Shown: one piece after another, positions 1 through 64,000 of the stretch
Position numbering within the stretch: the first letter of the stretch is position 1
How the letters are laid out: every line of letters begins with the position of its first letter
NCBI RefSeq assembly: GCF_901538355.1
Contig: NZ_LR593887.1
Location: 3,696,920 to 3,760,919, forward strand
From: Tuwongella immobilis
GTDB taxonomy: Bacteria; Planctomycetota; Planctomycetia; Gemmatales; Gemmataceae
DNA length: 64,000 nt
Direction: 5' to 3'
Translations under genes and position numbers: made by a program
Notes under the pieces: generated by a model
Database searches by the model: none
What the model saw: the letters and a program-made list of their open reading frames with translations, nothing else
What the model was told of the DNA's origin: nothing

Positions 1-1282
1 TGCTGGCTTGGGTGGTCACGCTGACATTGGTGCTTCGCGGTGCGCCGCCCCCCTTGGCAGTCGGGTTGCGTTCCATGTACAGCATCGCACTTTGTTCGGC
101 TTCCACCACCAGCGTGCCACGCGAGCCCATGACGCATTCGCCATACGCTTCGAAGCCGTTGGTGCTGATCGAGCTGTACGAGACAACCACCACGTCGTTC
201 TTGTCGTTGGCGTAGTTCTTGCCCGGGAATTCGAAGGTCAGGAAGATATGATCGTCGATATCGCGATCGTTCTTGCCCGGTCCGAAGAACAGCCGCCCGC
301 CGTAGCCAGTGACCGCAATCGGATGCACCTTGCCCAAGAAGATCGAGCAGGCATCCAATTGGTGCGACCCGAGTTCGGCCATCAGACCACCACCCGTCGC
401 TCGGTTGAGGCGCCAGCGGATCAGTTGTTCGACATCGTCATACCCATACTTCTTGACGGAGTCCTTGAGGGCATCGTAGTCCATCTTGAAGACGGGCTGA
501 TACCAGCCATCGCGGATCTGTGGTTGCTGCACTCCAGCGGCCAATTCCGGGGCACCGGCTTCGGGCGACCACGGCCAGGTGAAGTTGCGATGCCACAAAG
601 CGCGGATGTGCTTGACATCGCCCAACACGCCGGAATTCATGACTTCGACCGCATGCGCGTAGAGCATGCTGTAGTGCCGTTGATGGCCGATGGTGAGGAT
701 TCGATCGACCTTCGGATCTTCGGCGGTGCGGATCATGTCTTTGCACTGCGTGATGGTGCGGGCCATCAGCTTTTCGCAAAGCACATGCTTGCCGGCCTTC
801 ATGCAGGCAATCGCAACGGGTGCATGCAGGTGCAACGGCAACGCGATCACCACGGCTTCCAGGTCTTTTTCCTTTTCGAGCATTTCTTCCCAACTGGTGT
901 AGAAATGCTTTTCGCCGATATTCTTGGCGTAATCCGCGCCGTAGACTTTGGCGAACCCCTTGCGGAGCGGCACCTTCGGATCGCCGTTGAGAATCCGCGT
1001 CTTGTTGTACGGTCGAATATCGCAAGCCGCGACGAATTGGATGTAGTCGGGGTTGTGTTCGCCGAGCAACACCCCACCTTCGTCGCCGCAGCCGATGAGG
1101 GCTGCCTTGACGGGCTTGCCCTTGATGCTTTCGTAGCCGAAGTAGGTGGCCGCCGCGACCGGGACAACGCCCGCGGCCGCTGCCATGCTCTTCATAAACC
1201 CGCGGCGTGTCAGCCCATCGGTCACTTCCAGAAAGTTGGCCTTGCCCAATTCTTTCTGTTCCGCCGTCATGTCTAGTGCCAT
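1..1282 (-). CDS. Gfo/Idh/MocA-family oxidoreductase, Tat-exported (3' end off window)
   Basis: The gene runs off the left edge, so only the first ~427 codons are visible. The N terminus has a twin-arginine-like signal (TRRGFMKSMAAAAG, residues ~24-37), followed by the nucleotide-binding motif ALIGCGDEGG of the Gfo/Idh/MocA fold. Further on is HVLCEKLMA, the position of the family's EKP motif: the lysine is kept but proline is replaced by leucine. Members are NAD(P)-dependent sugar or inositol dehydrogenases; exported planctomycete members are common and mostly of unknown substrate. The ATG is preceded by AGGAG at good spacing. Family assignment is firm; the substrate cannot be read from the sequence. 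Confidence 0.9.
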   Translation of the reverse strand, partial: MALDMTAEQKELGKANFLEVTDGLTRRGFMKSMAAAAGVVPVAAATYFGYESIKGKPVKAALIGCGDEGGVLLGEHNPDYIQFVAACDIRPYNKTRILNGDPKVPLRKGFAKVYGADYAKNIGEKHFYTSWEEMLEKEKDLEAVVIALPLHLHAPVAIACMKAGKHVLCEKLMARTITQCKDMIRTAEDPKVDRILTIGHQRHYSMLYAHAVEVMNSGVLGDVKHIRALWHRNFTWPWSPEAGAPELAAGVQQPQIRDGWYQPVFKMDYDALKDSVKKYGYDDVEQLIRWRLNRATGGGLMAELGSHQLDACSIFLGKVHPIAVTGYGGRLFFGPGKNDRDIDDHIFLTFEFPGKNYANDKNDVVVVSYSSISTNGFEAYGECVMGSRGTLVVEAEQSAMLYMERNPTAKGGGAPRSTNVSVTTQAS

Positions 1283-1342
1283 ACCCGATTCTCCTGAATG
1301 TCCCAAGTCATCTCGAAAGCGAAACCGAATCGAATCCCGGCA

Positions 1343-2842
1343 TCAGGCCTTCTTGGGAGCCTTCACCGCGGGGGTTGCCGCCGCATCTTTCGACTTGCCG
1401 CCGAAGGTGCTTCGCAAGCAATCCACCACCAACCCATCCAACCCAAACCAGCGGCCGCTGGGCACGGTGGCAATTACCATCAATGCCAGCATTTCGACCA
1501 CATTCTTGTTCACAAAGACGTAATTGCCTTCGCTGTTCGGCGGCGAGGGCAGCCAGGGAAGCGCCGGAACCGCCAAGTAGGTCAGGAACAAGAAGCCCGC
1601 GCAACCAATTGCCGAAATCCGCGTCATGAAGCCGATCAACAGGCAGGCTCCCATGATCGTCAGACTCCAGCGCACCAGCCAATCGTTCCATTCCAAGAAA
1701 CTCGACTTTTCTGCAGCTTTCACTTGGGCTTCGGTATGGCTGGGCTTCAACAGCGATTCCAAGCGATCAACATATTTCTTCGAGGCGGAATCGAGTTCGT
1801 CCAGCAACTCGGATCGTGCCTTCGTCAATTCCGGGGCGGCGGGTTGATTCGCAGCCACCAGTTTGGCATAGGCGTCAATCTTCTTGGTCATCACCGTTTC
1901 GGGCAGCGGAGTTCCCGAGTACGGGTGCAGGTCCAACAGTTTTCGCACCAATTGCAGCTTGGCTTGCGACGTTTCGCCATCAACCGATTCAATCATCGCT
2001 TCATCAAGCTGGTATCGGCTCTTGAAGTCCGCGGCATACCCCGCCCACAACGCGGTCAACTTGCCGGGGAATTGATCGACCGTCACCGAGCCATCTTTGC
2101 TGGGCGTGATCTTCACGATGGACAGCAACTCGGCGTCCGGGTTCTTCTCGTCCAGCTTCAGCGACACATTCGGTGCACCGAGCTTCAGAACCGCGGCCAA
2201 ACCGCTCTTGAATTTCCCGAATTCCGCATCGACATCCGCTTGCAGTGCGGCGCGGGCTTTGGCGACATCGGCTTTCGCGGTCGGGATTGCGGTTTTCTCC
2301 ACATTCTTGCCCAATCGGAAATTGCGATCATCGACAAATTCGCGGACCTTGGCGATCTTATCGCGGAACTCTTGCGTCCGTTCGGCGGTCGTGAGTTCGA
2401 CATCGATCTTCGCATTGGAGAAGTCGCGTTCGACTTTCTTCTTGCCGCTCTTCAGCCAACGAACGTAGTCTTCCAAGCCTTGTTCCAATTTCGCTTGGAC
2501 GAGTTCCTTTTGTTGGGCATCGAGCTTGAACGTCGATTCAAACGCCTTGGCATAGGCTTGCCATTCCGCGCGGATGAATTCCGGGGCGTATTGCGCCAGC
2601 TTCTCCGTGGCTTTGTCGCCGCCTGCCGGAAGTGACAATCGTGCGAGGAGGAGTTGGTCGGGATCGCCGATTTTCGAGCGGAAAAATTCCCCCAGTGGCC
2701 CCTCGGCTTCGCGGAAGTAAATCTCGCTGCTGAAAGGTTTAGGGGTGTACGTCGAGCGAACCTTGTTCAGCCCCTCGAAAAAGAAGTGCCACCCGATTGC
2801 CAATCGGAGAAGCACCAAACAAATCACCGTCGATCGCAGCAT
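1343..2842 (-). CDS. DoxX-family membrane protein split by a large insert
   Basis: A 499-residue protein. Residues ~5-28 are a first transmembrane helix with the DoxX-type pattern RLAIGWHFFFEGLNK. About 330 mostly charged residues follow, rich in Lys, Glu and Ala. Three more hydrophobic helices (~400-475) then complete a DoxX-like bundle, and the tail is Ala/Lys-rich. Ordinary DoxX proteins are ~130-150 residues with four helices, so the domain appears interrupted after helix 1 by an extracytoplasmic, possibly helical region. I chose the ATG directly before the first helix; the frame stays open upstream but there it overlaps apbE. It lies 10 bp after apbE on the same strand and is probably co-transcribed. 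Function unknown. Confidence 0.8.
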   Translation of the reverse strand: MLRSTVICLVLLRLAIGWHFFFEGLNKVRSTYTPKPFSSEIYFREAEGPLGEFFRSKIGDPDQLLLARLSLPAGGDKATEKLAQYAPEFIRAEWQAYAKAFESTFKLDAQQKELVQAKLEQGLEDYVRWLKSGKKKVERDFSNAKIDVELTTAERTQEFRDKIAKVREFVDDRNFRLGKNVEKTAIPTAKADVAKARAALQADVDAEFGKFKSGLAAVLKLGAPNVSLKLDEKNPDAELLSIVKITPSKDGSVTVDQFPGKLTALWAGYAADFKSRYQLDEAMIESVDGETSQAKLQLVRKLLDLHPYSGTPLPETVMTKKIDAYAKLVAANQPAAPELTKARSELLDELDSASKKYVDRLESLLKPSHTEAQVKAAEKSSFLEWNDWLVRWSLTIMGACLLIGFMTRISAIGCAGFLFLTYLAVPALPWLPSPPNSEGNYVFVNKNVVEMLALMVIATVPSGRWFGLDGLVVDCLRSTFGGKSKDAAATPAVKAPKKA

Positions 2843-2852
2843 CCGATACGCC

Positions 2853-3914
2853 TCACGCAGTGGAAGAGGTTTGCCCCGCCGGCAGGAAATCGTGGCGGGA
2901 GATATTGAACACGATCGGCGTCGCCCCCGGATCATCCGGTAAGAGGATCGCCCCGATCTCAGGATGCGATCGACAGAACTGCACCGCCCGGTCGATGCCG
3001 AGCACATACAAGGCCGTCGAAATTGCATCCGCAGTGGCCGCATCCGCTGCTACCACCGAAACTTGCGCCATTCCCTCCGCCGGTCGCCCTTGTCGCGGAT
3101 CCAAAATATGCCCGTAGCGTTTCCGCTGATGTTCAAAAAATTGATACGTTGCCGCCGACGTTCCCAACGCCTGATTCGTCAACCGAATCTCGCCGAGATG
3201 CCGTTCCGGCTCCCACGGGTGGCGAATGCGGACCCACCAACCATTTTGCATCGGCGGCCCGCCAAAGGCCAGAATGCTGCTTGATCCACCGTGCAACATT
3301 CCTGACCGAATTCCCCATTGCCCTTGCAACCACTTGGCCGCCTGATCCAGCGCGAATCCCTTACCGATTGCGCCGAAATTGAGCATCACTCCCGGACGGA
3401 GAAATCGGACTCCGCGACTGGGTTCATCCAATCGCACAAACCGCATTCCCGTGGCCGCCATGGCATCCCGACGCTCGATTACTGTCGGAATTCGCCCCTG
3501 CCGGTGCTGAAATCCCCAAGTGCGAATCAGCGCACCCGCCGCAATGTCAAAGGCACCTTCGGTTAATCGGGTCAACTGGGCACAGCGTTGAAGCAATCCG
3601 AACACGCGATCCGGAACCGGCACCAACTCCCGGTCGGCAATCCGATTCACCGCGCTAATGTCACTATCCTCGCGGTAAATCGTCAGTTCCTGCTCGATTT
3701 CATCGATGATATCAAGGGCATCGCTGGCCGCCGCAACTCCTGGCTCATTCGGAAAAACCGGCAACGCCACCTCAAACTGGGTCGCCATCGCCCGCCGCGA
3801 CACCCGCAGCAGATCACAATTCACTGCCCGATCCGTTGGCTCCCCCGAGAGAATCGCGCGCAATTCGTTCCATTCGTTTTGAAATGGCAGAAATCGCGAG
3901 CCACGATCGGTCAT
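2853..3914 (-). CDS. apbE: FAD:protein FMN transferase (ApbE family)
   Basis: A 353-residue protein. ApbE enzymes transfer FMN from FAD onto a Thr/Ser of target flavoproteins such as Nqr/Rnf subunits or FMN-binding-domain proteins. Family signatures are visible: RRAMATQFEVALP near residue 40, the FDIAAGALIRTWGF block, GVMLNFGAIGKGFALD, LHGGSSSILAFGG, and late in the protein DPRQGRPAEGMAQVSVVAADAATADAISTALYVLG. The start is the ATG preceded by GGGGGAA; the longer reading frame would run into the upstream terminator. No obvious lipoprotein or Tat signal is present. The DoxX-like gene follows after 10 bp. No recognisable FMN-acceptor protein is encoded nearby. Confidence 0.92.
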   Translation of the reverse strand: MTDRGSRFLPFQNEWNELRAILSGEPTDRAVNCDLLRVSRRAMATQFEVALPVFPNEPGVAAASDALDIIDEIEQELTIYREDSDISAVNRIADRELVPVPDRVFGLLQRCAQLTRLTEGAFDIAAGALIRTWGFQHRQGRIPTVIERRDAMAATGMRFVRLDEPSRGVRFLRPGVMLNFGAIGKGFALDQAAKWLQGQWGIRSGMLHGGSSSILAFGGPPMQNGWWVRIRHPWEPERHLGEIRLTNQALGTSAATYQFFEHQRKRYGHILDPRQGRPAEGMAQVSVVAADAATADAISTALYVLGIDRAVQFCRSHPEIGAILLPDDPGATPIVFNISRHDFLPAGQTSSTA

Positions 3915-3951
3915 TGCTTCCCCCGAGAGCACAATTCCTTTATGGTGACAT

Positions 3952-3978
3952 AAAAAAAGCGGACCCGCAAGGGTCCGC
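3952..3978 (-). terminator. Intrinsic terminator after the DUF4912 gene
   Basis: Read on the minus strand, an 8-bp perfect stem (GCGGACCC/GGGTCCGC) closes a 4-nt loop and is followed by seven T residues. It sits just after the stop of the DUF4912 gene and just before the apbE start, so it separates the two transcripts. Confidence 0.9.
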
Positions 3979-4015
3979 CTGGAAGTAGACGGAGGTGACA
4001 GCAAAATTTCGAGGA

Positions 4016-5185
4016 TCACCCTTCGTTGAGATCGTGAATCATCGGCTCCAGATGCTTGGTGTTGCGCTCAACCGCCAGCACGATGGTGCGTTCTTCGATG
4101 CCATCTGCCGAGGTGGCCGTGGCGGGGATAATTTGCCGACTATCGGGCAAGCGGAATCGCATCGTGAACGTGCCATCGGGACGCAGTTTCACCGGTTCGC
4201 CTTGCAGGGTCACGGAAGCGGTCGGTTCCGTGGCACCGTAAACGATCAATTCGGCGTCGAGTTGGAACCAGAATTTCCGCGTCTTGCCCCCCACACCGGA
4301 GAACGCACCCGAACCGAAGCTCGAGATGGCAGAAGATCCCATTGGCCGACGCAGACGCTCTTCAAACAGTTGTTTCAATTCCAAGCTGGAAGCAGTCGGA
4401 TCGTACCCGCTCGACATTGCATAGATGCGTTCGGCGGCCTTGGCGTCGATATCCGACCAGTTATCATCGATCGCATCGGTGGCTCCGGCCCTTGGCGTCG
4501 TCACCGTGTTCGAGCGGGACAGCACGAAAAACCGACCATTGCGAGCAAGGTAACCAATATCCACCCGATACGAACGCGGCGGTTGGGATACTTCGATATA
4601 CCAATTGTTGCATCCGCCGTGAATTTCGATGTCGCGGACATGGGCTTCCGAAATGCTCGTGGTATCGTTCGAGGAAATATCGAACAATCGCAACACCGGC
4701 TTGGAGCCATGCCAATCTTGGCCCAACGCGGCTTCAGCCCGCTGAATGATGGCGTGGGTCAGTTCCCAATACGCATGCAGCCAGTACGGATCTCGCACCA
4801 TGACGACGATGCGGTCTTTGCCGTAGGAAGCAGGAAGATTTTTCGAAACTTTGGCCGAAAGATCACGGGAGGGGGAACTGCTGGGGAATTTTGTGGAATC
4901 TTGCGAATCGGGCAGCAATGATTCACTGGAGGTATCGCGAGCAGCCGCCTTCTGGGCTCGCGGCTTGGCAGCAACGGTTGGCTTGGGAGAATGCTTGGAA
5001 TCGGTAGCCGGGACCTTGTCAGCAGTTTTTTCCGAGCGTGCGGGACGGGCTTTCTTTCGCCCAACTTCCAGGAGTGCTTCAATGAGTTCGTCTTTTCGCA
5101 TGGCATGCCAACCGGAGATGCCGGCCGCTCGGGCTTGCTCGACCAGGTCTTTCTTGGTGGCAAGGCGCAATTCATCGTTGGTCAT
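4016..5185 (-). CDS. DUF4912 protein with N-terminal Rho/SAP-like helix-turn-helix segment
   Basis: A 389-residue protein. Residues ~1-45 (MTNDELRLATKKDLVEQARA, then a GISGWHAMRKDELIEALL segment) resemble the small Rho N-terminal or SAP-like helical module. A basic Ser/Pro/Ala-rich linker (~50-120) leads to the DUF4912 core with VMVRDPYWLHAYWEL and a beta-rich region to ~240. A later beta-sandwich-like stretch (VTLQGEPVKLRPDGTF) resembles the C-terminal repeat of this family. DUF4912 proteins occur in many bacteria with no established function. The chosen ATG has GGGAG 8 nt upstream. The gene is monocistronic, with its own terminator. Confidence 0.82.
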   Translation of the reverse strand: MTNDELRLATKKDLVEQARAAGISGWHAMRKDELIEALLEVGRKKARPARSEKTADKVPATDSKHSPKPTVAAKPRAQKAAARDTSSESLLPDSQDSTKFPSSSPSRDLSAKVSKNLPASYGKDRIVVMVRDPYWLHAYWELTHAIIQRAEAALGQDWHGSKPVLRLFDISSNDTTSISEAHVRDIEIHGGCNNWYIEVSQPPRSYRVDIGYLARNGRFFVLSRSNTVTTPRAGATDAIDDNWSDIDAKAAERIYAMSSGYDPTASSLELKQLFEERLRRPMGSSAISSFGSGAFSGVGGKTRKFWFQLDAELIVYGATEPTASVTLQGEPVKLRPDGTFTMRFRLPDSRQIIPATATSADGIEERTIVLAVERNTKHLEPMIHDLNEG

Positions 5186-5825
5186 CGACAGAACTCCCAT
5201 CGGTTGTTCCGGGGGGCAACAACCCAACTCCAGGGTCGGTCCGTCACGTCCATGTGCTTTTCGAGGTTAGGCTTTCGAGGATCCATCCCCAAAAGTGGCA
5301 GGCGTTGAATGGTTCGCGGGGTTCTGATCGCAATCCCATCCCAGAGACGACCAAAAACCAATTCCTGCAATCCAAGAACCAAAACGGCACTCCCCTGCAT
5401 GACTCAGAGAAATGCCGAATGCTCTCGGAATGGCATCCCGATGGTGCAACTCAAAACGACCGTGTATTCAGTTCAATAGGGATGTCAGGTGAACCATGAT
5501 GCGGGTGATCGAGGATTATTGGATCAAGGCTCCCGCCGCTTTGTGCATACTAAATAAGTGATTATTCGTTGTCAACCAAATAAAGCGAACTTTTTACTCG
5601 ACATCGCCGCCGCAACATGGTTTCGCATCTCCAATTGATGCAATCGGATTCACTTGACTGGACTCGCGAGTTTGCCAGACTCAGACGCAATCCCTGAGAA
5701 AGCGACTCTCAATTCCAAGAAAGAGAAAAAAGTCACAATGCTCTGGTTGACGAATGCTCTCCAGGCTCCAAAATAACCGAGAACAATCACGGGAATTCTG
5801 GAATTTCGGAGTTGGAATCGCCCGT
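5186..5825. other. 640-bp intergenic region between DUF4912 gene and ATP synthase operon
   Basis: No convincing gene was found on either strand. The centre (~5540-5610) is clearly AT-richer than the surroundings and probably holds divergent promoters for the DUF4912 gene and the atp operon. A weak TTGTCA / TTTACT pair spaced 18 nt (starting at 5569) is the best sigma70-like candidate on the plus strand, but it is not strong enough to annotate as a promoter. Confidence 0.5.
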
Positions 5826-6041
5826 ATGACGACTCCCCAATCACCACCACCACGAATCAATCGCTACGATCTTATGGTGGTTGGCTCCGAGTTATCCGGC
5901 CCAGTGATCCTGGGACTGCTGGTCGATTTATCTCTGCAAACGCTCCCCTGGGTCACTCTCGGCGGCGTTTTTGTGGGTACCTTGACAAGCGGTGCTCATT
6001 TGATTCGGTTGATTTTGCGTTCCCAACATCGTTCGGATTGA
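5826..6041 (+). CDS. AtpZ/AtpI-type small membrane protein, first gene of the atp operon
   Basis: A 71-residue protein with two hydrophobic helices (SGPVILGLLVDLSL and LGGVFVGTLTSGAHLIRLIL). The pattern matches the small AtpZ/AtpR-like proteins encoded ahead of atpB in F-type ATPase operons. Family knowledge links such proteins to Fo assembly or Mg2+/Ca2+ uptake together with AtpI. I chose the internal ATG because it leaves a compact two-helix protein; the frame stays open 24 codons further upstream. Identity rests mainly on position and topology. Confidence 0.7.
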   Translation: MTTPQSPPPRINRYDLMVVGSELSGPVILGLLVDLSLQTLPWVTLGGVFVGTLTSGAHLIRLILRSQHRSD

Positions 6042-6105
6042 TCGCCCCCGATTCGACGTTGCCTGGGTCGAAACGGCAATCGATAACGATATCACGAGGT
6101 TGTCT

Positions 6106-6513
6106 GTGCGAACCACTGCCGGAATGATTCTCGCAATCGCGGGTGGTTCTTGGCTCGCCGGATGGCTCGTTTCACGCTCGAATGCCGCTTGGACCGATTG
6201 GCCGCAAGTTGGCGGAATTGCGTTGCTTTGTGTGGTCCCGCCTGCTCTGCTAGCACTGCGGATCATGCAACGGGTTCAACATCGCCCACCCATCGAACGA
6301 TGCGTCGGTGTGCTCCTGGCGATTGCGTGTCGGTTTGGAATGTCGCTTGGTTTGGCCCTGTGCTGCTTTCTGATGAATCGAGAAGGCGTCCTGGGTCAAT
6401 CCCCCAAAATGTTTTGGGGAACCATGCTGGCGGGTTACCTGGTGTTACTCGTCGTGGAAACCGGGGTCTTCATGCGGATGTCATCCCAATCGGATGCCCC
6501 CCCGCAGGTATAA
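6106..6513 (+). CDS. Membrane protein in AtpI position of the atp operon
   Basis: About 135 residues with four hydrophobic helices: residues ~3-20, ~37-53, ~70-92 and ~105-125. It lies between the AtpZ-like gene and atpB, where AtpI (UncI, the assembly factor for the c-ring) is normally encoded. Sequence similarity to AtpI is weak by eye, so this is a positional and topological call. A TTG at 6100 is possible, but GTG at 6106 has CGAGG six nt upstream and fits better. The stop is 29 bp before atpB, which supports co-transcription. Confidence 0.6.
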   Translation: MRTTAGMILAIAGGSWLAGWLVSRSNAAWTDWPQVGGIALLCVVPPALLALRIMQRVQHRPPIERCVGVLLAIACRFGMSLGLALCCFLMNREGVLGQSPKMFWGTMLAGYLVLLVVETGVFMRMSSQSDAPPQV

Positions 6514-6542
6514 TATCGATTCGGTCAAGCGGTAGGGTCGTT

Positions 6543-7388
6543 ATGGCTACAGAAAAGATCGATCCCTTTCATCACGTTATCGACGGTGACATCGAAATTT
6601 TCGATTCCACCCATGCGATCGTGCATCTGCCGAACTGGTTCAATCGATTCCACCTGGAAATGGCCATTGCCGCCGTTCTTCTGGTGCTCGTCTTTGTGAC
6701 CGTGGCGCAATTCCTCAAAAAAGGGAAGATCCCACGCGGTCGATTGCTGAATGCCTTTGAATTTTTGCTGCTGTTCATCCGCGATCAAGTCGCCAAACCG
6801 ACCATCGGCGAGCACGACTATAAGCGGTATTTGCCGTTTCTTTGGACGTTGTTTTTGTTCATTCTCGCCATGAATATGCTGGGGATGATCCCGTTCATGG
6901 GGACCGCCACGGCGAGTATCTACGTCACCGGTGCCCTCGCACTGATCGCCTTTGGCGTCATCCACGGCGGCGGGGTGAAAGAACACGGCTGGGGCGGATA
7001 CATCAAAACCTTCAAGCCCCACATTGAAGCCAACGACAAAGTGACCGCAGCAATTGCACCGACGATTTCGATTGGTCTGTTCTTTCTCGAAATCTTCTCG
7101 GCCTTTGTTCGTGGGTTCGTTCTGGCCGCTCGTCTGTTCGCCAATATGCTGGCCGGACACACGGTTCTCTTTGTGATGTTGCTGTTCATCAAGATGGCCG
7201 GCAACGCATCCATGGGGTTCGTGTCAGAATCGACCTCCACCTGGTTGTTCTGGTTGGTCACGCCATTCAGCGTTGTTCTGTCAACTCTGATGAGCGTGCT
7301 GGAATTGTTCGTGGCCTTCCTCCAGGCCTTTGTGTTTACCTTCTTGACCTCGATCTTCATCGGACTGGCGTTGCATCCGGAACACTGA
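6543..7388 (+). CDS. atpB: F-type ATP synthase Fo subunit a
   Basis: A 281-residue membrane protein that forms the proton half-channels beside the c-ring. The signature helix ARLFANMLAGHTVLFVMLL contains the essential arginine, and the C-terminal helix LELFVAFLQAFVFTFLTSIFIG is the conserved last transmembrane segment. Subunit a of this length with a ~35-residue cytoplasmic N terminus is usual. The preceding frame stays open, but the ATG chosen starts the conserved protein and has GGTAGGG upstream. Confidence 0.95.
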   Translation: MATEKIDPFHHVIDGDIEIFDSTHAIVHLPNWFNRFHLEMAIAAVLLVLVFVTVAQFLKKGKIPRGRLLNAFEFLLLFIRDQVAKPTIGEHDYKRYLPFLWTLFLFILAMNMLGMIPFMGTATASIYVTGALALIAFGVIHGGGVKEHGWGGYIKTFKPHIEANDKVTAAIAPTISIGLFFLEIFSAFVRGFVLAARLFANMLAGHTVLFVMLLFIKMAGNASMGFVSESTSTWLFWLVTPFSVVLSTLMSVLELFVAFLQAFVFTFLTSIFIGLALHPEH

Positions 7389-7457
7389 TGCAATCGTGGT
7401 TGGATGAGTTTCGAAAACTTCCTTGGGTTTCTTTCTCTGGAATGGGGTAACGCTCCC

Positions 7458-7754
7458 ATGGCTATCGTGATTCGTTCGCTGGTGGTTCTGGCCCTGGTTC
7501 TGGCCTTCGGTGACAGCGCATTCGCTCAAGAAGCCGCCGCCAAGCCCTCGTCCTACGCCGGTCTGGGCATGGGTCTGAGCCTGGTTGGTGCCGGTCTGGG
7601 CATCGGTCTGATCGGCTTTGCCGCTCTGTCGGGCATCGCTCGTCAACCGGAAGCCGCCGATAAGATCCAAGGCCCGATGGTTCTGCTGGCAGCTCTCGTC
7701 GAAGGTGCGGCCATCATCAGCCTGGTGCTCTGCTTGGTCATCTCCTTGCTGTAA
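7458..7754 (+). CDS. atpE: F-type ATP synthase Fo subunit c with N-terminal signal-like presequence
   Basis: A 98-residue proteolipid. Residues 1-~24 look like a cleavable signal peptide ending in SAFAQ. Two helices follow, with the glycine-rich first helix GLGMGLSLVGAGLGIGLIG, the RQPEA polar loop, and the ion-binding glutamate in LLAALVEGAAII. The glutamate is not followed by Ser/Thr and helix 1 lacks the glutamine of Na+-binding rings, so proton coupling is the likelier reading (inference). An upstream in-frame start at 7404 would add 18 residues before the signal and is less likely. Confidence 0.94.
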   Translation: MAIVIRSLVVLALVLAFGDSAFAQEAAAKPSSYAGLGMGLSLVGAGLGIGLIGFAALSGIARQPEAADKIQGPMVLLAALVEGAAIISLVLCLVISLL

Positions 7755-7863
7755 GCCGTTGTCGCAATTCTTCTGGCCATTCGTGGGCGCAGAAAATGCT
7801 GTCCCGAATGGTTGGAAGAATCGTCCTTACGACCGATCGATTGTGTCTGCCTGGAGGATACCG

Positions 7864-8499
7864 ATGAGGATGCCACGGCCACACCTTGGCGTAATCCTAT
7901 CGCTTGGACTACTGCTGCTGGGAGCCTCCGAGTTGCTGGCCAGCGAACCGGCTTCTGCGAACGCCGCTGCAGAAAAAAATCCCTTTGACTTCCTCAAACT
8001 GGAACGCTGGGATTTGGGTCTGTGGACGTTGGTTGTGTTCGGCTTGCTGATGGTCATTCTGGGCCGATTCGCCTGGAAGCCGATCATGGAAGGCCTGGAC
8101 AAGCGCGAGCAAACCCTGGCAAGCACCTGGGAAGAGGCCGAAAAAGCCAAGTCCGAAGCGCAAGCGATTCGCGCCCAATTGCAACAAGAATTGGCCGATG
8201 CGAATGCTCAAATCCGCGCGATGCTTGAAGAAGCTCGTCGCGATGCCGATACCCTGCGAACCAGCGCCCGAAGCGAAGGGGCCGCAGAAGCCAAGGCCGA
8301 ACTCGACCGCGCTCGCCGCGAAATCGAAACCGCCCGCGACCAAGCCCTGCAAGAACTCTGGGCCTCTTCGGTCCAACTGGCATCGATGATTTCGTCCAAG
8401 GCCATTCGCCGCGAATTGACCGCTGACGATCATCGCCGCCTGTTCGACGAAGCCCTGAGCGAAATCCAGGCTGCGAAATCTGCGGGGGCCAAGGGATGA
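7864..8499 (+). CDS. atpF: F-type ATP synthase Fo subunit b
   Basis: A 211-residue protein of the peripheral stalk. A signal-like N terminus (~1-26, LLLLGASELLASEP) precedes the membrane anchor LWTLVVFGLLMVILGRFAWKP (~55-75). A long charged coiled coil then runs to the C terminus (EAEKAKSEAQAIRAQLQQEL and beyond). Subunit b normally has only the anchor helix; an extra N-terminal signal-like segment is seen in some planctomycete-type b subunits. GGAGG lies 6 nt before the ATG. The stop overlaps the start of atpH by 4 bp. Confidence 0.93.
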   Translation: MRMPRPHLGVILSLGLLLLGASELLASEPASANAAAEKNPFDFLKLERWDLGLWTLVVFGLLMVILGRFAWKPIMEGLDKREQTLASTWEEAEKAKSEAQAIRAQLQQELADANAQIRAMLEEARRDADTLRTSARSEGAAEAKAELDRARREIETARDQALQELWASSVQLASMISSKAIRRELTADDHRRLFDEALSEIQAAKSAGAKG

Positions 8500-9090
8500 T
8501 TTCCACCGAAGCCACACGCCTGGAGACGGTGCTCGACCAGGTGGAGTCCTCCGAGCGTTTGGCTCGGAACTACGCCGAAGCGTTGTACGCGGTTGCCGCC
8601 AAAGCCAACGCGGTCGATTCAGTCGGCGAGGAACTGGCTGTCCTGGTGATGGATGTCATCCACCAGTCTCCCGATCTGACCGCATTGTTTTCCTCTCGAG
8701 CCATCTCTCGAGTCGAAAAACAATCCATACTCGAAAAATCCTTGACCGGGAAAGCCTCACCGCTGCTCATGGATTTTCTCAATGTGCTGAATATGCACGA
8801 TCGTCTGGACTCGCTGCGAGGGATTTACTTCGCATATCGAAAGATCCATGACGAGCAAGCGAACCGCAATCGGGTGCGGGTTCGTAGTGCGGTCGAACTC
8901 TCTGCCGAACAACAAGACCGCCTCCGGCAGACGCTCACGAGCTTGCTGGGCAAAGATACGATTCTCGAAGTGACAGTCGATCCGGAACTTTTGGGCGGAA
9001 TCGTTCTTCAACTCGGGGATCAAATCCGCGACTACTCCGTCCGGACGCGTCTGGGAAATGTTCGCACTCATTTGTTGACGAGAAGCAGCT

Positions 9091-10794
<1,704 letters not shown>

Positions 10795-10867
10795 TCTTCG
10801 ACCAATCCCCGTCGTGTCTCGAAGCTCGGTTCGATTGACACGACGGCGGAATGGAGCATTGCTTACC

Positions 10868-11749
10868 ATGGCCAAAACACGTGTACTTGTCAAACGTCGC
10901 AAAGCGATTCGGAATATCCGCCGAATCACTCGGACGATGGAATTGATCGCAACCGCGCGATTCAAGAAAGCCTTGGATCGAGCGAGCGAAGCCGAAGCCT
11001 ACACCCGCAAAATTGCGGAATTGGCCGCGGATCTGTCTCGCAGCGCCGGCGATGTTCGTCACCCGTTACTGGAAACCCATGCAACCACCAAAAAAGCGGT
11101 GTTGCTGGTGCTGACCTCGAATCGCGGTTTGTGCGGCGGCTACAACGCGGGGATCATCCGCGAAGCCATGGCCGACATCCGCAAACTCGAAACGGACAAC
11201 ATTGCGATCGACCTGGAAGTCTCCGGGAAACGGGGTCTGAGCTACTTCCGCTACCAGGGTCGTCCGATTGTACAAGGCTATACCCACTTTGAAGATAAGC
11301 CGACTTACGCCGAAGTGGAAGTGCTTGCGAATCGCTACATCGAAGCCTATGTCACCGGTCAGATTGATCGGGTGGATGTGGCCTACACCAAGTTTCAATC
11401 GGCGGCCCGTCAAGTGGCAGTCGTTGAAACCCTCTTGCCGCTCTCGTCGGTGACCACCGAAACGGCTGCAACCGCGTCGAGCGGCCCATCCGTCACCTAC
11501 GATTACCAACCCAGCGCGGCAGACATTCTCAATGAATTGGTGCCGGTCGCACTCAAGGTCCGGTTGTTCAAATTCTTCTTGGATGCTGCGGTGAGCGAAC
11601 AAATCGCCCGTCGCGTCGCCATGAAATCGGCCACCGAAGCCGCCGGGGATTTGCTCAAAGCCATCACCCAAGAATACAACCGCGCCCGACAAGCTCAGAT
11701 TACCAAGGAACTGGCCGAAATTATCGCCGGTGCCGAAGCCCTGAAATGA
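10868..11749 (+). CDS. atpG: F-type ATP synthase F1 subunit gamma
   Basis: A 293-residue central-stalk subunit. The N-terminal helix RRKAIRNIRRITRTMELIAT, the SNRGLCGGYNAGI motif (~80-92) and the C-terminal helix ARQAQITKELAEIIAGAEAL are characteristic. A Thr/Ala/Ser-rich segment (~198-215, TTETAATASSGPSVTYDY) is a likely surface loop. The ATG is chosen because GGAG lies upstream and the conserved N-terminal helix begins there. It follows atpA after 73 bp. Confidence 0.95.
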   Translation: MAKTRVLVKRRKAIRNIRRITRTMELIATARFKKALDRASEAEAYTRKIAELAADLSRSAGDVRHPLLETHATTKKAVLLVLTSNRGLCGGYNAGIIREAMADIRKLETDNIAIDLEVSGKRGLSYFRYQGRPIVQGYTHFEDKPTYAEVEVLANRYIEAYVTGQIDRVDVAYTKFQSAARQVAVVETLLPLSSVTTETAATASSGPSVTYDYQPSAADILNELVPVALKVRLFKFFLDAAVSEQIARRVAMKSATEAAGDLLKAITQEYNRARQAQITKELAEIIAGAEALK

Positions 11750-13237
<1,488 letters not shown>

Positions 13238-13254
13238 GCACCAGGAGATTCCAG

Positions 13255-13677
13255 ATGGCAGAATCGACCGGTAAACGACTCCAATGCGTCATTGTCACCC
13301 CGGAACGGGCGTTCCTGGATGAGCAAGTCGACAGCGTCATCGTGCCGTTATTCGATGGCGAATTTGGAGTGCTGCCGCTTCACGAAGCATTCGTGGGGCG
13401 GTTGGCTCCGGGCGAACTTCGGTTCGTCCAAGCTGGCACAACCAAACGGTATTTCATCGATCGCGGCTTCGTCCAATTCCGCGACAATGTGCTGACCGTG
13501 CTGACCAGCCAAGCCCGCAGTGCGACCGATCTCGCCGCTCCTGAGATTACTCAGGAATTGGCGAACGCGGAAGCGATGCCGAAAGAGAATGCCGTGCAAG
13601 CGGAATCCCGGAACCTCGCCATCAGTCGAGCCCGGGCCAAACAACGGATTCTCGACAAGCAGACTGCTCGGGCGTAA
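13255..13677 (+). CDS. atpC: F-type ATP synthase F1 subunit epsilon
   Basis: A 140-residue protein with the N-terminal beta-sandwich of epsilon (CVIVTPERAFLDEQVDSVIV and DGEFGVLPLHEAFVGRLAPGEL) and a C-terminal two-helix region that can regulate ATPase activity. It is the last gene of the operon, has CAGGAG upstream, and is followed at once by a strong terminator. Confidence 0.94.
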   Translation: MAESTGKRLQCVIVTPERAFLDEQVDSVIVPLFDGEFGVLPLHEAFVGRLAPGELRFVQAGTTKRYFIDRGFVQFRDNVLTVLTSQARSATDLAAPEITQELANAEAMPKENAVQAESRNLAISRARAKQRILDKQTARA

Positions 13678-13698
13678 CGTTCGCGTCCGATTAAACAT

Positions 13699-13744
13699 AC
13701 CGCGTTGATTGACTCCTCATCCGAGTCGGTCAACGCGGTTTTTG
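13699..13744 (+). terminator. Intrinsic terminator of the atp operon
   Basis: A 16-bp stem (left arm 13700-13715, right arm 13723-13738, with two adjacent G-T wobbles) closes a 7-nt loop and is followed by a run of five T residues. It lies 22 bp after the atpC stop. Confidence 0.93.
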
Positions 13745-13872
13745 CGTCGATATGCGGCATCGCGTCACTCGCAGGACGATGGTGGCGTGGATCCCCGTCG
13801 ATTCCATCCCCCATTCCGTTGGCGTGAACCGTCCCTTCCAACGTTCATCCCACACGATTCGCGGCCAGTGCC

Positions 13873-13921
13873 AAACAAAACCACCGTGCCAGACGCCACA
13901 ATGGACGTCCGACACGGTGGT
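13873..13921 (-). terminator. Intrinsic terminator of tex
   Basis: On the minus strand a 9-bp outer stem (ACCACCGTG/CACGGTGGT) plus an inner 5-bp stem is followed by TTTTGTTT. It lies about 30 bp beyond the tex stop and faces the atp terminator, so the two convergent operons each have their own stop. Confidence 0.8.
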
Positions 13922-13951
13922 ACAAATTTCCTCAAGCCATTGCCGTCGAAA

Positions 13952-16900
13952 TTACTCGGCGGCAGGCGGAGTATCCGATTCCGGAGAGGCCGCTGGCGGG
14001 TCATTGGCCGGCGGAGTTTCCGGCTTGCCGGGCACATCCTTCGCCTTGAAGAATGCTTCCAGCTCACCGAAGGTATGCAGCGGAGCCTTGCCCTTCAACG
14101 CGGCATCCGACAGATTCGGCAGCGAACGCGGCTTCGCCGGTTTGCGTGGCGGCGGTGCCGGACGCGATGCATCTCCAGAATCGCCCTCACCGCGATCAGA
14201 CAGTCGGCCTGCTCGGAACGGTCGCGGCGCACCAGGACGCTGTCCACCCATCGGCGGACGACCACCACCTTGTCCCGAATTTGGCGGGCCACCTGCCCCA
14301 CCCGGACGTGGTCCACGACCACGGTTCGGGCCAGCGTCTTGACCATCGCGGCGTTCGCCACGAGCCGGACCACCTTCGCGACGCGGCGGACGATCCCCAC
14401 CACCCGCTTCCGGATTCGATCGGCGACGATCACCACCCGCACCCCGTTCGGGCGGCTTGCGTTCCGTTCCCGGTTCGATCATCGTCAGCGAAACCCGACG
14501 ACGTTCCGCATCGACCTGCATGACCCAAACGGTCACCACATCGCCGACCGCGACCACATCATATGGACTCTTGATGTAGCGATTGGCCATTTGGCTAATG
14601 TGAACGAGACCGCTGTCCTTCAAGCCAATGTCAACGAATGCGCCGAAATCGACGACATTCAGAACCGTCCCCTTCAACTCCATATTCGGAGTGAGGTCTT
14701 CCAGTTTCAGCAGCCCCTTCTTGAAGATCGGCGGCGGCAAATCCTGGCGTGGATCGTATCCCGGACGAATCAAACAATCGATAAAATCGGCCATCGCGCC
14801 CGGCGAGAGCGAATAGCGAGCCGCCAGTTCTTCATGCGGCGTCTCAGCCAGTTTCGCAACCAGGGCTTGCAACTTCTCGGCATCGAACAAGTCCGCAGCC
14901 GTAAATCCAGCATCTGCCAACAGACGCCGGGCTAGCTCGTACTGTTCGGGATGCACCCAAGTCGCATCCAGCGGTTCTTCACCACCGGAAATTTTCAAGA
15001 ACCCGATCGCCTGATTGTAACGATGCGGATTGATGCTTGGAATTTGCATCAGCGCATCGCGGGACTTGAACGGCCCTTGAGCAGCTCGGAAATCGACGAT
15101 TTCCCGAGCAACCACCTGATTCAATCCCGAGATATGTCGCAACATGGGTGCCGTTGCGTCATTCAAGTCAACGCCGACATAATTGACGCACGATTCGACC
15201 ACACCTTCAAGCGACTCCTTGAGGTGCTTGGCCCGAACGTCATGCTGATACAAGCCGACGCCGACATGCTGCGGATCGTTCTTCACGAGTTCACGCAACG
15301 GATCTTGCAATCGGCGGCCGATCGAAAGCGTCGCGCGAACCGAAGGATCGAGCATCGGCAGTTCTTCGCGGGCAATCGCCGAGTTGGCGTAATCCGTTGC
15401 TCCGGCTTCGTTTACGATCACATACGCCAATTCTTCCGTCGGATGCGGCAGCGAAACGCGTGGCTCTTCCGGTGCGGGCGGAGCTGTCGGCTCGGATGTC
15501 GGTTCGACCGCCGCGGGTTCGCTGACAGCCGCTTCGGCTGGAGCGGATTCCGGAGCAGCAGGTTCCGACGTTTCCGCAGCGGGTGCATCAACAACCGCAG
15601 TCGATTCCGCCACAACTTCCGGAGTCACAACAGGTTCGGATGCTGGGACTTCGGGAGACGTCACTTCAGCAGGCGCTTCCTCGCTGGTAGCGACGGTCTC
15701 TGCAACCGGAGCTTCGGCCGGGGCCGTAACAGGTTCCGGAGCCGCGACTGGGGTCGGAGGATTCTTCGGCCCGCGAGAATTGCGAGACCCGGTCTGAACA
15801 AAGAACGGATCTAGCGTGCCGGCCGCACGACGCGCATCAATGTCGGCAATCAGATCGGCGACGAGTTGTTCGGTTTCTCGACAGGCGGTGCCGTTGCCAA
15901 TCGCAATCACTTGAATCTGATGCTTGCGGATCAATTCTTCCAAGCGACGGCGAGCATCCGCCTTCTTGTTCTGCGGAGCGTGCGGGTAGATGGTGGCTTC
16001 TTCGAGGAACGCCCCGGTCTGATCCATTGCAACGATCTTGCAGCCGTTGCGCAGCCCCGGATCGATGGCGAGAACTCGCTTCGGTTCCAACGGCGGTTGC
16101 AGCAACAGACTGCGCAGATTTCGAGCAAAGATGCTGACCGCATGCTCTTGCGCTTTTTCAGTGAGATCGCGACGCAATTCCGATTCGAGCGCGGGCACCA
16201 GCACCCGTTGAATCGCATCGGCGACAACCGATTGAATCAACTCGCGATGCGGATGTTCGGGAAAAGCGGTCTGCTCGGCGATGATCTGGCTCACGCGTTC
16301 GTGATCCCATTCGAGCTTGACCTTGAGAATCTTTTCGCGTTCGCCGCGATTGACGGCCAAGATCCGATGCGGAGGCATCTGCTTGACCGATTCGGAGAAT
16401 GCGAAATAGTCGCGGAACTCTTGGCCTTGGCCTTCGGCAACCGTTTCCGCTTTGCTGGCGAGCAGTTTGCCGGATTCCAGAATCACGTGGCGAATCGCGC
16501 CGCGAAGTTCGGGAAGTTCCGCAACGTATTGTGCGAGAAGGATTTTCGCGCCGGACAGAATCTCTTCCACCGTGTTGAGATTCTTCGTCGGATCGACCAT
16601 CCCTGCAACAACATTATCCAAGTCGTTGACAGCGGGATCTCCCGACCAGATCGCGATGGCGAGTGGTTCGAGATTGAGATCGATGGCGGCACGAACTTCG
16701 GGAGAAATTTTCTTCGAGCGATACGGCAGGTACAGATCGTCCAATCGGCGTTGGGTTTCCGCGGCGAGGATGGCCTGGGAGAGTTCCTCGCTGAGTTTCC
16801 CCTGCGTCTCGATACTTTTCAGGATCGTCTGCTTGCGTTCGGCAAGTTGGCGGGACGAATGGATACGGGCTTGAATCTTCCGTAGAAGATCCTCTCCCAA

Positions 16901-17065
16901 TCCGTTCGTCTGCTCCTTGCGGAAACGAGCAATAAAGGGGACCGTGTTCCCGTCATCGAGCAGTTGAACAACGTGCTCGACTTGAACCTTGCGAATCTGC
17001 AGGTCTTGGGCGATCCGGGACAAGTCTGACGGCGGTTGTCCGCCCGTCGTCGTCGTGGTTTGCAT
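13952..17065 (-). CDS. tex: Tex-family S1 RNA-binding protein with low-complexity insert and RG-rich tail
   Basis: A 1037-residue protein. Family order is kept: N-terminal helical Tex domain (VPFIARFRKEQTNGL; RRLDDLYLPYRSKK), YqgF/RNase H-like domain (VLAIDPGLRNGCKIVAMD from ~330), helix-hairpin-helix region (~595-700, DLNDATAPMLRHISGLN) and S1 domain (~793-865, VVDFGAFVDIGLKDSGLVHIS). Two additions stand out. One is a ~115-residue Pro/Ala/Glu-rich stretch (~428-543) inside the YqgF region, just before YVIVNEAGATDYA. The other is an Arg/Gly/Pro-rich tail (~873-980) after S1. Typical Tex proteins are ~720-780 residues. Tex binds nucleic acid and affects transcription or RNA metabolism; its exact role is not settled. 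Confidence 0.95.
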   Translation of the reverse strand: MQTTTTTGGQPPSDLSRIAQDLQIRKVQVEHVVQLLDDGNTVPFIARFRKEQTNGLGEDLLRKIQARIHSSRQLAERKQTILKSIETQGKLSEELSQAILAAETQRRLDDLYLPYRSKKISPEVRAAIDLNLEPLAIAIWSGDPAVNDLDNVVAGMVDPTKNLNTVEEILSGAKILLAQYVAELPELRGAIRHVILESGKLLASKAETVAEGQGQEFRDYFAFSESVKQMPPHRILAVNRGEREKILKVKLEWDHERVSQIIAEQTAFPEHPHRELIQSVVADAIQRVLVPALESELRRDLTEKAQEHAVSIFARNLRSLLLQPPLEPKRVLAIDPGLRNGCKIVAMDQTGAFLEEATIYPHAPQNKKADARRRLEELIRKHQIQVIAIGNGTACRETEQLVADLIADIDARRAAGTLDPFFVQTGSRNSRGPKNPPTPVAAPEPVTAPAEAPVAETVATSEEAPAEVTSPEVPASEPVVTPEVVAESTAVVDAPAAETSEPAAPESAPAEAAVSEPAAVEPTSEPTAPPAPEEPRVSLPHPTEELAYVIVNEAGATDYANSAIAREELPMLDPSVRATLSIGRRLQDPLRELVKNDPQHVGVGLYQHDVRAKHLKESLEGVVESCVNYVGVDLNDATAPMLRHISGLNQVVAREIVDFRAAQGPFKSRDALMQIPSINPHRYNQAIGFLKISGGEEPLDATWVHPEQYELARRLLADAGFTAADLFDAEKLQALVAKLAETPHEELAARYSLSPGAMADFIDCLIRPGYDPRQDLPPPIFKKGLLKLEDLTPNMELKGTVLNVVDFGAFVDIGLKDSGLVHISQMANRYIKSPYDVVAVGDVVTVWVMQVDAERRRVSLTMIEPGTERKPPERGAGGDRRRSNPEAGGGDRPPRREGGPARGERRDGQDAGPNRGRGPRPGGAGGPPNSGQGGGRPPMGGQRPGAPRPFRAGRLSDRGEGDSGDASRPAPPPRKPAKPRSLPNLSDAALKGKAPLHTFGELEAFFKAKDVPGKPETPPANDPPAASPESDTPPAAE

Positions 17066-17373
17066 AGGCCAGGCCGATCCATGGGAAAGCTAGGTAGGGC
17101 TTTCTGTTAGTATCTTCACTGACGCACCATTGTCAAATACCAACTCACAACCTTTTGCGAAAAATTCATTTTCGCATTGGCCTCGATTGGATTCCAACAA
17201 TCGCAATCACGTCTGACCACTGGTGCGTTGAGACGATGATGCCCTTATTCCTTATCGTAGTCGAAGACCACCCCGATTGGGAAGCAATTTCTAAAAACTG
17301 GGACTACCCACGCGAATAGTTCCTCTGATACAACGAATAGACACGCTTTTGAGACCCTGGGCGGGACACGGGA
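17066..17373. other. Divergent intergenic region between tex and the rhomboid gene
   Basis: About 308 bp without an open reading frame of interest. It is AT-richer than flanking genes and must hold the promoters for both divergent genes, but no clear -35/-10 pair was identified. Confidence 0.5.
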
Positions 17374-18312
17374 ATGGGCATTTACGATCGTGAGTATTAC
17401 CGTTCGGACTCGGGTGATCGAGCGAATTGGGATGGATCGCACCGCGGGGGGCGGGCGCTCATCATCATCACCGTTGTCTCGTTCTTGGCTCAGATCCTAA
17501 CGTTGGAGCGTCCCGAAGGGATGCAGTTGGTGATGCAGGGGTGGTTCACCGAGCTGTTTTGGATGAACCCGGAACGTGTCGTTGATTCGTTCCAAATTTG
17601 GCGGATGGTCAGCTACGCCTTCTTGCATGACATCACATCCATCATGCATATTGTCATGAATATGCTCATTTTATGGTGGTGTGGCTTTCGACTCGAAGAT
17701 CGCTTTGGTACCCGCGAATTCGTCGCATTGTATCTGGTTGCCGCGTTCGTCGGCGCGGTTGGACAGTTAGTTTCTGCAGCACTCGGATTTTCCGCGTGGG
17801 AAACTCCCGTTATTGGCGCTTCCGGAGCGACATACGCACTGTTGGTCATCTACGCCTATCTCAACCCCAGTCAGATCGTCTACGTATTTTTTGTCTTACC
17901 GATGCCGATCTGGGTATTGGTTACGCTCTTTTTGGCATTGGATATCAGCGGTGCGTTGGGAATGCGATCCGGGAACACGGCTTACTGGGTCCATATCGCC
18001 GGTGCAGTGTTCGGATTCGCGTACATTCACTATCGCCTGATGCTGACCAACTGGCTCCCGAACCGCAATCGCCGGCGGGTCGCTCGAGAAGCCCCGGCTC
18101 CCCGTCTGAAGATTTATCAGGATCCACAGCCTAATTTGCCCAGTGAGCCAAAGTCACCACCTGCGGCCCATCCGGAAGTCGAAGACAACCTGACCGAATT
18201 GATGGATCAAGTCTTGGAGAAAGTCGCACGGGAAGGTCAAGCATCGCTGACTCCTGAAGAACGCGACATTCTATTCCGAGCAAGCGAACGCCTCAAAAAG
18301 CGACGCAAATAA
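17374..18312 (+). CDS. Rhomboid-family intramembrane serine protease
   Basis: A 312-residue membrane protein with six predicted helices. The catalytic serine lies in GASGATYA (residues 148-155, Ser150) and the partner histidine in WVHIAGAVFG (His207). The HIVMNMLILWWCG helix corresponds to the conserved HxxxN segment of rhomboids. The soluble C-terminal tail (~225-312) ends in GQASLTPEERDILFRASERL, a short domain often appended to planctomycete and related rhomboids. It probably cleaves transmembrane substrates; none can be named. An FmdB-type gene follows after 30 bp. Confidence 0.93.
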   Translation: MGIYDREYYRSDSGDRANWDGSHRGGRALIIITVVSFLAQILTLERPEGMQLVMQGWFTELFWMNPERVVDSFQIWRMVSYAFLHDITSIMHIVMNMLILWWCGFRLEDRFGTREFVALYLVAAFVGAVGQLVSAALGFSAWETPVIGASGATYALLVIYAYLNPSQIVYVFFVLPMPIWVLVTLFLALDISGALGMRSGNTAYWVHIAGAVFGFAYIHYRLMLTNWLPNRNRRRVAREAPAPRLKIYQDPQPNLPSEPKSPPAAHPEVEDNLTELMDQVLEKVAREGQASLTPEERDILFRASERLKKRRK

Positions 18313-18342
18313 CGACGGAAATAATCGATAAGGGGATCGACT

Positions 18343-18579
18343 ATGCCACTCTACGAATACACCTGTCGAGATTGTGGACATGAGTTCGAGCAACTCATTC
18401 AAGACTCGTCTGAAGAATCACAATTGCAGTGTCCGAAATGTGCGGCTGATCGCCCGCAAAAGCGCTGGAGCCTCCCTTCCCGTCCGGTCGTAAAGGGAGC
18501 CGCTGCGACTGCCGCTCCGTGCCAAGGCGGAACCGGGCCGGGATGTGGTGCGCCGTGGTGTCAGCGACCAAACAGCTAA
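18343..18579 (+). CDS. FmdB-family zinc-ribbon regulatory protein
   Basis: A 78-residue protein beginning MPLYEYTCRDCGHEFEQL, the classic FmdB/CxxC_CxxC_SSSS opening. Cys8/Cys11 and Cys30/Cys33 form the zinc ribbon. Further C-terminal cysteines (PCQGGTGPGCGAPWCQ) are typical of the family's variable tail. AAGGGGA precedes the ATG. Probably in one transcript with the rhomboid gene. Function of the family is not established beyond putative regulation. Confidence 0.88.
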   Translation: MPLYEYTCRDCGHEFEQLIQDSSEESQLQCPKCAADRPQKRWSLPSRPVVKGAAATAAPCQGGTGPGCGAPWCQRPNS

Positions 18580-18838
18580 ACTCCTGCATGCAAACAGCTT
18601 AACTGCACGAAATGATGCAAACCTGATATCCGGCATTCTCCGCAAACGCGCTCTCTGAAGCGGGACCGGAGTCGGAATTAAATAAAATTCAGGGAAAAAT
18701 CTGATGATGCTATTGCAGAAGCGATGGCACCGGGATATCAATATGAATGTCACCTTCAAATGCCCGTCTGGCATCTGGAAGATGGGTAAAAATGGGTAGA
18801 CCAGTCGCGATTTGACAACATTATGTGAGGAGTTTACC

Positions 18839-19150
18839 GTGACCGATTCCAAGCAAGCCAAAGCCTGCGCCGACCTGCTCCAAGCCATTGCCGAACCCAA
18901 CCGCATCCGCATCATCGAGTGCCTGCGAACTGGGAACAAGAACGTCACGGAACTGGCCAAGATGCTGAGCGTTGAAATCGTCAACGTGTCGCACCACCTG
19001 GGTGTTCTTCGCCAAGCTCACCTGGTTCAAGACGAAAAGAACGGCCGCTTCGTGGTGTACTCGCTGAACCCCAAGCTGTTCACCAACGATGGCACCAAGG
19101 CCACCTACGTTGACCTCGGCTGGTGCCGCCTCGAAATCCCGTATGCGTGA
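18839..19150 (+). CDS. ArsR/SmtB-family winged-helix transcriptional regulator
   Basis: A 103-residue protein with the ArsR fold: LLQAIAEPNRIRIIECLRTG, then NVTELAKMLSVEIVNVSHHLGVLRQAHLV as recognition helix and wing, then GRFVVYSL. The arsenic-sensing ELCVCDL-type cysteine pair is absent from the helix, so it does not look like a classical arsenic sensor. GTG is the chosen start because GAGGAG lies 7 nt upstream; the ATG 9 codons earlier has no such site. The neighbouring genes do not reveal its target. Confidence 0.88.
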   Translation: MTDSKQAKACADLLQAIAEPNRIRIIECLRTGNKNVTELAKMLSVEIVNVSHHLGVLRQAHLVQDEKNGRFVVYSLNPKLFTNDGTKATYVDLGWCRLEIPYA

Positions 19151-19765
19151 TTGATTGGTCTGCTGGTCAGCGCATCCCCCATTTCGGATGGGAGGATTCC
19201 GTCCTTGGCTTGCGGATGCTCTGGTTCCACTGATATTCATCCATCCATTGCTAATCAATGGAACGGATCGCCTACGGACCATGACCAACTTTGGATTAAT
19301 GGTCCCCCCAGACAAACGATCCCCCATTCGACCAACGCAACATGGCGTTGGTCGATTCTGTTGGTGCCCTGCCTCGTTCACCACTCTCATCCAACTCGAC
19401 TTCGCCAATTCCCACTTGCCCGATTGCGCAGCCCGCCCCGCGCAACTCCCCGATTCGATGTGCCGGGGGTTGAGGTGTTCAGCTCGGGGTTGATCCAAGT
19501 GGATATCCACAAACACGTTCCCAATGGTCAGTTCTGTTGATTGGTGGCCGATCGACGACTCCGAATAAAGGAGCGTAGTCCGATCTCGCACCGGACAATT
19601 TTTCGCGATTATTTTCCGAAAAGATTTTCGCAGCCAATTTTGCCCCCCTGGATCGAACAATCTCCGTCCCATCGGAGTAAACTTACCGTTGAATTCCGGG
19701 CTTGTGCGAATGCTCCAAACTCAGCAAGCTATGCCGATTCCCTGGAATCGGATGGAGCGCGACGG
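19151..19765. other. 615-bp gene-free region after the ArsR gene
   Basis: Several frames are open here, but none shows codon use or motifs of a real protein. It contains at least three inverted repeats: ATCCCCCAT/ATGGGAGGAT near 19171-19195 (possible weak terminator for the ArsR gene), CCATTG/CAATGG near 19245, and the stronger hairpin at 19328-19355. The promoter of the next operon presumably lies in the last ~150 bp. Confidence 0.5.
19328..19355. repeat. 11-bp perfect inverted repeat (hairpin)
   Basis: TCGACCAACGC and its exact complement GCGTTGGTCGA flank a 6-nt spacer. There is no T-run on either side, so it is a poor terminator by itself. It could be an operator or part of an untranslated RNA. 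Confidence 0.6.
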
Positions 19766-21382
19766 ATGGCATGGACAGCTCACTCGCAAAGCACTCGCAA
19801 AACGATTCAACTCGCAACGGCTTGTCTGCTGGTGGCGATCGGCTGGTTTGCACTTCGCCCGTTTTTACTGGCTTCGGTTTGGATCTTGCCCGCTGAATGG
19901 GAAGAGATTCGCCTGAATTTCATCATCTTACCGCGGACAGCCGAAGACGAATTGCAGTTTCATGCCGCCAGCGACCCGGCATTTGTTCCGACTCGACCGC
20001 CGGCAATCACGATTCATGATGGTTGGGAACTCCAATCGGCCCATCTCGGCGATCGGCAAACCCACTGGATACTAAAACGCACATCCGAATCCAGCTCGGC
20101 GAGCACCATTGGTTGGGAATGGCGAGTCGCTCGGCCGCGCGAGGATCGGCAATCGGCGAATCCGGTTCCGCATCGCCCCGCCCCGACTGCCGATGATCTG
20201 GCCGAGGAACCCGGCATTCCGGTCAACGACATTGCCGTGGCGGCGGAAGCGCGGAAACTCGTCGAATATAGCGACCATCCCGACGAACGCCTCGAATCGC
20301 TATTTCAATCGGTCGATCGACTCCCAATCGGCACTCCGCTCGAGCAATGTCGCCATTTGGTGGCCCTCTGCCGCAATCGATTGTTCCCAGCGAGATTGGT
20401 GTGGGGCGTCGATTGGCAGCCCGAAACCGGCACCGCCGCACTGCAAGTTTGGGTCGAAGCCTGGTCCGAAAATCGATGGCATTTTCTTTGTCCGACCACG
20501 CACCGATTCGATCGCTTCCCCCGTAATCGCATCGCGCTCACCTGGGGCGGTCACGCGATGCTTGAACAATCCAACGGTGTGGCGATCGCCTTCGACCGCT
20601 ACCGGATTCATGCCGCTTCCGGTGCCGAAATCGCCACCGCATCGAGTGATCCATTTTGGCTGCGGGCGATGCGTGGGATGATGTGGTTTCTCAGCCCAAT
20701 GCGGCTCTCCGAATCCGGTCGGCAGTTGGCGGAATGGCTGCTGCTGATGCCGGTGGCGGGCTTGTTGATTGTGATTTCGCGCAACCTGATCGGAATGACG
20801 ACATTCGGAACATTCACTCCGGCCCTCTTGGGAATCGCCTTCCGCGATGCGCCGGTTGGGCTGCTGTTGGCGTTGTTGGTCGTGATTCTGCTCGTCGGTT
20901 GGATTCTTCGCAAAGGCTTGCAGCATTTGCATTTATTGCAAATCCCCCGCGCGACGCTCGTGCTCACGGGAGTCGTCGGCACGCTGCTGATTGGCTTGCT
21001 GCTGGCTCACGATACCAGGATCGACTTGCAGCGCACCGGGGCCTTGTTTCCGTTGATAATTCTTACCGGGATGATCGAACGATTCTGGACGCTGGAAGAA
21101 GAGGACGGTAGCAAGGCGGCTCTGCAAACGCTGGGGCAAACGCTGCTGGTGGCCGGGATGATTGCCATCGTCATTCGGCTGATACCGATTTCGCACGCCC
21201 TGTTGATCGCTCCCGAAGGGGTGTTGATCCTCGCCGCCGCGACGCTGATTCTGGGACGCTACACCGGATATCGACTGACGGAACTGCTGCGATTTCGGGA
21301 GTTGCGCGAATCGCCGGTGTCGGAGTTGGGACCAATCGCGGAACATCGGATCACGTTGCAATCTCGACTGGGGCAATCATGA
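19766..21382 (+). CDS. Inactive transglutaminase fused to seven-transmembrane domain
   Basis: A 538-residue protein. After one N-terminal helix (TIQLATACLLVAIGWFALRP) comes an extracytoplasmic region (~50-305) that includes a transglutaminase-like segment (LEQCRHLVALCRNRLFPARLV; PETGTAALQVWVEAW). A bundle of about seven helices follows (~330-500: WLLLMPVAGLLIVISRNLIG, then TFGTFTPALLGIAF and others). This is the architecture known as an inactive transglutaminase fused to 7TM helices. Such genes are almost always followed by a RimK-related ATP-grasp gene, as here with a 4-bp ATGA overlap. Function is unknown; a peptide-tagging or amide-ligation role has been proposed for the family. The start is the ATG after GGAG. 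Confidence 0.85.
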   Translation: MAWTAHSQSTRKTIQLATACLLVAIGWFALRPFLLASVWILPAEWEEIRLNFIILPRTAEDELQFHAASDPAFVPTRPPAITIHDGWELQSAHLGDRQTHWILKRTSESSSASTIGWEWRVARPREDRQSANPVPHRPAPTADDLAEEPGIPVNDIAVAAEARKLVEYSDHPDERLESLFQSVDRLPIGTPLEQCRHLVALCRNRLFPARLVWGVDWQPETGTAALQVWVEAWSENRWHFLCPTTHRFDRFPRNRIALTWGGHAMLEQSNGVAIAFDRYRIHAASGAEIATASSDPFWLRAMRGMMWFLSPMRLSESGRQLAEWLLLMPVAGLLIVISRNLIGMTTFGTFTPALLGIAFRDAPVGLLLALLVVILLVGWILRKGLQHLHLLQIPRATLVLTGVVGTLLIGLLLAHDTRIDLQRTGALFPLIILTGMIERFWTLEEEDGSKAALQTLGQTLLVAGMIAIVIRLIPISHALLIAPEGVLILAAATLILGRYTGYRLTELLRFRELRESPVSELGPIAEHRITLQSRLGQS

Positions 21383-22362
21383 TTGCACGTTTGCGAGAAT
21401 GGGCACGACTCCTCCGCGAGCGCGGTGTCCTGGGTTTGAACGCGCGAAATGCCTGCGGCGTTCTCGATCATAATCCGCGATCGCTCTTTCCGATTGTGGA
21501 TGAGAAATCGCGGTTCCAGGCGTTGTGCGATCGAGTCGGAGTCCCGACGCCGCACACACTCGGCCTGGTGCGCATGAACGGTGAAATCGATCAGACGATG
21601 GTGCGGCTGGCCCATCTGCAATCATTTGTCTTGAAGCCCAATCGTGGGTGTTCGGGTCGCGGCATTCTGGTGGTCGTCGCACGCGATCCGTTCGGAGGAT
21701 GGATTCGCAGCAATGGGGTGGCGTTGGAGCCGCCCGCGCTGCGACAGCATCTGTCGGACACACTCGCGGGGCTGTATTCGCTGGGTGGGCGGCCCGATGC
21801 GGTGCTGATCCAGCAGCGCATTCAATGTCACCCGGCATTTGCGGAGATCAGCTATCAAGGGATTCCCGACGTTCGGGTGCTGCTCTATCGCGGTGAACCG
21901 GCGATGACGATGCTGCGATTACCGACCAAACAGTCGAACGGCCGAGCGAATCTGCATCAAGGCGGACTGGGAGTGGGGGTCGACCTGCAAACCGGGATGA
22001 CACTCCACGCGATTCAGGGGCACCGGAGTTTGGCGCGGCACCCGGATTTGGGCACCGCCCTGCTGGGCTATCGCGTTCCGCACTGGCGAACGCTTCTGGA
22101 AATGTCCAAGCGCATCGCTCGTGCCGTGGGGTTGGGATATTTGGGGGTCGATCTGGTGTTGGATGCCGATCGTGGCCCGCTGGTGTTGGAAGCGAACGCA
22201 CGACCGGGATTGGCCATTCAGTTGGCGAATCACGCGGGATTGATTCCGCGATTGCAAGCGATCGATTCGCAGTTGGGGGCACACGACACGCCGGATGGCC
22301 CGCCGTCGGTGATGACTCGATTTTGGGAAGATGCGGTTCCGCGAGAAAAAATTCTCGGCTAA
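21379..22362 (+). CDS. Alpha-L-glutamate ligase-like (RimK-related ATP-grasp) protein
   Basis: A 327-residue ATP-grasp enzyme. Visible features are the N-terminal LGLNARNACGVLDHNPRSLF block, VLKPNRGCSGRGILVV (ATP-binding loop, ~76-91), PDVRVLLYRGEPAMTMLRLPT, GGLGVGVDLQTG, and the metal-binding YLGVDLVLDADRGPLVLEANARPGL near the C terminus. These match the rimK_rel_E_lig family, ligases expected to form an amide with an amino-acid substrate. It is translationally coupled to the preceding membrane protein. The retropepsin-like protease that sometimes accompanies this pair is not encoded in the window. Confidence 0.9.
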   Translation: MIARLREWARLLRERGVLGLNARNACGVLDHNPRSLFPIVDEKSRFQALCDRVGVPTPHTLGLVRMNGEIDQTMVRLAHLQSFVLKPNRGCSGRGILVVVARDPFGGWIRSNGVALEPPALRQHLSDTLAGLYSLGGRPDAVLIQQRIQCHPAFAEISYQGIPDVRVLLYRGEPAMTMLRLPTKQSNGRANLHQGGLGVGVDLQTGMTLHAIQGHRSLARHPDLGTALLGYRVPHWRTLLEMSKRIARAVGLGYLGVDLVLDADRGPLVLEANARPGLAIQLANHAGLIPRLQAIDSQLGAHDTPDGPPSVMTRFWEDAVPREKILG

Positions 22363-22468
22363 CCCAGTGCGATTGCCGCGCCGATCTGGTAATCTCGACA
22401 TCAGCATCCCGAGGGTTCGCCCTGGGGATACTCGCGTTTGTCCCACCCTGGAATTGAGGTCTCTGAGC

Positions 22469-23791
22469 ATGCTCTGTCGTTCTTCCCTCCTTTGCGGAAT
22501 TCTTTCCGCCGTCTCGCTGTTCGTCACCGGGTCGGTGGCGCGGGCCGAATCCCAACTCAAGCCGCTGTTCAATGGCAAGGATTTCACCGGCTGGCACGGC
22601 ATGCCGCACTTCAATCCGTATGATCTGGCCAAAATGACCGAGGAACAAAAGGCCGCGAAATTGGCCGAGTGGACCGCCGATGCCAAGAAGCATTGGAGCG
22701 TCGAAAACGGCGAGCTGGTCAACGACGGGAACGGTGCGTATCTGACCACCGATCAAGATTTTGGCGACATCGAATTCACGCTCGAATATAAGACGGTTGC
22801 GAAGGCCGATAGCGGCATCTATCTGCGTGCGAATCCGCAGGTGCAGATCTGGGACACCACCAAAGAAGGTGGCAAGTGGAACATTGGCGCGGACAAAGGT
22901 TCGGGCGGGCTGTGGAACAACTCGCCGGGCACCGCTGGCAAAGATCCGCTGGTGCTGGCCGACAAGCCGTTCGGAGAATGGAATAGCGTGCGAATCATTC
23001 AAGTTGGCGACCGAACGACGGTCTACCTGAATGGCAAGTTGGTCGTGAAGTTCGCCCGGATGGAAAATTTCTGGAATCGCAAGTTGCCGCTGCCGAAGAA
23101 AGGCCCGATTCAACTGCAAACCCACGGCGGCGAAATTCGCTGGCGCAATCTGATGATCCGCGAAATCCCCAGCGATGAAGCCAACGCCATGCTGCTGGCC
23201 GCCGATGCCGATGGGTTCAAACCGGCGTTCAATGGCAAAGATTTCACCGGCTGGACTGGCCCGATCGAAAACTACACCCTGGACAATGGCGCGATCGTCT
23301 GCAAGCCCGGCAAAGGTGGCACGATCCATACCCAAGAAGAATATGGCGATTTCGTCGCCCGCATCGAATACAAACTGCCCCCCGGTGGCAACAATGGGTT
23401 GGCCATTCGCTATCCCGGTAGCGGCGACACGGCTTACGTCGGCATGACCGAAATTCAAATCCTCGACGATACCTCGTCGAAGTATGCGAAACTCGACCCC
23501 CGCCAATACAACGGTTCCTCCTACGGAATCGCGGCAGCGACGCGTGGGTATCTGCGGCCCGTGGGCGAATGGAACGTCATGGAAGTGACCGTGAAGGGGC
23601 CGACCATCAAGGTCGAACTCAACGGCTCGGTGATTCTCGATACCGATGTCTCGAAGGTCGAAGAGTACATGGCCAACAGCCCGCACCCTGGCAAGACCCG
23701 CACCAAGGGATTCTTCGGATTCGCGGGCCATGGTGACGCCGTCGCGTATCGCACGGTGCTCATCAAGTCGCTGAGCGATTCCACGAAGTAA
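22469..23791 (+). CDS. Secreted protein with two DUF1080 (3-keto-disaccharide hydrolase) domains
   Basis: A 440-residue protein with a signal peptide (~1-26, ending SVARAE) and two DUF1080 domains. Domain 1 is ~30-235 (LFNGKDFTGW; YLRANPQVQIWD; NSPGTAGKDPLV), domain 2 is ~245-438 (FNGKDFTGWTGPI; TEIQILDD; FFGFAGHGD). The domain has a concanavalin/glucanase-like beta-sandwich fold and some members hydrolyse 3-keto-glycosides. The two halves differ considerably, so the duplication is old. The ATG has GAGG 9 nt upstream. A hairpin terminator follows, shared with the convergent neighbour. Confidence 0.9.
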   Translation: MLCRSSLLCGILSAVSLFVTGSVARAESQLKPLFNGKDFTGWHGMPHFNPYDLAKMTEEQKAAKLAEWTADAKKHWSVENGELVNDGNGAYLTTDQDFGDIEFTLEYKTVAKADSGIYLRANPQVQIWDTTKEGGKWNIGADKGSGGLWNNSPGTAGKDPLVLADKPFGEWNSVRIIQVGDRTTVYLNGKLVVKFARMENFWNRKLPLPKKGPIQLQTHGGEIRWRNLMIREIPSDEANAMLLAADADGFKPAFNGKDFTGWTGPIENYTLDNGAIVCKPGKGGTIHTQEEYGDFVARIEYKLPPGGNNGLAIRYPGSGDTAYVGMTEIQILDDTSSKYAKLDPRQYNGSSYGIAAATRGYLRPVGEWNVMEVTVKGPTIKVELNGSVILDTDVSKVEEYMANSPHPGKTRTKGFFGFAGHGDAVAYRTVLIKSLSDSTK

Positions 23792-23820
23792 TTCGCTCGA
23801 CCAACCAACTCGAGAAACAA

Positions 23821-23859
23821 TTCCGCCCCGCTGAATGATTGAAATTCAGCGGGGCGGAA
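23821..23859. terminator. Bidirectional hairpin between convergent genes
   Basis: A perfect 16-bp stem (23821-23836 with 23844-23859) and a 7-nt loop. On the minus side it is followed by TTGTTT; on the plus side there is no T-run. It lies between the stops of the DUF1080 and DUF1501 genes and probably serves both. Confidence 0.82.
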
Positions 23860-23888
23860 TCACGTTCAAGATGACCGATGGCCGTGGA

Positions 23889-25244
23889 TCAAATCAATTC
23901 GGGCAACGCCTTCCAATCATCCACCAAGAAGTGCGGGCGACCCGTGTAATCGGGCAGCATCACCGTATGCGGATCGATTCCGAAGTGGTGATACAGCGTG
24001 GCATGCACTTCGCCAAAGTGAACCGGCCGCTTGGCAATTGCAGCGCCGTCTCGGTCGGTGGCTCCAATCACTTGGCCAGTGCGGAATCCACCCCCGGCGA
24101 TCAACCCACCGCCAACTTGCGGCCAGTGATCGCGGCCAGCGTCTTTGTTGATTCGCGGAGTGCGGCCGAATTCGCCCCAGGCCACCACCGCGACATCGTC
24201 GAGCATCCCACGATCGTCCAAATCCGTGATCAACGCATGCATTCCCTGATCGAACCAGGGGAAGTGCGTATTCTTGCATTCGCTGAAATTACTGCTGTGG
24301 AAATCCCACCGACCAAAATTCAGCGTCACGACGCGTGCCCCGGCTTCGACCAGCCGACGCGCCATCAGAAAATGCTCCAGATTGCGCGGTGCCCCGTCGC
24401 CATAGTTACGCGGATCGCCCTTGCCATAGCGTTCGCGGACCTTCAGCGGCTCCCGCGACAGATCCAACGCCTCGGCCAACTTGCTCGACGTCAGAATCTC
24501 CAACGCTTGTCGATTAATCGAATCCATGCCATCGAGCACGCCCCGCTGATCGAGATCGCGCCGCATCGAATCGAAGCTGGACAGCAACGCTTGCCGATCG
24601 CTCAGCGTTTCCGCGCCGATTCGGGTCCGGTCCATGTCGTCTTTGACGGGTCCCGATGGCCGAAATGCGGCATGGGCCACGCCGAGAAACCCCGGATGCC
24701 CCGGCGAACCATACGGAGGATGGCCCGCTTTCGGTGCCAGTCCGAAGAATGGCGGCATGGACCGATCGACCGGCCCAAGCACCCGCGAAATCGTCGATCC
24801 GAACGACGGCCAATCGCCGGGAATCGGTTTGGTCTTCGGTCGCCCGGTATAGCAGATGTACGAATCATGGTCGCCATTGGGCGAACCGTAAACCGAACGC
24901 AGGGGGACCAACCGATCCATGATCGACGCGAGTTTCGGCAGATGTTCGCAGATTTGAATACCGGGCACATTCGTGGCCATCGGTTTGAATTCGCCGCGAA
25001 TCTCGGCCGGAGCTTCCATCTTGAGATCGTACATATCTTGGTGCGGGGGTGCCCCGACCAGATAAATCATGATGACCGCTTTGTGCGATCGCGTGACACC
25101 AGACAATTCTTCCGCGCGGAGCAGATTCGGCAGCGTCAAGCCACCGACGCCCAACGCTCCAATTTTGAGAAACTCTCGGCGATCGGTCGCGAGATTGCGA
25201 TGAAAGCCGGCGCAACCAGTCGAATTGGCGGAGGTTTGCGACAT
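23889..25244 (-). CDS. DUF1501 protein (sulfatase/alkaline-phosphatase-like), Tat-type signal
   Basis: A 451-residue protein. The twin-arginine segment DRREFLKIGALGVGGLTLP (~21-39) precedes the DUF1501 core: VIMIYLVGAPPHQDMYDLK, SYICYTGRP, MARRLVEAGARVVTLNFG, WGEFGRTPRINKDAGRDHWP and VHATLYHHFGID. DUF1501 proteins belong to the alkaline-phosphatase superfamily and are greatly expanded in planctomycetes. Substrates are unproven, though sulfated polysaccharide degradation is often assumed. The GEFGRTP block and the following DHWP probably contribute metal ligands. The chosen ATG has CGGAG upstream. Usually these pair with DUF1549/1553 proteins; this copy has none adjacent. Confidence 0.92.
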   Translation of the reverse strand: MSQTSANSTGCAGFHRNLATDRREFLKIGALGVGGLTLPNLLRAEELSGVTRSHKAVIMIYLVGAPPHQDMYDLKMEAPAEIRGEFKPMATNVPGIQICEHLPKLASIMDRLVPLRSVYGSPNGDHDSYICYTGRPKTKPIPGDWPSFGSTISRVLGPVDRSMPPFFGLAPKAGHPPYGSPGHPGFLGVAHAAFRPSGPVKDDMDRTRIGAETLSDRQALLSSFDSMRRDLDQRGVLDGMDSINRQALEILTSSKLAEALDLSREPLKVRERYGKGDPRNYGDGAPRNLEHFLMARRLVEAGARVVTLNFGRWDFHSSNFSECKNTHFPWFDQGMHALITDLDDRGMLDDVAVVAWGEFGRTPRINKDAGRDHWPQVGGGLIAGGGFRTGQVIGATDRDGAAIAKRPVHFGEVHATLYHHFGIDPHTVMLPDYTGRPHFLVDDWKALPELI

Positions 25245-25651
25245 GCGGGGAACTCCGTGCAACAGGCGGGCAAGAAACGCGGGATGATCCGAATCAGCGG
25301 GCAGGTTCAAGCAGCAAATTCAATCCCAACTATAAACCTGCTCGGAACCCCTGTCCAGCAGAATCATCGAACTTCGCATCGACTCTTCCGAATCGGAATC
25401 CGAATGCGACGCCGGATGAATCGAATTCACCGCCAAAACATTCCGGCAGATTGAATGCTTCTGGCTTTCCAGATGCCCGTTCCACGAGTATACTGCACCA
25501 AGAATCGGGACGTTCTCACCATGCAATCACTCTCTCTCCGCCTGGGTATCACCCCGAACCAGCGCTACCGCTTCGAGTTCGGCGAGCCTGTTCGCCATCG
25601 GATTTTCGGATTCGCACACCCTCTGCCATCGGGATTTCTGGGAGGATGGTC
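25245..25651. other. Divergent intergenic region between two DUF1501 genes
   Basis: 407 bp with no credible gene. It separates two paralogous DUF1501 genes transcribed away from each other and carries the candidate promoter listed at 25466-25494. Nothing else distinctive was found. Confidence 0.5.
25466..25494 (+). promoter_or_regulatory. Candidate sigma70-like promoter for the plus-strand DUF1501 gene
   Basis: TTTCCA and TATACT (5/6 match to the -10 consensus) are separated by 17 nt and lie about 157 bp before the start codon. The -35 match is weak (4/6), so this is a tentative assignment. Confidence 0.35.
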
Positions 25652-27046
25652 ATGTCTGCGAGCAATCGTCGGGAGTTTCTCCGTGCGGGCTTGACGGGGT
25701 TTGGGTCGCTATCGCTACCGGGACTCCTGCGGTCGCGGGCGATGGCAGCTACCCCGGCATCGGAGCGGACGGCGATTATTCTCGTGTGGCTGCGAGGTGG
25801 GTGCAGTCACCTCGATACCTATGACCCCAAGCCCGACTCTCCCGCCGAATATCGCAGTCCGTATGCCCCGATTTCGACCTCGGTTCCGGGGATGCGGTTG
25901 ACCGAGTTGCTGCCGATGCAAGCCAAACGGGCGCATCGCTTTGCGCTGCTTCGCTCGCTGACGCATACCGGCGGTGGGCATCCCGCTGGCTCACTGCAAG
26001 TGCTGTCGGGCGATCCCGATCCCATCGATAAACTCAAACCCGTTCGCCCCGATTTCATGACGGTTGCCCATTATCTGCGAGGCGGTAACGCCAGCGGGCT
26101 TCCGAATTATGTCGGGGTCAATCCGGTCGTTCGCTATGACAGTTTCACGATTGCTGGACCGGGCTATTTGAGCGCGAATTACTCGCCGTTCGTCATCGGT
26201 GGCGACCCCAACTCCCCGCAATTCCGCGTGCAGAATGTCGGCATCACCGACCCCCAAGTCATTGCCCGGATTCGAGATCGGAGCGGCCTGCGTGAGCAGT
26301 TGGATACGTTCCGCCGGGAATTGGATCGCTCGGGAATTGCCTCGACTATGGATCAATTCGAATCCCAAGCAATCGACTTAATGACCAGCCCCGCCGCTGC
26401 TCGCGCCTTCGATTTGACATTGGAAGATTCCAAAATCCGCGATCGATACGGCCGCAATCAGTGGGGCCAACAATTGCTGATGGCCCGCCGATTGGTGGAA
26501 GCTGGCGTTGAAATTGTCACCACCACGTTGGATGGTCCGCTCTGCGGTCGCGTTCAGAATTGGGACGATCATGCAGTCAACCACCATATTTTCGATGCCT
26601 TGAAATACCGCGCTCCGTTTTTCGATCAGGGCGTATCCGCTTTGATTGACGATATTTACGATCGCGGCCTTGATCGCAAAGTCATGGTCGTGGTGACGGG
26701 CGAATTCGGACGAACACCGCGGATTTCGCGCGTCGCCAGTTCCGGTGCGGGGGTTGCGAGTGCGGCAGCGGGGACCGAACAGCCCGGACGCGATCACTGG
26801 CCGCAAGCCGGTTCGATGATTTGGTTCGGCGGTGGAATCAAAACCGGTCAGGTGATCGGGGCTACGGATGCCCGTGGAGAGCAGGTTGTCGAACGGCGGA
26901 TGTCGCCACACGATTTCCTGGCCACCATTTACGCCCATCTGGGAATCGATTACAAACGGGTGACGGTGCCCGACCTCACGGGGCGCCCGAACTTGATTGT
27001 CGATCATGGCGAGGCATTCCCCGAATTGACCCGTTCCGCGACGTGA
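25652..27046 (+). CDS. DUF1501 protein, Tat-type signal
   Basis: A 464-residue paralogue of the divergent neighbour. The signal is NRREFLRAGLTGFGSLSLPG (~4-23). The core shows ILVWLRGGCSHLDTYDPKP, HTGGGHPAGSLQVLSGD, LMARRLVEAGVEIVTTTLDG, VVVTGEFGRTPRISR, RDHWPQAGSMIWFGGGI and ATIYAHLGIDY. An Ala/Gly/Ser-rich insert (SSGAGVASAAAGTEQ) sits between GEFGRTPRI and RDHWP, where the neighbour has only a few residues. Two ATGs lie close together; the second has GGAGG 6 nt upstream, while the first abuts the GGAGG. Confidence 0.92.
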   Translation: MSASNRREFLRAGLTGFGSLSLPGLLRSRAMAATPASERTAIILVWLRGGCSHLDTYDPKPDSPAEYRSPYAPISTSVPGMRLTELLPMQAKRAHRFALLRSLTHTGGGHPAGSLQVLSGDPDPIDKLKPVRPDFMTVAHYLRGGNASGLPNYVGVNPVVRYDSFTIAGPGYLSANYSPFVIGGDPNSPQFRVQNVGITDPQVIARIRDRSGLREQLDTFRRELDRSGIASTMDQFESQAIDLMTSPAAARAFDLTLEDSKIRDRYGRNQWGQQLLMARRLVEAGVEIVTTTLDGPLCGRVQNWDDHAVNHHIFDALKYRAPFFDQGVSALIDDIYDRGLDRKVMVVVTGEFGRTPRISRVASSGAGVASAAAGTEQPGRDHWPQAGSMIWFGGGIKTGQVIGATDARGEQVVERRMSPHDFLATIYAHLGIDYKRVTVPDLTGRPNLIVDHGEAFPELTRSAT

Positions 27047-27059
27047 CATCGATCACAAA

Positions 27060-27097
27060 CCGCCAAGGAATCTCGGGATTCCGAAACTCCTTGGCGG
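27060..27097. terminator. Bidirectional hairpin between convergent DUF1501 genes
   Basis: A 10-bp perfect outer stem (CCGCCAAGGA/TCCTTGGCGG) plus an inner 4-bp stem (TCGG/CCGA). No T-run on either side. Located midway between two convergent stop codons. Confidence 0.75.
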
Positions 27098-27122
27098 ATG
27101 CGAATATCGACCCGACTTCGAC

Positions 27123-28520
27123 TTACGCGATCACATCCGTGACCACTTCACCGGCCACGTCCGTCAACCGAAAGTCTCGCCCGGCATACCGATATGTCAA
27201 CTTCTCGTGATCCATCCCGAGTAGATGCAGAATCGTCGCATGGAAATCATGCACATGCACCGGATCCACATCCGGATTGATTCCATACTCGTCTGAGGTT
27301 CCGTAGGTCACACCGCCCTTCACTCCGCCCCCCGCCATCCAAGACGAAAAGACCTGATGATGGTGTTCGCGTCCCATTGCCGAGGCGTTGAGGTTATACG
27401 GTGTCCGACCGAATTCGGTGGTCCAGACGATCAGCGTCGAGTCGAGCAACCCGCGCTGTTTCAGATCCGTAATCAACCCGGCAATCGGCTGATCGATCGC
27501 TTTGGCGAGGCGTTCATGATCGGCCATATTCCCATGCGAATCCCAATTCGCACTCGAACCAACGTCGATCAGTTCGATGAATCGCACTCCGCGTTCCGCG
27601 AGGCGACGGGCGACCAAACATTGCCAGCCGAAACCGGCCGTGGTTTTGCGATCGATGCCGTACAATCCCAACGTCGCATCGGTTTCGCCGGTGAGCGCAA
27701 AGGCTTCCGGCGCTTCCTGTTGCATTCCGTAGGCCGTCTCGAACGCGCGGATCTGGGCATCGAGTGCGGCTTCGGCAGCGCGCGATTCTCGGTGTGCGCT
27801 GTTGACCGACCGCAAGAGATCGAGTTCCATCGCTTGCAAGTCGGGATAAGGCACCCGCGGCTTGAGATTCGGCAGCGGATTCGGCCCGGGAACAATGTGC
27901 GTCCCCTGATGGCAGCCGGGCAGGAAATCACTCCCCCACGCCTGGGCACCCGTGTATGGAGCATGCGGCGCAAGCACCACGAACGAGGGCAAATTTCGAT
28001 TCACGGTCCCCAGCCCGTAACTCACCCACGATCCGATGCTGGGCCGAGCGAAATTGAACGACCCGGTGTGCATTCCCATGGTCGCCTTATCGTGCCCGGT
28101 ATGGTCACCATAAAGCGAGTTGAACACGCACACATCATCAATCACGCCAGCGAGTTTGGGAAACAACCCACTCACCCAGGTGCCCGACTTGCCGTGTCGT
28201 GCAAACGCCCAATTCGGTTTCTTGAGCGTGCGTTCAAATGTCCCCTTTTTCCCTTGCCAATTGTCAATCGTGATGGTTTTCCCATGATCGGCAATCAGTT
28301 TCGGCTTGTGATCGAACGTATCCACATGGCTGACCCCACCCGTCGAGAAGATGAAGATCACCCGTTGGGCCTTCGCGGGGAAATGCGATTTCTTCGGGGC
28401 AAGCGGATCGGCCGGATTGGCTTGCGCTTGTTCGGCCAGCATTCCGGCCAGCGCCAGGGCACCAAATCCACCGGCAGCCCGTTGAAGGAATTCGCGGCGT
28501 GAACGTGGAAACGACTGCAT
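27123..28520 (-). CDS. DUF1501 protein, Tat-type signal, downstream of DUF1549/1553 gene
   Basis: A 465-residue protein. The signal is SRREFLQRAAGGFGALALAG (~7-26). The core has VIFIFSTGGVSHVDTFDHKP, LYGDHTGHDKATMGMHTG, CLVARRLAERGVRFIELID, NWDSHGNMADHERL, VWTTEFGRTPYNLN and REHHHQVFSSWMAGGG. This is the subtype that travels with DUF1549/DUF1553 proteins: it starts 16 bp after that gene ends, with GGAGGAA upstream of the ATG. The pair is likely one operon whose products act together outside the cytoplasmic membrane. Reaction unknown. Confidence 0.93.
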   Translation of the reverse strand: MQSFPRSRREFLQRAAGGFGALALAGMLAEQAQANPADPLAPKKSHFPAKAQRVIFIFSTGGVSHVDTFDHKPKLIADHGKTITIDNWQGKKGTFERTLKKPNWAFARHGKSGTWVSGLFPKLAGVIDDVCVFNSLYGDHTGHDKATMGMHTGSFNFARPSIGSWVSYGLGTVNRNLPSFVVLAPHAPYTGAQAWGSDFLPGCHQGTHIVPGPNPLPNLKPRVPYPDLQAMELDLLRSVNSAHRESRAAEAALDAQIRAFETAYGMQQEAPEAFALTGETDATLGLYGIDRKTTAGFGWQCLVARRLAERGVRFIELIDVGSSANWDSHGNMADHERLAKAIDQPIAGLITDLKQRGLLDSTLIVWTTEFGRTPYNLNASAMGREHHHQVFSSWMAGGGVKGGVTYGTSDEYGINPDVDPVHVHDFHATILHLLGMDHEKLTYRYAGRDFRLTDVAGEVVTDVIA

Positions 28521-28536
28521 GGGAATTCCTCCAAAA

Positions 28537-31284
28537 TCAATCCACATAAAGGGATGCGTTCGAAGTCATCAACACCCGCCCCAGTGCGGCCCAGGCTGCG
28601 GACTCCGCTTGCGTGGCCGGCAACTTCGATTCCTGCCAGCGTTTGCGATAATTCGCCAAGAATGATTGGAATTTCTGCAACTGCGGTGCATCCAATGCTT
28701 GTCCGGTGACCGATTCGACCGCGAATCGTAGTCGCGCCGATTCGTCGCCCGGTTGTGCGAGCATGCGTTTGGCGAAGGCATCCGATTGGGCATGCACGAA
28801 CGGATCATTCATCAGGTACAGCGCTTGCGTTGGCGTGATCGTAAACGGTCGCACATCGGTCGAGATATTCGGATCGGCACCATCGAACAGGGCCAGATAC
28901 GGATGCCGCGATTGTCGTTGCACCATCAAATAGACGCTGCGATGCTTCGATTCATACACCGCATGGAACGGATTGTGAATCGTGAATCGCCACTGACTCA
29001 TCGGCGGAAATGGATGCGTCGTGGGCATGGATCGGTCCAATGTGCCAGCCACCGCCAGCATCCCATCTCGGATCGATTCGGCATCCAATCGCCGTCGAGA
29101 AAATCGACTCAACCAGCGATTGTCGAGGTCCGCTTCGATCTGCTTTTCGGTCGCGGTCGAGGCGAGTTGATACGCTCGTGAGTGCAGCATGATTCGATGC
29201 ATCTGCTTGATCGACCAGCCGTTGCGCTGAAATTCGCGGGCCAGCCAATCGAGCAGTTCTGGGTGCGTTGGCTTGTCGCCGCGAACGCCGAAATCGCTGG
29301 GTGTGGCCACGATTCCACGGCCGAAATGATGCTGCCAGATGCGATTGACCATCACCCGCGGCGTGAGCGGATTCGATTCGCGGGTCAGCCATTCGGCCAG
29401 ATGCTGCCGACCGGATTCCGCCGCACTCGCGGGCAAGACATCTCCACCGAGGACCGATAGAAACGATCGCGGTACCTCATCGCCCAGTTTGTCCGGTTCG
29501 CCGCGTCGCTGAATGCGAGCGTTCATCGCCTTGGCTTCCATCACACCATAGGCATGATCGCACAACTCCTTGCCTGCCAGGGAGTTCCGTTGCAATCGCA
29601 GGGCTTGCAGTTCGGCATCGCCCTTTTGAATTGTGGTTTGCAGCGCGGCTTTCTTGGCGGGGTCGAGTTCTTTCACGACCGCGACTTGATCGGCGGGAAG
29701 AAATGGCACCGTTGAGAATGCCAGATTATCGACATCATGCGGCGTGATTTTTCCCGGCACATGGCCTAAACCATCGTTGATGAACGTATCGATCACGCCA
29801 TCCCATTTCGGATCAAACGTCTTGTCTGCGAAGGAGATCGTCTTGCCGGATTGCGTGAATCGACCTGCAAATTTTCGCTTCTCTAAATCGAGATCGAGTT
29901 GCAGATTCGCCCATTCATTCGATTGAATCGACGCCACTTTCTGCCATTCTTCCCCGGATCGAATCCACAATGCATCGGCAGTGATGCTCACTTGCAGCGC
30001 AAAGGTGGTAATCACTCCATGACTGAGGAAAAAGCGATGCGCGCCGGGTGTGTCGCTGCTGGGTAGCGGGCGAAAATCGACATTCACGTGCAACTTTGCG
30101 CCGGGGTCGGCATGAAACGCCGTCGGAAAGGTCGCCCGAATGCCATCATTTGGCACACTGGGCAGCACGCGCACGCCGCGCGTCCCCGCCGGAAACACAT
30201 TGCGAAACGGCGATTGCGCCTCGGCCAACACAGTAATCGGCCCGCCGTAGAACCACGGTTCGGGTGGCGCTTTGCCGATTGTGGCCGATTCCAAATTCCA
30301 CAGGCCATCGGGACCGTTGAGTTCCGAACGAGCCATCCGGACATCCGTCGCCAATTTGCGAATCTGCGAGTCGAGTTGCGACAATTCCGCCTGACGGGCC
30401 GCTTCCTTCTGCTTCAGTTCCTCGGGGGGCAAAAGCGGGACCAGATTCGCGGGTCGCTGATGCTCTTCGCCACCGGGAAAGGCAAACTGACTGCTCGCCA
30501 GAATTCCGTAGAGACCGTAGTACTCGCGGGTCGAAATCGGATCGTATTTGTGATCGTGACAGCGGGCACAACCGATCGACAACCCCAGCACCGATCGGCC
30601 GATTGTTTCCAGATTATCGGCGATGTCCAAATGTTGGAATTCAGTGTTGACGTTGTACCCAAAGCGTTTGCCAATCGCGAGATAGCCGGTTGCGGTGATC
30701 GCATCCGCATAGGCATCGGGAGTCATTTTCTGATCGCGAATCGCGGCCTTAGCCAGGAGATCACCCGCGAATTGTTCTTTCAAAAATTGATCAAACGGCT
30801 TATCTGCCGCAAACGATCGAATGACATAATTTCGATAGCGATAGGCATTCGGAACCGGATAATCGGCTCCATCCCCGGCCGTATCGGCATAACGGGCCAC
30901 ATCCAACCAGTGGCGGCCCCAGCGCTCCGCATAATGCGGCGAGGCGAGCAATCGTTCGACAACACGCTCCCAGGCTTGTGGGGACGAATCGGCCAAGAAC
31001 GCGGCGATTTCTTCCGGAGTGGGCGGTAATCCGGTCAGGTCGAGCGTCACTCGACGCAGCAGCGTCCGACGATCTGCCAGTGCGACGGGTTGAAGTCCCT
31101 TGGCGTGCATCGCCGATCGTAAGTAGCGATCAATTGGGGACTTCCATTCCGGATCGATGATCGCGGGGGGTTCCGTGGACCGCAGTGGCTGAAAGGCCCA
31201 ATGGGGATCTGCGGCAAGAAGCACCGATGCACTGAGCCAGGTCAGCAGACCGAGTGCCCATCGCGGTTGAAACGCCGATCGCAT
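28537..31284 (-). CDS. Secreted DUF1549/DUF1553 protein with LamG-like insert
   Basis: A 915-residue protein with a signal peptide (~1-25, SASVLLAADP). The DUF1549 domain (~45-260) includes LDLTGLPPTPEEIAAFLADS, LLASPHYAERWGRHWLDVAR and the cytochrome-c-like CARCHDHKYDP motif (Cys near 241). A beta-rich ~150-residue region (~380-530) resembles a LamG/concanavalin domain. DUF1553 fills the C-terminal third (TPRVMVNRIWQHHFGRGIV; HPELLDWLAREF; SRRRLDAESIRDGMLA). These large proteins are typical of planctomycetes; function unproven. GGGGGAGG precedes the ATG. It heads the operon with the DUF1501 gene. Confidence 0.92.
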   Translation of the reverse strand: MRSAFQPRWALGLLTWLSASVLLAADPHWAFQPLRSTEPPAIIDPEWKSPIDRYLRSAMHAKGLQPVALADRRTLLRRVTLDLTGLPPTPEEIAAFLADSSPQAWERVVERLLASPHYAERWGRHWLDVARYADTAGDGADYPVPNAYRYRNYVIRSFAADKPFDQFLKEQFAGDLLAKAAIRDQKMTPDAYADAITATGYLAIGKRFGYNVNTEFQHLDIADNLETIGRSVLGLSIGCARCHDHKYDPISTREYYGLYGILASSQFAFPGGEEHQRPANLVPLLPPEELKQKEAARQAELSQLDSQIRKLATDVRMARSELNGPDGLWNLESATIGKAPPEPWFYGGPITVLAEAQSPFRNVFPAGTRGVRVLPSVPNDGIRATFPTAFHADPGAKLHVNVDFRPLPSSDTPGAHRFFLSHGVITTFALQVSITADALWIRSGEEWQKVASIQSNEWANLQLDLDLEKRKFAGRFTQSGKTISFADKTFDPKWDGVIDTFINDGLGHVPGKITPHDVDNLAFSTVPFLPADQVAVVKELDPAKKAALQTTIQKGDAELQALRLQRNSLAGKELCDHAYGVMEAKAMNARIQRRGEPDKLGDEVPRSFLSVLGGDVLPASAAESGRQHLAEWLTRESNPLTPRVMVNRIWQHHFGRGIVATPSDFGVRGDKPTHPELLDWLAREFQRNGWSIKQMHRIMLHSRAYQLASTATEKQIEADLDNRWLSRFSRRRLDAESIRDGMLAVAGTLDRSMPTTHPFPPMSQWRFTIHNPFHAVYESKHRSVYLMVQRQSRHPYLALFDGADPNISTDVRPFTITPTQALYLMNDPFVHAQSDAFAKRMLAQPGDESARLRFAVESVTGQALDAPQLQKFQSFLANYRKRWQESKLPATQAESAAWAALGRVLMTSNASLYVD

Positions 31285-31368
31285 GAAGAATCCTCCCCCA
31301 ATGGGAATGTGCGATGTTATTGGCAGGTACCGTATCCGTACCCGACTCCGCCGTCAGTTGCAAGCAAA

Positions 31369-31380
31369 ATTGTATACAAT
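31369..31380. promoter_or_regulatory. Perfect 12-bp palindrome in a divergent promoter region
   Basis: ATTGTATACAAT is self-complementary and lies between the divergent DUF1549/1553 and arsD-like starts, 112 bp before the latter. It contains a TATACA string resembling a -10 element, so it may be an operator overlapping a promoter. No regulator gene is adjacent. Confidence 0.4.
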
Positions 31381-31491
31381 CCACCAAATTCGCCGGGACA
31401 ACCTCAGAATTCCGTTGTGTCGAAATTCTCGCGATTGACTACAATAACCGAAATCGCTGATGGATTCGATCATGCAATCGGAGAACCGACG

Positions 31492-31839
31492 ATGACTACC
31501 CTTCAAATCTACGACCGAGCATTGTGCTGTTCCACGGGCGTTTGTGGGCCGGAAGTCGATCCGATTCTCCCGCAATTTGCGGCGGATCTGCAGTGGCTTG
31601 CCTCGCGTGGTGTGCAGGTGGAACGGTACAATCTTGCCCAGCAACCACAAGCCTTTGTTGCCAATCCGATGGTGCAACAACGATTGCAGCAAGATGGCAC
31701 GGATTGTCTGCCGCTGGTCGTGGTCGATGGCACGATCTGTCATGCGGGCAGCTACCCGAATCGGTCGCAACTCCAAGAATGGACTGGGGTTAAGTTCCTG
31801 ACTTCGTCGTTGTCGATCGTCTCAGAATCGCATTCTTGA
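31492..31839 (+). CDS. arsD: ArsD-type arsenical metallochaperone
   Basis: A 115-residue protein opening with IYDRALCCSTGVCGPEVDP. Cys12, Cys13 and Cys18 occupy exactly the positions that bind As(III)/Sb(III) in characterised ArsD. The remainder (LASRGVQVERYNLAQQPQAF; GTDCLPLVVVDG) follows the thioredoxin-like ArsD fold. ArsD normally delivers arsenite to the ArsA ATPase, but neither arsA nor arsB/acr3 is present here. The next gene, 44 bp on, is a P1B metal ATPase. Two further cysteines (in TDCLP and TICHAG) could be additional ligands. Confidence 0.88.
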   Translation: MTTLQIYDRALCCSTGVCGPEVDPILPQFAADLQWLASRGVQVERYNLAQQPQAFVANPMVQQRLQQDGTDCLPLVVVDGTICHAGSYPNRSQLQEWTGVKFLTSSLSIVSESHS

Positions 31840-31883
31840 GTTCGGTTTTCCCCCTCGCGATTCTGGTTGGATAGCCCGCCCAT

Positions 31884-33848
31884 ATGTCATCCATGCTTGC
31901 CGATTCTGAATCTCCATCCCGCCCGATTGCGTCGATTTGGAATTCGTCCGAAGGCCGAATTGCCGCAATGACCGTGCTGATGCTCACCATCCACGGAATC
32001 ATCCGCCTGGGACTGCCGCCCGAAATACGTCTGCCGGGCTTGGGCGTGCCAATTCGGGACATCCCGCTGCTGCTGGCCTTGCTTGCGGGTGGTGGCCCGC
32101 TGGTCTGGGGATTGTTGGGGAAGTTGCGACGCGGGGAATTCGGCTCCGATTTGCTTGCCGGCATGTCGATACTCACGGCGATTGCCCTGGGGGAATACCT
32201 CGCGGGCACCATTGTGGTGCTGATGCTGTCTGGCGGCGAAGCGTTGGAGGCGTTCGCCATTCGGCAAGCCTCGTCGGTGTTGGATGCGCTGGCCCGGCGC
32301 ATGCCGACGTTGGCCCACCGCCATGAGTCGGGGACGATTCACGAGATCCCACTCGATACCATTCAAATTGGCGACACGCTGGAGATTTTGCCGCACGATA
32401 TTTGCCCCGTCGATGGCACCGTCATCGCCGGTCATGGCGTCATGGACGAATCGTTCCTCACCGGCGAACCGTATCAAATCTCGAAGGCACCCGGCTCGAA
32501 GGTGATTTCCGGCGCGCTCAACGGCCAGCATAGCTTAACGATTCGCGCGGATCGACTCCCGATTGATTCCCGATACGCCAACATCATGAAGGTGATGCGT
32601 GCCTCGGAACAACAGCGTCCCCAGATGCGTCGTGTCGCGGACAGACTCGGTGCCTGGTATACGCCCATGGCACTGCTGCTGGCGGGGCTGGCGTGGTTGA
32701 TTTCGGGCGAATCGGTTCGCTTTCTGGCGGTGTTGGTCGTCGCCACCCCCTGCCCGCTGCTGATTGCCATTCCGGTGGCCATCATCGGAGCCATTTCGCT
32801 GTCGGCCCGACGGGGCATCATCATCCGCGACCCGTCGATCTTAGAAACCTTGCCCACCTGCACGACTGCCATTTTCGACAAAACGGGCACACTTACCGCT
32901 GGCGAACCCACACTGACGAAAATCGAACTCACCGGCAAGTGGGCACGCGAAACCGTCCTGCGACGCGTAGGTGCGTTGGAACAATACTCCAAACATCCGT
33001 TGGCTCGTGCGGTGCTGCGAGTCGCCGAGGCCGAGATTGCCCGGTTCCCGGTGCCTACGCAAGTCAGCGAGCCACCCGGTCAAGGGATGACCGGCACCGT
33101 CGAAGAGACGCAGGTCATCATCACCAACCGGGCGAAGGCGCGGCAGCAGTTCCCGCAAATGGACATTCCACCGACATCGCAGAAAGCCGGCTTGGAATGT
33201 CTGGTGGTGATGGATGACCGGCTGGCGGCGATTCTTCGATTCCGCGACCGCCCCCGGCACGATAGCGCGAAATTCGTCGCCCATCTGCGACCCAAGCATG
33301 CCCTGTCACGAACGATTTTGCTGTCCGGCGATCGGGAATCCGAAGTGGTCACGCTGGCCGATCAAGTCGGAATCGATGTGCGACACTTCGGAAAATCGCC
33401 CGAAGAGAAATGGGAAATCGTGCGAGAAGAGACGCAGAACGCCCGCACGATGTATCTGGGGGATGGCATTAACGATGCACCCGCGCTGGCTGCGGCGACC
33501 GTCGGCATCGCCTTCGGCACGCAGAGCGACATCACCTCCGAAGCCGCCGGCGCGGTGATTCTCGATCGCACATTGGTGAAAGTCGACGAACTCATGCACA
33601 TCAGCAAGCGATTGCGTCGAATCGCCTTGCAAAGCGCCGTCGGCGGCATGACGCTTAGCATTGCCGGAATGGCTTTGGCCGCAACGGGTTATCTCACCCC
33701 CGTCATGGGAGCCATCGCACAAGAAGGCATCGATTTAATCGCGGTGTTGAATGCCCTTCGCATGGCCTGGCTGCCGAGGCGGCTTCAGGATTACGATTCC
33801 AGCCTCGATACCCGCAATTCGCGGAGTTCCGAAGACCGCAATCGATGA
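31884..33848 (+). CDS. P1B-type heavy-metal-transporting ATPase, TPC subtype, no N-terminal metal-binding domain
   Basis: A 654-residue ATPase. The transport-helix motif is ATPCPLLIAIPVA (Cys290), in place of the more common CPC. The phosphorylation site is DKTGTLT (Asp332), the nucleotide-binding HP motif is YSKHPLA, the actuator loop is LTGEP, and the hinge is GDGINDAPAL. No HMA or CXXC domain precedes the first helices. TPC-type pumps are poorly characterised and their metal is uncertain. Located directly after arsD, suggesting either handover of a thiophilic metal or a shared stress response (inference). Start choice between two close ATGs (MSSM) is unsettled. Confidence 0.92.
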   Translation: MSSMLADSESPSRPIASIWNSSEGRIAAMTVLMLTIHGIIRLGLPPEIRLPGLGVPIRDIPLLLALLAGGGPLVWGLLGKLRRGEFGSDLLAGMSILTAIALGEYLAGTIVVLMLSGGEALEAFAIRQASSVLDALARRMPTLAHRHESGTIHEIPLDTIQIGDTLEILPHDICPVDGTVIAGHGVMDESFLTGEPYQISKAPGSKVISGALNGQHSLTIRADRLPIDSRYANIMKVMRASEQQRPQMRRVADRLGAWYTPMALLLAGLAWLISGESVRFLAVLVVATPCPLLIAIPVAIIGAISLSARRGIIIRDPSILETLPTCTTAIFDKTGTLTAGEPTLTKIELTGKWARETVLRRVGALEQYSKHPLARAVLRVAEAEIARFPVPTQVSEPPGQGMTGTVEETQVIITNRAKARQQFPQMDIPPTSQKAGLECLVVMDDRLAAILRFRDRPRHDSAKFVAHLRPKHALSRTILLSGDRESEVVTLADQVGIDVRHFGKSPEEKWEIVREETQNARTMYLGDGINDAPALAAATVGIAFGTQSDITSEAAGAVILDRTLVKVDELMHISKRLRRIALQSAVGGMTLSIAGMALAATGYLTPVMGAIAQEGIDLIAVLNALRMAWLPRRLQDYDSSLDTRNSRSSEDRNR

Positions 33849-33849
33849 A

Positions 33850-33882
33850 GGCGACTCCGTTCCGGTCGGATTCGCAGTCGCC
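33850..33882. terminator. Weak hairpin between convergent genes
   Basis: GGCGACT and AGTCGCC form a 7-bp stem around a 19-nt loop that can pair partly inside. No T-run. It lies in the 40 bp between the P1B ATPase and the convergent hypothetical gene. Confidence 0.4.
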
Positions 33883-33888
33883 GCGATC

Positions 33889-34626
33889 TCAGCACCATTG
33901 CGGATAGTAGCGTTTGTAGACCATGCTGGTGGCAACGGTGAATCGCACGAAGTCCGTTCGGCATCCTTGGAAGTTGCGTGCGACCACCGATTGTCGCAGC
34001 GTACCGCACAAGCCCAACAAGGCGGTGGTATGCTGTTGGAACATCCCATTGGAGCGATGGTAGCGGAACATCGAATCCAATTCCCATTGCATGTGGAACA
34101 GATAGACGTTCAGCATTCGCGGATCGGGACGAGGATCTTGCAGCAGATTCCAAATCTTCGTTTCGCAGTGGTTGATTTCGAGAATATCATTGCACGGATA
34201 CCAGTGCCCCACGAATGAATCAATCAGTTGCACCACCGTCATCACAGTCGTTTCTCGGAAATCACGCATCCGCAGGCAGAATCGAATCCGCTCCTGACAG
34301 CCGCGTCCTTCTTGGAGGAAGGGATCGCGATTGAATCCGACCGGATTTCCGGGATTACCAAGAATCGCGTTGATGTCTTGATCCAGATCCCGAAAGTCGT
34401 TCGCTTCTTGATTTTGGTTGCCGTTGAACAGATCATTCAGCGCGTTCTCTTCGTGATCGTCCAAGTTCGAGACATTCGGATCCAGGAGTTGTTGCCCCTG
34501 TTGATTCAGTTCCAACGGCGTGTATTGGAGTTGCCCCTGAGCGAGCAGGCGATCGACCGGCAACGTCAGCACGGCGGTCAATCCAGCGGCGGAAGTCAGC
34601 ATTTCGCGGCGATTCATCAGCGTCAT
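33889..34626 (-). CDS. Secreted hypothetical protein
   Basis: A 245-residue protein I do not recognise. The N terminus MTLMNRREMLTSAAGLTAVL followed by LPVDRLLAQG is a signal with Tat-like RR. The mature part starts with a Gln/Asn/Asp-rich stretch (~30-90). The C-terminal two thirds has several Cys, Trp and His residues (GCQERIRFCLRMRDF; SFVGHWYPCNDILEINHCE; LLGLCGTLRQSV), suggesting a disulfide-bonded or metal-binding alpha-helical domain. A longer frame exists upstream, but AGGAA precedes this ATG and the signal peptide begins here. Convergent with the P1B ATPase. Confidence 0.72.
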   Translation of the reverse strand: MTLMNRREMLTSAAGLTAVLTLPVDRLLAQGQLQYTPLELNQQGQQLLDPNVSNLDDHEENALNDLFNGNQNQEANDFRDLDQDINAILGNPGNPVGFNRDPFLQEGRGCQERIRFCLRMRDFRETTVMTVVQLIDSFVGHWYPCNDILEINHCETKIWNLLQDPRPDPRMLNVYLFHMQWELDSMFRYHRSNGMFQQHTTALLGLCGTLRQSVVARNFQGCRTDFVRFTVATSMVYKRYYPQWC

Positions 34627-34929
34627 GGGAGTGATTCCTGGGTGCAAAGCGGTCGGTATGCCCCGTGCGTTCACACGCATTTGACACAACAAGCGTGACA
34701 ATTTTCGATATCCATTGATGTCAGTGCCATCGATCTGCTGGTGGGACAAGAAAATGCAGAAATCTTGCGCAATTTGGGAAAAATTTTCCGACGATTGGCG
34801 TCGATCCCGCGAATGTGAAGTTGCCGGGCATTCATCGGGGATGGCACGGGTTCGTGCTTGAAGCGCAACGAGCACCGGCGGATAATCGAGCGAGGCACAC
34901 GCACGATTTATCGCAAACGGGAATTTCGT
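34627..34929. other. Divergent intergenic region before the five-gene operon
   Basis: 303 bp between a secreted hypothetical gene and the SDR gene. AT-richer than its flanks around 34680-34790. It must hold the promoter for the SDR-to-synthetase operon; no precise element could be assigned and no short precursor-peptide-like frame stands out. Confidence 0.45.
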
Positions 34930-35694
34930 ATGAGTCTGAAACGCTTCGATCTCACGGGAAAAGTCGCCCTGATCACCGGCGGAAACAAAGGCTTGGGCAA
35001 AGCCATGGCGCGCGGCTTGGCAGAAGCCGGGGCCGACATCTTCCTGGCGAGTCGATCGGAAGAGTCACTAAAATCGACGCTCGATGAAATCTTGACCGCT
35101 ACCGGACGAAGAGGAGGATATACGGTCTGCGATGTCTCGAAGCGCGATCAGGTGACCGCACTGGCCGCAACCGCCGAGCGGGAGATGGGCAAAGTCGATA
35201 TTCTCATCAACAATGCAGGAACCAATATCCCTCAAGCGATTGACGAAATCACCGATGAGGTCTGGGATAACGTGTTAGAAGTCAACCTAAACTCCATCAT
35301 GGCGTTGACGCGCGCGTTAGTGCCGGGAATGAAACAACGCAAATGGGGACGAGTGATTCACATTTCCTCCATTATGGGGGTAATCTCCAAAGAACGGCGG
35401 AACATCTACTCGGCCACCAAAGCTGCGCTGATCGGCATGGCCAAAGCCAGCGCCATCGATCTGGGAGCATACGGAATCACGGTGAATTGTATTGGCCCTG
35501 GCCCGTTTCTCACGGATTTACCCATGAGTCTGTTATCCGATTCTGAGAAGGCCGCATTCGCGGGGATGACCGCACTCAATCGCTGGGGCCAACCCGATGA
35601 GTTGGTCGGTCCCGCACTCTTGTTAGCCAGCGACGCCGGTGCCTATATCACGGGCACTCTGTTATTAGTCGATGGTGGATATACCGCCCGATAA
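34930..35694 (+). CDS. SDR-family NAD(P)-dependent oxidoreductase
   Basis: A 254-residue classical short-chain dehydrogenase. Cofactor loop TGGNKGLG (~14-21), NNAG (~95-98), catalytic Ser in HISSIMG and YSATKAA with the Tyr-x-x-x-Lys pair are all intact. PGPFLTDLP and the C-terminal ITGTLLLVDGGYT are typical. It resembles gluconate 5-dehydrogenase or 2-deoxygluconate-type enzymes, but the substrate is not assignable. It uses noticeably more TTA leucine codons than most neighbours. The cupin gene starts 2 bp after its stop, making it the head of a five-gene run. Confidence 0.93.
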   Translation: MSLKRFDLTGKVALITGGNKGLGKAMARGLAEAGADIFLASRSEESLKSTLDEILTATGRRGGYTVCDVSKRDQVTALAATAEREMGKVDILINNAGTNIPQAIDEITDEVWDNVLEVNLNSIMALTRALVPGMKQRKWGRVIHISSIMGVISKERRNIYSATKAALIGMAKASAIDLGAYGITVNCIGPGPFLTDLPMSLLSDSEKAAFAGMTALNRWGQPDELVGPALLLASDAGAYITGTLLLVDGGYTAR

Positions 35695-35696
35695 CG

Positions 35697-36386
35697 ATGG
35701 AACTGATGCCCATGGCAATCTTTGAAGGGTATGCGTTACGACCCGGACTGTTATGCAGCGTGATCGATGGCCCGCATTCGGTGTCGCTTGCCGCCTGGGA
35801 GGCGAGCGACCTGTTTCTGGCCGAAACCCATGTCACTCATTATGGTTACGTCATCGACGGCCCGGCGAATATCCGCTGCGATGCCGGCGAGTTCACCCTG
35901 CGAGCGGGGATGGCGTTTTCGATTCCCGGCCCCTGCACCATTTCCAACGGGACCGGAATTCTCATCAGCCAACGGCGCATTCGTGGAGTGTTTCTCATCA
36001 CCGGGCCGTTAGAATCGCAAGGCCGGTTGCGATATATCGATGGCTGCACGGATTCCCTTGTGATTCCGCCTCCGTTAATGGGCGACCCCTGTTTGAATTT
36101 GTTACATCTGCCAGCGGGAACCAATCAATCGCAACATACGCATCCCTCGTTGCGAATGGGATTAATTCTCTCTGGGCGAGGTGAGTGCATCACACCCGAG
36201 GGAACGATTCCGTTAGAACCGAACCTCGCGTTTGTGATTCATACCGATGGAATGCATTCCTTCCGCACGCATCACGAAGCCCTACGGGTGTTAGCCTTTC
36301 ATCCGGATAGTGATTTTGGGCCAACGCATGAGAATCACCCGATGATTAATCGCACGATTCTCCCAGATCGGGCCATGATGTCATGA
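35697..36386 (+). CDS. Two-cupin-domain protein
   Basis: A 229-residue protein with two cupin-like halves. The N-terminal half (VTHYGYVIDGPANIRCDAG; LRAGMAFSIPGP) has few metal ligands. The C-terminal half carries a full motif: QHTHPSLRMGLILSGRGECI, then LAFVIHTDGMHSFRT and VLAFHPDSDFGP, so the histidines can bind a metal. Role in the operon may be isomerase, dioxygenase or sensor. The exact start among ATGs at 35697, 35706 and 35712 is uncertain. Its stop overlaps the next ATG by 4 bp (ATGA). High TTA usage, like the SDR gene. Confidence 0.8.
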   Translation: MELMPMAIFEGYALRPGLLCSVIDGPHSVSLAAWEASDLFLAETHVTHYGYVIDGPANIRCDAGEFTLRAGMAFSIPGPCTISNGTGILISQRRIRGVFLITGPLESQGRLRYIDGCTDSLVIPPPLMGDPCLNLLHLPAGTNQSQHTHPSLRMGLILSGRGECITPEGTIPLEPNLAFVIHTDGMHSFRTHHEALRVLAFHPDSDFGPTHENHPMINRTILPDRAMMS

Positions 36387-38056
36387 ATCGGCTCATTGCA
36401 AAACTGGGTCGATTATCTCCTGTGGGGGAACAGCGCTGGGCCGCGTGCATCGCCCAAGATGCACCGCCAACCCGGTCGGTACTCCGCGCCCATGCGGAAA
36501 TACACGCCTGGGGACGCGATTGCTTTTCCACCGCTGGCCCGGTCGATCCGGTCGTCGGAATCGGTTGGCAACTCCACTCCTCCGCCACAACGGATCTGCC
36601 GGACGGAGTTTACGCCGAAATACGCGAACATTCCGCAAGCCAATCGTGGACACTGCGAGTCGATCCGCTTGGGATTCAGACGCTGCTGGCGATGCCCGAT
36701 GGCGACGGTTGGGTGGTGACCACCTCGCCGAATTGGTTGCGACAATTTGTGGCAAGACGGCTCGCACTCACCTCCGTTGGCATGCATCAACTGTTGGCGT
36801 TTGGTTTCTCACCCGCTGGGACTACCCCCTTTGCCGAGGTCATCCGCGTTCCACCGGGTGGACAGATCGAGTTACAGCCGTCGCAATCGCCGCAAGTGCA
36901 AGCTGGGGAATCGTTTCGGGAGTCGATCGACCCCGAATGGGACAGCCTCGAAACGGCGATTCCGCAGATGCAAACGCTGTTGGAGCAAGCCGTCCTTCAA
37001 CGAATCAATGGTCAACCGACAGTCGGGTTGTATCTTTCCGGCGGCCTCGATTCGTCTGCGGTGGCGGTCACGCTGCGGAATTTGGGCATCCGCACTCAGG
37101 CATTCACGCTCGATTTTGGCGAGGCGAGCGTGGAACGAGACGACGCGGAATGCATCGCCGCGCATCTCGGCATTCCAATTGAGCGCGTGCCGGTGAACGC
37201 CGAATCGATCGCCGCGATTCTGCCGGAACTGGTTGCAGGACTTGAGCTTCCGTTCGGGGATGCTGTCACGGGACCGCAATGGTTTCTGGGGCAAGCCGCA
37301 CGCCAATTCGGGCTTTGCGACGTGTTCAATGGCGAAGGCGGGGACCAACTGCTGGGCGGTTGGACCAACAAGCCGATGATCGCCGCCGAACTATATGGCC
37401 AACTTTCGCGAGAAGATGCGTATTTGCAGGCATTCCATCGCTTTCTCGGACTCGAGGATCGATTCTACACGCCGGAATTTCTCGCCGATTTGGGCAGCGC
37501 TCGCGATTGCCGACCGGTGTTGGCACAATGGGTGCATGCGGAAACGGCCACGACGTTTCTGCATCGCATGCGACTCACCGATCTGATGGTCAAAGGTTGC
37601 GGCAACATTCTGCCTCGCATGCACGCCATCGGCAATGCACTGGGGCTTCGCGTTCATGCGCCGTTGATGGATCGCACCTTCACGCAATTTGCATTGTCGA
37701 TTCCGCCCGGCATGAAGTTGCGTGGCGCCACCGAAAAAGTTATCCTAAGGCAATGGTTACAACAATCGCTTCCGGAACGCATCACCCAACGGCGAAAAAC
37801 CGGAATGTGTGTGCCGATCACGTGGTGGTTACTGGCGGAAAAAAGCGAGTGGTGGCGGGAGTTGCTACTCGGCCGCGAAAGCCGATTGCTTCGCGGCTGG
37901 TTGCGACGCGACGCCTTGGAACGGTTGTGCGCCGGCATGAACGAACCGAATGAAGTGCGGATTCGTCGCGTTGGCGAGCGACTTTGGACGTTGATTCAGT
38001 TGGAATGGTGGCTGCGTCAAGGTCAGGAACGATCTCCCTGGGAGCGATCCGAATGA
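36383..38056 (+). CDS. Asparagine-synthetase-like protein 1, lacking the glutaminase cysteine
   Basis: A 557-residue protein. The C-terminal synthetase domain is intact in outline: PPi loop LSGGLDSSAVAV (Ser219-Ser225), FNGEGGDQLLGGW, VHAPLMDRTFTQFALSIPPGMKL, EKVILRQWL and QRRKTGMCVPITWWL. The N-terminal half still resembles the Ntn glutaminase fold (WTLRVDPLGIQTLLAMP) but begins MNRLIAKLG without Cys2, so it should not release ammonia from glutamine. Homologues with this defect (beta-lactam synthetase, lasso-peptide cyclase) adenylate a carboxylate and join it to an amine. The next gene overlaps by 4 bp. Confidence 0.88.
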   Translation: MNRLIAKLGRLSPVGEQRWAACIAQDAPPTRSVLRAHAEIHAWGRDCFSTAGPVDPVVGIGWQLHSSATTDLPDGVYAEIREHSASQSWTLRVDPLGIQTLLAMPDGDGWVVTTSPNWLRQFVARRLALTSVGMHQLLAFGFSPAGTTPFAEVIRVPPGGQIELQPSQSPQVQAGESFRESIDPEWDSLETAIPQMQTLLEQAVLQRINGQPTVGLYLSGGLDSSAVAVTLRNLGIRTQAFTLDFGEASVERDDAECIAAHLGIPIERVPVNAESIAAILPELVAGLELPFGDAVTGPQWFLGQAARQFGLCDVFNGEGGDQLLGGWTNKPMIAAELYGQLSREDAYLQAFHRFLGLEDRFYTPEFLADLGSARDCRPVLAQWVHAETATTFLHRMRLTDLMVKGCGNILPRMHAIGNALGLRVHAPLMDRTFTQFALSIPPGMKLRGATEKVILRQWLQQSLPERITQRRKTGMCVPITWWLLAEKSEWWRELLLGRESRLLRGWLRRDALERLCAGMNEPNEVRIRRVGERLWTLIQLEWWLRQGQERSPWERSE

Positions 38057-39219
38057 AGTGCATTCGCTGCGGTCACGATAGCAACTATCCTCAACGATCG
38101 AATCGAACCTGCCCCAAATGTCAGGGGAAATTCGCCTTCGAACCACGGGAAGGCGATCCGATTTCGGATGCCGGATTTGAACAGGCCATTCGCACGGTCA
38201 GCAGCGATGGCAGTATCGCATTCCTGGAAGATCACCTGTATTACGATGTTTGCCGTCGCAAAGCGCGAAAGGCTACCTCGATTGTCGTGCTGATCATTTT
38301 GGGAGCGATCATCGCAGGCATCACCGCCTTTGCCACCGCGAAGGGGCACCCCCATCTGATCGTCATCGCCGTCATTCCGCTGGCGATTCTGGCAATCGGC
38401 TTGCTCTCCCGAGTCCGGGCCCGCTACTTGTCGCTGACGCCCACCGCATTCGAGCTATTGTTGCAGCGTTGGTGCGACACCCACGGTCGACCGGAACGGT
38501 TGATCCGCTCGCCAATGCTGGCGGAGACGGCCCCGCAATTGGAAACCGACATCGCCGACTATTCGTTTGATCGCGCGGTGATCTGCGATCGGCCCGACAC
38601 GGTCGATTTTCTCATCGCCAATCAGTTCCATTTTGAGAACAATTGTGCGGTGCTCACCGTGGATGGGTATCCATCGGGTCCGTTCAAACTCATTCGCGGC
38701 ATGTTGCAACAAAATCCCGAGTTGCAGGTCGTCACGCTCCACGATTGCACACCGGAAGGTTGCGCACTCGCGCATCGCATTGCGACCGATCCCGAATGGT
38801 TTGGCGGTCGCAAACTTCGCATTCTCGATCTCGGACTGCGGCCCGATCAGGCGATGGCATTTTCCGGTTCATTCAGTGCAGCGATTCCGGCGGAGGAAAT
38901 GCAACCGCCTGCGATTCGGCCCCATGAGGCGAAGTGGTTGAACGACTTCAGTTTAGGGCTAGCGGTCATTCGCCCGGAAGCGATGCTGAAGCGCGTGTTC
39001 CAAGCGATCAATCGCAATGCTGCGCAACCGTCCACCGAGGCGACTGCGGAGGCTGCCGGCGCGAGCGCACCGATGCCGTGGATCATTCCGTTGGGGGGCG
39101 GTGGCTCGGGTTCGGGCAACGATTCGGTCGTCGAATTCGATCAGCAATCGTTGATGCAAGACAAAGTTCGTGACGGTGACGATTTAATCGACGGACTCGG
39201 AGTCGACTCCTTTGGCTGA
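38053..39219 (+). CDS. Zinc-ribbon membrane protein of unknown function
   Basis: A 388-residue protein not matching a family I know. Cys3/Cys6 and Cys20/Cys23 form an N-terminal zinc ribbon. Two adjacent helices follow (~75-98 and ~103-120; VVLIILGAIIAGITAFATA, LIVIAVIPLAILAIGLLS). The cytoplasmic-looking remainder has alternating strands and helices with YSFDRAVICDRPDTVDFLIA and VVTLHDCTPEGCALAHR. These recall a TOPRIM/Rossmann-like core, though the match is loose. The tail is Gly/Ser-rich (PLGGGGSGSGNDS). It overlaps both flanking synthetase-like genes (4 bp and 8 bp), so it is surely co-translated with them. Confidence 0.75.
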   Translation: MKCIRCGHDSNYPQRSNRTCPKCQGKFAFEPREGDPISDAGFEQAIRTVSSDGSIAFLEDHLYYDVCRRKARKATSIVVLIILGAIIAGITAFATAKGHPHLIVIAVIPLAILAIGLLSRVRARYLSLTPTAFELLLQRWCDTHGRPERLIRSPMLAETAPQLETDIADYSFDRAVICDRPDTVDFLIANQFHFENNCAVLTVDGYPSGPFKLIRGMLQQNPELQVVTLHDCTPEGCALAHRIATDPEWFGGRKLRILDLGLRPDQAMAFSGSFSAAIPAEEMQPPAIRPHEAKWLNDFSLGLAVIRPEAMLKRVFQAINRNAAQPSTEATAEAAGASAPMPWIIPLGGGGSGSGNDSVVEFDQQSLMQDKVRDGDDLIDGLGVDSFG

Positions 39220-40858
39220 TCTCGAATTCCCCACCGTGCAATTGGAACCAGGGACGCTCCGGACGCCGGCGCTCCGCTCCCGAATCGTCCCCGGAATCGG
39301 CATCGACGCCGCGCCGCTTCAGGTGGATTGCGACCATTGCACGATTCACGGGCGGCCGTTGGTTTCGCAACATGATTGGCAGGAAGTCCTGTCCAGCGGC
39401 CAACTTGGGGCGGTGACGGGTGCATTCGCAATCGTTTGGCGGCACAAGGGCGAGACGTGGCTGGCCCGAGATGCGCTCGGCGAACGGACACTCTACTTTC
39501 ATCACGCGCCGGATGGGGTAATCGCGGGGTCCACGATTCGCGATTTGCTGCAATCTGCGAATGTTCCCCGGCAATTGTCCATCGATGCCATCGCAACCTA
39601 TTTGATCGATGCGTATCTGCCCGGTCGGCTGACCATGATCGCGGGCATCGAGGAAGTTCTGCCCGGCGAACTGGTGCGAATCCCCGCCAATGGCCCCATC
39701 GCACGCACGCAGATCTGGGAAATTCCACCCGAACCGCGCGAGTTTTCCAGCGAATCGACTCAAGTGCTGGAGTTGCGTCGCTCGTTGGATCAGGCAATCC
39801 GGCGCTGCTTACCGGATGATTGTTCGCTGCCCATCGCGGCATCGCTCTCGGGCGGGTTGGACTCATCGCTGGTGTTGGGGTTGGCCTGCCGAGCGCGACC
39901 GGGCGAGATCGCATCGTATTCGATCAGTTTCGGCACCCAATACGCCAATGAATTGCCGTTTAGTTCACTCATGGCGGCGCATTGCGGAAGTCGTCACACC
40001 ATTGTCGAATTCACGCCGGAATCCATCGCAGACGGTATCGCCCCGACGATGGCCGCGCTATCCGACCCGATCGGCGACCCATTAACGGTGCCGAATGCGT
40101 TACTGTTTCGCTATGTCAGTGCCACATCGTCCGTGATGCTCAACGGCGAAGGCGGCGATCCCTGTTTTGGTGGGCCGAAGAATCTGCCGATGGTGCTTTC
40201 GGAGTTGTACGGGCCGCCCACGATTCGCCACAAGATTCAAAGCTATTTCCGATCGCATTTGAAATGTTTTGATGATCTCCCGGCCATGTTGCACTCGCGG
40301 ATTCGGGACCGATATTCGCAGGAACGGCTCGAAGCCAGTCTGCTCCCACATTTTGAAAATCCGCGCTATCAAACCCTGATCACGCGGCTGCAGGCGATGA
40401 ATATTCAACTCAAAGGCGGACACCACATTCTGCCGAAGGTGGATGCGCTCAGCCGAATGAGTGGCATGTTGGCGCGGTCGCCATTGTTTGACCGCGACGT
40501 GGTGGAGATGTCGTTTCGCATTCCTGCCCAGGGAAAGTTGCACGGAAGCGTTGAGAAGTGGCGGCTCAAGCAAGCCGTCAGCGATGTCGTTCCCGAGGCG
40601 ATTCGCAAACGGCCCAAAAGCGGAATGCTCGTGCCAGTCGAAGGGTGGTTTCAAGGGCCACTCTTGCCAATCGCCAAGCAATGGTTGCTGGATGGGCTGG
40701 CGAAGCGAGACATCATCGATCGCACGTATCTGGAGCGCTTGTTGAGCCACCAACTTGGCGGCCCGCGCCCGCGACATGGGGTGAAAATCTGGCTGCTTGT
40801 CGCGCTGGAAGCCTGGATTCAGACGCACCTGGGCGATGGACCTATTTCGGTGGTTTGA
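39212..40858 (+). CDS. Asparagine-synthetase-like protein 2, lacking the glutaminase cysteine
   Basis: A 548-residue protein starting with TTG that overlaps the previous stop; GGAG lies ~10 nt upstream. The N-terminal region keeps late parts of the Ntn glutaminase fold (GAVTGAFAIVWRHKGETWLA, then RDALGERTLYFHH) but has no initiator cysteine and is shortened. The synthetase domain has the PPi loop SLSGGLDSSLVLGLA (from Ser213), LNGEGGDPCFGG, RSPLFDRDVVEMSFRIP and KRPKSGMLVPVEGWF. It is clearly diverged from the first synthetase-like protein, so the pair is not a recent duplication. Its stop overlaps the convergent DUF1570 gene by 17 bp. Confidence 0.88.
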   Translation: MADLEFPTVQLEPGTLRTPALRSRIVPGIGIDAAPLQVDCDHCTIHGRPLVSQHDWQEVLSSGQLGAVTGAFAIVWRHKGETWLARDALGERTLYFHHAPDGVIAGSTIRDLLQSANVPRQLSIDAIATYLIDAYLPGRLTMIAGIEEVLPGELVRIPANGPIARTQIWEIPPEPREFSSESTQVLELRRSLDQAIRRCLPDDCSLPIAASLSGGLDSSLVLGLACRARPGEIASYSISFGTQYANELPFSSLMAAHCGSRHTIVEFTPESIADGIAPTMAALSDPIGDPLTVPNALLFRYVSATSSVMLNGEGGDPCFGGPKNLPMVLSELYGPPTIRHKIQSYFRSHLKCFDDLPAMLHSRIRDRYSQERLEASLLPHFENPRYQTLITRLQAMNIQLKGGHHILPKVDALSRMSGMLARSPLFDRDVVEMSFRIPAQGKLHGSVEKWRLKQAVSDVVPEAIRKRPKSGMLVPVEGWFQGPLLPIAKQWLLDGLAKRDIIDRTYLERLLSHQLGGPRPRHGVKIWLLVALEAWIQTHLGDGPISVV

Positions 40859-42281
40859 CCGGGTCGCGCATCGTCTCCAGGTCCACGGTCGATCCGTTTT
40901 CTTGAAGATTGCGCAGATACCGTTGGAAATCGGCTTCGATGCGATCGATTGGCTGTTGCAATAATTTTTCGAATGCGACAATGCGATCGGTCTTGCCTTC
41001 GCTCGCGATGAATGCTTCGAGTGCGGCAGCTCCCAATAAGCGTTTCTCGAATGTCAGATAGAAGGCCAATCCCCAACTGGTCAGATAGTAGCGATCTGAG
41101 GCGGCAGCCTCATCGGCGTGCAACACGGCAAATGATTTCGGTGTCGCCCGCAGCAAATCCTTGATGGGGACCAACTCATTCTTGCGGACCAATTCTTTGA
41201 TCCGCAGCAATCGCCCGCGTTCCGCATGGCCCACTCGAAACTCGCCTAATTCGAGAATCCCCGTCTCAAAGATTTGTGCCAGCCCCTCGTTCAACCAGGT
41301 CGGCAACGGGCCCAATCCGTTGGGCACACCTTCGGGGAAAACGTAATTCTCCACATACGCATGAAACGATTCGTGATAGAGAACCGCGAAGAGTTTCGTC
41401 GTGGCGCGATCGACAATTTCATCGTTCTTCTGATTCTGCGAGATGATCTTCCGCCGCGTCTCCTCGATGGGACCGATGAACCGCTCGCGCTCCTTGGGAT
41501 TGGGATACAGCCGCGTGATTTCTTTCTGCTGGCGGTCGAGTTCGGTCCACAAATCGAGATGATGCTTGCGGATGCGTTCGAGATCCTCGGCCATTCGATC
41601 CAGATCCGAAAAACAGAGCACCCGATTATTGCGAGGATCGAAACACGCGGGATTCAAAATCGGTCGGCCAATCCCCTGCATTTCCTTGGCATAGCCTTCC
41701 CGATTGCGAAACAGCCAAATCGTCGTCGGTCGTCGGGTGCGAAATCGCGGCTGCAAAAATCGCGTATATGCGGCATAAATCTGTTCCAATCGCACGGCAG
41801 TCCGACGGACCAACGCTTCGGGTGCATCCGAATTCAGCACGAAAAAATCGGAAACATATCGCAATCCCGCTCCGGGTTTGCCTTGCCAATCGATCGGCTC
41901 GATGAGCAGATTTTCCGAGCGAATTTGCTCCTGCTGACCGGCCTGCGCGATGCCATCGAGTTGCGCTTTGAGCTGCTTGCGTTGCTGCGGCGTGAGTCGA
42001 TCGATGCCGACAATTTCCTCAGTGGAGATGGTCGTGTGGAACGAGACGGTCGGTCGCCCGGCCTTGCGTTGGACCAATTGAAAGCGAACATGGGTGGGAG
42101 TTTCGACTTCGATCATTCCTGAGAGCGTCGCCCCATTGCGCAGGCGAAGGACATCCAATTGCCAATTCGATTGATTCCGGGGATCGGCAGCCAATTCCGA
42201 GACGTCGTTGAGGAACACCATCCCGAGGATGGCGACCACAATCCCGTTCCGGATGCCGGTGCGAAGATGGGATCGCGTCAT
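40842..42281 (-). CDS. DUF1570 protein, secreted metallopeptidase-like
   Basis: A 479-residue protein with an N-terminal signal or anchor (~12-32, GIVVAILGMVFLND). A beta-rich first part (~40-100) precedes the DUF1570 domain. Zinc-binding HESFH (His303, His307) and WLNEGLAQ (Glu332) match a gluzincin arrangement, so peptidase activity is plausible. The substrate is unknown. A helical region (~215-290) between is Lys/Glu/Arg-rich. The gene is divergent from lpxB and convergent with the second synthetase-like gene; no operon partner. Confidence 0.85.
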   Translation of the reverse strand: MTRSHLRTGIRNGIVVAILGMVFLNDVSELAADPRNQSNWQLDVLRLRNGATLSGMIEVETPTHVRFQLVQRKAGRPTVSFHTTISTEEIVGIDRLTPQQRKQLKAQLDGIAQAGQQEQIRSENLLIEPIDWQGKPGAGLRYVSDFFVLNSDAPEALVRRTAVRLEQIYAAYTRFLQPRFRTRRPTTIWLFRNREGYAKEMQGIGRPILNPACFDPRNNRVLCFSDLDRMAEDLERIRKHHLDLWTELDRQQKEITRLYPNPKERERFIGPIEETRRKIISQNQKNDEIVDRATTKLFAVLYHESFHAYVENYVFPEGVPNGLGPLPTWLNEGLAQIFETGILELGEFRVGHAERGRLLRIKELVRKNELVPIKDLLRATPKSFAVLHADEAAASDRYYLTSWGLAFYLTFEKRLLGAAALEAFIASEGKTDRIVAFEKLLQQPIDRIEADFQRYLRNLQENGSTVDLETMRDPVKPPK

Positions 42282-42506
42282 CGAATCCGCCTCTTGGAAT
42301 CAGAAGCATGCAAAGACTTGAGTTGTCCTACTATAGCATCCGTTGCCGCGATTGCCAATGATCGACCCTCCAGAACGAAGGGAACTGTTCGGTTTCTTTC
42401 GCGGCGGCGTTTGCCCAGGATTCGGAGTTCGTCTGGATGCGCTGGGGAAATTGGGGTATTCTGCGCGGGACTTGGAGATGAGCGTTTCCCGGCAAGGATG
42501 CACCGA

Positions 42507-43679
42507 ATGCACTTATTCATCAGTGCTGGCGAACCCAGCGGCGATCTTCACGGCTCGAATCTCATTCACGCCCTGCGTCAACGAGTGCCCAACATTCGCT
42601 TCACCGGACTGGGCGGCGAGAAGATGGAAGCAGCGGGCTGCCCGTTGTTGGATCCGATGGCCAATCATTCGGTGATGGGATATAAAGCCGTCCTGCAAAA
42701 TCTTTCGTATTTCATTTCGTTGGTCGGTCGCGCCCGGTGCGAAATTCGCAAAACGCGGCCCGATGCCGTCGTGGTCATCGATTATCCAGGGTTTCACTTC
42801 GGTTTGGCCAAACGGGTGAAGCCGCTGAATATCCCCGTATTCTGGTTTGTCGCTCCGCAATTGTGGGCATGGGCGAATTGGCGGGTCCGAAAGATGCAGC
42901 GCTGGGTGGACATGGTGCTAACGACGCTGCCCTTTGAAGAGACGTGGTTCCGCGACCGGGGTGTGAACGCGAAGTGGGTGGGGCATCCGTATTTCGATGA
43001 ATTGCGACACCAACCGCGTGATACGATGTTTCTGCAATCGCAACGCCAGATTGCCGGGCCACTGATCGCGATTCTCCCCGGCTCCCGTCGCCGCGAAGTC
43101 GAACGCAACTTGCCAATGCAACTGCGCGCCGCCGCGAAAATCCACGCCAGTCGCCCAGATGTTCGCTTTGCCGTCGCCTCGTTCAACGATGTGCAAGCGG
43201 GAATCGCCCGCGAAATGGTACAGCAACAGAACGCAATCCGTCCGATCCCCGTCGAAGTCTTCCAGGGACGCACCCCCGAATTGATCGAAACCGCGACGGC
43301 GTGCATCTCCGTATCCGGCTCGGTCAGTCTCGAATTGATGCACGCTCTCAAGCCCGCCGTCATTCACTATCACATCAGTTGGATTGACCAAAAGATTATG
43401 GAACGTGCCTTGACCGTGCCGTACATCACGCTGGTGAATCTGCTGGAAAATCAACGTGTTTACCCGGAATATCTCGGGAACGAAGACCGCAGTTCCGAGA
43501 TTGCCGAGCACATTCTCGGTTGGCTGAATTCGCCCAGCGAATTGGCGGCGAAAATCGCCCAACTCCAGTCGATTCGGGATCGCGTCGCCATTCCCGGCGC
43601 CTGCTCGAATGCCGCGGACGCAATTCTGGAACGAATCGCCGAACTACAATCGAACCGCTCCCGCCGCGCCGCCTCGTGA
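42507..43679 (+). CDS. lpxB: Lipid-A-disaccharide synthase
   Basis: A 390-residue GT19 glycosyltransferase that joins UDP-diacylglucosamine and lipid X to make the lipid A disaccharide. The start MHLFISAGEPSGDLHGSNLI is diagnostic. MGYKAVLQNL, VVVIDYPGFHFGLAK, VAPQLWAWANWRVRKM, LPFEETWFRDRG, WVGHPYFDE, ILPGSRRREVERNLP and SGSVSLELMHALKPAVIHYHIS are all present. A second ATG three codons upstream is possible; AAGG spacing favours the one chosen. No other lpx genes are adjacent, which is common in planctomycetes. Confidence 0.96.
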   Translation: MHLFISAGEPSGDLHGSNLIHALRQRVPNIRFTGLGGEKMEAAGCPLLDPMANHSVMGYKAVLQNLSYFISLVGRARCEIRKTRPDAVVVIDYPGFHFGLAKRVKPLNIPVFWFVAPQLWAWANWRVRKMQRWVDMVLTTLPFEETWFRDRGVNAKWVGHPYFDELRHQPRDTMFLQSQRQIAGPLIAILPGSRRREVERNLPMQLRAAAKIHASRPDVRFAVASFNDVQAGIAREMVQQQNAIRPIPVEVFQGRTPELIETATACISVSGSVSLELMHALKPAVIHYHISWIDQKIMERALTVPYITLVNLLENQRVYPEYLGNEDRSSEIAEHILGWLNSPSELAAKIAQLQSIRDRVAIPGACSNAADAILERIAELQSNRSRRAAS

Positions 43680-43814
43680 GCCGTCAGTCCCGGAAAGCCT
43701 CCCTGCCCTCGCCGGTCTGCTGCAACGCCTGGTTGAAGACGCAGTCCCGAAACCCGGACGCCTGAGTGCAGGGAACTTGACTTTGGGATACTCAAACACT
43801 CCCCGATCCGTCCG

Positions 43815-44198
43815 TCAATGCCCGACACGTTTCTGGTGACTCGCGCAGCCCGGTGGGTCGATTGGCGGCGTCGAGCCTGATCCGCTCGCAGAGCTACCTC
43901 GGAGCGTTTTTGCGGCAGAAGCGGGCTCACCTGGGTTCCTCGAAAGCGATTCCGGCAACTCGGACGCGTTCCCGGCGAGGCTCCCAAACAACCAACCGGC
44001 GAGAGGGCCGACGATCAGCAACAATCCCGGCACCCAGCCGGGTGCCTCTTGGTAACGTTCGTTGAGCGGGTGATCCTCTCGAAGCGAGTCCTGCGCCGAG
44101 CGAAGGGAGAAATGGGCGACGAGACCACCGAAGATGCCGATCAGGAGGAATCCCCAGAACGCCCCTCGTCGCCGCTTGTCCGCCCGTGCATTTCGCAT
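43815..44198 (-). CDS. Small two-helix membrane protein, hypothetical
   Basis: A 127-residue protein: a basic N terminus (MRNARADKRRRG), helix 1 (AFWGFLLIGIFGGLVAHFS), a polar loop, helix 2 (GWVPGLLLIVGPLAGWLFGSLAG) and a ~50-residue Ser/Gly/Pro-rich tail. I do not recognise it. The ATG with AAGGAA 7 nt upstream is chosen over the one six codons earlier. Its start lies inside a short direct repeat. It is last in a minus-strand run with the HINT fragment and two unknown genes. Confidence 0.62.
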   Translation of the reverse strand: MRNARADKRRRGAFWGFLLIGIFGGLVAHFSLRSAQDSLREDHPLNERYQEAPGWVPGLLLIVGPLAGWLFGSLAGNASELPESLSRNPGEPASAAKTLRGSSASGSGSTPPIDPPGCASHQKRVGH

Positions 44199-44228
44199 AA
44201 CTGGTTCCTTATGCATTTCGCATAACTG
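44187..44228. repeat. Direct repeat, 17 bp, offset 25 bp
   Basis: TGCATTTCGCATAACTG occurs at 44187-44203 and again at 44212-44228. Read on the minus strand, each copy contains ATGCGAAATGCA. The downstream copy supplies the start of the small membrane protein; the upstream copy encodes the same first four codons and then stops (TAA). It looks like a local duplication across the gene start. Confidence 0.8.
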
Positions 44229-44250
44229 ATTTCTTCCGAACTCAAGTCGG

Positions 44251-44565
44251 TCACGACGGCTTGTTGTGGACGACGATACCCTGCCGACCGACGCAATACG
44301 TTTGGGTCACCTCGACGTGAAAATTGTAGACGGGAGTGATTGGCAGACTCTGGAGGTGTTGGACGGATCGCACAACGCAGTGGGAGCAATCCTTCGATTT
44401 AAGCCTCATGCCGACTCGAAGCTCACCCGCCATCAGCCAGCGGTCAAGTGAGCTGTGACCCATTGAAACGCTACATGCCCCCGCCGTCCGCTGCAGTGCC
44501 GGGTTCGGCTGCGTTTGGAAAGCAGTGACGGCACTTGTTGAGCCTATACATCCCGACCTGCTCAC
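44251..44565 (-). pseudogene. C-terminal HINT-domain fragment (polymorphic-toxin type)
   Basis: The last ~70 residues match the second half of a HINT (intein-like) domain as found before toxin tips: SLDRWLMAGELRVGMRL corresponds to the ...W..A.eLr.Gd.L block. The end, PVYNFHVEVTQTYCVGRQG followed by IVVHNKPS, is the diagnostic VYNleV..htYfVG..gvlVHN ending. The first half of the domain, with its catalytic cysteine, is missing, and the upstream part of the frame overlaps another gene. Hence I treat it as a remnant. Nothing resembling a toxin follows VHN; the frame stops four codons later. Confidence 0.6.
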
Positions 44566-44821
44566 CAGTCAGTAGATCCCAGACTGGCAGTTCCATGCCG
44601 TCAAGGAACATGTGGGCAGGAATCTCGCCAACATTTGTTAAGCCGATGAACGACCCCAAGTCTGCGAAAGCCAGGTTGTGCGAGCCCCAGAAGCCATCCG
44701 TTGAGACGATATGAAGCTCTCCACTATTCGGGTTGAGCACATACTCGAATCCGACCTTCTGAGCCTCAGTGTAAAGCCCCAAGTTCCGGAGAATGGTTCC
44801 GTACAAGCTCAACTGGCGCAT
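44471..44821 (-). CDS. Hypothetical protein, possibly immunity-like
   Basis: A 116-residue protein not assigned to a family. The visible sequence is soluble and mixed alpha/beta (FEYVLNPNSGELHIVSTDGF, then WGSHNLAFADLG; HMFLDGMELPVWDLLTGEQV), ending in a low-complexity ADGGGM. It follows the GYF-domain gene by ~30 bp. The ATG with AGAGG 6 nt upstream is preferred; an ATG eight codons earlier lacks a ribosome site. Its size and place beside a HINT remnant would fit an immunity or SUKH-like protein, but that is only a positional guess. Its last 95 bp overlap the HINT fragment frame. Confidence 0.55.
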   Translation of the reverse strand: MRQLSLYGTILRNLGLYTEAQKVGFEYVLNPNSGELHIVSTDGFWGSHNLAFADLGSFIGLTNVGEIPAHMFLDGMELPVWDLLTGEQVGMYRLNKCRHCFPNAAEPGTAADGGGM

Positions 44822-44853
44822 GATAACCTCTTTGACTCGTAGCATGGGTCCGG

Positions 44854-46032
44854 TTAACGCATGCCGAGCATCTCCCTGATGTTTGCCTCGGAGCGAGCGG
44901 AAATCTTCTGGTCCCGCAGGTTCGACAACACGATCTCGAAGAACTGCTTCCCGTCTTCGTCCGGAGCGTCCGCAGGGTCGGGGTCGTGCAGCTTGTGGTA
45001 GATTGGGGTCAGGTCTTTACTGTCTGCAACGCTTTCCAGGGCGGAGATTGTGCCCTGCGTGAAGCTGTGCAGGTCTTTCAGGAACGCCGCAACGACCGAC
45101 TCAACCTCTTGCTCCGTTTTTTGGGTGAACGACAAAGCCGCCCCACTGAACTGATCCACCGCGTTCCCGAAAGATTGGGCGAAGTCGGTGTCTGACTTAC
45201 CCCGCCAGTCGTCCCACACTTGGGCACCGATCGCACCGATGCCTCCTCCGAAGAAGCCGGCGGCGAACCCGAGCACATAGTCCCAGACGCTGTTGCGGGT
45301 CATGATGGCGTGGTAGCGAGAATGGAACTCCTGAAGCTGCCGGAAGTGGTTCTGGATCACGACCAAGTCTTGCCGGTGGGCTTGCACCGCGCGACGGAGT
45401 TGTTGACGCAGACTTTCGCCCTCTTTGGCGGGGTCTTCGAGCCAGCGATGCTGCACGAACTGAGTGACCTTGGGCCACACGGCGAGCAATTCGGAAGTAT
45501 AGCCTTTGATCAACTCCGGGCCGACCGCGGTGATGCCGTCGAGCGACTCGTCAAGCATCGGAGCCGCGTTCGTCAAATCCACTTGCTGCATCGCTTCTTG
45601 GACGAGTCGCGCGATATCGTGGCGTGGGGTACCGTCCACGACTTGGTTGATGAAGCTGAGGAAGTTGTGAATCTGAATGTTGACGGGGTTCAGCCGCACG
45701 ACCACCCGCATCGCCTCAGCCCAAAACAACTGCACGTCTGCTGAATCGTCCCGCAGTTGCGAAATCATCCGGCGGTTGGCGATAGGATCGACGCGACCGG
45801 CTGTGGTCCCGTTAGCTGATACCGCCACGACCGATGTCGTTTTGGGCGGTGGCGGCGGTGCCCGAAACAGGCCCTTGATGGTCCCGGCCTGCACCCAATC
45901 GGTTAAACCATCTTGCCACACAAGGTCGGTGCGGTCCAAGGTGCCCGCGATTGTGCGCCTTTGCAGTTCCGAATAGCTAAGCGGGCCTTCGGTGATATTG
46001 TGTCGCAGGACGTGCCACTCAGCATCAGCCAC
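44854..46032 (-). CDS. GYF_2-domain protein with central hydrophobic segment
   Basis: A 392-residue protein. Residues ~3-56 (WHVLRHNITEGPLSYSELQRR, then DLVWQDGLTDWVQAGTIKGLF) form the GYF_2/DUF4339 domain, a bacterial adaptor module often fused to membrane or secreted proteins. A Pro-rich linker (RAPPPPPK) leads to a long helical region (~95-250). A glycine-rich hydrophobic segment (YVLGFAAGFFGGGIGAIGAQV, ~252-272) could insert into a membrane, and the tail is helical and acidic. The overall plan is compatible with an effector or pore-type protein, but no toxin motif is visible. The chosen GTG has GGAGGG upstream. Confidence 0.65.
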   Translation of the reverse strand: MADAEWHVLRHNITEGPLSYSELQRRTIAGTLDRTDLVWQDGLTDWVQAGTIKGLFRAPPPPPKTTSVVAVSANGTTAGRVDPIANRRMISQLRDDSADVQLFWAEAMRVVVRLNPVNIQIHNFLSFINQVVDGTPRHDIARLVQEAMQQVDLTNAAPMLDESLDGITAVGPELIKGYTSELLAVWPKVTQFVQHRWLEDPAKEGESLRQQLRRAVQAHRQDLVVIQNHFRQLQEFHSRYHAIMTRNSVWDYVLGFAAGFFGGGIGAIGAQVWDDWRGKSDTDFAQSFGNAVDQFSGAALSFTQKTEQEVESVVAAFLKDLHSFTQGTISALESVADSKDLTPIYHKLHDPDPADAPDEDGKQFFEIVLSNLRDQKISARSEANIREMLGMR

Positions 46033-46938
46033 TGAAGTGCCCTCCACTCACCGAACTCTTGATTCGATTGCGCCGCAAGGAAACGCCCCTTGCGCGTTAC
46101 GCAATCGATCACAATCTTGTTGTCACATTTGCTTCCTGCGAAACTTCAATCCCAATCGTTGGTTCCGGTCATTTTTCCGAATGGGTCGCCAGCGAAAGTT
46201 TGGGTCGGGCGCAATCGAAATCCTGGAGCAGCGTTCGTTTCTCTGATTATTTGAGACTACCCAATTCCAGTACCGTTGTGCAATCGAAAACTCGCCAGTT
46301 TTCCGACCGAATTCTCAGGCGAACTTTTTCCCCCGAAATCGTCGGATCGAGTGCGTGCGAACCTTCGGTGATTGCATGCCTTCACGCCGCGCAAGGAAAG
46401 CCTCACCGTTTCACCATCGTCGTCGATCGTCGCCATCTCAGAACCACGAGCGTCGGAATACGTCGCGGGGTACCGATCCACGTCACGCCTCCGTCGTCGA
46501 ACTCGTTATTCGATTGCCCCTGCGCAATCGATTCCGCCCGAGGCAATCCGATGTCGCCGCGCCAGGTTGGCACATCAGACAAAAACACACAAACGATTGT
46601 CAATCTTTGTGTAAAACAAATGCGCGGCGATCTGCGGCCGAACTCCCAGTAATCTGCCGCTTCGCCGGGTGGGAGTCTCCACCGGAATTGCCGTGCGAAT
46701 TGGCCCCCTTTCGAACCCGCGATGCGAAGTTTCGCAAGAATTTCCAGCGGGGCGGATCCCCATTCCGCCGCATGCCATGAACCCGTGTCCGCGAAATGAT
46801 CCTGTTGAGTGACGGAATCGCGCGCTACGAAATCACAGTCAACCGATTCCACCTGCATCGAATTCCGGTTACACTGCCATGCAGAGTCGTAGCCTCATGT
46901 GCCCCCTGGCCCGATTTTTCCTCGGGAGGATTCCCATC
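46033..46938. other. 906-bp region without a convincing gene
   Basis: Open frames exist on both strands, but all have disordered composition and no recognisable motif or ribosome site. Composition (many CGAATC and TTCCG words) is like the host chromosome rather than the island to the left. No insertion-sequence ends or target duplications were seen. It presumably contains the promoters of the two divergent flanking transcripts. Confidence 0.5.
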
Positions 46939-49335
46939 ATGCGAATCGGAATTCTGGGCATTTGCCTGATCTTCCCGGGATTGACCTCGCCGATTCGGGC
47001 CGAATCGCCGCATCACTGGGCCTGGCAACCGCTTCGGGTCGCCACTCCCCCTGCGGTCCGTGAGGCGGGTTGGATTCGCACGCCCGTCGATGCCTGGATT
47101 CTCGCCCAACTGGAGTCGGCCGCGCTCCCGCATGCGCCCCAGGCCGACCGTCGATCGTTGATTCGTCGCATCACCTACGACCTGATTGGACTCCCCCCCA
47201 CGTCTGCGGAGGTGGACGCGTTTCTGGCCGATTCCTCGCCGCATGCCTGGGAAAATCTTGTCAACCGGCTACTGGACAGTCCGCATTATGGCGAACGCTG
47301 GGCACGCATGTGGTTGGATGTGGCCCGGTATGCGGACACCAAAGGCCCCATTTTCTTCGAGGAAGCGGAGTTCCCCTGGGCATGGACGTACCGCGATTAT
47401 GTGATCGAATCGTTCAATCGCGATTTGTCGATCCGCGATTTCTTTCGGGAACAACTCGCCGCCGATCAATTGCCAACCGGCAGCGATCGCAAATCGTTCC
47501 GGGCATTGGGCTTTCTCACGCTGGGCAATCGGTTCCTGAACCATCTTCCGGATATCATCGACGATCGCATTGATGTCGTGTCACGCGGCATGCTCGGACT
47601 GACGGTGAGCTGTGCACGCTGTCACGATCACAAATATGATCCGATTCCAACTGCCGATTACTACAGCCTTTACGGTGTCTTCCAAGCGTCGGTCGAACCC
47701 CTGCATCTGCCGACGATTGCCACCGAACCCACGCACCGCCCATATCGCATCTTCGCGGGGGAACTTCGACGGCGCGAACAGGCACTGACCGCATTTCTCG
47801 AGCAAAAAGCGACCGCCCTTCGGCGACAATCGCTGGAACGTGCCGCCGATTATCTACTAGCCGCGCAACGGGCATTATCGCAACCGCGGCAAGACGATTT
47901 TATGTTCGTTGCCGATGCCAACGACCTGAATCCGACCATGATTTTGCGCTGGCAGCGTCTGCTCGGTCGCACCCGAAAGGATCGCGATCCACGAATGCGA
48001 CTTTGGCACGAATTGAGCATCGTCCCCGAATCAGCCTGGCCAAAACGACTCCCCGAATTGCTGCGGGAACATTCGGCAGAATCAACCGATCCCATGATTT
48101 GGCAAGCACTTCAGTCGAATCCACCGGCCACACTCGTCGAGTTGGCACGACGATATGCCACGCTGTTTCAAGAGGCGGATCGTCGCGCTTGGAAGTTGGC
48201 CGATGGGGAGCCGTTGCCCGAACCATGGCGTCGATGGCACGAGCTGATTTCTGGCCCCGAAGCACCACCGACGGTCGATCCGTTCCGATTCGGCGATTTG
48301 GCGCTGCTGCCGGATCGCCCCGCACAGGCGGAATATCGCCGACTGCGTCAGGCGGTTGAATCGTGGCGACTCTCCGCAGCGGCGGCGATCCCCCGCGCGC
48401 ACACGTTGATGGATCTACCGAATCCGATTGAGCCGGTGATCTTCAAACGGGGCAACCCAGCCCAGCCGGGAGAGACGGTGCCGCGACAGTTTCTGGCGCT
48501 GCTTTCCGGGCCCAATCGCCAGCCGTTTCGTCATGGCAGTGGCCGGGCCGAGCTTGCAGACGCGATCGTCTCCCCGCAAAATCCGCTGACGGCTCGCGTG
48601 TTCGTGAATCGGGTTTGGCAGCAACATTTCGGCACGGGATTGGTCCAATCGACGAGCGATTTTGGCACGCGCAGCGATCCGCCATCGCATCCCGAATTGC
48701 TCGATTGGCTGGCGCGGGAATTCATGGCGCAGGGTTGGTCGCTGAAATGGCTGCATCGGCAGATAGTCATGTCGGCAACCTATCAACAATCGAGTCGGCC
48801 CCATCCCACGACCTGGCAACAGGATCGGGAAAATCGGCTCCTCGGTCGCATGCCCATTCGCCGATTGGATTGGGAAATGATTCAGGATTCGCTGCGACGA
48901 CATCGGGGCACGCTCGATCCCACGGTTGGGGGTCCCTCGGATCGTTCCGGGTGGGAGAGCAACCGCCGCGCGATTTATCAGCATCTCGACCGGCAGCAGG
49001 TGCCAACGCTCTGGCGGACTTTCGATTTTGCTTCGCCGGATGCGAGTTGTCCCCGTCGTGATGAAACAACAACTGTCCCACAAGCCCTGTTTTTCCTGAA
49101 TCATCCGCAAATTGAGGCGACCGCACGGGGCGTTCTTGCGCGTCCGGAAATCCGCTCCCAGGCGGTGCAATCCCGACTCGCGGCCATCTTCGCCGAATTG
49201 CTCCAACGCCCGCCAAGCGAGTCCGAATCGGCACGCTTTCACCAGTGGCTCGAACGGCCGAGCAACCGCGATGCACACTGGCAAACCATCGTCCAAGCCA
49301 TTCTCTGCAGCAACGAATGGATGTTTCTGGATTGA
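46939..49335 (+). CDS. Secreted DUF1549/DUF1553 protein
   Basis: A 798-residue protein with a signal peptide (MRIGILGICLIFPGLTSPIR). The DUF1549 part holds YDLIGLPPTSAEVDAFLADS, LLDSPHYGERWARMWLDVAR and the heme-c-like CARCHDHKYDP motif. The DUF1553 part holds TARVFVNRVWQQHFGTGLV, HPELLDWLAREFMAQGW, PIRRLDWEMIQDSL and TTTVPQALFFLNHPQI. The middle is shorter than in the other copy in this window and lacks its LamG-like region. GGGAGGA precedes the ATG. The usual DUF1501 partner is absent; instead a dioxygenase-like gene follows after 35 bp. Confidence 0.92.
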   Translation: MRIGILGICLIFPGLTSPIRAESPHHWAWQPLRVATPPAVREAGWIRTPVDAWILAQLESAALPHAPQADRRSLIRRITYDLIGLPPTSAEVDAFLADSSPHAWENLVNRLLDSPHYGERWARMWLDVARYADTKGPIFFEEAEFPWAWTYRDYVIESFNRDLSIRDFFREQLAADQLPTGSDRKSFRALGFLTLGNRFLNHLPDIIDDRIDVVSRGMLGLTVSCARCHDHKYDPIPTADYYSLYGVFQASVEPLHLPTIATEPTHRPYRIFAGELRRREQALTAFLEQKATALRRQSLERAADYLLAAQRALSQPRQDDFMFVADANDLNPTMILRWQRLLGRTRKDRDPRMRLWHELSIVPESAWPKRLPELLREHSAESTDPMIWQALQSNPPATLVELARRYATLFQEADRRAWKLADGEPLPEPWRRWHELISGPEAPPTVDPFRFGDLALLPDRPAQAEYRRLRQAVESWRLSAAAAIPRAHTLMDLPNPIEPVIFKRGNPAQPGETVPRQFLALLSGPNRQPFRHGSGRAELADAIVSPQNPLTARVFVNRVWQQHFGTGLVQSTSDFGTRSDPPSHPELLDWLAREFMAQGWSLKWLHRQIVMSATYQQSSRPHPTTWQQDRENRLLGRMPIRRLDWEMIQDSLRRHRGTLDPTVGGPSDRSGWESNRRAIYQHLDRQQVPTLWRTFDFASPDASCPRRDETTTVPQALFFLNHPQIEATARGVLARPEIRSQAVQSRLAAIFAELLQRPPSESESARFHQWLERPSNRDAHWQTIVQAILCSNEWMFLD

Positions 49336-49370
49336 TTCTCTCTCCCTTTCCGAAACTGGAGGTTTCTGTC

Positions 49371-50204
49371 ATGCAACCGGCTCCCACCTTTCAAGTGATT
49401 CCCGGGCAGGATGAATTAGCCGGCCTCACTCGCGATTTGCGATTCCATCCCAGTCCCGTGACACAGCCAACGACATTAACAATCGACCAAGTTCAACAAT
49501 TTAATCAACAGGGCTATCTGAAAGGATTTCGGATCTTCTCGGATTCGGAAATCACGGAGAACCGGGATTATTTTGATCGCCTGTTGGCGAAAGTCATGGC
49601 CGAAGGTGGGGATAGCTACTCGATTTCGAGTGCCCATCTCCGATATGGAAAAGCCTGGGATCTGCTCACCGATCACCGATTGGTATCGATTGTGACCGAT
49701 TTATTAGGTCCCAATGTGATTGGTTGGGGTGCTCATTTTTTCTGTAAGATGCCAGGCGATGGAAAAAAAGTGAGTTGGCATCAAGATGCGAGTTATTGGC
49801 CGTTAACTCCTTCGAAGGCAGTCACGATTTGGCTCGCGATTGATGATGCCGATATTGACAATGCCTGCATGCGTTACATTCCCGGCTCGCATCATCACGG
49901 GCATCTCACCTATACGCTCCATGAGAATGATCCCAATCAGGTGTTAAATCAAGAAGTGGTCGCGGCACCGGGGATGGGCGAGCCGATCGATGTGGAATTG
50001 CGGGCAGGTGAAATCAGCATTCACTCGGATTTGCTGCTGCATGGGTCGGAGGTGAACCAATCGCAACGCCGTCGCTGTGGCTTGACACTGCGATATTGTG
50101 CGGCAGATGTTGTGGCGCACCTGGGATGGAGCGAAAAAGGCGTCGTCGTGGCGGGTGATCCGCCCGCGCATTGGGCCAATCGCTCGCGTCCGAATCGGGA
50201 TTGA
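49371..50204 (+). CDS. Phytanoyl-CoA dioxygenase (PhyH)-family protein
   Basis: A 277-residue Fe(II)/2-oxoglutarate-dependent oxygenase. Iron ligands are visible as WHQDASYW (His137, Asp139) and the distal histidine in HSDLLLHGS (His224). RRCGLTLRYC supplies the arginine that normally binds 2-oxoglutarate. DIDNACMRYIPGSHHHGHL is also typical of PhyH. CTGGAGG lies upstream of the ATG. Substrate unknown; planctomycetes encode many such enzymes next to secreted catabolic proteins. Probably in one transcript with the DUF1549/1553 gene. Confidence 0.93.
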   Translation: MQPAPTFQVIPGQDELAGLTRDLRFHPSPVTQPTTLTIDQVQQFNQQGYLKGFRIFSDSEITENRDYFDRLLAKVMAEGGDSYSISSAHLRYGKAWDLLTDHRLVSIVTDLLGPNVIGWGAHFFCKMPGDGKKVSWHQDASYWPLTPSKAVTIWLAIDDADIDNACMRYIPGSHHHGHLTYTLHENDPNQVLNQEVVAAPGMGEPIDVELRAGEISIHSDLLLHGSEVNQSQRRRCGLTLRYCAADVVAHLGWSEKGVVVAGDPPAHWANRSRPNRD

Positions 50205-50375
50205 GTCCCGTCGCGGGTTCGGAATCCACCGGCGAAATCGGCGGTGTCGCGTTCCACCAAACGGAACATTTTCCCAGAATCGGCATGCCTTTGGCTACGA
50301 GATTTGCCATGATTGCTTGAGATGATTTCGATGGTGAATCATTGACGATTCATCCCACCCGATGGAGATTCTCCC

Positions 50376-51014
50376 ATGATTCGGTATGGCCTGATGATTG
50401 TGATGCTGCTGGCGACCGTTTCCACGGTTCATGCCGACGATCCCTGGCAACCGTTGTTTCCAACGAAAGACCTTCTCAATTGGGAGCTGAAAGGGTACAA
50501 GAATCCGCCGCCGGACCAATGGTATTTCGACGGTGACATTCTCAAATCCAAAGTCGGGCCGGGCTGGTTGAGTTCGAAGGCGGAATACCGCAATTTCAAG
50601 CTCAAATTCGAATGGAAAGTCCCCGAAGGTGGCAATAGTGGCGTGTTCTTGCGGGTGCCGACCAACTCCCCGGCCAATGTCTCGCCCAGCTCCACAGCGG
50701 TGGAAATTCAGATGCTCGATGACAACTCAGATAAGTATCGTGGGAAATTAAAGCCGTACCAATATTCGGGCGGATTCTATCATTTTAAGCCGGTCACGAA
50801 ATCGATGTTCAAAGGTGCCAATGAATGGAATTCGTATGAAATCACGGTGAACGATGATCGAATTTCGTTACTGTATAACGGAGAATTGGTAAACGAGATT
50901 TCCGCCGCCGACTCCGCCGAATATGCCAAACGACCGCGGGTGGGTCACATCGGATTCCAAAATCATGGCACGGCGGTGCAGATTCGGAATATTCAAATCA
51001 TGCCGTTGAAGTGA
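50376..51014 (+). CDS. Secreted single-domain DUF1080 protein
   Basis: A 212-residue protein with a signal peptide (MIRYGLMIVMLLATVSTVHA) and one DUF1080 domain: LFPTKDLLNWELKG, WKVPEGGNSGVFLRVP, STAVEIQMLDDNSDKY, NEWNSYEITVNDDRISLLYN and GHIGFQNHG. The EIQ/LDD residues correspond to the conserved acidic cluster of the fold. GATGGAG precedes the ATG. It is probably last in the run that starts with the DUF1549/1553 gene, and ends at a palindromic terminator. Confidence 0.9.
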   Translation: MIRYGLMIVMLLATVSTVHADDPWQPLFPTKDLLNWELKGYKNPPPDQWYFDGDILKSKVGPGWLSSKAEYRNFKLKFEWKVPEGGNSGVFLRVPTNSPANVSPSSTAVEIQMLDDNSDKYRGKLKPYQYSGGFYHFKPVTKSMFKGANEWNSYEITVNDDRISLLYNGELVNEISAADSAEYAKRPRVGHIGFQNHGTAVQIRNIQIMPLK

Positions 51015-51025
51015 GATGCGCCCAG

Positions 51026-51064
51026 CAATCATCCGATGGCGATCGATTGGCCATCGGATGATTG
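51026..51064. terminator. Bidirectional hairpin between convergent genes
   Basis: A perfect 14-bp stem (CAATCATCCGATGG with its complement) and an 11-nt loop, without a T-run on either side. It separates the DUF1080 and NHL-repeat genes. Confidence 0.78.
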
Positions 51065-51087
51065 GATGCGGCAGAGCAAATCAGCGA

Positions 51088-52149
51088 TTATGCCGTCACC
51101 TTGGCGAACTTGCGGGGACGGCCATACGGCAGCCACTCGATCACATACAGATTCCCCTTGCTATCTACCGTCAGTGCATGGGGCGTTGAGAACTTATCGG
51201 GGTTATTCGGGATATCGGCCGGCTTCATTCCGGCGCCGTCGCCCAGATGGGCAACGACCTTGTCTTTCGCATCCAGAACCGTGACACGCGAGCCGAGTTC
51301 CGGCACAAACAAGTGCCCATCTGCTTGGTAGAAGCAGCACGGCAGGCGGAAACCGGGAACCGTTCGCTTGTATTCCAGATCCAGCGAGAAAACTTCCAGG
51401 CGATTGTTCGCTCGATCCGCGATATACACTTCCGGCTCACTGCCCAGCGTCGAGACCCAAACACCATGGCAGGTGTTGAACTTGCCGTGGTCGGTCCCCT
51501 TCCCGCCGATCGTCTTGAGATGCTTGAAATTCTTATCGAAGCGATGCACCAACTGACTGCCGTAGCCATCGACGATGTAGATATCGCCATTCGGCGCCAC
51601 GGCCACATCGGTGGGATTATCGAATTTGAACTTCTGCGAGGTCGACGATTCTGCTTTCACCGAGCCGAGCGTGTAGAGCACTTTCCCCTTGAGATCGGTC
51701 TTATAGATGCGATTTCCGGGGGCGTTTTCGGTGAAGTAGAAGAATTCGCCTTCGGGTTCCTTGCTCCAATAGAGGCCATGCGCCGTGCTGGCGACTTGCT
51801 GGGTGGTGTACCCCACCGAGTCGGCGAAGTCTTTGGACCAGGTTTCCAGCAGCTTGCCTTCTTTGTCGAAGACGGCGACGCACGGCGAGGTGGAGCGGCT
51901 GGTCACATAGACGCGATCTTGCGAATCGACGACCACCGCGCACCCGAAGCCGTATTTCATCCCCATCGGGAGTGTGCCCCATTCGGGCTGCAACTCGAAG
52001 GTCATGGCACCGGAGCCAATCTTGACGGATTTGTCGCCGGGAGCGGCGGCGGCCCATTGGCCCATGGTCACGGCGGCGGCACCAGCGGCGGCCCATTGCA
52101 TCAATTGGCGGCGATCCATGCGGCGTGGGAAGAGATATTCCGATTCCAT
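51088..52149 (-). CDS. NHL-repeat beta-propeller protein, Tat-type signal
   Basis: A 353-residue protein. MDRRQLMQWAAAGAAAVTMG (~11-30) is a twin-arginine-like signal. The rest is built from NHL repeats of ~45 residues (FDNPTDVAVAPNGDIYIVDG, then YGSQLVHRFD; HGVWVSTLGSEPEVYIADR, then ANNRLEVFS; STPHALTVDSKGNLYVIEW), giving a six-bladed propeller. Such exported propellers resemble peptidylglycine alpha-amidating lyase or 6-bladed lactonases, but key residues cannot be assigned. The start ATG has AGAGG 8 nt upstream. It follows the lactonase-like gene by 89 bp on the same strand. Confidence 0.87.
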   Translation of the reverse strand: MESEYLFPRRMDRRQLMQWAAAGAAAVTMGQWAAAAPGDKSVKIGSGAMTFELQPEWGTLPMGMKYGFGCAVVVDSQDRVYVTSRSTSPCVAVFDKEGKLLETWSKDFADSVGYTTQQVASTAHGLYWSKEPEGEFFYFTENAPGNRIYKTDLKGKVLYTLGSVKAESSTSQKFKFDNPTDVAVAPNGDIYIVDGYGSQLVHRFDKNFKHLKTIGGKGTDHGKFNTCHGVWVSTLGSEPEVYIADRANNRLEVFSLDLEYKRTVPGFRLPCCFYQADGHLFVPELGSRVTVLDAKDKVVAHLGDGAGMKPADIPNNPDKFSTPHALTVDSKGNLYVIEWLPYGRPRKFAKVTA

Positions 52150-52238
52150 GTGAGAACCTCTGCGTGCGGGGTGAGAGTCCGGGCGAATCGAGTCGCATTC
52201 GCCCGGTTCTCGCAGTGTCCCCGCTGCAAGCGTCGCTG

Positions 52239-53408
52239 TCAACGAGTTCCTCGCAGGAAGCGCACACAAACTGGCGAACCCACTTCCACAACCGATCCCG
52301 TCGCAGTCAGTTTCCCAGTCGTTGAATCGATGCGAAACACTTCGATGAGATGGTTTGCTTGTCCGCAGGCGAGCAAAAATTGGCCAGTGGGATCGATCGC
52401 AAAATTGCGCGGAATCTGGAATTTGCCCTGCGTATTGCCCAATGCGGTCAGCTTGCCATCGGCAGCAATGGCATACCCGGCAATCGAATTATGGCCGCGA
52501 TTGGAACCGTAGACGAACTTCCCGGATGGATGCACCACCACTTCTGCGGTGCTGTTGCCCGGAAATTTCCCCTGGGGCAACGTCGAAAGCGTTTGCGTGG
52601 GCGTGAGCGTGCCCGACTTCGCATCGTAATCCATCGCCGTAATCGTGGAATCTAGCTCGTTGATGACGAAGGCTTGCTTGCCATTCGGATGAAATGCGAA
52701 ATGTCGGGGACCGGCACCATCCGCGAGTTTGACAAACGGCGGCTCATTCGGGGTGATCGTCCCCTTGGCCGCATCGAAGCGATAGATCAGCACCTGATCC
52801 AACCCCAAATCGGCGACAAATGCGAATCGATTGGCGGCATCCAGATTGATCGAATGCGCATGCGGCGCTTCCTGCCGACTGGAATTCACGCTTTTTCCGC
52901 GATGCTGGACAAATCCAGTCGCCGCTGCCAATTTTCCGCCGTCTTGAATCGGCAGCACACTGGCATTGCCGCCGCCATAATTGGCCACGAGCACATTTTT
53001 TCCCGCCGCATCCACCACCACATGACAGGGGCCCGTGCCACCGGAAGATTGCTGATTCAACAGCGTCAACGCACCGGATTCGCCGATCTGGAACGCGGCC
53101 ACGCCTCCGGCTTTTTTCCCCTGGAAATCCGACACCTCACCCACGGCGTACAGCACAGGCATCGTCGGGTGAATTGCCAGGAACGACGGATTGACCATCT
53201 TCCCGGCCAATTTCGGCTTCGATAGTTCGCCGGTTTTCAGATTCAGCGTCGCGGAATAGATTCCCTCACTTTTCGGCCCGGTATAGGTGCCCACATAGAC
53301 CGTGAGCGATTCTGGAGTTGGCGTCGGCTCGGCTGCGGAGGCGGAAAGTGGGAACAGCACGGGGATGGAGAGCATGCCCAAGGCGATGCGGCGTGAGATG
53401 CCAAACAT
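52239..53408 (-). CDS. Secreted lactonase-family seven-bladed propeller protein
   Basis: A 389-residue protein with a signal peptide (ALGMLSIPVLFPLSASAAEP). The repeat pattern matches the lactonase/6-phosphogluconolactonase (Pgl/YbhE) propeller: VYVGTYTGPKSEGIYSATL, NPSFLAIHPTMPVLYAVGE, GPCHVVVDAAGKNVLVANYG, GAGPRHFAFHPNGKQAFVIN and IPRNFAIDPTGQFLLACGQ. Cytoplasmic YbhE hydrolyses 6-phosphogluconolactone; an exported version more likely acts on a free sugar lactone or another lactone. AGGA is 8 nt before the ATG. Confidence 0.92.
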   Translation of the reverse strand: MFGISRRIALGMLSIPVLFPLSASAAEPTPTPESLTVYVGTYTGPKSEGIYSATLNLKTGELSKPKLAGKMVNPSFLAIHPTMPVLYAVGEVSDFQGKKAGGVAAFQIGESGALTLLNQQSSGGTGPCHVVVDAAGKNVLVANYGGGNASVLPIQDGGKLAAATGFVQHRGKSVNSSRQEAPHAHSINLDAANRFAFVADLGLDQVLIYRFDAAKGTITPNEPPFVKLADGAGPRHFAFHPNGKQAFVINELDSTITAMDYDAKSGTLTPTQTLSTLPQGKFPGNSTAEVVVHPSGKFVYGSNRGHNSIAGYAIAADGKLTALGNTQGKFQIPRNFAIDPTGQFLLACGQANHLIEVFRIDSTTGKLTATGSVVEVGSPVCVRFLRGTR

Positions 53409-53557
53409 GGTTGGATTCCTGTTGCGGAAAAGGAGGATGCGGCCCGACTCCCACTCCGGAATCGGGCCGATCATCCGGTGCCCCATCATAGCAACCGATC
53501 CCAGCCGCCTCTGCGAAAAAATCAGGCGAGTTCCCAGGCATCATCTCGCGAATTCAT

Positions 53558-53947
53558 TCACGACGCGGACGAGGTGGCGGAAGGTTTCCCCCACATGCTC
53601 GCGAACATTCCCGGCGAGCGCAAGAACGCCCCAATCCACGTCAATGTCAGAAACACACACCACACGGCGATGGGTTCATTTTTCGTCCAGTGCGTGCAGA
53701 TGACGCCGCCCCAAAATCCGCTGGTGACCAACGCCCCCAACGGCAAGGTTCGCGGCAGCAAGAGGAGCAACGCGGCGATGATTTCGCCAATGGCGATGGT
53801 GGTGATTTTCTCGGCCATCCCCGATTCCTGCATCTTCGCCATTTCTTCGGGTGGAATCATCCCCAGGAGTTTGAATGTCCCGGCCATGATCATCAGCCCC
53901 GCCACCGGCACATGCATCACCCAGCCTGCAATTCGTGTCGCTCGCAT
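53558..53947 (-). CDS. DoxX-family membrane protein
   Basis: A 129-residue protein of normal DoxX length with four helices: VMHVPVAGLMIMAGTFKLLG, TIAIGEIIAALLLLLP, LGALVTSGFWGGVICTHW and AVWCVFLTLTWIGAFL. Members include terminal-oxidase subunits and quinone-related membrane proteins. GGGAGA precedes the ATG. It follows the pirin gene by 35 bp, and DoxX-pirin pairs are common, pointing to a redox-stress role. Unlike the DoxX-like protein near the left edge, it has no insert. Confidence 0.85.
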   Translation of the reverse strand: MRATRIAGWVMHVPVAGLMIMAGTFKLLGMIPPEEMAKMQESGMAEKITTIAIGEIIAALLLLLPRTLPLGALVTSGFWGGVICTHWTKNEPIAVWCVFLTLTWIGAFLRSPGMFASMWGKPSATSSAS

Positions 53948-53982
53948 GCCATCTCCCTCGTGTTACCGCACTGCCCAACGGA

Positions 53983-54678
53983 TTACGCCAAATCGAATGC
54001 CAAGACTTCCGAATCGACCGTCGCCACCAATTCCAATTGCGATTCGTCTTCGACCGCCAGCCCATCGCCGGGCAGCAAGCGTTGCCCATTCACGACCAGA
54101 TCCCCGGCCACCGCCTGCACCCACGCCCCACGCCCGGCCGCCAGCGGATGATGCAGCGTCTGCCCGGCATCAATTCGCCCCCGCAGCAACGAGCTGTCTT
54201 GATGAATCTTCAGCGAATCATTCCGACCATCGATGCTGGCAATCCAACGCCAGCCTGTCTGTTCCAACGGAGCAAATACCCGTTGCTCATACGATGGAGG
54301 TAATCCCTTTTGATTCGGTAATAACCAAATTTGGTACAGATGCAACTGTTCTTCGCTCGAAGGATTATACTCACTGTGCAGAATCCCTGAACCGGCGGTC
54401 ATCCGTTGCCATTCGCCCGCCGAAATCACGCCGCGCGACCCGAGCGAATCCCGATGCTCAATCGAGCCGGAAATCACATAGGTGAGAATCTCCATATCTC
54501 GGTGCGGGTGCATGCCAAACCCTTGTCCTGGAAGGACATAGTCTTCGTTCATCACCCGCAAGGTGCGAAAGCGCATCCGATTCGGATCGTAAAATTCGCC
54601 GAACGAAAACGAATGGTACGTCTTTAGCCAACCATGATCGAACGCGCCGCGTCGATCCCGATGATGAAACATCAACAT
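53983..54678 (-). CDS. Pirin-family protein
   Basis: A 231-residue bicupin. The start region MFHHRDRRGAFDHGWLKTYH and the metal-binding motif HPHRDMEILTYVISG with HSEYNPS define the YhhW/YhaK-type bacterial pirins, some of which have quercetin dioxygenase activity. The second cupin (QAVAGDLVVNGQRLLPGDG) lacks metal ligands, as usual. The ATG is chosen because AGGAG lies 6 nt upstream; the longer frame adds a non-conserved extension. It heads a two-gene transcript with doxX. Confidence 0.93.
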   Translation of the reverse strand: MLMFHHRDRRGAFDHGWLKTYHSFSFGEFYDPNRMRFRTLRVMNEDYVLPGQGFGMHPHRDMEILTYVISGSIEHRDSLGSRGVISAGEWQRMTAGSGILHSEYNPSSEEQLHLYQIWLLPNQKGLPPSYEQRVFAPLEQTGWRWIASIDGRNDSLKIHQDSSLLRGRIDAGQTLHHPLAAGRGAWVQAVAGDLVVNGQRLLPGDGLAVEDESQLELVATVDSEVLAFDLA

Positions 54679-55093
54679 TTGTTGCTCCTGTTCTCGGATG
54701 GATCGATCCCAGTTCGGAACCGATCCGTCAGGTAACATCCATTCGATGCGACTCGTCCGTTGAAGGATTCCCAAAGAGACCGTCACCGAAAGCCGGTTTT
54801 GGATGACAGGGACGAGTCAGACAAAAATTCTGAAAAAATTTTCGCTCCGAAGCGTCCGCCCCACGGAGTGAATTCCGTTGAGTCTATTGAAGCGAAATTC
54901 GCAGAGGGGTCTCACGACTCGCAATCGTTCGGTTCCCTCTATATTTTGAACCGGGATGAGATCCCCTCTGCCGCTTTCTCGCTTCACCTTTCGCACTTGA
55001 TTCTGCTTTCCCCAGATCACTATCAATCTTCTGTCGATCTTACCAATCGGTAAGATGCCAGAATCGATTCACATATTCGACAATCGAATCATC
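54679..55093. other. 415-bp divergent intergenic region with a large inverted repeat
   Basis: It separates the pirin and epimerase genes. An AT-rich stretch (54820-54845) may hold promoter elements for the minus-strand genes. The main feature is the compound hairpin at 54901-54971, listed separately. No gene was found. Confidence 0.5.
54901..54971. promoter_or_regulatory. Compound hairpin in the leader of the epimerase gene
   Basis: Outer arms GCAGAGGGGTCTCA (54901-54914) and its complement at 54957-54971 pair over 14 bp with a single bulged A. Inside, CGGTTC and GAACCG (54930-54935 and 54948-54953), extended by two wobble pairs, form a second stem around an AT-rich loop. There is no T-run after it. 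It lies ~120 bp before the epimerase start and could be an RNA leader structure or an operator. It matches no riboswitch I recognise. Confidence 0.5.
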
Positions 55094-56089
55094 ATGCGAA
55101 TCCTGTTAGTCGGTGGCGCCGGCGACTCGGGGAGTCGATTGGCCAAGCGTCTGGTGTCGCAAGGGCATACCGTCGTGGTGACCACCCGGCAGCCCCCTGG
55201 ATCGGTTCGGGAGCGTCTTCCGCCGGAAGTCGAAATCTGGCAATTGGATCCGATTGCCTCCGCCGAGCCATTGCGAACAAAACTCCTTGCCTCGCCGCCG
55301 TTTCATTGTGTCGTGAATTTGCTCGCCTCGTTTCTTCGAGATCCCGTCGCCGTTCTGCGTGACGGAACGCGCAATCTGGTATCCGCACTTCTGTCGCGAG
55401 AATCACCACCTCGATTGGTCTTTTGCAGCTCCACCGCCGTGTATGGTCATCGTCCCGGCGAGATTCTGACCGAGGATTCACCGACTTCGGATCTGTTGCG
55501 CGTGGGCCGACTGTTGCTGGAAGCCGAGGACGTTTTGCGGTCCGCATCTGGCCTGCGATCTGTGATTTTGCGGTTGCCTCACATCTATGGCTTGGGCCGT
55601 GAGCGGTTATTTGACCAAATGCGTCGCGGCGAAATGTTCGTTTTTGGAACCGGTCGAAATCGGATGCATCATCTTTATATCGAAGATTTTGTGACCATTT
55701 TGTCCCGAAGTTTGGAACCGGACATTTCCGATACGGTGTATAATGCAGTGGAAGACGTGGCGGAACCCTACGGCGACTACATGGACTTCATCGCCCAGTG
55801 GTGCGGCCAGCCGTTACCAGCCCGATATGAATGGGCCGATTTGCTGACCAACCAGGCCGCGACGCGATGCCTGGGGCCACACTTGGCCAATCCGGAACTT
55901 CTGGGCGAGCTTTATCGCTACATGACCAGCGAAGCGATTCTCAGCAATTCGCGGTTGAAACAGGTCTTTGGCATCTCGTTTCGATATCCCCGTTTTCGAG
56001 ACGGATTGACGGAGATGCTAACCATGATTGGAGAACCGGATCGCCGCATGTCCGAATCGATTCACACGGCGTCCCAGTGGAACGGATAA
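55094..56089 (+). CDS. NAD(P)-dependent epimerase/dehydratase (extended SDR)
   Basis: A 331-residue protein beginning MRILLVGGAGDSGSRLAKRL, a GxxGxxG Rossmann motif. VFCSSTAVYGHRPGE carries the catalytic Ser region, though the usual YxxxK is not obvious (the segment after it is SDLLRVGRLLLEAEDVL, with Leu where Tyr is expected). LRLPHIYGLGRERL and HHLYIEDFVTILSRSL are typical of extended SDRs. The missing Tyr suggests an atypical or non-catalytic member. An ATG 13 codons upstream is possible, but the Rossmann strand begins at the one chosen. Confidence 0.85.
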   Translation: MRILLVGGAGDSGSRLAKRLVSQGHTVVVTTRQPPGSVRERLPPEVEIWQLDPIASAEPLRTKLLASPPFHCVVNLLASFLRDPVAVLRDGTRNLVSALLSRESPPRLVFCSSTAVYGHRPGEILTEDSPTSDLLRVGRLLLEAEDVLRSASGLRSVILRLPHIYGLGRERLFDQMRRGEMFVFGTGRNRMHHLYIEDFVTILSRSLEPDISDTVYNAVEDVAEPYGDYMDFIAQWCGQPLPARYEWADLLTNQAATRCLGPHLANPELLGELYRYMTSEAILSNSRLKQVFGISFRYPRFRDGLTEMLTMIGEPDRRMSESIHTASQWNG

Positions 56090-56132
56090 CCCCATTTCAG
56101 CCACATTCGAGATCGCATCATTCGCAGCCGCA

Positions 56133-56732
56133 TCATTGGATGGGCGGCAAGAGTTCGCCGAACAGGATTTGCAGTAACGCACCGCCTTCGGGCCGACTCC
56201 AATCCTGTGCGAGTTCGGCCAGCAGCGTATTGGTGGCGGTGAGAATCACCCCCTCATTTTCCATCCGATTCTGGGCGAACTGTTCCGACAGCTCGAACGG
56301 CGAGCCCGACGCATCCATCACTGCCTGAACCGCGTACCCCTCGCGAACCGCACGAATGGCCGGAAAGACAAGACAAACATCCGTGGTGACACCCGCCATG
56401 ATCAGATTCCGACGACCGGTCGCTTCCACCGCGTGGCGAAACTGGTCATCGTTCCAGGCATTGACAATCCCGGCCCGCTGGATTCTCGAAGCAAAGGCAT
56501 CCGGCAGCACGGCGGCCAATTCTGGCATCAGCGGACCTTGAACTCGAGTTTCTTGGGAACTGGTCAACACGACTGGAATATTGAGAATTTTTGCAGTCTT
56601 GGCCAGTGCCAACGTATTTCGACGTACTAATTCGAGCGGCAAATTTCGGATCAGTTGCATGGTCCCCACTTGGTGGTCGATCAGCAACAGCGCCGAATCG
56701 TTGGCCGTGAAGACTGGTGACACAGCGCCCAT
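56133..56732 (-). CDS. Isochorismatase-family cysteine hydrolase (YcaC-like)
   Basis: A 199-residue protein. The catalytic Asp is in ALLLIDHQVG (~15-24) and the nucleophilic Cys in GVTTDVCLVFPA, with the preceding cis-peptide VTT. NAWNDDQFRHAVEATGRRNL between them matches the YcaC subgroup of cysteine hydrolases, whose natural substrate is unknown. The start has GGGGAGAG upstream. It is transcribed away from an HxlR regulator gene, an arrangement often seen when the regulator controls the hydrolase. Confidence 0.92.
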   Translation of the reverse strand: MGAVSPVFTANDSALLLIDHQVGTMQLIRNLPLELVRRNTLALAKTAKILNIPVVLTSSQETRVQGPLMPELAAVLPDAFASRIQRAGIVNAWNDDQFRHAVEATGRRNLIMAGVTTDVCLVFPAIRAVREGYAVQAVMDASGSPFELSEQFAQNRMENEGVILTATNTLLAELAQDWSRPEGGALLQILFGELLPPIQ

Positions 56733-56894
56733 GGTCTCTCCCCAGGCTGATGGGTGACGTGATTGGAAGGTTCGCCAAGGTTGCATCGCCAATCGCACAT
56801 GCGATTTCGCTGCAACTGCATGGATTCTTAGTCAGCAGCCTCGAAAAACAAGAAGGCACAAACAGTGTCCGATCCTCTTTTGGAGACGGCAGTT

Positions 56895-57344
56895 ATGACG
56901 GAGAACCACCCAACCTTGGGGGTTTTGGACGACCATTGCCCGCTACGGATGATGTTTGATTTGGTGGGCGATCGCTGGACGTCGATTGTCTTGTTTGTGA
57001 TCGGGTCGGAGGTGAAGCGCTACAGCGATTTGCATCGCCAGATTCCGGGGGTGAGCAAAAAAATGCTCACGCAAACGCTGCGCAATCTCCAACGCAATGG
57101 GCTGGTGGTCCGAAAAGTCTATCCCGTGGTGCCGCCAAAGACGGAGTACCGACTGACACCGCTGGGGGTCAGTATTCTGGACCCGATTCAACGGCTGGCC
57201 GATTGGGCGGTTGCTCACCAATCCGAACTTCGGGGAATTTACACCGGGAAACCATCGGTGCCGGATGGCATCTCCGCCGCGGATGATTTGGTAGGCGAGT
57301 CGATGTCGTCGACTCGGAATCCGACTTCGGTGATGGAATCGTGA
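56895..57344 (+). CDS. HxlR-family winged-helix transcriptional regulator
   Basis: A 149-residue protein with the HxlR core: CPLRMMFDLVGDRWTSIVLF, RYSDLHRQIPGVSKKMLTQT, LRNLQRNGLVVRKVYPVVPP, KTEYRLTPLGVSILDPI. The N-terminal cysteine of CPL is the residue that senses thiol or aldehyde stress in some members. A GTG ten codons upstream is possible; GGAG 9 nt before the ATG supports the chosen start. Likely regulates the divergent isochorismatase-family gene and itself. Confidence 0.92.
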   Translation: MTENHPTLGVLDDHCPLRMMFDLVGDRWTSIVLFVIGSEVKRYSDLHRQIPGVSKKMLTQTLRNLQRNGLVVRKVYPVVPPKTEYRLTPLGVSILDPIQRLADWAVAHQSELRGIYTGKPSVPDGISAADDLVGESMSSTRNPTSVMES

Positions 57345-57359
57345 TCGAGAAATCGTGAT

Positions 57360-57404
57360 CCGACTTCGCAGCCGATTTGTCGCCCACAAATCGGTTGAAG
57401 TCGG
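57360..57404. terminator. Bidirectional two-part hairpin
   Basis: An 8-bp outer stem (CCGACTTC/GAAGTCGG) and a 9-bp inner stem (CCGATTTGT/ACAAATCGG) are separated by small internal loops (4 and 2 nt). It lies between the convergent HxlR and TIGR03000-like genes. No T-run. Confidence 0.78.
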
Positions 57405-57423
57405 AACGATGTCAGCAAATTGT

Positions 57424-58227
57424 TCAGGAACCCGAATCCGGTTGGGTCAGATCCACCCGGATCGATTCCCCCGCATGGAATTTCACTTCTCGTGATTGCC
57501 GAATCGGCGTCCCACCCGCATTCCAAGTCGCTTCAAATTGATACCGATATTGTTGCCCCGGCTCCAGTTTGGGCGTGATGAATCGTCGTGAACTGCCCGT
57601 GGGCGTGGTGGCATGCCCATCCAACGTGAGCTGGGCCGATTCGGGAACAATGACTTCGAGCATTGCGGGGGTCGGCTCGGTCACGCGAATCGGGGTTGGC
57701 AGCAATGCGGGGGGATTCCGAAATGGAATCGCGTCAAGATTCGGCATGGTTTGTCCGACACCCGGTGCAAGCGGCTCTCCGCGTCGCTGAGGACCGACAA
57801 ATACACCAATTCCGAAGGGCATGCCAAACGGCACCGTCGCCCCATAGAATCGTTGATCGTTCCCGCCGAATGTCCCCGGCGTGGGGCTGAACGTGGGAAT
57901 CGGCGGCCCATTCAACGAAAATCCGTTGGAATAAAACCCCTGATACGCACCGGGATAATATCCGAAAAAGGGATACGGCCCAAATCCAGCCCCCGGCCCA
58001 TACCACCCCGGCGGATAGGGTAACGGCGGACGCTGATTCGGCGGGAGCACCACCGCTCGCGGCGCTCGTGGGTCGATCGCAGGTGCCACCGGCTCCGCCG
58101 CGATGTTGAGCAGCGCGGTCAATGCGAATCCGCAGGCGGACCATCGTCGCGTCAACCGTCGAATGATCGTCGTCTTACCTGGTTGCATTTGCATCATCCC
58201 CCGCCGAATGCCGCTGAGTCGCTCCAT
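57424..58227 (-). CDS. Secreted Pro/Gly/Tyr-rich protein with TIGR03000-like C-terminal domain
   Basis: A 267-residue protein. A hydrophobic N-terminal segment (SACGFALTALLNIAAEPVAP, ~30-49) acts as signal or anchor. A Pro/Gly/Tyr/Phe-rich region follows (~60-130, YPPGWYGPGAGFGPYPFFGY). The C-terminal ~80 residues (MLEVIVPESAQLTLDGHATT, then RRFITPKLEPGQQYRYQFEATW and VKFHAGESIRVDLT) match the planctomycete TIGR03000 domain, which has a PEGA-like beta-sandwich pattern and unknown function. Internal ATGs at 58197, 58194 and 58188 are alternative starts; GGGGG lies just before them. Confidence 0.82.
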   Translation of the reverse strand: MERLSGIRRGMMQMQPGKTTIIRRLTRRWSACGFALTALLNIAAEPVAPAIDPRAPRAVVLPPNQRPPLPYPPGWYGPGAGFGPYPFFGYYPGAYQGFYSNGFSLNGPPIPTFSPTPGTFGGNDQRFYGATVPFGMPFGIGVFVGPQRRGEPLAPGVGQTMPNLDAIPFRNPPALLPTPIRVTEPTPAMLEVIVPESAQLTLDGHATTPTGSSRRFITPKLEPGQQYRYQFEATWNAGGTPIRQSREVKFHAGESIRVDLTQPDSGS

Positions 58228-58450
58228 GGTCCATATTCCGAACGCTACCCCACTTCGCGGGGTGGGAGCGCTTCCCAGGGGTCGATCGTGGGCAATTTCT
58301 CCGACAATGCTGCCGGTTCTATCGCTTCCATCGGTTCGGGATAGTCATCGGCAAGAAATGAATTACACTACATGGCCAATGACGGAAGTTCGTGTCGGCC
58401 CCGGCTACCGCATTGACGATCTTCCCATTCCGACTCAAGGAACGAACGGC

Positions 58451-60595
58451 ATGCCAAATCTCGGAACGCCAATCGGAATCACCGTGCGAAACCCTCGTTG
58501 GCTCGGCTTCGGTTTGGGCACACTCCTCCTCACTGGGCTGATGATCCGCGGCTTCGCGGTCACGGCATCAGAACCAGAGAAGCCACCAACAGCCGCGGCC
58601 CCCATGCCGATCGTGCCCGAACGCGGCAATGATTCCACCGAATGGATCGATGACAGCGCAACCATCGATCGATTCGTGGAACAACTCGGCAAATTCGCGG
58701 AAGCCGGAACCGGGATCACCGGCGAACGCTTAGAAGCCGCCTTGGAGATCGATCGGGTCTTTCCCATGGACGCAATCGCGCCGCCCGCCGAGTCGTTGAC
58801 ACCCGAACAAATTGCCGAAAAAGCACGGGCTTCGACGTGGTTAATCGGCTGCGTGCCGGCAAAAGGGGCCGAGGCCGGTTTCGACGATGGCTGGTTCGCC
58901 ACGGCATGGACCATCGGCAGCGATGGCATCTTGCTCACCAACTGGCATGTGTTCGAGAATGCTCGGGAGATGATCTTTGGCGTGATGAATGCCCAGGGCG
59001 AAATCTTCCCCGTGGTGGATTTGTTGGCGTGCGACAAACTGGCCGATCTGGCCGTGATCCGCATTCCGAAGCGTGGATTACCCGCATTGCCGATCGCCCA
59101 ATCGGCACCGAAGCCGGGCGCATGGGTGGGGCTGTTGTCGCATCCCGGCAATGAACTCTTCACATTCACCCAAGGGCATGTGACCCGGTATGTGCAGCAT
59201 TTCGGAGGATTGGCTGCCTTCGGGGAACAATGGATGGGCGTGACCACCGATTACGCCGGTGGCTCGAGCGGCGGGCCAATTCTCGATCGCACTGGCGCAG
59301 TCGTTGGAATGGCCTGCCTGACCTCCAACATCGATTCCGAAGAACCCACCGCGCGGCGGTCACGTCTGCATCGCCCTGCGATTCGTCGGCGGGCGATTCA
59401 AGATGCGCCGAAAGCGGGTGCGGATGGCCCGCAGGCCGCGCAGCCATCCAGCATTCAAATGGTGGTCAAATTAGCCGTGCCGTTGGTGATGATTCGACAA
59501 ATCATCACCAAGAATCACGTCCCTGGCTCCAATCGCCCGATTCCATTGGCGACATGGCATGCCGAAATTCGCAAACGCGCAGCACGACAGATTCGGCAAC
59601 TCGAACAAGCGATGAAACTTACGGAGAACGCCCGGGAACTCGATTCGCTCCAAGTGCAAATTACGGAAGTGGAACAAGCCGCCCTGCAAGCGGTGATCCA
59701 CCTGGCGCGAGCGACGCCGAATCGCCCCGAGAGTATCCCCCTGTTGGTCGAATGCATCGAGCGAGGCGATTTGGAATTGGTCGAGCAAGTCGTCGGCCTG
59801 CTGGGGCATTTTCATCTGAAATCGGAAGCGGTGCTGCCCGCATTGTGGCAACTCGCGGAGAGCGGACTGGAATCGGAAGCGATTTTGGATTTTCTTCAAG
59901 CGGTTCTGGAATCGAATCCGCATCGGTCATGTCAGGCGGTGGCCGCACTCGCGGGAGGGATTTTGTCTCGCAATCATTTGCGAATCGCACCCGCCGAGGA
60001 AGTGGAATCGACCGCCCAAGCCGTCGCAGAAATGTTGGCATTTGCGGAGAAATCGGGCACGAATATCCGACCAACTGCCGATGATCCCGATGCCGCGACG
60101 ATTGCCCGACGATTGCAAGCGGGACTTGCGAACCTGCGGAATTGCGAAGTCGGCGGCAAGCATCCGGAGATTCTGGGCACCGACCTCGCCAACCGACCCA
60201 TCCGCGTGACGCTGCTCGAGAAACCGACCCTGCTGCTCACCTGGGACGAAGCCGAGCATGCCACCGAAACGAATCTGCAAACGATTCAGGCGATTCGTCG
60301 CCGATTCCCTGCCGCGACACTCCAGATGGTGGGAATCTCCGCAATCACCGATCGAACCAAAGCACAAAAGATGGTCGAAAATGCAAAGATCGACTGGACG
60401 GTGCTTCACAACGATCAAACGGCGGCCCAACCGGGAATTCTCGACCGGCTCAATCTCGACTCGCAGCCGATGATCCGATTGATCGATGCAACGGGAACGG
60501 TTCGCTCGGTGTGGACAACCATTCCGCCGGAACGAGAACTTCAGACGGCCATCCGAAAGATCATCGAAGAACGCTCGAAGCAACCACCGAAGTAA
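58451..60595 (+). CDS. Trypsin-like serine protease fused to a thioredoxin-like domain
   Basis: A 714-residue protein. A hydrophobic N-terminal helix (LGFGLGTLLLTGLMIRGFAV) anchors or exports it. The protease domain (~120-320) has His in LLTNWHVFENA, Asp in KLADLAVIRIP and Ser in YAGGSSGGPILD. A helical linker (~370-560) with HEAT-like character follows. The C-terminal ~130 residues (PIRVTLLEKPTLLLTWDEAE, then RRFPAATLQMVGIS and SQPMIRLIDATGTVRSVWT) resemble the AhpC/thioredoxin fold but have no cysteine pair, so redox activity is unlikely. AAGGA supports this ATG; the frame is open further upstream. Its last 35 bp overlap the convergent next gene. Confidence 0.87.
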   Translation: MPNLGTPIGITVRNPRWLGFGLGTLLLTGLMIRGFAVTASEPEKPPTAAAPMPIVPERGNDSTEWIDDSATIDRFVEQLGKFAEAGTGITGERLEAALEIDRVFPMDAIAPPAESLTPEQIAEKARASTWLIGCVPAKGAEAGFDDGWFATAWTIGSDGILLTNWHVFENAREMIFGVMNAQGEIFPVVDLLACDKLADLAVIRIPKRGLPALPIAQSAPKPGAWVGLLSHPGNELFTFTQGHVTRYVQHFGGLAAFGEQWMGVTTDYAGGSSGGPILDRTGAVVGMACLTSNIDSEEPTARRSRLHRPAIRRRAIQDAPKAGADGPQAAQPSSIQMVVKLAVPLVMIRQIITKNHVPGSNRPIPLATWHAEIRKRAARQIRQLEQAMKLTENARELDSLQVQITEVEQAALQAVIHLARATPNRPESIPLLVECIERGDLELVEQVVGLLGHFHLKSEAVLPALWQLAESGLESEAILDFLQAVLESNPHRSCQAVAALAGGILSRNHLRIAPAEEVESTAQAVAEMLAFAEKSGTNIRPTADDPDAATIARRLQAGLANLRNCEVGGKHPEILGTDLANRPIRVTLLEKPTLLLTWDEAEHATETNLQTIQAIRRRFPAATLQMVGISAITDRTKAQKMVENAKIDWTVLHNDQTAAQPGILDRLNLDSQPMIRLIDATGTVRSVWTTIPPERELQTAIRKIIEERSKQPPK

Positions 60596-61307
60596 CCGTC
60601 GGTTCCGCCAATTGAGGGGCGAGCTTTCCGTTGCGATACACCTCCGTCAACATCTGTTTGGCGCGTAACGGAAGGTTCGACTCTTCAACTAATCGCACGA
60701 CTGCATCAACATCATATTCCTGCCGATGGAGCGTCACGCGATCGCCGTCCAGGATTGCATAACTGAGCCGCGGATCCCCATCCCGAGGCAGGCCAACACT
60801 GCCCGGATTGATGACCAGTTTCGACCCAACCTGCACGCAGTACGGATGATGCGTGTGCCCAACACAGACCACATCCACATCCAGGCCATCCAGCCGTTTA
60901 GCCCACAATTCCGGATCTGGCGTGGCATATTCATCCATCGGATCACGCGGCGTCGCATGCACGAACAGGTAGCGTTTTCCGCCAATGGTGCGGAAGATGC
61001 GCGTGGGTAACCGCCCAAGATACCGGCGCTGCTCCGCCGTCGTTCGCTCCGCACTCAAATAGCGTGTCACACCGGACAGGAAGCGAAATCCGTGCATTCC
61101 ACAGGTTTGCACGCCCTGCGCCACGGCATGATCGTGGTTTCCACGGACGGTAATCATCGCGTGGCGTTCGACCCAATCGATGCAGCGGCCCGGCTCTGGG
61201 CCGTAATCGACGAGATCGCCCAGACAGACACAGCAATCGAACGGTTCTCGAATGGATTGCAATGCGACCCAATTCGCATGAATATCCGAAATCAGCAGAA
61301 TCCGCAT
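60561..61307 (-). CDS. Metallophosphoesterase (YfcE/MJ0936-like)
   Basis: A 248-residue calcineurin-type phosphoesterase. Metal-binding motifs are complete: ISDIHANWVAL, CLGDLVDYGPEP, RGNHDHAV, FVHATPRDP and CVGHTHHPY, followed by KLVINPGSVGLPRDGDPRLSY. The C-terminal ~40 residues are a non-conserved extension. Members hydrolyse phosphodiesters or phosphoproteins; substrate unknown. The start is the ATG where the conserved strand begins; the longer frame is not conserved. It lies 20 bp downstream of gluQ. Confidence 0.93.
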   Translation of the reverse strand: MRILLISDIHANWVALQSIREPFDCCVCLGDLVDYGPEPGRCIDWVERHAMITVRGNHDHAVAQGVQTCGMHGFRFLSGVTRYLSAERTTAEQRRYLGRLPTRIFRTIGGKRYLFVHATPRDPMDEYATPDPELWAKRLDGLDVDVVCVGHTHHPYCVQVGSKLVINPGSVGLPRDGDPRLSYAILDGDRVTLHRQEYDVDAVVRLVEESNLPLRAKQMLTEVYRNGKLAPQLAEPTVTSVVASSVLR

Positions 61308-61327
61308 TCCGAACAATCTCGCATCGG

Positions 61328-62281
61328 CTAGGAATTCAATCGGAAGCCGATCGCGGCAAGCACGTCCGGCGAGACAACGAAGGGCTGCTTGGGAATCGTA
61401 GCCCACTGAAAGAGCCTGAGCAAGTCCCGTGCGGAAATCGGCTCGATTCGGTCGATCCAGCCACAGGACCAAGCCAACAAACCGACCACCCGTTCGGCGG
61501 CGATCCCCTGCTCCCGAAACGCCGACAATCGCGTATCGCCGTGACGTTTCGCTAACCGTCGCCCATCCGCACCGATCACCAAGGGCACATGGGCGAACTG
61601 TGGCTGGGGTAACACAAGTGCTTGATATAACAGGATTTGTCGCGGTGTTGAAGGAAGGAGATCATCGCCGCGAATGACGTGAGTGACGCCCATTTCGGCA
61701 TCATCCACCACGACCGCTAATTGGTATGCGGGGGTGTCCGCCGATTTCCACACGACGAAATCGCCGCCAATCTCACAAGGATTCAAATGAACTTGGCCCA
61801 TGAATCCATCGCAAAACGGTCCCGGATCACTGGCCCGAAATCGCCACGCGAATGGTCGCCCGGTTAACGAAGCAGCATCACTCGCACGACGGTTGGCACA
61901 ATTCCCAGGATAGACCGGCCCCTCATGCTCCCAATGCGGGGCACTGGCCGCGTGTGCGATATCCGACCGCGAACAGGTACAGGGATAGACCCGTTCCTGT
62001 TGCTGCAGCTGCGCCAAGGCATCCTGATAGCGCGCGAGTCGTTCCGTCTGTCGGATCGGCCCCACATCCCAATCCAGGCCCAACCATTCCAGATCGACCG
62101 CAAGTGATGTCACCGATTCGGGTTTCACGCGCGGAGAATCGATATCCTCGATTCGTAGAATGATCGTCGAATTCTGAGTCCGCGCGGCCAGCCAAGTGAT
62201 CAGAAACGTTCGCGCGTTGCCCAGATGTTGCGCCCCCGTCGGCGAGGGGGCCAAGCGGGTGACGGTCATGGAGCCAGCCAT
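61328..62281 (-). CDS. gluQ: Glutamyl-Q tRNA(Asp) synthetase
   Basis: A 317-residue GluRS paralogue without the anticodon-binding domain. It attaches glutamate to queuosine at the wobble position of tRNA(Asp). The HIGH-type motif is in RLAPSPTGAQHLGNA, the KMSKS-type motif is RRLAKRHGD, and RIEDIDSPR is conserved. YPCTCSRSDI together with YPGNC supplies the zinc cysteines expected of this family. The start overlaps the stop of the beta-lactamase-like gene by 16 bp; an ATG four codons later is also possible. Confidence 0.95.
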   Translation of the reverse strand: MAGSMTVTRLAPSPTGAQHLGNARTFLITWLAARTQNSTIILRIEDIDSPRVKPESVTSLAVDLEWLGLDWDVGPIRQTERLARYQDALAQLQQQERVYPCTCSRSDIAHAASAPHWEHEGPVYPGNCANRRASDAASLTGRPFAWRFRASDPGPFCDGFMGQVHLNPCEIGGDFVVWKSADTPAYQLAVVVDDAEMGVTHVIRGDDLLPSTPRQILLYQALVLPQPQFAHVPLVIGADGRRLAKRHGDTRLSAFREQGIAAERVVGLLAWSCGWIDRIEPISARDLLRLFQWATIPKQPFVVSPDVLAAIGFRLNS

Positions 62282-63552
62282 TTGAGAAACTGATCGTCAT
62301 TCGGCCATTGGGCATTCTTCAGCACCGCTCGTCCCAAAATGGGGTCGATGAGATCACCCAAAGCGTCCTGCTTGGCATTGACGCTGCCGTTGAGGAGAAC
62401 CACCCAGACCCGGCCATCGTGCCAGCGGACCATCAGCGACGATGTGCCATCCAACCGCCCATTGTGCCAGATTGTGTTCGCGGTCGCTTCCTTGTTCGGA
62501 CGCACCAGAAAGCCAAGCCCGTAATAGGTTACCGGCGATTTCGCCCCCTCTTTCGGAGCGATGCCGGTTGGTCGTTGCGTCAACTGATTAACGATCGACG
62601 AATCCTTCAATACTCCCAATTTCGGATGATCGAACATCGAGATCACACGGGCCAAATCCGGGGCCGAGGCAATCCACCCGCCCACGGCATCCAGCGTCTC
62701 TTGATTCCACGAACCATCCGGCGGCGCGCATTTTCCATCATCGAACAAACTCTGAAGCGATACTTCGGCTGGAAGGTAATACCGTGTCTCATCGGCGGGG
62801 CGATCGGCAATTCGACTTCGGCCAATCTGCATCCGCGTAACTCCCAGCGGAGCAAGCACTTGCTGCTGGCAGTAGCGTTCGTAGGGCATCCCGCTGGCTT
62901 GCTCGATCAGCCGTCCCAAAATGCTGTACCCAACATTGGAATACACATATTTCGTCCCCGGATCAAACGCCAGCGGTTTGCCCAAGGTGTAGCGCACAAT
63001 TTCCTGCGTGTTCGGCAGTCGCTCCAACTCCATCGCTTGGCGGATGCGGCGAGGGAGGAAGACGGGGTCGCCGGAGACGGCGCGATCCAGCCCCGCCGTA
63101 TGCTGCAACAATTGTCGAATCGTGATTTTCGGAATCCGCTCATCGAGCTTCGCATTGGACCGAAGATATGGCTGCAATTGCAGTTGTGGCAGCATTGGCT
63201 CGTCGAGTTTGAGTTTCCCCTGCTCTGCCAATTTCAAGACTGCGATGGCGGTGATTGGCTTGCTCACACTGGCGATTCGGAATCGCGTGTTGGGTTGGAC
63301 GAGCCGCTTGGTGTCACGATCGGCGAACCCGAAACCGCGTGCGTAAACCAGTTTGCCGTCTTTGGCAACCGCCACCGATGCACCCACCACGCCATGTTCG
63401 ATCATGAAATCGCGCATGGTGTCATCAAGGGACTGCGTCAGTGGATCGCTCGTTCCGGTCATCGGAATCGACGGCTTCGGCTCTTCGCCAATGGCCAGTC
63501 GCGTTTCCACCAGCAGCAGGGTCAGTGCCCCCAAAACAGCCCGGATCAGCAT
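62266..63552 (-). CDS. Secreted beta-lactamase/transpeptidase-like serine hydrolase (class C fold)
   Basis: A 428-residue protein with a signal peptide (LGALTLLLVETRLAIGEE). Active-site motifs are SVSK (SxxK, near residue 96), YSNVGYS (YxN) and WHNGRLDG (HxG in place of KTG). This matches the esterase/EstB-like branch of the class C family rather than true AmpC. Substrate could be an ester, a D-peptide or a lactam. GAGG precedes the ATG. Its start overlaps the stop of the preceding small gene by 7 bp, and its stop overlaps gluQ. Confidence 0.93.
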   Translation of the reverse strand: MLIRAVLGALTLLLVETRLAIGEEPKPSIPMTGTSDPLTQSLDDTMRDFMIEHGVVGASVAVAKDGKLVYARGFGFADRDTKRLVQPNTRFRIASVSKPITAIAVLKLAEQGKLKLDEPMLPQLQLQPYLRSNAKLDERIPKITIRQLLQHTAGLDRAVSGDPVFLPRRIRQAMELERLPNTQEIVRYTLGKPLAFDPGTKYVYSNVGYSILGRLIEQASGMPYERYCQQQVLAPLGVTRMQIGRSRIADRPADETRYYLPAEVSLQSLFDDGKCAPPDGSWNQETLDAVGGWIASAPDLARVISMFDHPKLGVLKDSSIVNQLTQRPTGIAPKEGAKSPVTYYGLGFLVRPNKEATANTIWHNGRLDGTSSLMVRWHDGRVWVVLLNGSVNAKQDALGDLIDPILGRAVLKNAQWPNDDQFLKWLAP

Positions 63553-63908
63553 GCGTGATGCACCTCATGAAGGTAGCGAGTTTCCAATTCCACGATTCGG
63601 GCCAACTGATCCGAATCCAATGCGTCCGGGTTCACACCTTTCAGTTGGACCAGGATTGTCGCGTGGGCGTCATCCAAGCGAAGCCGGTAGCCGTTGAGCG
63701 GTGTGGTTTCCCAAGATTCGACCGAACATTCGACTGCTTCGCTTCCCGTGAGCGCGGCCACGGCGGACTCGAGCGATTCGGTCCATTCTCGAAGCAATTC
63801 CCAGGGACAATCGGCACGCAATTCCAATCGGGAGAATAGTTCGCGGCGTTGGACTTCCGCCCACGCAAATCGTTGGCACCAATCAGGTTCCATCGACAAA
63901 TTGGTCAT
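63546..63908 (-). CDS. Hypothetical protein in a coupled operon
   Basis: A 120-residue soluble protein I do not recognise. It is acidic and helical, with two tryptophans in WETTPLNGYRLRLDD / CPWELLREW and a His-rich end (YLHEVHHAC). An alternative ATG five codons later (63893) would overlap the upstream stop by only 11 nt. It is coupled on both sides: the upstream frame ends inside it, and the serine hydrolase starts 7 bp before its stop. Confidence 0.65.
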   Translation of the reverse strand: MTNLSMEPDWCQRFAWAEVQRRELFSRLELRADCPWELLREWTESLESAVAALTGSEAVECSVESWETTPLNGYRLRLDDAHATILVQLKGVNPDALDSDQLARIVELETRYLHEVHHAC

Positions 63909-64000
63909 CCAGCACCGATCCTTGCGTCAGAGGCTCGTCGGGGTTGGCCAGTAGAATGGCCAGAAACATCGTCTGAGGGATATTCGCCAGAATCGTCCGC
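63883..64000 (-). CDS. C-terminal end of an unidentified protein (5' part off window)
   Basis: The last 38 codons of a frame entering from the right edge, ending with TGA. The translation contains ILANIPQTMFLAILLANPDE and has the composition of a real protein. It overlaps the start of the next gene, as the following genes in this operon overlap each other. Family cannot be told from this length. Confidence 0.5.
   Translation of the reverse strand, partial: RTILANIPQTMFLAILLANPDEPLTQGSVLDDQFVDGT

What the first reader, a model, noticed from the sequence alone, without database searches (positions are those of the whole stretch)
19766..22362. Coupled inactive-transglutaminase/7TM and ATP-grasp ligase pair without its protease partner
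This two-gene module occurs in scattered bacteria and is thought to form an amide-tagging or peptide-synthesis system, often with a retropepsin-like zinc/aspartyl protease. Here the genes overlap by ATGA but no protease is nearby. The target of the ligase is unknown in any organism as far as I know. It sits after 615 bp of gene-free DNA containing hairpins.
Basis: partly seen in the sequence, partly recalled or inferred. Interest (0 to 1): 0.5.

Follow-up and report, generated by a model that had tools for sequence, protein, structure and literature searches.

The report
Ligase–membrane pair missing its usual protease
This planctomycete carries an intact two-gene envelope system (a membrane protein with a dead transglutaminase domain plus an amino-acid ligase) related to the stress-tolerance genes rloB and rloC of Pseudomonas, and most of its relatives that carry the pair keep a quite different secreted protease, of the gingipain-like C25 family, beside it, which this genome appears to have lost.

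Summary
19766-21382 encodes a RloB-type protein (N-terminal anchor, periplasmic transglutaminase fold with all three catalytic positions lost, 7TM domain). 21379-22362, overlapping by ATGA, encodes a RloC-type ATP-grasp ligase with its invariant residues intact. No protease partner sits beside them. First, the pair is no longer wholly uncharacterised: rloABC was studied genetically in Pseudomonas aeruginosa in 2025, where the secreted protease RloA cuts poly-glutamate and loss of rloB or rloC rescues loss of RloA. Second, surveying all 102 held genomes of the window's order, the pair normally travels with a different protease: a secreted C25-family (gingipain-like) protein of about 700 aa. It occurs in 23 of 102 genomes, always together with rloB (33 of 102), always next to rloB or rloC, and never in the 69 rloB-less genomes. 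The window's genome lacks it, and its only PF05618 protease is a signal-less RimB type beside rimK, far away. I infer a glutamate-adding, membrane-presented product that is normally trimmed by a secreted protease. The aspartic protease appears replaced by a cysteine-type one in this lineage, then lost here. Chemistry and substrate are inferred, not shown.

The parts
19766..21382 (+). RloB-type membrane protein, 538 aa: N-terminal anchor helix, periplasmic inactive transglutaminase fold, 7TM domain
   Evidence: ORF; PF14402 145 bits and Transglut_core 25 bits; NCBIfam RloB 132.7 bits, below its Pseudomonas-strict cut-off of 900
20174..20575 (+). transglutaminase-fold domain (residues 137-270); catalytic Cys/His/Asp positions read Pro191/Gln227/Cys242
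   Evidence: alignment A2; AlphaFold2 model; VIA-align Z 12.2 to 3isr_B and about 9-10 to transglutaminases over 137-270
20693..21304 (+). 7TM domain (residues 310-513)
   Evidence: PF14402 match
21379..22362 (+). RloC-type ATP-grasp ligase, 327 aa, start overlapping the rloB stop as ATGA
   Evidence: TIGR02291 319 bits, over cut-off; PF14397 237 bits; invariant K86, D164, R166, N191, D258, E271, N273; fold matches LysX/ArgX and RimK
19328..19355 (+). perfect 11-bp hairpin with 6-nt loop in the gene-free upstream stretch; terminator-like, not above chance

Best explanation
The two genes encode a RloBC-type envelope module. Shown: an intact ATP-grasp ligase coupled to a membrane protein with a catalytically dead periplasmic transglutaminase-fold domain and a 7TM domain. 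Inferred: RloC adds amino acids, most likely L-glutamate, to a carboxylate (C-terminal Glu of a protein or carrier); RloB presents or moves the product across the inner membrane, with the dead transglutaminase fold acting as a binding or docking module; and a secreted protease trims or turns over the product. In proteobacteria that protease is the aspartic enzyme RloA. In the window's order it is, I propose, a C25-family protein encoded next to rloB or rloC. The window's lineage kept a full RloB and RloC but lost the protease gene, so the product is either left untrimmed or handled by an unlinked enzyme.
For: Family matches. RloC model's best PDB matches are ArgX (3vpb_A, E 9.6e-12), RimK-RpsF (5zk6, E 1.1e-11) and LysX, ligases that join amino acids to a C-terminal Glu (their chemistry partly recalled). 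In P. aeruginosa RloA cuts stretches of 8 or more Glu in vitro and deletion of rloB or rloC rescues the rloA triple mutant (PMC12239564, passages and sections read). C25 protein: 22 of 101 genomes, 23 of all 102, all inside the rloB+ set (33 of 102), adjacent to rloB or rloC in 22 of 22 examined loci and in the 23rd by coordinates. Fisher p 7e-15 by genome, 8e-6 by genus (on the first 101). 17 of 17 aligned C25 proteins match PF01364 at E <= 0.01, with invariant GH and QSC motifs and N-terminal hydrophobic stretches. In three genomes (G331, G340, G363) rloC lies on another contig, yet the C25 gene stays beside rloB. RloB lost its transglutaminase domain in 6 of 9 readable C25-less loci and in 0 of 22 C25+ loci (p 1e-4).
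Against: No substrate or activity is shown for RloC or for the C25 protein. PF01364 scores are modest (21-31 bits, one of eight below the cut-off of 23), and the profile found no solved gingipain. Outside the order a neighbouring protease is not a rule: of 80 loci, 51 have PF05618, 1 has C25, 25 have neither (12 of these with complete flanks), and 3 have no rloB in the flank. L183 has a TG-less RloB frame right after a PF05618 gene, and 20 loci have a TG-bearing RloB with neither protease linked, so the TG-protease link is not strict. The TG/C25 counts are not corrected for ancestry. Loss rather than primitive absence in the window is not proven: the RloC tree leaves the window in an unresolved polytomy.
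Confidence: 0.45

Rival explanations
1. RloC amidates a surface polysaccharide, lipid or peptidoglycan precursor rather than making Glu tails, and RloB is the flippase or acceptor-binding partner for that envelope polymer.
For: The strongest Pfam match of RloC is PF14397, 'Sugar-transfer associated ATP-grasp' (237 bits). rlo mutants of P. aeruginosa have cell-shape and wall-antibiotic phenotypes (PMC12239564). The N-terminal part of the C25 proteins weakly resembles the Cwp6 cell-wall-binding protein (5j72, E 1e-3).
Against: RloA cuts poly-Glu peptides in vitro. No glycosyltransferase or polysaccharide gene family recurred beside the pair in the conserved-neighbour clusters that I identified. 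The RloC model is nearest to protein C-terminal Glu ligases.
Confidence: 0.25
2. The unlinked RimB, encoded beside RimK in the same genome, serves as the protease partner, so the module is complete but split between loci.
For: In the order PF05618 occurs in 13 of 101 genomes, all rloB+ (0 of 69 without; p 4e-8 by genome, 3e-4 by genus). RimK scoring 280 bits or more occurs in 12 genomes, all of them in that set. In G071 rimBK lies divergently beside rloBC, and in G065 rimK lies beside it.
Against: The window's RimB and the order's homologues lack a signal peptide (12 of 13 readable), so they should not meet a periplasmic product. In P. aeruginosa rimB does not interact genetically with rloA. 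Only 13 of 32 rloB+ genomes have it.
Confidence: 0.15
3. The pair is a decaying remnant without function in this lineage.
For: The protease gene present in most relatives with full-length RloB is missing, and RloB is divergent (27-34% identity to the order's full-length homologues in A2).
Against: Both frames are intact and overlapping, and every invariant RloC residue is kept.
Confidence: 0.08

Closest known systems
rloABC of Pseudomonas aeruginosa (PMC12239564)
   Same: inactive-transglutaminase 7TM protein plus cytoplasmic ATP-grasp protein encoded as an adjacent pair
   Different: no RloA in the window; the window's N-terminal domain matches PF01841 but not PF14400; relatives in the order carry a C25-family protein instead
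RimK/RimB
   Same: ATP-grasp amino-acid ligase fold similar to RimK, with a related aspartic protease in the Rim and Rlo systems
   Different: RloC is a separate family (TIGR02291); RimBK is cytoplasmic, has no 7TM partner, and is present separately in this genome
LysX/ArgX amino-group carrier ligases
   Same: best structural match of the RloC model (3vpb, 3vpd)
   Different: no LysW-like carrier was looked for, and sequence identity is only 16-18%
Peptidase family C25 (gingipain type)
   Same: 17 of 17 partner proteins of relatives match PF01364 and keep a GH...QSC motif pair
   Different: low scores, different N-terminal half, no NCBIfam match for two tested, no activity known; absent from the window's genome

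Membership tests
RloABC system | 7TM_transglut domain (PF14402) | tested here: met
   145 bits, cut-off 25
RloABC system | transglutaminase-fold domain without catalytic triad | tested here: met
   P191/Q227/C242 at the triad positions; fold Z about 9-12
RloABC system | adjacent ATP-grasp protein of TIGR02291 | tested here: met
   319 bits, cut-off 314; ATGA overlap
RloABC system | secreted RloA-type aspartic protease in the operon | tested here: not met
   none in the window; the genome's only PF05618 is signal-less, beside rimK, and scores best to RimB. So it is a RloBC pair, not a RloABC operon
NCBIfam RloB NF052267 | score over the curated cut-off of 900 | tested here: not met
   132.7 bits
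RloBC plus C25 (variant described here) | C25-family gene next to rloB or rloC | tested here: not met
   met in 23 order genomes, not in the window's genome
RloBC pair | poly-Glu or amide ligase activity | not testable with these tools
   needs biochemistry
RimK family | NF007764 or TIGR00768 over cut-off | tested here: not met
   26.8 and 45.4 bits against 331 and 143.4
active transglutaminases | Cys-His-Asp triad | tested here: not met
   all three positions replaced in the window

The most novel reading that the evidence does not exclude
In this planctomycete order an unrelated secreted C25-type cysteine protease has replaced the aspartic protease RloA as the obligate partner of RloBC, and the dead transglutaminase domain of RloB is the docking module for protease or product, repeatedly lost once the protease is lost. 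The window's genome is the exception that kept the domain without the protease. The system's product would thus be defined by a need for periplasmic proteolysis, whatever the fold of the protease.
Probability: 0.3. Interest if true: 0.65.

Novelty: new variant of a known kind. Interest (0 to 1): 0.5.

Why it matters
RloBC is needed for normal wall-antibiotic tolerance and cell shape in P. aeruginosa, but its product is unknown. A lineage in which a protease of a different class accompanies the same pair, with nearly strict co-occurrence and adjacency in the order, gives independent evidence that proteolysis of the product is part of the system. It also provides natural experiments (protease lost, transglutaminase domain lost, rloC unlinked) to test how RloB couples ligase and protease.

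Tried and rejected
Considered and rejected: (a) a C25 remnant in the gene-free upstream DNA: no hit in six frames with stops masked. (b) The upstream hairpins as a regulatory RNA: no Rfam match above threshold, terminator count below shuffles. (c) The rhomboid gene at 17374-18312 as the missing protease: it is separated by an ArsR-type gene, and no cluster holding that frame is among the conserved-neighbour clusters printed. (d) A conserved gene beside the window's own pair: the printed clusters that include the window are those of the pair (large clusters that merge overlapping frames on both strands) and frames further downstream (DUF1501-type genes and one more). (e) A gingipain structure as match for the C25 profile: not found; only weak N-terminal matches. 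(f) The 7TM part as an Rnf-type fold: 9eri_A Z 8.4 over 135 residues and 8ahx_A Foldseek E 0.65; too weak for a helical protein. (g) Printed reports of the C25 link: searches in the held open library; from the listings (title and start of abstract only) I saw none. Iyer et al. 2009 is not held, so priority cannot be settled.

Limits: the C25 search scored only the best 11 (order) or 3 (phylum) candidates per genome. PF01364 rang in no control genome. The 80 genome-contig loci are the best 80 of 571 relatives and were found by two peptide patterns. G325 has a contig-cut rloB and was dropped from the TG count; G394 was not fetched. For G387 only one of its two rloB matches (contig C203) was fetched. 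In one search the motif of L087 was misread, leaving 12 of 13 RimB-type proteins readable. Output was cut in display.

Full report
What is there. The coordinates are right. Window 19766-21382 (+) is a 538-aa protein with an N-terminal anchor helix and a 7TM domain (PF14402, 145 bits), and it carries a marginal Transglut_core match (25 bits, cut-off 23). Window 21379-22362 (+) is a 327-aa ATP-grasp protein scoring 319 bits to TIGR02291 (cut-off 314.2) and 237 bits to PF14397. The start of the second gene overlaps the stop of the first as ATGA.

Is the transglutaminase dead and the ligase alive? In a 23-sequence alignment the three catalytic positions of the window protein read Pro191, Gln227 and Cys242 in place of Cys, His and Asp. 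Other members vary: two of the 23 keep a Cys at the nucleophile position, and many keep the His. The AlphaFold2 model (mean pLDDT 73) has a transglutaminase fold at residues 137-270: VIA-align Z 12.2 to 3isr_B over 196 residues at 4.0 A, and Z about 9-10 to many transglutaminases. The list includes erythrocyte protein 4.2, a dead relative that I recall as a membrane scaffold. The ligase keeps every invariant residue of a 16-sequence alignment, including K86, D164, R166, N191, D258, E271 and N273. Its model (mean pLDDT 88) is closest to ArgX, RimK and LysX.

What is known. The same pair is rloB and rloC of Pseudomonas aeruginosa (PMC12239564; I read the abstract, passages, section 8 and the discussion). 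There RloA, a secreted aspartic protease of the RimB type, cuts stretches of eight or more glutamates in vitro. Cells lacking three RloA enzymes cannot grow in low salt, and deletion of rloB or rloC rescues them. The authors do not know the substrate. That paper reports 96% of RloB hits in Proteobacteria. In Shewanella, disruption of the RloB homologue gave vesicle overproduction (PMC12096838, passages read).

Survey of the order. PF14402 occurs in 33 of 102 genomes of the window's order (32 of 101 in the first draw) and TIGR02291 in 31 of 101. In the phylum draw PF14402 occurs in 14 of 294. Reading the loci showed a third gene: a protein of about 700 aa with an N-terminal hydrophobic stretch, directly upstream of rloB (13 loci) or directly downstream of rloC (9 loci), always on the same strand. 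All 17 aligned copies match Peptidase_C25, seven of eight tested over the cut-off, with invariant GH and QSC motifs 27 residues apart in the first sequence. I read these as the His-Cys pair of this protease family from recall; activity is not shown. Searched as a profile, the family is found in 22 of 101 genomes and in 23 of all 102, every one of them rloB-positive; none of the 69 rloB-negative genomes has it. By genus, in the first draw, it occurs in 12 of the 20 rloB+ genera against 0 of 23 without (p 8e-6). In the phylum draw full-length matches occur only in G071 and G191, both rloB+, each with one copy beside rloBC and a second elsewhere; five genomes have partial N-terminal matches only. 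One deltaproteobacterial MAG also has it after rloC (L140). Other planctomycete families instead have PF05618 directly upstream of rloB, with signal-like N-termini, as in Pseudomonas (L077, L079-L082).

The window is an exception. Its genome has no match to the C25 profile or to PF01364 (with a silent control), and no remnant lies near the pair. It has one PF05618 protease, at C1:535926-536321, beside rimK and without signal peptide, scoring best to RimB.

Links inside the system. In three genomes (G331, G340, G363) rloC is on another contig while the C25 gene stays beside rloB. Six of the nine readable C25-less loci (G319, G327, G347, G361, G384, G390) have a RloB whose transglutaminase domain is gone, against none of 22 C25+ loci (p 1e-4, not corrected for ancestry). 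This suggests that the dead transglutaminase domain serves the protease step. Against it: L183 has a TG-less RloB frame right after a PF05618 gene, and 20 loci among the 80 have a TG-bearing RloB with neither protease linked. The window, G362 and G387 keep the domain without a C25 match; G387 is 69% complete. Separately, PF05618 (13 of 101) and RimK of 280 bits or more (12 of 101) occur only in rloB+ genomes of the order, and rimBK or rimK sits beside rloBC in G071 and G065, so the Rim and Rlo systems also seem connected.

Outside the order. Of the best 80 genome-contig loci (a few of them from the order itself), 51 have a PF05618 frame in the flank, 1 has C25, 25 have neither (12 with complete flanks) and 3 show no rloB in the flank. 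A pair without a linked protease is therefore not rare in bacteria. What stands out is the strict C25 link in this order and its absence here.

Mechanism and its status. Shown: gene identity, dead transglutaminase, intact ligase residues, co-occurrence and adjacency. Inferred from homology and from P. aeruginosa genetics: RloC adds amino acids, probably glutamate; RloB presents or exports the product; a secreted protease trims it. Inferred from comparative data only: the C25 protein stands in for RloA, and the transglutaminase fold docks it or its substrate. Whether the window's lineage lost the C25 gene is likely but unproven, since the RloC tree leaves the window in a polytomy of its order's clade.

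Verdict. The pair itself is an ordinary member of two known protein families. The missing partner, and the lineage-specific protease partner uncovered around it, make a new variant of the Rlo kind that is worth an experiment. I found no report of the C25 link in the held library (searches, listings only), but the 2009 paper most likely to mention neighbours is not held.

Noticed in passing
window 17374-18312 (+): Rhomboid intramembrane protease gene (PF01694, 96 bits) 1.45 kb upstream of the pair, with an ArsR-type regulator (18812-19150) between.
   Followed up: partly
G000:C1 about 535000-536320 (L002): RimB-RimK pair directly after a 468-aa frame with a C-terminal membrane helix; in the order RimBK occurs only in rloB-positive genomes.
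   Followed up: partly
L117, L186, L191 downstream of rloC: Three gammaproteobacterial loci without a linked PF05618 or C25 protease have a secreted DUF885-like gene (name recalled) convergent with rloC.
   Followed up: no
window 20693-21304 (7TM part of RloB): Weak structural resemblance of the 7TM part to membrane subunits of the Rnf complex (9eri_A Z 8.4; 8ahx_A E 0.65).
   Followed up: no
L183:5695-7001: TG-less RloB frame (257 aa) directly after a PF05618 protease gene, a counterexample to the TG-protease link or a frameshift in a MAG.
   Followed up: no
G071:C166:82040-84025 and G191:C292:5524-7779: Second, unlinked copies of the C25-family protein in two rloB-positive planctomycetes.
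   Followed up: no
window 23892-28547: Three neighbouring DUF1501 genes downstream of the pair, after a 3-keto-disaccharide hydrolase gene.
   Followed up: no
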